From Pseudomonadota bacterium (GTDB lineage Bacteria > Chloroflexota > UBA6077 > JAJPHF01), in assembly GCA_021325365.1 (NCBI GenBank), contig JAJPHF010000138.1, positions 1-22,700 on the forward strand: DNA of 22,700 nucleotides, read 5' to 3'. Positions 1 through 22,700 of this stretch are shown piece by piece. Every line of letters starts with the position of its first letter. Position 1 is the stretch's first letter. Below the pieces are notes generated by a model that was given only the letters and a program-made list of their open reading frames with translations, did not search any database and had not been told where the DNA came from. A program made the position numbers and the translations under genes.

Positions 1-108
1 CGCCCGCCCAGCGAGCGGCGCCGGGTCGAGCCGGGCGTGTGGCCCGAGGCGCTCGAGGCCCAGTCCGACACCTACCAGGGCGAGCCCTTCCTCGGCCCCT
101 GGGGCTAA
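1..108 (+). CDS. C-terminal end of an unidentified protein
   Basis: The reading frame is open from base 1 to a TAA at 106-108 and encodes the last 35 residues of a protein that starts outside the window. The tail is rich in Pro, Glu and Arg and ends in PFLGPWG. I recognise no family in it. It runs in the same direction as the hydantoinase B gene downstream, but a strong hairpin and about 250 bp separate the two, so a shared transcript is doubtful. A hydantoinase A partner would fit the context, but the visible tail does not resemble the usual end of that family. Confidence 0.55.
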   Translation, partial: RPPSERRRVEPGVWPEALEAQSDTYQGEPFLGPWG

Positions 109-142
109 ACTGACAGCGGGCGTGCTGCCGCCAGCGATCAGC

Positions 143-179
143 AGGGCCGAGGGCGGGCCGCTGGCCCGCCCTCGGCCCT
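143..179 (+). terminator. 17-bp perfect GC hairpin after the first gene
   Basis: Bases 143-159 and 163-179 are perfect inverted copies separated by a 3-base loop, 35 bp after the first gene's stop. No T-run follows, so it is a terminator-like hairpin rather than a classical intrinsic terminator. That is common in very GC-rich genomes. Confidence 0.6.
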
Positions 180-205
180 CGTCGCCATCGCGCGGATCAG
201 ATCGC

Positions 206-236
206 GTCGAATCGCGCGAGAGCGGCGCGATTCGAC
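206..236. repeat. 12-bp perfect inverted repeat
   Basis: GTCGAATCGCGC (206-217) and its reverse complement (225-236) flank a 7-base loop. It lies 27 bp after the previous hairpin and 130 bp before the hydantoinase gene. It could be a second terminator stem or a repressor operator; the sequence does not decide. Confidence 0.45.
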
Positions 237-365
237 AGTCCCTAGCGCCCCTCCAACATCAGAGATAGCGACCAATACCTAAGCACCCGGCCAGGGATGA
301 TGTGTCCGTTTGGCTTCGCCAACCAGGCACACTAACCTGGGACGGCAGCTTAAAGCGAGGGCGAG

Positions 366-2180
366 ATGGCCGTAGAGATCCAAGACGCGCCGTGGGTGAG
401 CCAGCCGGTCGTGCCCCACGATCCCGTCGACCCGATCACGCTGGAGCTGGTGAAAGGCGCCACGCGCGCGATGCAGGCCGAGATGGAGAACCTCATCGAG
501 CGCACCACCATGTCGCCCTTCATCCACGAGAAGAAGGACTACTTCGTCGGCATCTACGCCCGCGACGGCGGCAACGTCGTCGGCAACGACCACCCCAACT
601 ACGGCAACGTCATGGACGCCGTCTTCCACTACTACCCGCCCGAGACCATGAGGCCCGGCGACCTCTACTGGTACAACGACTGCTACGGCTCGAACGGCGG
701 CGTCACCCACTCGCCCGACATGCTGTTCATCGTGCCCATCTTCGTGGACGGCGAGCTGGTCGCCTTCTCGCAGTCGAAGGGCCACTTCTGGGACATCGGC
801 GGCTCGCGCGCCGGCAGCATGTCCGCCGACGCCACCGAGATCTTCCACGAGGGCACCATCGTCCCGCCCATCCGCATCATCAAAGAGGGCGTCTGGAACG
901 ACGAGGCGCTGCGCATCTTCCTCGCCAACACCCGCTTCCCCGACATCATGCGCAACGACATCCGTGCCATCATGGCGGCCGCCCAGCTCGGCGAGCGCCG
1001 CATGGTGGAGCTGTGCGGCCGCTTCGGCGCGCGAACGGTCATGGACGCCTTCCTGGCGATGCGCGAACAGACCGCGCGCTACGTGCGCCGCGCCGTCGAG
1101 GCGCTGGTGCCCGAGGGCACCTACCACTTCGAAGAGGCGCTGGACAACGACGGCGTGAGCGGCAAGCCCGTCTGGATTCGCCTCACTCTCACTCACCGGG
1201 ACGGCCGCCTGGTCCTCGACACCCGCGACAGCGATGACCAAACGCGCGGCCCCGCGAACTTCCTGATGCACCACAGCGTCCCCAAGTTCTCCCTCGCGCT
1301 CTACCTGCTGGCGCGCGAGCCTAGCCTAATGCACAACGCCGGCAGCATCGTCGCCCTCGACGAGGTGCTGCAGCGCGAGGGCAGCGTGCTGTGGCCCCGC
1401 TGGCCCGCCCCGCTCGGCAGCCGCGGCCAGACCAACGTGCGCTTCCAGATGGCGCTCATGGGCATGTTCGCCCAAGCGTCGGGCGGCCAGAGCCCGGCCG
1501 CGTCCGCGGCCTACTCGCTCTACCTCCTGCGCGGCCTCGACCGCGCCACGGGGCAGTACTTCCTCTGCACCGACGGCGTGGCCGTGGGCCACGGCGCCCG
1601 CCCCGACGCCGACGGCCACGACGCGATCTACGGCCCCGGCCAGAAGAACTACCCCGCCGAGTACATCGCCGACCGCTTCCCCCTGCGCATCGAGCGCTAC
1701 GCCATCAACACCGACTCCGGCGGTCCCGGCCGGTTCCGCGGCGGCTGCGGCGTCATCCGCGAGGTGCGCCTGCTGGCGGACGAGGCGGTGCTCGGCTCGC
1801 GCCTCGACAACGTCCACTTCCCGCCCTACGGCGTGAATGGCGGCATGTCGGGGCGGGGCGGCGGCGTGACGATCAACCCCGGCCAGCCCGACGAGCGCGT
1901 CATCGAGCCGACCTCCGACGGCACGGTGATGCGCAAGGGCGATCTCCTGCGCTTCGCCACCTCGGGCGGCGGGGGCTGGGGCCATCCCTTCGACCGGCCC
2001 GCTTCCCTCGTCGAGCGCGACGTGCGCGACGGCTTCGTCAGCCTCGGCAGCGCCTACGAGGACTACGGCGTGGTGCTCGACCCCGAAACGCTCGCCCTCG
2101 ACGCACGCGCCACCGACGAGCGCCGCCGCACCGCCCGCAAGGCAGTCAAGCTCTTCCACCGCAAGGAGTACTTCGACTGA
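366..2180 (+). CDS. Hydantoinase B/oxoprolinase family protein
   Basis: The 604-aa protein fits the usual length of the hydantoinase B/oxoprolinase family. That family includes N-methylhydantoinase beta subunits and acetone or acetophenone carboxylase subunits, which handle cyclic amides or carboxylate ketones with ATP. Family motifs are visible: PGDLYWYNDCYGSNGG at about residues 97-112 followed by H115, then GHFWDIGG near 139-146 (candidate metal ligands H140 and D143). Near the C-terminus are SGGPGRFRGGCGV and the Gly-rich SGGGGWGHPFDRP. A purine-rich stretch precedes the ATG. The usual ATP-binding A subunit is not seen in the window. The exact substrate cannot be told; later genes for a ThDP enzyme, a dehydrogenase and an ABC binding protein suggest catabolism of an imported compound. 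Confidence 0.9.
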   Translation: MAVEIQDAPWVSQPVVPHDPVDPITLELVKGATRAMQAEMENLIERTTMSPFIHEKKDYFVGIYARDGGNVVGNDHPNYGNVMDAVFHYYPPETMRPGDLYWYNDCYGSNGGVTHSPDMLFIVPIFVDGELVAFSQSKGHFWDIGGSRAGSMSADATEIFHEGTIVPPIRIIKEGVWNDEALRIFLANTRFPDIMRNDIRAIMAAAQLGERRMVELCGRFGARTVMDAFLAMREQTARYVRRAVEALVPEGTYHFEEALDNDGVSGKPVWIRLTLTHRDGRLVLDTRDSDDQTRGPANFLMHHSVPKFSLALYLLAREPSLMHNAGSIVALDEVLQREGSVLWPRWPAPLGSRGQTNVRFQMALMGMFAQASGGQSPAASAAYSLYLLRGLDRATGQYFLCTDGVAVGHGARPDADGHDAIYGPGQKNYPAEYIADRFPLRIERYAINTDSGGPGRFRGGCGVIREVRLLADEAVLGSRLDNVHFPPYGVNGGMSGRGGGVTINPGQPDERVIEPTSDGTVMRKGDLLRFATSGGGGWGHPFDRPASLVERDVRDGFVSLGSAYEDYGVVLDPETLALDARATDERRRTARKAVKLFHRKEYFD

Positions 2181-2267
2181 CGACGCACCCGCCGGTGGGC
2201 GGCGGACAGGCAGACCACGGCGGCACGTCGGCGCTGCTTAGCAGGACAGGGAACGAGGAGCCCGGTC

Positions 2268-2831
2268 ATGGCGATCACCCAACAGCGGCTAACGCTCGAG
2301 GAGTTCTTGAAGCGCCCCGAACGCAAGCCGGCGCTCGAATACGAAGACGGGGTGGTAACGCAGAAGGTGGCGCCGAAGTCCCGACACAGCGCCCTGCAGG
2401 GCGGCTTTTTGGAGTGGATCAACGGCTATGCCCGGCCACGCCACCTTGCTCGCGCATTCCCGGAGCTACGGACGACCTTCGCGGGCGTCTCCCGCGTGCC
2501 CGACGTGAGCGTGTTCGCCTGGGACCGCATCCCCGCCGACGCGGAGGGCAATCTCGTCGACGACGTGTTCGAGCCGCCCGACATCGCCGTCGAGATCGTG
2601 TCCCCGAAGCAGGGCGTGAACGGGCTCATTCGGCGCTGTCTGTGGTACGTCGCCCACGGAGTGCATCTCGCGCTGCTGGTTGACCCGACGGACCGGTCGA
2701 TCATCGCCTTCCGCCCCGAGGGGCGAACCAGCGCCCTGCGCGGCGCCGACGTACTCGACCTGGGCGACGTCATTCCCGGGCTGCGCCTCACCGTGGCCGA
2801 GATCTTCGCGGCGCTGCGGGCACGCGACTAA
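2268..2831 (+). CDS. Uma2 family (DUF820) endonuclease-like protein
   Basis: The 187-aa protein has the Uma2/DUF820 layout, a PD-(D/E)XK nuclease-like fold common in Chloroflexota and cyanobacteria and of unknown biological role. An N-terminal LTLEEFLK leads to the core RVPDVSVF (D79) and then DIAVEIVSP (E109), followed by YVAHGVHLALLVDP. The basic residue after the second acidic motif, often a Lys, appears here as R122-R123. The ATG has a GAGGAG ribosome site 7 bp upstream. It sits 87 bp after the hydantoinase gene and just before the ThDP genes. Uma2 genes scatter through genomes, so co-direction with the catabolic genes may be incidental. Confidence 0.85.
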   Translation: MAITQQRLTLEEFLKRPERKPALEYEDGVVTQKVAPKSRHSALQGGFLEWINGYARPRHLARAFPELRTTFAGVSRVPDVSVFAWDRIPADAEGNLVDDVFEPPDIAVEIVSPKQGVNGLIRRCLWYVAHGVHLALLVDPTDRSIIAFRPEGRTSALRGADVLDLGDVIPGLRLTVAEIFAALRARD

Positions 2832-2849
2832 CTAACGGAGGGCCAGCAG

Positions 2850-3008
2850 GTGACGAGCGCGGCGGTGGACGAGCGGAGCGCGGCGATCATTGTGGGGATC
2901 GAGGCGATGCAGCCGCAACACGTGCTCATCCTGCCCGGCAGCACGCCAGAGTACGCGCAGACCATCCACCGCCCCATCTTCCGGCCCGTCAACCTGATGG
3001 GCGGCTAA
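2850..3008 (+). CDS. 52-aa protein of unknown function
   Basis: A GTG start with a strong GGAGG site (2837-2841, 8 bp spacing) opens a 52-codon frame ending at 3006-3008, one base before the ATG of the ThDP enzyme. Codons are GC-ending, like the neighbours. The protein has a hydrophobic core (VLILPGS) and ends in NLMGG. I do not recognise it. Its position suggests translational coupling and a link to the ThDP half-enzyme. It is far too short to be the about 170-aa alpha subunit of sulfopyruvate decarboxylase-type enzymes, but could be a remnant of one. Confidence 0.6.
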   Translation: MTSAAVDERSAAIIVGIEAMQPQHVLILPGSTPEYAQTIHRPIFRPVNLMGG

Positions 3009-3009
3009 C

Positions 3010-3627
3010 ATGAGCCAGAACGCGCCCCCGAACGGGCTGCTCCAGCGCCCCGACGCCCTGCGCCGGATCGACCGCACGTTCCCCGACCAGCCCATGGTGC
3101 TGACTCTCGGCAGCACCATCCGCGAGATGCTCGCCGTCGTCGGCCGGCGCCCGAACCACCTCTACATCCTCGACTCGATGGGCCTGCCCGTCCCCATCGG
3201 CCTCGGCCTTGCGGTCGGCCTGGCCGCCGAGCCGGCCGTCGAGCGCGTGGTCGTCGTCGAGGGCGACGGCAGCCTCCTTATGGGCTTCTCGGTGCTCACC
3301 ACCATCGGCCTCCTGCGCCCCAAGAAGCTGGTCGTCGTCGTGCTCGACAACGGCGTCTATCTGGCGACCGGCGGCCAGCCGACCGCCGCCCCGGCCGTCG
3401 ACTTCGTGGCCGCGGCCCGAGCCTGCGGCATACGGGCCGAACACACGGCGGACGGGGCCGCGCTGGAAGGGGCGCTCGGGCAGGCGCGCGCCGAGGAAGG
3501 GCCGTGGCTCTTGCACGTGCCCGTGGGCACCGAGGCGCCGCCCACCGCGTTCTTCCTCGAGGACCCGGTGGTCCTCCGCGCCGACTTCGACCGCTGGCTG
3601 GCCAGCCGGCGCGCGGGCGGGGCGTGA
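3010..3627 (+). CDS. ThDP-binding enzyme, C-terminal (beta-type) half
   Basis: The 205-aa protein matches the pyrophosphate-binding half of thiamine-diphosphate enzymes, closest by pattern to the beta subunit of sulfopyruvate or phosphonopyruvate decarboxylases. The ThDP/Mg2+ motif is clear: GDGS at residues 85-88, with DNGVY at 113-117 after a hydrophobic stretch; ATGGQPT follows. The PYR half, with the catalytic glutamate that activates the cofactor, is absent here, so the enzyme should need a separate alpha subunit. The start lies one base after the preceding stop, and the stop is two bases before the dehydrogenase ATG, so these genes form a tight operon. The likely role is decarboxylation or carboligation of a 2-oxo acid; the substrate is unknown. 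Confidence 0.85.
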   Translation: MSQNAPPNGLLQRPDALRRIDRTFPDQPMVLTLGSTIREMLAVVGRRPNHLYILDSMGLPVPIGLGLAVGLAAEPAVERVVVVEGDGSLLMGFSVLTTIGLLRPKKLVVVVLDNGVYLATGGQPTAAPAVDFVAAARACGIRAEHTADGAALEGALGQARAEEGPWLLHVPVGTEAPPTAFFLEDPVVLRADFDRWLASRRAGGA

Positions 3628-3629
3628 CG

Positions 3630-4394
3630 ATGGCGACCGGGCGGCTCGCGGGCAAGACGGCGCTCGTGACCGGCGGCGGGCGTGGCAACGGCCGCGCGAT
3701 CGCGCTCGCGCTCGCCCGCGAGGGCGCCGACGTGGCCGTGCACTACGTGGAGCACGCCGCCGCCGCCGAGGAGGTGGCCGTGGCCATCCGCGCGCTCGGG
3801 CGGCGCAGCCTCGTCGTGCGGGCGGACGTGGCGCGGCGCCCCGCGGTCGAGGCGATGGTCGAGCAGGTGTACGCCGCCTGGGGCCGCCTCGACGTGCTCG
3901 TGAACAACGCCGGCGTGCTCAAGCGCACGCCCTTCCTAGCGATTGACGACGCCGAGTGGGACTGGATGCTCGACGTCAACCTGCGCGGCTGCTTCCTTGT
4001 CGGCCAGACGGTGGCGCGGCGCATGGTGGCCCAGGGCGGCGGCGCCATCGTCAACGTGTCGTCGGTCGGGCAGAAGCTCGCGGGCCGCGGCGTGGCGCAC
4101 TACTGCGTGTCCAAGGCCGGCGTCGGCATGCTCACGAAGGCGATGGCGCTCGAGCTGGCGCCCCTCGGCGTGCGCGTGAACGCCGTCTGCCCCGGCACGA
4201 TCGTCACCGACCTGAACCGCGCCGACGCCGGCCGACCCGAGTGGGTCGAGGCGCAGTACAGCCGCCTCGCCGTGCGCGCCCTCGGCGAGCCCGAGGACGT
4301 GGCGGGCGCCGTCGTCTTCCTGGCCGCCGAGCAAGAGTCGCGTCTGGCCGTCGGCACCAGCATCTACCTCGACAACGGCCGGGCCATCTGGTAG
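3630..4394 (+). CDS. Short-chain dehydrogenase/reductase (SDR)
   Basis: This 254-aa protein is a classical SDR oxidoreductase using NAD(P)H. It shows the cofactor motif TGGGRGNG at residues 14-21, NNAG at 92-95, the catalytic serine in VNVSS (144-145) and the YxxxK pair Y158/K162, followed by PGTI. No clearly NADP-specific basic residue is visible after the second strand, so cofactor choice is open. I chose the ATG at 3630 because the GGCGGGG tract lies 8 bp upstream. A GTG at 3624 overlapping the previous stop is an alternative that adds two residues. It probably reduces or oxidises the product of the preceding ThDP enzyme, an inference from the operon. Confidence 0.92.
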   Translation: MATGRLAGKTALVTGGGRGNGRAIALALAREGADVAVHYVEHAAAAEEVAVAIRALGRRSLVVRADVARRPAVEAMVEQVYAAWGRLDVLVNNAGVLKRTPFLAIDDAEWDWMLDVNLRGCFLVGQTVARRMVAQGGGAIVNVSSVGQKLAGRGVAHYCVSKAGVGMLTKAMALELAPLGVRVNAVCPGTIVTDLNRADAGRPEWVEAQYSRLAVRALGEPEDVAGAVVFLAAEQESRLAVGTSIYLDNGRAIW

Positions 4395-4438
4395 CCTCGC
4401 CCGCAACTGGACCGGCGAGCGCCGAGAGGAGCGCGTCC

Positions 4439-5599
4439 ATGAGGACGATGGCCCTGGGAATGGTCCTGCTGACACTGGTCGCCTGCGGGCCGGCCGCGGC
4501 CCCCGCGCCGGCGGCCCCGCCGCGCGGCGCGGCGCCCGCCCCGGCGGCCCCGCCTGTCGCCTCCTCCCCGGCAGCCGCGGCGCCGAGCGCGGAGCCCTCG
4601 GCCGCGCTGCAAGCGATCGTCGAGGGCGCGCGCCAGGAGGGCCAGCTGCAGCTCATGTGGTCCGCGCACTCCTTCGGCGGGCCGGACGGCGTGGCGCGGC
4701 TAGCCGCCGCCTTCAACCGGCTCTACGGCCTCAACCTGAACGTGCAGTTCACCGTCGGCCCGTCGATGCCCGAGATGGCGAGCAAGGTGGCGCAGGAGGT
4801 GGCGGCCGGGCGTCCCGCCTCGGTGGACGTGGCGCTCGGCGCCGTGGCCAACATGGCCTCGCTGGTCCGGGCGGACGCGCTCCAGCCCGTCGACTGGCTG
4901 GCCTGGGCGCCGAACGTGCAGGACCCGCGGCTGCTGGCGCCCGACGGCGTAGCGGTCCAGATCGCGTCGCGCATGCCCGGCATCACCTACAACACGAACC
5001 GCGTGCGGCCCGACGAGGTGCCGGCCACCATGCAGGACCTGTTGAAGCCGCAGTACAAGGGCCGCATCGCCTCCACGCCCTACGGGGCGAACTTCGACTT
5101 GCTCGCCAGCCCGGAGCTGTGGGGCGAGCAGCGCGTAACGGACTACGTCGGCCGCCTGGCCGACCAGGTGAGCGGCCTGATCCCTTGCGGCGCGGTGGAG
5201 CGCGTCATCGCCGGGGAGTTCGACTTTTTCGCCCTCGACTGCGGTAGCTACGAGGCGCACGCCTGGCAGCAGAAGGGGGCGCCCGTGGGCCACGTCATCC
5301 CCAGCGACGCCGCGATGATCAACTACCTGTACATGGGCGTGCCGCGCAACGCCGTCCACCCGAACGCGGCCAAGCTCTGGATCAACTTCATGCTCACCCG
5401 CGAGGCACAGGACATGGAGTACGAGGCCGAGACCGTGGACCATCACCTCCTGCCCGGCTCGAAGACCGCCGGGGAGGTCACCGCCCTGCAGGCGAAGGGC
5501 GTGCAGTTTGCCGAGATCGACGTGCAGTTCATCCAACGCCAGGACGACCAGGAAGTGAGCCGGGTGCGCCAGACGCTGCTCCGCGAGCTGCAGCGCTGA
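4439..5599 (+). CDS. Iron(III)-type ABC transporter substrate-binding lipoprotein
   Basis: The 386-aa protein begins with a short lipoprotein signal whose lipobox LVAC places the lipidated cysteine at residue 16. A 40-residue Ala/Pro linker follows, then a periplasmic-binding-protein fold similar to the AfuA/FbpA (Fe3+/polyamine) class, with ITYNTNRV, PQYKGRIA and a C-terminal NAAKLWINFMLTREAQ segment. In Chloroflexota and Rhizobiales such proteins often bind organic acids rather than iron, which fits its place after catabolic enzymes. AGAGGAG lies 7 bp before the ATG. No permease or ATPase gene follows, so it must use a transporter encoded elsewhere. The 44-bp gap to the dehydrogenase suggests one operon. 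Confidence 0.88.
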   Translation: MRTMALGMVLLTLVACGPAAAPAPAAPPRGAAPAPAAPPVASSPAAAAPSAEPSAALQAIVEGARQEGQLQLMWSAHSFGGPDGVARLAAAFNRLYGLNLNVQFTVGPSMPEMASKVAQEVAAGRPASVDVALGAVANMASLVRADALQPVDWLAWAPNVQDPRLLAPDGVAVQIASRMPGITYNTNRVRPDEVPATMQDLLKPQYKGRIASTPYGANFDLLASPELWGEQRVTDYVGRLADQVSGLIPCGAVERVIAGEFDFFALDCGSYEAHAWQQKGAPVGHVIPSDAAMINYLYMGVPRNAVHPNAAKLWINFMLTREAQDMEYEAETVDHHLLPGSKTAGEVTALQAKGVQFAEIDVQFIQRQDDQEVSRVRQTLLRELQR

Positions 5600-5608
5600 C
5601 GACCCGAT

Positions 5609-5630
5609 GGCCGGCGGGCGCCCGCCGGCC
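5609..5630 (+). terminator. 10-bp GC hairpin ending the catabolic operon
   Basis: GGCCGGCGGG (5609-5618) and CCCGCCGGCC (5621-5630) form a perfect stem, 9 bp after the binding-protein stop, followed by CTATT. It probably ends the upstream operon. Confidence 0.65.
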
Positions 5631-5711
5631 CTATTGCCTCAGCCCGGTGCGCGCGTCTGAGCCGGGTCAAGGGCCGGCCAGCCGCCGCGCCGATCGCCCG
5701 CGCGGCTCGCC

Positions 5712-5740
5712 TTGACGCGTGCCCCCACAACGCCTACACT
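5712..5740 (+). promoter_or_regulatory. Sigma-70-type promoter of the flavin reductase gene
   Basis: TTGACG at 5712-5717 and TACACT at 5735-5740 are separated by exactly 17 bp. They lie about 45 bp before the ATG of the flavin reductase-like gene and downstream of the previous terminator. Both hexamers match the vegetative consensus well for so GC-rich a region. Confidence 0.6.
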
Positions 5741-5783
5741 CCAGTGCGCCGCGAGCGAGCGCGACGCGGCAGGAGAGCGAGCA

Positions 5784-6323
5784 ATGGCGGCGGCGGACTA
5801 CGAGCGCGTCGAGGCGGACCGGGCGTCGGTCTGGGTGCCCGCGCCGGTGATCCTCGTGGCGGCGGCAGCCGGCGAGCAACGCAACGTGATGGTCGCCGTG
5901 CGGCTCATGCGCTGGGACGACCCGCCCCGGTCGTCGATCCTCGTCGGCGTGGCGAAGCATTCGGTGACGGGCGAGCTGCTACGCGAGTCGGGCGAGTTCA
6001 CCGTCGGCATCCTCACGGACGGGCAGCAGCCGGTGCTCGCCGCCGCCCGCGAGATGGTGAAGGCGTCCAGCCGCGACGTGGACAAGTTCGCCGGCTACGG
6101 GCTGCAGACCCTGCCCGCCAGCCGCGTGCGGGCGCCGCTCATCGACGGCTGCGCGCTGAACGTCGAGTGTACGCTCCGCCACTACCTCGACGTGGACGAC
6201 GCCTACGCCGCGGTGATCGGCGACGTCGTGGCGATGCACGCGCGGCACGACATGCGGCCGCTTTTCCTGGTAAACAGCCAGCCCTTTGCGCTGCCCGTGC
6301 AGCTCGCGCCGCCGGCAAGTTGA
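5784..6323 (+). CDS. Flavin reductase-like FMN-binding protein
   Basis: The 179-aa protein has the split-barrel flavin reductase-like pattern: an N-terminal PAPVILVAAA strand, RSSILVGVAKHSVTGELLRE and then SGEFTVGIL. This matches the usual arrangement in which an H-x-T/S turn contacts FMN before the conserved EF strand. Such proteins reduce flavin for a partner oxygenase or carry FMN themselves. AGGAGAG lies 6 bp before the ATG at 5784. It has its own promoter and is separated from the next gene by about 190 bp and a hairpin. No flavin-dependent monooxygenase lies next to it, so the partner is unknown. Confidence 0.8.
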   Translation: MAAADYERVEADRASVWVPAPVILVAAAAGEQRNVMVAVRLMRWDDPPRSSILVGVAKHSVTGELLRESGEFTVGILTDGQQPVLAAAREMVKASSRDVDKFAGYGLQTLPASRVRAPLIDGCALNVECTLRHYLDVDDAYAAVIGDVVAMHARHDMRPLFLVNSQPFALPVQLAPPAS

Positions 6324-6370
6324 CCCCTCGCAGAGAGACCGGGCCAGCTATTCAAGCTCAGGGATCGTAG

Positions 6371-6391
6371 GGCAGGGGCTCGTCCCCTGCC
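6371..6391. terminator. 8-bp hairpin after the flavin reductase gene
   Basis: GGCAGGGG (6371-6378) and CCCCTGCC (6384-6391) pair around a CTCGT loop, 48 bp after the stop. It may be a terminator. The wording also resembles short palindromes that recur between genes in such genomes. Confidence 0.5.
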
Positions 6392-6517
6392 GCCCGGCGC
6401 GCGGGCACGGCAGCCCCGCGATTCCCGCGTTGCGCTGAGGATCGCGGCGAGAGCATACCAGCCCAAGAGTCCTTGCGTGTTGGCTAGACCGGATAGGCGC
6501 TCGCAACGGAGGTGAGC

Positions 6518-7597
6518 ATGGCTGGGCAAGCGGATCGCATCCTGTATCTCGGCACCTGGGACGGGCTGTACCAGGCGGAGCCGAACGGCCACGGCTATAA
6601 GACGCGACTGTTGGGGCTCGAGTCGCCGAACACGCCGAACGCGCGCTGGAACGACCACCGCGGCGGGCGGAGCGAGGGCTACGGCGCCATCCGCTGTCCC
6701 GTCGTCGTCGACAAGGACGACCCCCGCCGCCTGTACGCGCCCACCAACCGCGAGGGCATGTGGCTCAGCGAGGACGGCGGCGAGACGTGGCGCGAGATCA
6801 ACCGCGGTCTCGTGTACAAGGAGGTCTGGTCGCTCGCCCAGCACCCGCGAACGGGCGAGCTGATGGTCGGCACCGGCCCCTCGGCCTTCTTTGCCAGCAC
6901 CGACCGCGGCGAGTCCTGGGTGGAGGCGGCCCAGCTTCGCACCCTGCCGACCACGAAGCACTGGACGTTCCCCGGCCCACCGTTCGTCAGCCACATCAAG
7001 GATATCGGCCTCTGCGCCGACGACCCCTCCCTGGTGTTCGGCTCCATCGAGGAGGGCGGCGTCGTCCGCAGCCGCGACGGCGGCCATACCTGGGACCAGA
7101 TCGACGAGTCGAACGGCATCTACGACGACGTGCACACCGTCAGCGTGATGCCCGACGACCACCGGACGCTCGTCGCCACCACCGGCAAGGGCGTGTACCG
7201 CAGCGAGGACGGCGGCGACACCTGGGCGCTGTCGAGCGACGGGCTGGAGCGCTGGACCTACATGTCCCACCTGCTGGTCCACCCGGCGCGCCCGCGCGTG
7301 CTGTTCACGGCCGCCGCCGGCTCCCCGCCGCCCACTTGGGTCCAGCCGGCCGGCGCCAACGCGGCCTTCTTCCGCAGCGAGGACCAGGGCCGCTCCTGGC
7401 AGCGGCTCACCGGCGGCCTGCCCGACTACTTCAAGGCCGCGCCGCGCTGCGTCGTGGGCGATCCGGAAGACCCCGACGCCGTGTTCGTCGGCATGACGGA
7501 CGGCACCGCCTGGCTCAGCGAGGACGGCGGGGAGTCGTTCCGCTGCATCGTCGAAGGCCTGAACCAGGTCACGAGCATCCGCGTGGCCCACCGCTAG
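6518..7597 (+). CDS. Asp-box (BNR) beta-propeller protein
   Basis: The 359-aa protein carries six Asp-box motifs of the S-x-D-x-G-x-[TS]-[WF] type at residues 84-91, 127-134, 185-192, 229-236, 287-294 and 334-341. This marks a sialidase- or sortilin-like beta-propeller with six or seven blades, as in WD40/YVTN/BNR repeat and exo-alpha-sialidase-like proteins. No signal peptide or transmembrane helix is visible, so it is probably cytoplasmic. Sialidase catalytic residues are not evident, so an enzymatic role is not supported. I chose ATG 6518 (GGAGG at 6508-6512, 5 bp spacing) over the GTG at 6512, which overlaps the ribosome site. It lies 13 bp before the hydrolase gene, so the two are probably co-transcribed. 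Confidence 0.85.
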   Translation: MAGQADRILYLGTWDGLYQAEPNGHGYKTRLLGLESPNTPNARWNDHRGGRSEGYGAIRCPVVVDKDDPRRLYAPTNREGMWLSEDGGETWREINRGLVYKEVWSLAQHPRTGELMVGTGPSAFFASTDRGESWVEAAQLRTLPTTKHWTFPGPPFVSHIKDIGLCADDPSLVFGSIEEGGVVRSRDGGHTWDQIDESNGIYDDVHTVSVMPDDHRTLVATTGKGVYRSEDGGDTWALSSDGLERWTYMSHLLVHPARPRVLFTAAAGSPPPTWVQPAGANAAFFRSEDQGRSWQRLTGGLPDYFKAAPRCVVGDPEDPDAVFVGMTDGTAWLSEDGGESFRCIVEGLNQVTSIRVAHR

Positions 7598-7610
7598 AAA
7601 GGAACGTACC

Positions 7611-8534
7611 ATGAGCTATCCCGTCACCAGCAAGTGGCTCGACCCCTCGGTGCGCGCGGAGTTCGTGGCGACCGAGGCGAGCGACGGCGTGCCGCTGCAC
7701 GGCGCCTACTACGTCTCCGAAACCACGAAGCCCCACGACCTCGCGCTGCTCGCCTACCACGGCTCGGGTGGCACCTTCTACGCGGGCCCCTGCGGCTTCC
7801 TCGCGCCCGGCGTGGCCTCGCGCGGCTACGTGGGCCTCAGCATGAACCTGCGCGACCACGGCCGCTACCACGACCGCTCGACGTTCGAGCCGTGCGAGCT
7901 GGACATCGCCGCTGCCGTGAGCTTCCTGAAGGGCCGCGGCATCGAGCGCATCGTCCTGTTCGGCCACAGCCTCTCCGTCACCCAGATCGCCTACTACCTC
8001 GCGCGCAACCCCGACCCGGCGGTGGTCGGCGCCATCATGTCCGGCGGCCACTGGGACCTGGCCGGCGACAAGTGGCAGGCCTGGCTGAAGATTCGGCCCG
8101 ACGACCCCCACGCCGGCTACGACGAGATGATCGCGCGCTGCCAGGAGCTGGTGGCCAAGGGCCGCGGCGACGAGCTGATCATCGTGCCCTGGTGGATGCC
8201 CGATCCCGAGCACTGGAACCCCGACCACTACCGGCCCGTCGCCGCCAAGACCTTCCTCAGCTACTACGGGCCGGACAGCAACGACCGCGCCTGCAAGTGG
8301 ATGGGGCAGATCCGCGTGCCGCTGTACATCGTGACGCACAGCGTCGTGGACACCTTCGCCAGTCCAGAGATGGCGGAGAAGCTGCGCGCGGGCGCCACGG
8401 CCGCGCCGTTCGTGGACTTCGTGAACATCGAGGGCTCGGGCCACTTCTACAAGGGCTACGAGCAGAAGCTGGTCGATACGGTCGTCGCCTGGCTCGACAA
8501 GATCCGCACCCAGGTGCCCGCCGGCGCCCGCTAA
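7611..8534 (+). CDS. Alpha/beta hydrolase
   Basis: The 307-aa protein is an alpha/beta-fold hydrolase. The oxyanion strand reads LAYHGSGG (48-54). The nucleophile elbow GHSLS places the catalytic serine at S120, and the likely acid and histidine are D247 (VVDTF) and H278 (GSGHFY). A Trp-rich insertion at about 157-202 may form the lid. No signal peptide is seen, so it probably acts in the cytoplasm on an ester or amide. AAAGGA lies 7 bp before the ATG. It follows the Asp-box gene by 13 bp. Its substrate cannot be inferred. Confidence 0.88.
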   Translation: MSYPVTSKWLDPSVRAEFVATEASDGVPLHGAYYVSETTKPHDLALLAYHGSGGTFYAGPCGFLAPGVASRGYVGLSMNLRDHGRYHDRSTFEPCELDIAAAVSFLKGRGIERIVLFGHSLSVTQIAYYLARNPDPAVVGAIMSGGHWDLAGDKWQAWLKIRPDDPHAGYDEMIARCQELVAKGRGDELIIVPWWMPDPEHWNPDHYRPVAAKTFLSYYGPDSNDRACKWMGQIRVPLYIVTHSVVDTFASPEMAEKLRAGATAAPFVDFVNIEGSGHFYKGYEQKLVDTVVAWLDKIRTQVPAGAR

Positions 8535-8565
8535 GCAGGCGGCCCTGGTTCCCGTGCATTTCCGG

Positions 8566-8587
8566 TCGCCGCCGTTCACGGCGGCGA
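8566..8587. terminator. Bidirectional hairpin between convergent genes
   Basis: TCGCCGCCGT (8566-8575) and its exact reverse complement (8578-8587) lie between the hydrolase stop (+) and the membrane-protein stop (-), about 32 and 55 bp from them. It could end transcripts from both sides. Confidence 0.65.
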
Positions 8588-8642
8588 TGTTAACGACGAT
8601 CATGGCCATCGGCTTAGTGCCGCCATTTCTGCGGCCCCGCGG

Positions 8643-9665
8643 TCACTCGTCCCGGATGAGACGCAGCACGCTGTCCCAACCACCCCGCCGCAGCTCTAGC
8701 AGCACCCGGATGGCGATGCCGTAGAGCAAAATGAGAATTACTCCGGAGAGCAGCAAGTCGACCGCGGTGATGGCCGGGGGCGCGTCGGCGATCAGAATCT
8801 GGCGTACGCCCCAGACGCTCAGCACGATGCTGCCCACGCCCACCAGGAGGCGTCGCAGCGGCTCGGTGCTGACGGAGAGCAGGGCGGCGGCCGCGATCAG
8901 CGACACCAGCAGGCACGTCAGGACCTGGAGGTGCAGCGGGCGAACGAAACGCAGCGCCACGACCCGCTGGAAGGCAGGCTGGGAGTCCGTCTCCAGCCGT
9001 GCCGGGGGGTGGATAGAGTTCGGTGGCAGCATGATGAGCCGTGACAGCTCGGAATCGAGCGTGATGGTCAGGCTACCCGTGTACAGGGGGTCTGGCGCCC
9101 CGGCAGCCGATGTCGAGTCCGCCGGCACCGTGAGGCCGGCGAGGTTCAGCGTGTAGTGGTCGAACGGGTAGAGGCTCGGCAGCCCGCTCACGGGCAGCTC
9201 GACCGATTCGGACAAGACCTGCGCGCCCTCCGCCACCGTCACCGTGGCCGAGGGGGGCAGTCCCGCCCGCTCGTCGGGGCCATCCGCGAGGGAGAAGAGG
9301 AGCAGTTTGAAGGCGGGGCAGTCGGCCGCGCAGGCGCGGTGGCCGGAGATGCGCAGCGTGGCCGCCTTCTTCGCTTCGTCGAGCCCGGCGACCGCCACGT
9401 TGAAGTAGCTCGCGTCCGCCGGCGTGGTGCTGGTGCCGCTTGCTGGGGCCCCGGGCGAGAACGTGTACACCCGATTCGCCGGCGGGGCGATAAGCTGGCG
9501 GCCGATGCTGCCTAGCGCCAGAGGGGCGGCCACGATCAGCGACACCAGCACGACCACGCCCCACGCGTAGGCGGCCCAGCGCACCTGCCGTCGCGGGCGC
9601 CGCTCGGCGGGCCTGGCCCGCGCCGATGCGGACTCGTCGGGGAGCGCCGTATCGGGTGTGGCCAC
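8643..9665 (-). CDS. Four-helix membrane protein, DUF4436-like
   Basis: The 340-aa protein has an Arg-rich cytoplasmic N-terminus, a first membrane helix at about residues 34-55, an outside domain of about 190 residues, and three C-terminal helices (about 245-264, 273-291 and 298-324). The outside domain holds the YPFDHY motif (166-171) and a CxxxC pair (C112/C116). This layout with a Y/LPFDxY motif resembles the DUF4436 membrane family of unknown function; the assignment comes from pattern memory. I chose the GTG at 9665 because AAGGAG lies just upstream on the minus strand (4 bp spacing, rather short). The open frame continues upstream only as unlikely Arg/Pro-rich sequence. Confidence 0.72.
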   Translation of the reverse strand: MATPDTALPDESASARARPAERRPRRQVRWAAYAWGVVVLVSLIVAAPLALGSIGRQLIAPPANRVYTFSPGAPASGTSTTPADASYFNVAVAGLDEAKKAATLRISGHRACAADCPAFKLLLFSLADGPDERAGLPPSATVTVAEGAQVLSESVELPVSGLPSLYPFDHYTLNLAGLTVPADSTSAAGAPDPLYTGSLTITLDSELSRLIMLPPNSIHPPARLETDSQPAFQRVVALRFVRPLHLQVLTCLLVSLIAAAALLSVSTEPLRRLLVGVGSIVLSVWGVRQILIADAPPAITAVDLLLSGVILILLYGIAIRVLLELRRGGWDSVLRLIRDE

Positions 9666-9926
9666 TGGGCTCCTTAGCTCGGTCGCGGATGTCCGGCGCC
9701 CCGGGCCTACGCGCAGCCGCGGTGCGGCGGCGCCTGGGAAGGCCAGACGCCCACGGCTGCCCGCAGCTCCCCGCGCAGCCCGCCTTCCTGGCGGCCGGAT
9801 GCTACCACCGGCAGCGCTCCCGCAGCAAACCGGTCCGCTTCCCGAACCGAGATACAAGGAGCCCCCTGCCGCGCCCCCGCATGGCCGGCCCTCGCCGCCG
9901 CATCGTGGAGCGCTCAAGACAGGATG
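9666..9926. other. Intergenic region without a supported gene
   Basis: About 260 bp between the DUF4436-like gene start and the terminator of the Gly-rich gene. Frames are open on both strands only because of GC content, and the translations are Arg/Pro/Gly-rich noise. The promoter of the membrane-protein gene should lie here, but I see no convincing -35/-10 pair. Confidence 0.4.
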
Positions 9927-9960
9927 AGGGCCGCGCCAGCCCTTTGGCTGGTGCGGCCCT
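9927..9960 (-). terminator. 15-bp hairpin after the Gly-rich gene
   Basis: Bases 9927-9941 and 9946-9960 pair over 15 positions with one G-T wobble around a 4-base loop. It lies about 90 bp after the stop of the minus-strand Gly-rich gene. It is the best terminator-like stem in this part of the window. Confidence 0.65.
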
Positions 9961-10026
9961 CCGAATTGGCGATTGGTCGGCGCGTGTGGCCCGCGTGGCT
10001 TTCCTCTCGCGCTCGACGGCCGGCCC

Positions 10027-10044
10027 CCCGGCCGCGCGGCCGGG
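10027..10044. repeat. 18-bp GC palindrome next to the Gly-rich stop
   Basis: CCCGGCCG (10027-10034) and CGGCCGGG (10037-10044) form a near-loopless perfect palindrome 7 bp after the Gly-rich gene's stop on its strand. Together with the larger hairpin at 9927-9960 it makes a double stem. Confidence 0.45.
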
Positions 10045-10050
10045 CGCGAG

Positions 10051-10890
10051 CTAACTGCCCGTGCCGCTGCCCGTCGTGCCACCGCCGTTCGCCGCGCCGG
10101 CGCCACTGCTGGGACCTCCCGTCGTGCCCACGCCACCGGTCGTGCCGGCGTTGCCCGGCGAGTTGGCCGCGGTGCCGGCGCCCGTCCCGCTCGTGCCGTT
10201 GCCCGCACCGCTGCTCATGCCGTTGCCCGTGCCGCTGCCAGCGCCACCAGTCGCGCCGCTGCCAGTGCCCATCGGCTGACAGTTCGCCGCGCCGAACGCG
10301 CCGGGACTCGTGGTGCCCGTGTTGGTGCCCGAGGTGGCGTTGCCGCCCTCGGTGCGGCTACCCATCTCGCTGCTGCCCGGCACCTCGCGGTACGTGCCCG
10401 CGCCCGGCGAGCCGCCCTGCGCCCCGCCGCTCCCGGTCATGCCGACACCTGGCGAGCCGGGTCCGCCGCTGCCGCCGTTCGCGCTAGCGCCGCCCGTTGC
10501 CGGGGACGAGCCGGCGCCGCCGGTCACACCGCTGGCGCCGGTGCCGCCCGCCGTGCCAGGCGCCGCGCTCGTCGAGCCGCTGGCCCCCGTCGCCGCGCTG
10601 CCAGTCGTGCCGCTGCCCGCGCCGCCTGTGCTCGCCACCCCGCCGCTGCCAGGGGCTCCGGGCCCGTAGCAATCGGAGCGGCTCAGGTTGTTGCCCGCGG
10701 TCGTGCTCTGGCTGCCGGCGGCGCTGCTGCCGCTACTGGTAGCGCCCGACGGCTGGTTCTGGGTCGTCGTAGCCGGCGTGCTGGCCGGGGCCGCACCCGT
10801 CGCGCCCTGCGCGCAGGCTGACCCGGCGAGCGAGACGGCCACAATGCAGCCGAGCGCCGCGTACTTGAGCCACTTCTCGTCTAACGTCAC
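10051..10890 (-). CDS. Secreted Gly/Ser/Thr/Ala-rich low-complexity protein
   Basis: The 279-aa protein starts at a GTG with GGAGG 8 bp upstream on the minus strand. Residues 1-29 form a Sec signal peptide (KWLKYAALGCIVAVSLAG, then an ACA cleavage site before QG). A lipoprotein reading at the same cysteine is possible but its lipobox is poor. The rest is almost entirely Gly, Ser, Thr and Ala in short irregular GTG/GSG units, with two isolated cysteines (in SDCYGPG and AANCQPMG) and a short charged island YREVPGSSEMGSRTEGG. No fold is expected. It could be a surface, wall- or matrix-associated polypeptide. The GTG-initiated frame has a coherent signal peptide, which supports it over the long frames on the other strand. 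Confidence 0.75.
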   Translation of the reverse strand: MTLDEKWLKYAALGCIVAVSLAGSACAQGATGAAPASTPATTTQNQPSGATSSGSSAAGSQSTTAGNNLSRSDCYGPGAPGSGGVASTGGAGSGTTGSAATGASGSTSAAPGTAGGTGASGVTGGAGSSPATGGASANGGSGGPGSPGVGMTGSGGAQGGSPGAGTYREVPGSSEMGSRTEGGNATSGTNTGTTSPGAFGAANCQPMGTGSGATGGAGSGTGNGMSSGAGNGTSGTGAGTAANSPGNAGTTGGVGTTGGPSSGAGAANGGGTTGSGTGS

Positions 10891-11228
10891 GTTCTCTGCC
10901 TCCACCCGTGCAACATGCCCCACTTTGGGGCCGCGTTAGCGGCTATCACATACATCTGCTGGAATCTCGCTGTCCATCCTCCTTGTAGCCTGCCCCGTGT
11001 CACTCGCGCGGCAACACGTTTGCAGTTCGATGCACGAGCCGTACCATGTGCGCCCGCTCCTCGCCACGATTCCAACCGGTCTAGGCAAATTCCAAGACAA
11101 TTGCGCTATGTCCTCAACATTCGCTTAACTTTCCACACGAACGGCCTTCGTTGCCGGCGCCGTATCCGGCACGCTCTCTGCGCCTGTGCTCTGGCACACA
11201 GCCGTAATCACCAGGGAGACAGGCGACC
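10891..11228. other. Divergent intergenic region between Gly-rich gene and P450
   Basis: About 340 bp, clearly less GC-rich than its surroundings (for example around 10960-11140). It must hold the start signals for the minus-strand Gly-rich gene and the plus-strand P450. Partial matches such as TTGCGC at 11101 followed by TAACTT after 19 bp are too weak to call. A small inverted repeat at 11152-11171 (TGCCGG/CCGGCA) is also present. Confidence 0.45.
11185..11198. promoter_or_regulatory. Possible operator upstream of the P450
   Basis: TGTGC (11185-11189) and GCACA (11194-11198) are mirror half-sites around TCTG, ending 30 bp before the P450 ATG. Position and symmetry suit a repressor such as a TetR- or GntR-type protein. 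No regulator gene lies nearby, so this is a weak call. Confidence 0.3.
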
Positions 11229-12518
11229 ATGGCCCAACCTGCCAAACAAGACCAGCTGCCGCCGACGCTCACCGCCGGCGCCACGGCGACGAGCCCGGTG
11301 ATCCCGCCGGCGACCATGCGCTTCGCCCCCTACGCCTACTACACCGCCATGCGGCGCGACCGTCCCGTGGCCCACGACGACCGCTACCATCTGTGGAGCG
11401 TCTATCGGTACGAGGACGCACGGCGCGTCCTCACGGATTGGCAGGCGTTCTCGTCGCGGCGTGACATCCTCGGGCTCGCCCGCCGCCCGGGGATGGAAGA
11501 CCTGCGCCGGCGGCAGAGCCTCATCACGGTGGACCCGCCCCGCCACCGGCAGCTGCGAGATCTCGTCTCGCGCGCCTTCACGCCGCGGGCGATCGCCAAC
11601 CTCGAGGCGCGCATCACGGCGCTCACGAACCAGATGCTCGACGCGGTCGTCCCAACCGGCCGGATGGACCTGATCGACGACCTCGCCTACCCGCTGCCCG
11701 TCACGGTCATCGCCGAGATGCTCGGTGTGCCGAGCGAGGACCGCCCGCGGTTCAAGCGCTGGTCCGACCAGCTGGTCGGCGCGGCGGACGACCTCTATAT
11801 GGAGGACGCGGCCGTCCTCGCCGCGGCCTCGCGCCGGCTGCGCGAGGAGATGGACACCTACTTCTGCGACGTCATCGCGCGCCGACGGGCCGAGCCGCGC
11901 GACGACTTGATCACCGGGCTGGTCTTCGCCGAGGTCGAGGGCGAGCGCCTGTCCGACGACGACATCCTCGCGTTCTGCGCACTCCTCCTCGTCGCCGGGA
12001 ACATCACCACCACCAACCTGATCGGGAACGCGATCCTCTGCCTGCTGGACCACCCGGAGCAACAGGCCCGCGTCCGCGCCGATCCAACGCTCGTTCCCAC
12101 GCTGGTCGAGGAGGTGCTGCGCTACGAATCGCCCGTCCAGGCGGTCGGGCGCGTGGCGGCGCGCGACGTCGAGCTAGGCGGCCAGACTGTCCCGCGGGGC
12201 GATCTGGTGTTGGCCTGGATCGGCTCGGCCAACCGCGATCCGGCGATCTTCCCCGATCCCGATCGCTTCGACGTGGCCCGAACGCCCAATCCGCACCTCG
12301 CCTTCGGCCACGGCATCCACTTCTGCCTGGGCGCCCCGCTGGCGCGGCTGGAGGGGCGGATCGCGCTGGCGATCCTGCTCGATCGGCTGCAGGACGTGCA
12401 GCGCGCCGACTCGGGCCCACTCGAGCCCACGAAGGGCTTCATCCTGCACGGGGTCAAGCACCTGCCGTTGCGCTTCCGCGCCCGTTCGGTGGCGCAGGCC
12501 CCCGGGCGGGAGCGCTGA
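11229..12518 (+). CDS. Cytochrome P450
   Basis: The 429-aa protein is a soluble bacterial P450 of CYP107-like type without a membrane anchor. The heme-binding segment is FGHGIHFCLGAP with the axial ligand C366. The K-helix ExxR is E295/R298 in VEEVLRYE, and HPEQQARVRADP and DPDRFDVARTPNPHLAFG are also standard. The I-helix reads LLLVAGNITTTN (residues 252-263). Residue I259 stands where most family members have the acidic residue before the proton-relay threonine (T260). GGGAG lies about 12 bp before the ATG. Electrons would come from a ferredoxin and reductase not encoded here. It stands alone and is convergent with the NMT1-like gene, so its substrate is open. Confidence 0.95.
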   Translation: MAQPAKQDQLPPTLTAGATATSPVIPPATMRFAPYAYYTAMRRDRPVAHDDRYHLWSVYRYEDARRVLTDWQAFSSRRDILGLARRPGMEDLRRRQSLITVDPPRHRQLRDLVSRAFTPRAIANLEARITALTNQMLDAVVPTGRMDLIDDLAYPLPVTVIAEMLGVPSEDRPRFKRWSDQLVGAADDLYMEDAAVLAAASRRLREEMDTYFCDVIARRRAEPRDDLITGLVFAEVEGERLSDDDILAFCALLLVAGNITTTNLIGNAILCLLDHPEQQARVRADPTLVPTLVEEVLRYESPVQAVGRVAARDVELGGQTVPRGDLVLAWIGSANRDPAIFPDPDRFDVARTPNPHLAFGHGIHFCLGAPLARLEGRIALAILLDRLQDVQRADSGPLEPTKGFILHGVKHLPLRFRARSVAQAPGRER

Positions 12519-12641
12519 GTCTTCGCCGCCGCGACTCGGGCCTGCCGACCCAAGCGGCAAGCCGCGTCCCGGCCGGCCGTGTACCGAACCCGGCGCCGGA
12601 GCTCCCGTCCTCCCTCTCATACCGCATCCGGGGGTGGCGTT

Positions 12642-12676
12642 CCCCTACTCCCTCTCCCTCTGGGAGAGGGTCGGGG
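12642..12676. repeat. Interspersed-type palindrome 1
   Basis: CCCTCTCCC (12650-12658) and GGGAGAGGG (12662-12670) pair around a TCT loop, with CCCC (12642-12645) and GGGG (12673-12676) extending the stem. The wording is like the short CT/GA-rich palindromes that recur between genes in many GC-rich genomes. Between convergent genes it may act as a terminator for the P450 transcript. Confidence 0.6.
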
Positions 12677-12745
12677 TGAGGGCCCGCCTCTAGGCGAACC
12701 CCAGGGCCGGATCGGATATCAGAGCGGGCTGGGGGAGAGCCACTT

Positions 12746-12782
12746 CCACCCCCTCGCCCCCTGAGAGCGGGCTAGGGGGTGG
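12746..12782. repeat. Interspersed-type palindrome 2
   Basis: CCACCCCCT (12746-12754) pairs with AGGGGGTGG (12774-12782), and inside it GCCC with GGGC across one mismatch, around a CCTGAGAGC loop. It resembles palindrome 1, about 100 bp upstream, in base composition and design. It probably serves as a terminator for the minus-strand gene, which ends at 12820. Confidence 0.55.
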
Positions 12783-12819
12783 GTCCGGCCCGGCAGGCGC
12801 CCCCCGGCCGGCGCGGGGT

Positions 12820-14085
12820 TTACTGCTCGGCGGGACCGAGCACGCGCAGCGCCTGCTCGCTGAAGCTGGTGTCCACGAGCTGGGCCGGGTCGATGCGGGT
12901 GCTGATGAAGCCGTTGCGCAGGTAGAACTCCTGCTCGTCGGCGAGGCTGTCGAGGCTCACGTGGCCGTTGACCTCGGCCCCCGTGAACGCGCGGCCGATC
13001 TTCTCGTACATCGCCGGATCCTTGATCGGCCCGTTGTCCAACAGGATCTGTACCACCTCGTCGCGGTTGCGCCCCCGCACGAACGCGTCCTCGAAGTAGC
13101 GCGCCGCCTTCAGGTGGGCGATCAGGTAGCGCTCGCCCACGTCGCGCCGCTCGCGGATGAACGGCGCGCTGTAGAACAGGAACTGCACCACCTGGCCCGG
13201 GTAGATCTCGCCCATGTCGCGCCAGCGCGTCGCGATGCCCTGGTCCTCCAGCACCGTGACCATCGGCTCGACCTCGATCGACGCGTCGATCGCGCCGTTC
13301 CGCAGCGCCGCTACCTGGTCCGGGAACGGCACCTCGACCACGTTCACGTCCTGCTCGGTCAGCCCGCCCAGGTCCAGCAGTCGCGCTAGCTCGACGTGGT
13401 TGATCTGCGCCTTCTGGTGGATGGCGATCGTGTGGCCCCGCAGGTCGGGGTAGTCGTGGATTTGGTCGGCCAGGTCCTTCCGCACCATCACGGCCAGCGA
13501 GTTGCGCTGGTTCGGGCGCACGACCGTCACGTCGGTCACGGCCTTCACCGACACGTCGCGGCTGATGGCGTTCCACAGGCCGGCGCTCGTGCTCGACGAG
13601 ATGACGTCCATCTGGCCGGCGGCGAGGTGCGGCGCCGCCTGCACCATGCTGGTGACGCCGTTGTAGTCGATCTCGATGCCCTGCTCCCGGAAGAACCCCT
13701 TGTCCTGCGCGACGTAGAGGATGCGGTCGATCAGCCCGCCAAGCCCGCCCACCACCACCTTCGTCGGCTCCGGCGGCGTCCCCGCCACACCGGCAGGCGC
13801 GGCCGCCGCCCCCGCCACGGCATCCGCCGGCGCGCTCGGAGCCGCTGCCCCGCTCCCGGCCGCCGACCCGCTCGCGGGGCCTGCGGCCGCCTCACGCGCT
13901 GTGGGTGCGGCCGCGCTGCTCCCGGCCGCCACCTGCCCCGCCGTGCCGCTCCCGGCTCCCGCCCGCGAGCCCGCCGCGATGGAGCCGCCGTTCCCACCGC
14001 CCGCGCAGGCAACCAGCAGCCCGACCGCGGTCAGGACTGCGAGCCAGGCCGGCCTGGCGAAACGCGCCGCGCGCAACGCGTACAT
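12820..14085 (-). CDS. NMT1/THI5-like ABC substrate-binding lipoprotein
   Basis: The 421-aa protein starts at the ATG at 14085, with GGGAGG 7 bp upstream on the minus strand. A lipoprotein signal ends in LLVAC (lipidated C27) and is followed by about 75 residues of Gly/Ala/Ser-rich linker. The binding domain then begins KVVVGGLGGLIDRILYVAQD and continues with GFFREQGIEIDY, the usual opening of the NMT1/THI5, SsuA and NrtA group that binds thiamine precursors, sulfonates, nitrate or taurine-like ligands. Later segments LRNGAIDASIEVEPMV and PGQVVQFLFYS fit the same fold. Its permease and ATPase are not in the window. It has its own strong promoter. The ligand cannot be told from sequence alone. 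Confidence 0.88.
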   Translation of the reverse strand: MYALRAARFARPAWLAVLTAVGLLVACAGGGNGGSIAAGSRAGAGSGTAGQVAAGSSAAAPTAREAAAGPASGSAAGSGAAAPSAPADAVAGAAAAPAGVAGTPPEPTKVVVGGLGGLIDRILYVAQDKGFFREQGIEIDYNGVTSMVQAAPHLAAGQMDVISSSTSAGLWNAISRDVSVKAVTDVTVVRPNQRNSLAVMVRKDLADQIHDYPDLRGHTIAIHQKAQINHVELARLLDLGGLTEQDVNVVEVPFPDQVAALRNGAIDASIEVEPMVTVLEDQGIATRWRDMGEIYPGQVVQFLFYSAPFIRERRDVGERYLIAHLKAARYFEDAFVRGRNRDEVVQILLDNGPIKDPAMYEKIGRAFTGAEVNGHVSLDSLADEQEFYLRNGFISTRIDPAQLVDTSFSEQALRVLGPAEQ

Positions 14086-14092
14086 GATGCGA

Positions 14093-14106
14093 CCTCCCTT
14101 CGGAGG
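14093..14106 (-). promoter_or_regulatory. Small hairpin covering the ribosome site of the NMT1-like gene
   Basis: On the minus strand the 5' leader reads CCTCC-GAAG-GGAGG, so the ribosome-binding GGAGG forms the 3' arm of a 5-bp stem capped by a GAAG loop. It could lower or modulate translation initiation. Five GC-rich pairs with a GNRA-type tetraloop would be stable at moderate temperature. Confidence 0.4.
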
Positions 14107-14150
14107 CCGCGCCCCCCGGCGCCCGCCAGGCCCCCCGGCCTCGTGGCGCG

Positions 14151-14179
14151 ATGATAGCACCGCCCCCCAACACGGTCAA
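14151..14179 (-). promoter_or_regulatory. Sigma-70-type promoter of the NMT1-like gene
   Basis: On the minus strand TTGACC (14179-14174) and TATCAT (14156-14151) are separated by exactly 17 bp, each matching 5 of 6 consensus bases. It is the best promoter seen in the window. Transcription would start near 14144 and give a leader of about 60 bases before the ATG at 14085. Confidence 0.75.
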
Positions 14180-14208
14180 CGCGCGCTGACGTCCCTTTCG
14201 CGGCAGAC

Positions 14209-14451
14209 TCACGTCTTCTCGGATGCGGGCAGCAAGGCTAGTGCGGCCTCCAGCTCGCGCGCTGCCACGCGGAGGTAGTCGCGCAGTTCGCCCAGCGTCT
14301 CGGTGCCGCGGCCCCGCGGCGTAAGGCAGCGTTCTGCCAGCTCGGCGTGGACCGCGCCCGTGGTGACGTGGTGCACGAACTGCCGCCGTGTGTCCGGCGG
14401 GAGCTGCGCGAGCACGCGTCCCACGAGAAGCGGCGTCTTCTCATCCGCCAT
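14209..14451 (-). CDS. 80-aa protein of unknown function
   Basis: The ATG at 14451 opens an 80-codon frame. The protein is charged and probably helical: LVGRVLAQLPPDTRRQFVHH near the start and LRDYLRVAARELEAALALL near the end. No cysteine pair, membrane helix or signal is seen, and I do not recognise a family. A GGGGGAAAGG tract lies just upstream; its GGGG part sits at a workable distance, while AAAGG would be too close. The frame is open further upstream to 14529, but that extension is low-complexity. It lies head-to-head with the zinc-finger-like ORF, about 130 bp away. Confidence 0.55.
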   Translation of the reverse strand: MADEKTPLLVGRVLAQLPPDTRRQFVHHVTTGAVHAELAERCLTPRGRGTETLGELRDYLRVAARELEAALALLPASEKT

Positions 14452-14583
14452 CGCCTTTCCCCCGTCACCGCCACAGAGCGCCCCAGCGCAGCCGGGTGTC
14501 CGATGCTCGGCTGCCGACGGCCAAGGCATGTCCTATCAGCAGCCTAGCACAGTGATCGGATGGCGGCGCGGAGGGGTAGCTCG

Positions 14584-14751
14584 GTGCGGCCGAGGCTAGC
14601 GACGATCGGATCGCTACTCACGCCACACGTCTGCCCTGCCTGTCAGGAGCGCGTGCCCGAGAACCAGCGCGTGGTCGTGCTGCGGTACACCGGCGGCAGG
14701 CGAGGTCGCACCCAGGGCTATCACCGGGCGTGCTACCACCGGGCAAGCTAG
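14584..14751 (+). CDS. Small zinc-finger-like protein
   Basis: A GTG at 14584 with GAGGGG 7 bp upstream opens a 55-aa frame; an ATG at 14560 would add eight residues but has no ribosome site. The protein contains CPAC near its N-terminus and YHRAC near its C-terminus, so two cysteines, a histidine and a further cysteine can bind one zinc ion. The middle is RVVVLRYTGGRRGR, a basic beta-hairpin. This resembles a stand-alone treble-clef or LIM-like knuckle that could bind nucleic acid or protein. A GC-rich stem follows the stop. I know no named family for it. Confidence 0.5.
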   Translation: MRPRLATIGSLLTPHVCPACQERVPENQRVVVLRYTGGRRGRTQGYHRACYHRAS

Positions 14752-14763
14752 GTCCGGGCCGTC

Positions 14764-14811
14764 CCGGGCGCCCGACCCCAGCGCTCGCCAGGGCGCGATC
14801 CGGGCGCCCGG
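14764..14811 (+). terminator. 11-bp stem after the zinc-finger-like gene
   Basis: CCGGGCGCCCG (14764-14774) pairs with CGGGCGCCCGG (14801-14811) across a 26-base loop, 12 bp after the stop. Each arm is itself nearly palindromic, so alternative folds are possible. Confidence 0.4.
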
Positions 14812-14935
14812 CGCCCGCAGGTGGCAGGAGGGCGACATGTATGAGATCCCCGCGTGACTCGGCGCACGTCGCGGCCTGGCTAGGCCGTCTCCGGGCCGCG
14901 CTGCGCGGGCGCCCGCGGGCGCACCCCGGCGCCTC

Positions 14936-15223
14936 GTGGCGAACGGGCCGATCGACAACCGGACAACGCGACGGCTGCTGTCTGGTCTGTCGCACGCGGC
15001 CAACACCCACGAAGCGGTCCTGGCAGTCCTGCCGCTCGGGGAGCCGCTCGCCTACGACGCGGCCCACCACGCGCTCATGGGCGAGATGCTCGCCCGAGTG
15101 GACACCAACTGCCTGACTTACGAGCTTGACGGCGGCCTGGCCAGCCTGTTGGTCTACCGAGTCCTGGCCGCCAGGGCCCTGGAGACGGCGATCCGCCGCG
15201 GCGAGCTGACGCTCCTGGGGTAA
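14936..15223 (+). CDS. 95-aa protein of unknown function
   Basis: The frame from a GTG at 14936 to TAA at 15221-15223 uses GC-ending codons throughout and encodes a mostly helical, soluble protein (THEAVLAVLPLGEPLAYDAA, then GGLASLLVYRVLAARALETA). The GTG is the only usable start, because the frame is closed at 14855, and it lacks a ribosome site. A well-placed AGGAGG (14826-14831) instead serves an ATG at 14841 in another frame. The start is therefore uncertain, and a frameshift near 14936 could join the two frames. I do not recognise a family. It lies 340 bp before kimA, same strand. Confidence 0.55.
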   Translation: MANGPIDNRTTRRLLSGLSHAANTHEAVLAVLPLGEPLAYDAAHHALMGEMLARVDTNCLTYELDGGLASLLVYRVLAARALETAIRRGELTLLG

Positions 15224-15404
15224 CGCCCGTCGCGCCGCGCGCTGGGCCGTACCCGGCGGCACATTTCCCCGCAGCTCAACGAACCGCCCCCGGCGCTCAA
15301 TCTAGGTACATTACGGTGCAGCCGACGGTCGGGCCGAACCGGCGAAGTCAGCACGTTGCTGTCCCTGCTGAGCGCCATCGTGACCGGCCAGCTTGCCGCG
15401 GGTC
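15224..15404. other. Upstream part of the kimA control region
   Basis: The first half of the 340-bp non-coding stretch before kimA. I see no ORF, no terminator-grade hairpin and no recognisable riboswitch. The second half (15405-15563) holds the tandem operator, flanking repeats and a possible -10 element, listed separately. Confidence 0.4.
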
Positions 15405-15481
15405 CACGGTCGCAGCGGCGCGGCGGCGGAACAGCGGGAGCACGAAAATGTTGAGCAAATGTTGAGCGGTCACGGTCGCAG
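15405..15481. repeat. CACGGTCGCAG direct repeats flanking the operator
   Basis: CACGGTCGCAG occurs at 15405-15415 and again at 15471-15481, 66 bp apart, on either side of the tandem operator. The distance equals six 11-bp units, so both copies face the same side of the helix as the operator repeats. It may be chance in GC-rich DNA. Confidence 0.35.
15446..15467 (+). promoter_or_regulatory. Tandem 11-bp operator upstream of kimA
   Basis: AAATGTTGAGC is present twice with no gap (15446-15456 and 15457-15467). One helical turn per repeat, read as a 7-base TGTTGAG core plus 4-base spacer, is the layout bound by OmpR/PhoB/KdpE-type winged-helix response regulators. It ends 97 bp before the kimA ATG. 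The same element, in degenerate form, occurs before the receiver gene that leads into kdp. Confidence 0.6.
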
Positions 15482-15498
15482 GCCCCGCGTGGCCAGCG

Positions 15499-15504
15499 GA
15501 TAAT
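15499..15504 (+). promoter_or_regulatory. Possible -10 element of kimA
   Basis: GATAAT matches 5 of 6 bases of the -10 consensus in otherwise GC-rich DNA, and no -35 hexamer lies at the right distance. With a start near 15511 the tandem operator would cover about -65 to -44, a position typical for an activator. This is a tentative reading. Confidence 0.4.
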
Positions 15505-15563
15505 TCTAAACTGGCCGTACTTTCAGGCGTTTCGGCCCAATCTGGACATCGGCGAGGCAGCGG

Positions 15564-17705
15564 ATGGCTGAGGACCAGGACCAGACCTCGCAGCGCCGCG
15601 GTCCGGCGCTCACGCCCTCGACGCCGGAGCTGGAGTGGCGCGAGATCGTGCGCGGCCCCCGTCCAGGCGACGTACACGTGCGGATCGGCACCCACCGGGC
15701 GTTCCGTCGGCAGCCCGGCGGCTTCCTGGCCCCCCGGCCGGAGGCGCTGGAGCCGCAGGGCGGCCTGGGACGGCTGTGGCACCTGCTGCGGCGCGCGCTC
15801 GTCGGCGCCCCGATCGCGACCGCCCAGGAGATGCAAGAGCGCCTCAACAAGATCAGGGCGCTCGCGGTGTTCTCCTCCGACGCGCTCTCCTCCGTGGCCT
15901 ACGGTCCCGAGGAAACGATGCGGGTGCTGGTCCTGGCGGGAGGCGGCGCGCTCGCGCTGACGATGCCCATCTCCATCGCGATCGTGGTCCTGCTGGCGAT
16001 TGTCGTCATCTCCTATCAACAGACGATTCGGGCCTATCCCTCGGGCGGTGGCTCCTACATCGTCGCCAACGACAATCTCGGCCGCATCCCGGGTCTCGTC
16101 GCCGCCGCCTCGCTGTTGATCGACTATGTGCTGACGGTATCGGTGTCGATCGCCTCCGGGGCCGATGCCCTGGTCTCGGCCTTCGACGCGCTCCTGCCGT
16201 TCAAGCTGGTGCTGACCATCGCCGCCGTCCTGTTGATCATGCTCGCCAATCTGCGCGGGATCCGCGAGTCCGGCACGATCTTCGCGCTGCCCACCTACGT
16301 GTTCATCGCCAGCATCCTCGGGCTCGTCGCCGTCGGGGCGTTCCGCGCCGTCACCGGGCAGTTGATACCGGTGCCGCCGACCCAGCCCGTCGTGGCCGCT
16401 CAGCCGCTCACGCTCTTCCTGCTGCTGTCGGCGTTCGCCCAGGGCTGTTCTGCCATGACGGGAGTCGAGGCGGTGTCCAACGGCGTGCCCGCCTTCAAAC
16501 CACCCGAGTCCCGCAATGCCCGGATCACCCTGATCTGGATGGGCACGCTGCTCGGGACGATGGTGCTCGGCGTCGGCTTCCTGGCCAGCCATCTGGCGAT
16601 CGTGCCCGATCCCACCGAGGCGGAGACGGTGGTGAGCCAAATTGCCCGCGCCACCATCGGCGACGGGCTGTTCTACTACGTGCTGCAGTTTGCCACGGCG
16701 CTGATTCTCGTCTTGGCGGCAAACACGAGCTTCGCCGACTTTCCCCGGCTCGCCTCGATCCTGGCGCGCGACCGGTTCATGCCCAGCCAGTTCGCCTTCC
16801 GCGGGGATCGGCTGGCCTTCACCACCGGCATCGTGGCCCTCGCCCTACTCGCGATCGCCCTGCTCGTCGGGTTCCGGGGGAGCGTGAACGCGCTGATCCC
16901 CCTCTACGCGGTGGGTGTGTTCAGCTCCTTTACCCTGTCCCAGGCGGGGATGGTGATGCACTGGCGGCGCCTGGGCGGCCCGGGTGCCCAGCGCAGCATG
17001 GTGATCAACGGCGTCGGGGCGGTCGCCACGGGGATCGTGACGCTCGTGATCGCGGTGACGAAGTTCGAACACGGGGCCTGGATGGTCATCATCCTGATCC
17101 CCATCCTCATCGCGCTCTTCCTCGCGATTCACCGCCACTACCAGCGGGCTCAGGAGCAGCTCCAGGCCGAGACGCCGATCCGGCCCGAGGCGGTCCACTT
17201 GCGGGTGATCGTGCCCGTCTCGGGCCTGAACGTGCCGGCGCGGCAGGCGCTCGCCCTGGCGCGCGCCATCTGCGAGCACCCGGCCGCGCTCTACGTCGCG
17301 CAGACGACCGAGGACGGCGACAAGCTGCGCCGGGAGTGGCACGCGGAGCAGGTGCCGGTGCCACTGGCGATCATCGAGTCCCCCTACCGCTCGTTGGTCG
17401 GGCCGATCCTCGCGTACATCGATGCCGTGCGTCAGGCGCATCCGAAGGACACGCTCATGGTCATCCTGCCGGAGTTCGTGCCCTCTCACTGGTGGGAGCA
17501 CTTCCTCCACAACCAGACCGCGTTCCGCCTGAAGGCGGCGCTGCTCTTCCGGCCCGGCGTGACGGTGACGAGCGTGCCCTACCTGCTGCGGCCAGCCGGC
17601 GTGGCCAGCGAGAACGGCGGCACGCCCACACCAGCCGGCGCTGCTGCGGCGCCTGAGCCGGTCGCGCCAACGCCCCCCCGAGACCCAGCCCGCGAGCGCG
17701 ACTAG
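15564..17705 (+). CDS. kimA: KimA-type potassium importer (APC superfamily)
   Basis: The 713-aa protein is an APC-superfamily transporter with about twelve helices (about 120-525) and a C-terminal cytoplasmic domain (about 540-680). It closely follows Bacillus KimA, a proton-coupled high-affinity K+ importer. SSDALSSVAY gives D106 and Y113, and DYVLTVSVS gives D187, Y188, T191 and S195. T299 (AMTGVEAVSNG) and Y448 (LIPLYAVG) match the remaining K+/H+ positions as I remember them from the KimA structure. The soluble end carries PEFVPSHWWEHFLHNQ and RLKAALLFRPGV, also KimA-like. The N-terminus is about 70 residues longer than in Bacillus and the tail is Pro/Ala-rich. It stands alone with its own control region, upstream of kdp. 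An amino acid permease is the less likely alternative. Confidence 0.85.
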   Translation: MAEDQDQTSQRRGPALTPSTPELEWREIVRGPRPGDVHVRIGTHRAFRRQPGGFLAPRPEALEPQGGLGRLWHLLRRALVGAPIATAQEMQERLNKIRALAVFSSDALSSVAYGPEETMRVLVLAGGGALALTMPISIAIVVLLAIVVISYQQTIRAYPSGGGSYIVANDNLGRIPGLVAAASLLIDYVLTVSVSIASGADALVSAFDALLPFKLVLTIAAVLLIMLANLRGIRESGTIFALPTYVFIASILGLVAVGAFRAVTGQLIPVPPTQPVVAAQPLTLFLLLSAFAQGCSAMTGVEAVSNGVPAFKPPESRNARITLIWMGTLLGTMVLGVGFLASHLAIVPDPTEAETVVSQIARATIGDGLFYYVLQFATALILVLAANTSFADFPRLASILARDRFMPSQFAFRGDRLAFTTGIVALALLAIALLVGFRGSVNALIPLYAVGVFSSFTLSQAGMVMHWRRLGGPGAQRSMVINGVGAVATGIVTLVIAVTKFEHGAWMVIILIPILIALFLAIHRHYQRAQEQLQAETPIRPEAVHLRVIVPVSGLNVPARQALALARAICEHPAALYVAQTTEDGDKLRREWHAEQVPVPLAIIESPYRSLVGPILAYIDAVRQAHPKDTLMVILPEFVPSHWWEHFLHNQTAFRLKAALLFRPGVTVTSVPYLLRPAGVASENGGTPTPAGAAAAPEPVAPTPPRDPARERD

Positions 17706-17891
17706 CGCGCAACCCGACGACTCCTCGCCTGGCCCCGAGCCTGGGGCGCGTGCCCTCCAGAAGCTGACGCAGGCCCCCAGGCCGCACCGCCTTCTCCTCC
17801 CATCGCGTCCCCGCGGGACAGGCTGCGCTCCGCCGTCGCGGGAGCTCTAGCCGGCCCGCTCAAGATGACGGTCACTTCCTGCCCTGCCCCC
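17706..17891. other. Non-coding stretch after kimA
   Basis: The first part of the 301-bp gap between kimA and the response regulator. Only short stems are seen (for example GCCCC/GGGGC at 17732-17747). No ORF or RNA gene is supported. The gap continues with the second operator and the response-regulator leader, in which TTGACC at 17929-17934 could be a -35 box but lacks a -10 partner. Confidence 0.4.
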
Positions 17892-17913
17892 CAATGTTGA
17901 GCAAACGTTGATT
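17892..17913 (+). promoter_or_regulatory. Second, degenerate copy of the tandem operator
   Basis: CAATGTTGAGC followed directly by AAACGTTGATT repeats the kimA operator with 17 of 22 bases identical, including an unbroken run of 13 (AATGTTGAGCAAA). Its TGTTGA...CGTTGA core ends 96 bp before the chosen ATG of the response regulator, almost the same distance as at kimA. A shared regulator is the simplest reading. Confidence 0.6.
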
Positions 17914-18006
17914 CGCCCGGCTGGGCCGTTGACCCGGTGTTTAGCGGTCGTGCCCGAGAATCAAGGGAGCGCTGTGGGAACCGCGCCGGGGCCGCTGGAG
18001 GCGAGC

Positions 18007-18450
18007 ATGAGGACAGGTATTCATGAGCCGGCGGGCGACGTAGCGGATCGGCCAGCGGTTGGGACGCCGCGCAAGTACCAGCGCGTGTTGGTCGTCGACG
18101 ACGCGCCTATCTTTCGGAGCGTCATCGCCCGCAATCTCGCGTCGCGCGGCTACGCGGTCCGTCAGGCGGAGAACGCGGCGGCCGCGCTGGCGGCGCTGGC
18201 CGACGAGGCGCCCGATCTGCTGCTGCTCGACATCAACCTGCCGGATCGCACGGGATGGGACGTGCTCCGTGACCTGGCCGCCACCGGGCGGCAGGTGCCG
18301 ACCGTGGTGCTGTCAGCCGTGCGGGTGAGCCCGGAACGGCTCGCCGAGTTCCGGCCGCTCGCCTACTTACCCAAGCCGTTCCCCATCGAGGCATTGATTC
18401 GCCTGCTGGACAACGGCACGGCGGCGGCGGTCGAGAGCGCTCCGGACTGA
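18007..18450 (+). CDS. Stand-alone receiver-domain response regulator
   Basis: The 147-aa protein is a CheY-like receiver with no output domain. The acidic pair is D31-D32 in VVDDAP, the phosphoacceptor is D75 in LLLLDINLPD, the switch serine is S103 in VVLSAV, and the lysine is K123 in YLPKPF. A 24-residue disordered N-terminus precedes it. I chose ATG 18007, with GGAGG 5 bp upstream; the frame is open back to a TTG at 17908, but that lies inside the operator. A histidine kinase is not in the window. Its position between two potassium systems suggests a role in K+ control, perhaps as a phosphate sink or protein-binding regulator, but it cannot bind the operator through a known DNA-binding domain. 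Confidence 0.85.
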   Translation: MRTGIHEPAGDVADRPAVGTPRKYQRVLVVDDAPIFRSVIARNLASRGYAVRQAENAAAALAALADEAPDLLLLDINLPDRTGWDVLRDLAATGRQVPTVVLSAVRVSPERLAEFRPLAYLPKPFPIEALIRLLDNGTAAAVESAPD

Positions 18451-18560
18451 GGTCGCGGGCTAGCCGGTCATTCACCGGACGGTTACCCGGCAAGACCCCC
18501 ATAGCAACCCTGCGGTGCAAGTGTGATGGTGCACCGTCGGCATTGGGAAAGGAGGCGCTC
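18451..18560 (+). promoter_or_regulatory. Leader of the kdp genes with two small hairpins
   Basis: This 110-bp gap holds CCGGT/ACCGG (18464-18478), which may end the response-regulator transcript, and CGGTGCA (18513-18519) paired with TGCACCG (18530-18536) around a 10-base loop. The second stem lies just ahead of the strong AAAGGAGG site of the 33-aa ORF. It could be a structured leader RNA or an operator. It does not match a riboswitch class I can recognise. Confidence 0.4.
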
Positions 18561-18662
18561 ATGGGCGACGTGGTGTTCCTGGCGATCACGCTCGCCTTCT
18601 TCGTGGTCTCGTTGGCGTACGCGGCCTACTGCGACCAGTTGATGCCGCGTGCTGGGGCCTGA
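18561..18662 (+). CDS. 33-aa single-helix membrane peptide upstream of KdpF
   Basis: An AAAGGAGG ribosome site 6 bp before the ATG, the best in the window, opens a 33-codon frame. Residues 4-23 form one membrane helix (VVFLAITLAFFVVSLAYAAY), followed by CDQLMPR on what is probably the cytoplasmic side. Its stop is 23 bp before kdpF. As I remember, short peptides of this design, ending in a C-D-[RQ]-[LI] motif, also precede kdpF in actinobacteria, but none has an established function to my knowledge. It may be an extra small subunit of the Kdp complex. Confidence 0.75.
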   Translation: MGDVVFLAITLAFFVVSLAYAAYCDQLMPRAGA

Positions 18663-18685
18663 CGGTTCGACAACGGGGGATAGCC

Positions 18686-18775
18686 ATGGAGCTGGAGTAT
18701 GTGGTCGGGGGGCTGGTGAGCCTGGCGGTGCTCGTCTACCTCACTTACGCCCTCCTGTACCCGGAGCGGTTCTGA
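18686..18775 (+). CDS. kdpF: KdpF, small subunit of the Kdp potassium pump
   Basis: The 29-aa peptide is one membrane helix with the ending LVYLTYALLYPERF. It has the same length and the same Y-L-x-Y-A-L pattern as Escherichia coli KdpF, which stabilises the KdpABC complex in the membrane. GGGGGA lies 5 bp before the ATG. It is followed by 69 bp before the 122-aa ORF and then kdpA, so the usual kdpF-kdpA order is broken by one extra gene. Confidence 0.9.
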   Translation: MELEYVVGGLVSLAVLVYLTYALLYPERF

Positions 18776-18844
18776 TGCCGCCGCGGGGCCACTGGACGGA
18801 AGCGCCCGGCGCTCGGGTCGAGCGCCGGCGATGACGGTGCAACG

Positions 18845-19213
18845 ATGAAGAATCTCAAGACGACGGTATCGCAGCGCGCGGCCGCGCCGCTCACCCCCGA
18901 CGAGGCGGCGCTGGCGGCGGAGGTAGCGCGCGAGCTGCTCACGCAGCCGGAGGCGGGCGTCACGCGCATCTCGTACGTCGGGCTGCCGGAGCGCCAGGCG
19001 GTGCAGCTCGTCATCGACGCGCGCTACGACGGCTTGCAGGCGCAGACCGCGCGGGGCGCGGCCGGACGGGTGAGCGTCACCCTGACCGCGCCCGCCACGG
19101 CCGCGGCAGCCGCGGCGCCCGCGGCCGTGGCGGGCGCGTGGCAGCGCGCCTGGACGCGGCTGTGGGCCAGCGGCCAGCGCGTCACCTGCCTGCTAGGGCG
19201 GAGAACGACATGA
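18845..19213 (+). CDS. 122-aa Kdp-associated protein of unknown function
   Basis: The frame from ATG 18845 ends in a TGA that shares ATGA with the kdpA start, so translation of the two is probably coupled. Residues 16-35 are an acidic helix (LTPDEAALAAEVARELLTQP). A small beta-rich part follows (VTRISYVGLPERQAVQLVID), then an Ala-rich segment encoded by a long inverted repeat, and an amphipathic Trp-containing end (WQRAWTRLWASGQRV). There is no clear membrane helix or signal. The ribosome site is weak. I know of no Kdp subunit like it. It may be a lineage-specific accessory or regulator of the pump, or its frame may mainly serve to carry the RNA hairpin. Confidence 0.6.
   Translation: MKNLKTTVSQRAAAPLTPDEAALAAEVARELLTQPEAGVTRISYVGLPERQAVQLVIDARYDGLQAQTARGAAGRVSVTLTAPATAAAAAAPAAVAGAWQRAWTRLWASGQRVTCLLGRRTT
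19087..19138 (+). repeat. 20-bp perfect inverted repeat before kdpA
   Basis: Bases 19087-19106 and 19119-19138 are exact reverse complements around a 12-base loop. Nearly every pair is G-C. The hairpin lies inside the Ala-rich codons of the 122-aa gene and ends 72 bp before the kdpA ATG. In RNA it would be extremely stable and could slow ribosomes or polymerase or protect the downstream message. GC-rich Ala codons favour such repeats, but 20 perfect pairs is striking. Confidence 0.6.
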
Positions 19214-20940
19214 CGACTACCGGCATTCTGGAGATCGTCCTCTTCCTGGGCGTGCTGCTCGCGCTGACCAAACCGCTGGGCGCGTACATGGCCCGGGTCT
19301 ACCAGGGCGAGCGGACCTTCCTTGCTCCCCTGCTCGGGCCGGTCGAGCGGCTGTGCTACCGCGTCTGCGGCGTGAACGCGGCGGCCGAGCAAGGCTGGAA
19401 GAGCTACACCGCCGCCATGCTGCTGTTCAACCTGGCCGCCCTGCTGCTGCTGTTCCTGCTACAGCGGACGCAGGCGTTCCTGCCGTTCAACCCCCAGGGG
19501 CAGCCAAACGTGCCACCCGATCTGGCCTGGAACACGGCGGTCAGCTTTACCACGAACACCAACTGGCAGAACTACGCGGGCGAGACCACGCTATCGTACC
19601 TCGTCCAGATGGCCGGCCTCACCGTCCACAACTTCGTGTCCGCGGCGACGGGCATGGCTATCGCCGTCGCGCTGATCCGCGGGCTGGCCCGCCGCAGCGC
19701 GCAGTCGATCGGCAACTTCTGGGTCGACCTCGTCCGTAGCACGCTCTACATCCTGTTGCCGATCTCGATCGTCGGCGCCGTGGTGCTCGTGGCGCTGGGC
19801 ATTCCCCAGAACCTAAATGGCTATACCGACGCCACGACCCTGGAGGGGCTGAGCCAGACCATCGCCCAGGGGCCGGTGGCGAGCCAGGAGATCATCAAGG
19901 AGCTGGGGACCAACGGGGGCGGCTTCTTCAACGCCAACTCGGCGCATCCGTTCGAGAATCCCACGCCGCTCACCAACTTCATCACGAACCTCGCGCTCAT
20001 CCTGATCCCCGCGGGGCTGCTCTACACCTTTGGCCGGATGGTGGGCAGCACGCGCCAGGGCTGGGTGCTCTGGGCCGTGTCGGCCGTCATCCTGGTGCTG
20101 GGCCTCGCGGTCGCGCTGCCGGTCGAGCAGGCGGGCAACCCGCTCCTCACACAGCTTGGCGTCGACCAGGTGCCCTCGGCGCTCCAGGCGGGCGGCAACT
20201 TCGAGGGCAAGGAGGTCCGCAACGGCATCGCCGCCTCAGTGCTCTGGGCGGTGACTACCACGGCCACCTCCTGTGGCGCGATCAACGCCTGGCACGATAG
20301 CTTCCTGCCGGTCGCGGGCATGATCCCGCTCATCAATCTCAAGCTCGGCGAGATCGTGTTCGGGGGCGTGGGTGCGGGGCTCTACGGTCTGTTGATCTAC
20401 GCCATCCTGGCCGTGTTCATCGCCGGCCTGATGGTGGGGCGCACGCCGGAGTACCTCGGCAAGAAGATCGAGTCTTTCGAGATCAAGATGGCCATGCTGG
20501 TCACCTTCGTGCTCGCGCTCAGCGTGCTCGGCTTCAGCGCGCTGTCGGCGAGCGGCGACTGGGGCACGGCACCGCTCGGCAACCCGGGGCCCCACGGGCT
20601 CTCGGAGATCCTGTACGCCTTCGCCTCGACTACCGGCAACAACGGCTCGGCGTTCGGCGGGCTCTCCGGCAACACCCTGTACTACAACACCACGCTTGGG
20701 CTGGCGATGCTGATCGGGCGGTTCTTGATGATCGTGCCGATCCTCGCCGTGGCCGGCTCGATGGCCCGCAAGCGCCGCGTGCCCCCCAGCCTGGGCACCT
20801 TCCCCACGACCGGCCCCGTCTGGGTGGGGCTGCTGACGGGCACGGTCCTGATCGTCGGCGCCCTGACCTACTTCCCGGCGCTGTCGCTCGGCCCGATCAT
20901 CGAGCAGCTCTTGCTGAACGTCGGCAAGACGTTCTCGTAA
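19210..20940 (+). CDS. kdpA: Potassium-transporting ATPase subunit A
   Basis: The 576-aa protein is the K+-selective channel-like subunit of the Kdp pump, with the usual ten-helix SKT (superfamily of K+ transporters) fold. Its four selectivity-filter loops are TNTNWQN (115-121), GTNGGGFF (233-240), TSCGAIN (353-359) and [10 protein letters not shown] (475-484). [20 protein letters not shown] is nearly invariant in the family. GGAG (19200-19203) lies 6 bp before the ATG, which overlaps the stop of the 122-aa gene. kdpB follows after 14 bp. Length and motifs are intact, so it should be functional. It works with KdpB, KdpC and KdpF in the cytoplasmic membrane, usually when external K+ is scarce. 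Confidence 0.97.
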
Positions 20941-20954
20941 CGGAGGCGGAGGCC

Positions 20955-22700
20955 ATGGCCCTGAAAGAAGTCGCGCGAGCGCGCCGCCAAGGGTCGAGCA
21001 TCTGGGACCCGGTCCTCGTGCGGCGCGCGGCCCGTGAGTCGTTCCCGAAGCTCGACCCGCGGCTGATGGCCAAGAACCCGGTGATGTTCGTCGTCGAGAT
21101 CGGCAGCGTCATCACCACGGTGGTGCTCGTCGAGGGCCTCCTCGGGATCCTCGGCGTCAACGTTGGCTTCGTGCTCCAGGTGACGCTCTGGCTGTGGTTC
21201 ACGGTGCTGTTCGCCAACTTCGCGGAGGCCATCGCCGAGGCGCGGGGCAAGGCGCAGGCCGACACGCTGCGGAGCATGCGCAGCGACACGCCGGCCAAGC
21301 TGCTCCAGCCCGATGGCGCGGTGAAGATCGTGAGCTCGACCGAGCTGCGGAAAGGCCACGTCGTCCTGGTCGAGGCGGGCGACCTGGTGCCCGGCGATGG
21401 CGCGGTGATCGAGGGCGTGGCCTACGTCAACGAGGCCGCTATCACCGGCGAGTCGGCGCCCGTGCTCAAGGAGCCCGGCACCGACATCTCCAGCTCGGTG
21501 ACGGGCGGCACGCAGGTGACATCCGACTGGATCAAGGTGGAAATCACCTCGAATCCGGGCGAGACGTTCCTCGACCGCATGATCGCGCTCGTGGAGGGCG
21601 CGAAGCGCCAGCGCACGCCGAACGAGATCGCGCTGTCGATCCTGCTGGCGGGCCTGACGATCGTCTTCCTGCTGGCCGTGGTCACGCTGGAGCCGTTCGC
21701 GATCTACTCGGGCACGGCCGTCTCGACGGTGATCCTGATCGCCCTGCTCGTCTGTCTGATCCCGACCACCATCGGCGCGTTGCTCTCGGCCATCGGCATC
21801 GCGGGCATGGACCGCGTGACCCGCTTCAACGTGCTGGCCACCTCGGGCCGCGCCGTGGAGGCCGCGGGCGACGTGGACGTCCTGTTGCTGGACAAGACCG
21901 GCACGATCACCTTCGGCAACCGTCTGGCGAGCGAGTTCATCCCGATCCGCGGCCACACCGCGGCCGAGGTCGCCCAGGCGGCGTACCTGGCGTCCGTGGC
22001 GGACGAGACGCCCGAGGGCAAGAGCATCGTGGTGCTCGCGCGCCAGCAGGGGCACGTCGTCATGGCGGGCGGCGCCGATGGCAGTGCCACGACCGTCCTG
22101 CCCCCCGACGCGGAGCTGGTGCCCTTCTCGGCCGAGACGCGCATGAGCGGTGTCCGGTTCAATGGCACAGCCATCATGAAGGGGGCCGTGGACGCCGTGT
22201 CCAAGCAGGCGACCGGCGTGCCCGCCGACCTGGAGCCGCACGCGACCCGCATCGCCAGCGAGGGGGGCACGCCGTTGGCGGTCAGCCGCGATGGCGAGAT
22301 CCTCGGCCTGGTGTACCTCAAGGACACGGTGAAGCCCGGCCTGCGCGAGCGCTTCGACGAGCTGCGGCGTATGGGCATCCGCACGATCATGGTCACCGGC
22401 GACAACAGGCTGACCGCCGCCACCATTGCCAAGGAGGCGGGCGTCGACGACTTCGTGGCCGAGGCGAAGCCGGAGCAGAAGATCGACCTGATCCGCGCCG
22501 AGCAGGCCAAGGGCCACCTGGTGGCCATGACCGGCGACGGCACGAACGACGCGCCGGCGCTGGCGCAGGCCGACGTGGGCATGGCGATGAACTCGGGCAC
22601 GCAGGCGGCGAAAGAGGCCGGCAACATGGTCGACCTCGATTCCAACCCGACGAAGCTCATCGAGGTGGTGATGATCGGCAAGCAGCTCCTCATTACGCGC
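20955..22700 (+). CDS. kdpB: Potassium-transporting P-type ATPase subunit B (partial)
   Basis: The first 582 residues of KdpB, the ATP-hydrolysing subunit, are present; the window ends before the last membrane helices. The actuator motif TGES is at 164-167; S167 is the position whose phosphorylation inhibits the E. coli pump at high K+. The membrane motif [14 protein letters not shown] follows. DKTGT places the phosphorylated aspartate at D313, and the nucleotide and hinge motifs VTGDN and [10 protein letters not shown] (526-535) are intact. Two GGAGG copies lie upstream of the ATG; the first (20942-20946) has good spacing. The 14-bp gap to kdpA shows one operon. kdpC, and perhaps kdpD/kdpE, should follow outside the window. 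Confidence 0.97.

Follow-up and report, generated by a model that had tools for sequence, protein, structure and literature searches.

Tandem repeats before two potassium-uptake loci of a Chloroflexota genome, predicted docking sites of a KdpE-type regulator

The window, the whole stretch of 22,700 nucleotides that was analysed, carries two potassium-uptake loci on its forward strand, each preceded by a short tandem repeat (Table 1). The product of the first gene had been taken for a KimA-type K+ importer in a preliminary description made from the sequence alone, and its family match and its closest PDB protein, KimA itself, confirm this assignment. On the kdp side named in the same description, kdpA is present and is followed by kdpB. 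The response regulator announced there does lie before kdpA; however, PF00072 is its sole family match and no DNA-binding domain was found in it, which rules it out as the DNA-binding protein. Of 60 Chloroflexota kdpA upstreams, 23 hold a comparable short receiver ORF (128–204 aa) no more than 650 bp ahead of kdpA; such proteins may serve as a phosphate sink or in feedback on KdpD. Two tiny consecutive membrane ORFs (18561–18662 and 18687–18776), resembling KdpF-type peptides by eye, and a 122-aa ORF matching no Pfam family (18845–19213) occupy the space before kdpA. The kdpDE genes of the organism lie outside the window.

Table 1. Coordinates of the repeats, promoter elements and genes at the two loci
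Feature	Position	Strand	Remarks
kimA-side element	15446..15467	+	Perfect TTGAG pair 15451-15455 / 15462-15466; distal pair of array only
Candidate kimA -10 region	15499..15512	+	GATAAT 15499-15504 or TAAACT 15507-15512; inferred by reading the sequence
kimA, KimA-type K+ importer	15564..17705	+	PF13520; PDB KimA 6s3k, E 8.8e-154
kdp-side distal pair	17897..17912	+	TTGAG-CAAACG-TTGAT
kdp-side proximal pair	17929..17944	+	TTGAC-CCGGTG-TTTAG; exactly 32 bp after distal pair; imperfect
-10-like hexamer GAGAAT	17956..17961	+	11 nt after fourth half-site, register as in other arrays
Receiver-only response regulator	18007..18450	+	PF00072 only; first gene behind array; same place in relatives
kdpA	19210..20940	+	PF03814, E 1.9e-242
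kdpB, cut by window end	20943..22700	+	Open frame; tblastn hits in relatives where kdpB follows kdpA

Re-reading the window places the tandem duplicate of AAATGTTGAGC at 15446–15467 and the element CAATGTTGAGC-AAACGTTGATT at 17892–17913, exactly as first reported. Other details of the preliminary description had to be amended. The two 22-mers differ at four positions rather than five, and the distance of 96–97 bp to the start codons is correct for kimA (96 bp, ATG at 15564) but not for the receiver gene, where it amounts to 93 bp if ATG 18007 is the start. Furthermore, no third copy had been noticed in the window, and two were found: the proximal pair on the kdp side (17929–17944) and a weak pair, TTAAG-N6-TTGAG, on the minus strand at 11113–11128, between a minus-strand gene (10051–10923) and a plus-strand cytochrome P450 gene starting at 11229. 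We judge this last copy to be at chance level because it was found with the spacer, which is not strictly conserved; indeed, pairs with 9 or 10 matches occur 0.53 times per simulated window. The 17-mer TGTTGAGCAAAYGTTGA, spacer included, matches the window exactly at 15449 and 17895, and with up to three mismatches three times, as compared to 0.01 expected, while perfect TTKAG-N6-TTKAG pairs occur on average 0.013 times per simulated window. Among arrays the spacer CAAAY varies, the half-sites and their spacing being the conserved parts.

The window repeats are part of a promoter array of which the preliminary description had seen only a portion, and whose full layout is TTGAG-N6-TTGAG-N16-TTGAG-N6-TTGAG-N11 followed by the -10 hexamer. 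Upstream of the receiver-kdpA cluster, all four half-sites and a -10-like hexamer are present in register, with a half-site score of 18/20; none of 300 Markov-simulated windows reaches 18, their maximum being 16. On the kimA side the element is of a type conserved before kimA in other Chloroflexota, the proximal pair is absent, and no -10 lies in the canonical register (15510–15515), as both candidate hexamers are out of it. Since only the distal pair is kept, the kimA promoter of the window may be weaker or wired differently.

The extent of the array before kimA was assessed with the window KimA, which was used to scan GTDB species genomes, the best 80 of 207 confirmed loci being kept. In many Chloroflexota TTGAG-N6-TTGAG precedes kimA, frequently as two such pairs at a spacing of 32 bp (33 bp in L007 and at L050:6571). 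The preliminary description had pointed to the upstream regions of kimA and kdp orthologues as a place to look for the element, and a part of them does carry it. Among the best 80 kimA loci, 11 of 30 Chloroflexota upstreams score at least 17/20, as compared to 0/48 in other phyla and 0/60 reversed controls, the remaining 19 Chloroflexota upstreams staying below 17/20. In this test L016 was left out, one other-phylum locus was skipped for its short upstream, L003 and L004 were counted among the other phyla, and L033/L034 and L008/L010/L011 are near-duplicates; the arrays of L030, L033, L034 and L007 were missed, being cut by the start estimate or having a spacing of 33. For kdpA, 60 upstreams were taken as a subset of the kdpA places and two under 300 bases were skipped: 15 of the 58 Chloroflexota upstreams reach at least 17/20 (0/116 controls) and 18 at least 16 (4 controls), while 43 remain below 17/20. 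The near-identical L159, L161, L163, L164, L165 and L167 are all within these 15. By eye, L157, L171 and L172 display drifted half-sites (TTGAC, TTGAT, TTTAG, CTTAGCG) with spacing and -10 kept, which suggests half-site drift within a preserved geometry in some further Chloroflexota loci. A universal kdp array found no support, as a clear array is missing from many of the GC-rich upstreams in Chloroflexota and, outside the phylum, from 12 of 16 kdp upstreams.

In L009, L020, L027, L029 and L050 the box and kimA come after an OmpR-type regulator, which is itself preceded by a kinase-like ORF, and in L001 the order is kdpA, kdpB, kdpC, KdpD in two pieces, a KdpE-like regulator, the box and kimA. 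KdpD appears to be split in two loci, with an N-terminal KdpD-USP protein apart from the kinase part (L001 5880–8578; L219 7328–8488).

A scan of relatives together with their downstream genes, also proposed at the outset, was carried out blind to gene context on 301 Chloroflexota genomes, using the pattern TTGAG-N6-TTGAG-N16-TTGAG-N6-TTGAG with up to two mismatches. It returned 56 places in 31 genomes; the reversed pattern returned one. By our own reading of the neighbourhoods, which left out G011:C415:18126, 33 of the 56 places lead into kimA (13, two with a USP gene between), kdpA operons (12, often with a receiver or unnamed ORF between; G082:C3, G129:C260 and G151:C303 were assigned from kdpA coordinates alone), KdpD-type or DUF4118 proteins (6, three of them DUF4118 proteins in which no kinase domain was found) or KdpE-like regulators (2). 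Eight more precede APC permeases. Seven lie beside K+ genes with an unclear target (G180, G315, G194, G010, G011:C451, G011:C99:1827, G001:C489:793) and seven are unrelated or unclear (G245, G295:3554688, G013:3489308, G229, G242, G001:C310, G110:C59). A perfect array stands before one conserved APC permease in six genomes (L117–L122). These permeases are 78–100% identical to the one of L136; for L121, the alignment spans 54 residues at the end of a contig. In L221, an array with three mismatches and its -10 in register precedes kdpD, and another lies between kdpE and kdpA. Arrays are also found before ORFs that resemble Ser/Thr protein kinases by eye (L001 11960 and 12040; L144 3273 and 3404). 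In L216 and L217, short minus-strand ORFs (5219–5668 and 3666–4103, respectively) with no Pfam match come immediately after the array and a KdpE-like regulator, the former resembling the KimA C-terminal domain (30%).

Presence of the array goes with presence of the Kdp pump: of the 31 genomes with an array match, 21 gave a kdpA hit, as compared to 67 of the 270 without (p 3e-6). In ten array genomes, which may be incomplete, kdpA was not detected. For seven of them (G004, G010, G180, G216, G266, G301 and G315), both a KdpDE-like pair and a KimA gene lie close to the array. In G062 kimA is the only one of these genes; a kinase was expected upstream of it, but the ORF there encodes a GGDEF-EAL protein. 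For G229 and G242, the neighbourhoods offered no explanation of the array match.

The -10 hexamer played no part in the selection of the arrays, which were chosen by half-sites alone. In 32 of 45 non-redundant arrays, the distance from the fourth half-site to NANNNT is exactly 11 nt, while any other offset between 0 and 30 accounts for 0 to 8 arrays (binomial p about 1e-31, relatedness ignored). In addition, 54 arrays show a preference for T two bases ahead of half-sites 2, 3 and 4. Counted from the predicted -10, the array position on the kdp side and in these 32 arrays would fit that of the E. coli KdpE site (about -72 to -50), whereas the kimA side is out of register.

In E. coli, the KdpE half-sites TTTATA and TTTACA, separated by a 5-bp spacer, are described as a 23-bp element at -72 to -50 (PMC3264566). 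On the K-12 kdp promoter these half-sites fall at offsets 0 and 11, TTTGC occurs at 32 and 43, and TACCCT occupies 59–64; this promoter shares the five-part register of the Chloroflexota arrays. The two TTTGC motifs of the K-12 kdpF promoter (L228) could form a proximal KdpE site over the -35 that has gone unrecognised. Among 16 kdp upstreams from outside Chloroflexota, those of Mycetohabitans (18/19), E. coli (17) and Lactiplantibacillus (16) score above every one of 60 control geometries and that of Arsenophonus (16) exceeds 97% of them; the remaining 12 are unremarkable.

Which regulator reads the array can be approached through the proteins encoded beside it. In 12 of the 30 returned blind-scan loci the array directly follows a KdpE-like regulator, which in 11 of these comes after a KdpD-type kinase. 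When scanned against NCBIfam, 6 of 7 box-adjacent regulators score highest with the KdpE model, at no more than 258 bits against an equivalog cut-off of 325, and KdpD is the best model for all three kinases scanned, again below the cut-off; the domains of the L154 kinase are DUF4118-HisKA-HATPase. Compared with PDB, one box-adjacent regulator matches E. coli KdpE (4kny, E 1.3e-60). In 13 such regulators the equivalents of E. coli KdpE R200 and T215 are invariant, and R193 is replaced by His in 12, a change that may be connected with the use of TTGAG where E. coli has TTTA(T/C)A.

Alternatively, the array could be the site of another OmpR/PhoB-family regulator, of PhoB, MtrA or RpaB type, which controls K+ genes by chance. 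The 11-bp direct repeat is indeed common in this family, PhoB and OmpR sites being built in this way. The M. tuberculosis PhoP site, described as 7-bp repeats with a 4-bp spacer (PMC4832192), points in the same direction, as do the L137 regulator, whose best model is MtrA (203 bits, 195 for KdpE), and the near tie between models for the regulator at L001:279–1127. We nevertheless consider this alternative unlikely, because most box-adjacent regulators resemble KdpE and have a KdpD-type kinase as partner, kdp, kimA and kdpDE form the core of the targets, and the E. coli KdpE promoter is in the same register. Even less plausible is that the repeats are chance or ordinary promoter sequence requiring no regulator. 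TTGAC and TTGAG do resemble the -35 consensus, and the minus-strand copy at 11113 is of the kind that chance produces; however, four half-sites at fixed spacing recur far beyond the reversed control, the kdp-side score is out of reach of the simulations, and the -10 follows the last half-site by 11 nt instead of the roughly 17 nt of a -35 element. Finally, co-regulation of kimA and kdp at the RNA level by a c-di-AMP riboswitch with the repeats incidental, conceivable since such a riboswitch is described as controlling kdpFABC in Bacillus thuringiensis (PMC6488665), can practically be dismissed, as no Rfam family, this riboswitch included, matches the window at gathering score and the array lies upstream of the phased -10, therefore outside the predicted transcript.

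The preliminary description had suggested a K+-regulon box of the OmpR/PhoB type that KdpE might bind. Its recurrence before kimA and kdp, the reversed control and the E. coli register speak for this proposal, as does the frequent location of the element directly behind kdpDE-like genes, KdpE binding being a prediction. With high confidence, then, we regard the elements as operators of a KdpD/KdpE-type two-component system, and the repeat before both potassium-uptake genes very probably serves as the binding site of a KdpE-type regulator of potassium stress. Against this reading we count the sub-cut-off scores, the R193 replacement, the TTGAG half-site that departs from TTTA(T/C)A, the many low-scoring upstreams within and outside the phylum, the location of kdpDE beyond the window, the incomplete kimA promoter with its -10 out of register, and the seven unrelated or unclear blind-scan matches. 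Each 22-bp element would accommodate one dimer of a KdpE-like regulator of the OmpR/PhoB family, its two direct half-sites (TnTTGAG core) being spaced by one helical turn. In the full form, represented here by the kdp side, two dimer sites would lie 32 bp, or three turns, apart, with 11 nt between the end of the last half-site and the -10. One of the dimers would cover about -71 to -56, the position of KdpE in E. coli, and the other would stand in for the -35 element. Once phosphorylated, KdpE would recruit RNA polymerase as PhoB-type class II activators do and switch on kdpFABC and kimA together under K+ limitation. While repeats, spacing, -10 phasing, conservation and gene context are directly observed, we infer KdpE binding, activation over repression, the K+ signal and the role of the organism's own KdpE.

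The operator type as such is already known; what appears to be new is the doubling of the site in a fixed geometry, KimA as a target, even in genomes where kdpA was not detected, and the broader range of targets, and no prior report of a KdpE box in Chloroflexota or of KdpE control of kimA was found in the open-licence PMC literature. We lean towards the view that KdpE-dependent promoters share an old four-half-site grammar (0/11/32/43, with the -10 at 59) in Chloroflexota, E. coli, Mycetohabitans, Arsenophonus and perhaps Lactiplantibacillus, that a proximal dimer site over the -35, missed so far in the E. coli model, belongs to this grammar, and that Chloroflexota KdpDE acts as a general K+ regulator of KimA, permeases and its own genes, also in genomes without the Kdp pump. 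If so, a KdpE-type regulon would be defined for Chloroflexota, KimA would be tied to two-component control rather than to c-di-AMP only, and K+-stress genes of uncultured bacteria could be predicted from a sequence signature. The textbook E. coli kdp promoter would receive a concrete prediction, namely a possible and apparently new second KdpE site at -35.

Comparison with known systems helps to place the array. It shares with the c-di-AMP riboswitch as described (PMC6488665) that K+ importer genes are tied to one signal, and differs from it in that a riboswitch, of which none was found in the window, acts at the RNA level. The Pho box, with its PhoB sites, consists of OmpR/PhoB-type 11-bp direct repeats close upstream of the -10, with no -35 of its own, and the arrays are likewise 11-bp direct repeats near the -10 without a separate -35. 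On the other hand, they have TTGAG half-sites and K+ gene targets, and TGTCA, from the Pho box half-site TGTCA(T/C) quoted in PMC3264566, does not occur in the window elements. Also close is the E. coli kdp promoter with its KdpE operator as described in PMC3264566. There the half-sites read TTTA(T/C)A, while the window has TTGAG, TTGAT, TTGAC and TTTAG, so that TT and A alone agree throughout; a regular second pair 32 bp on, over the -35, which is not part of the operator as described for E. coli even though TTTGC occurs twice at that place, and further targets such as kimA also set the arrays apart. Nevertheless, both have direct half-sites, two per pair, with an 11-bp period (6 bp plus a 5-bp spacer), T in the first two bases and A in the fourth, a location (predicted for the arrays) at about -72 to -50, and the -10 at the same offset from the half-sites.
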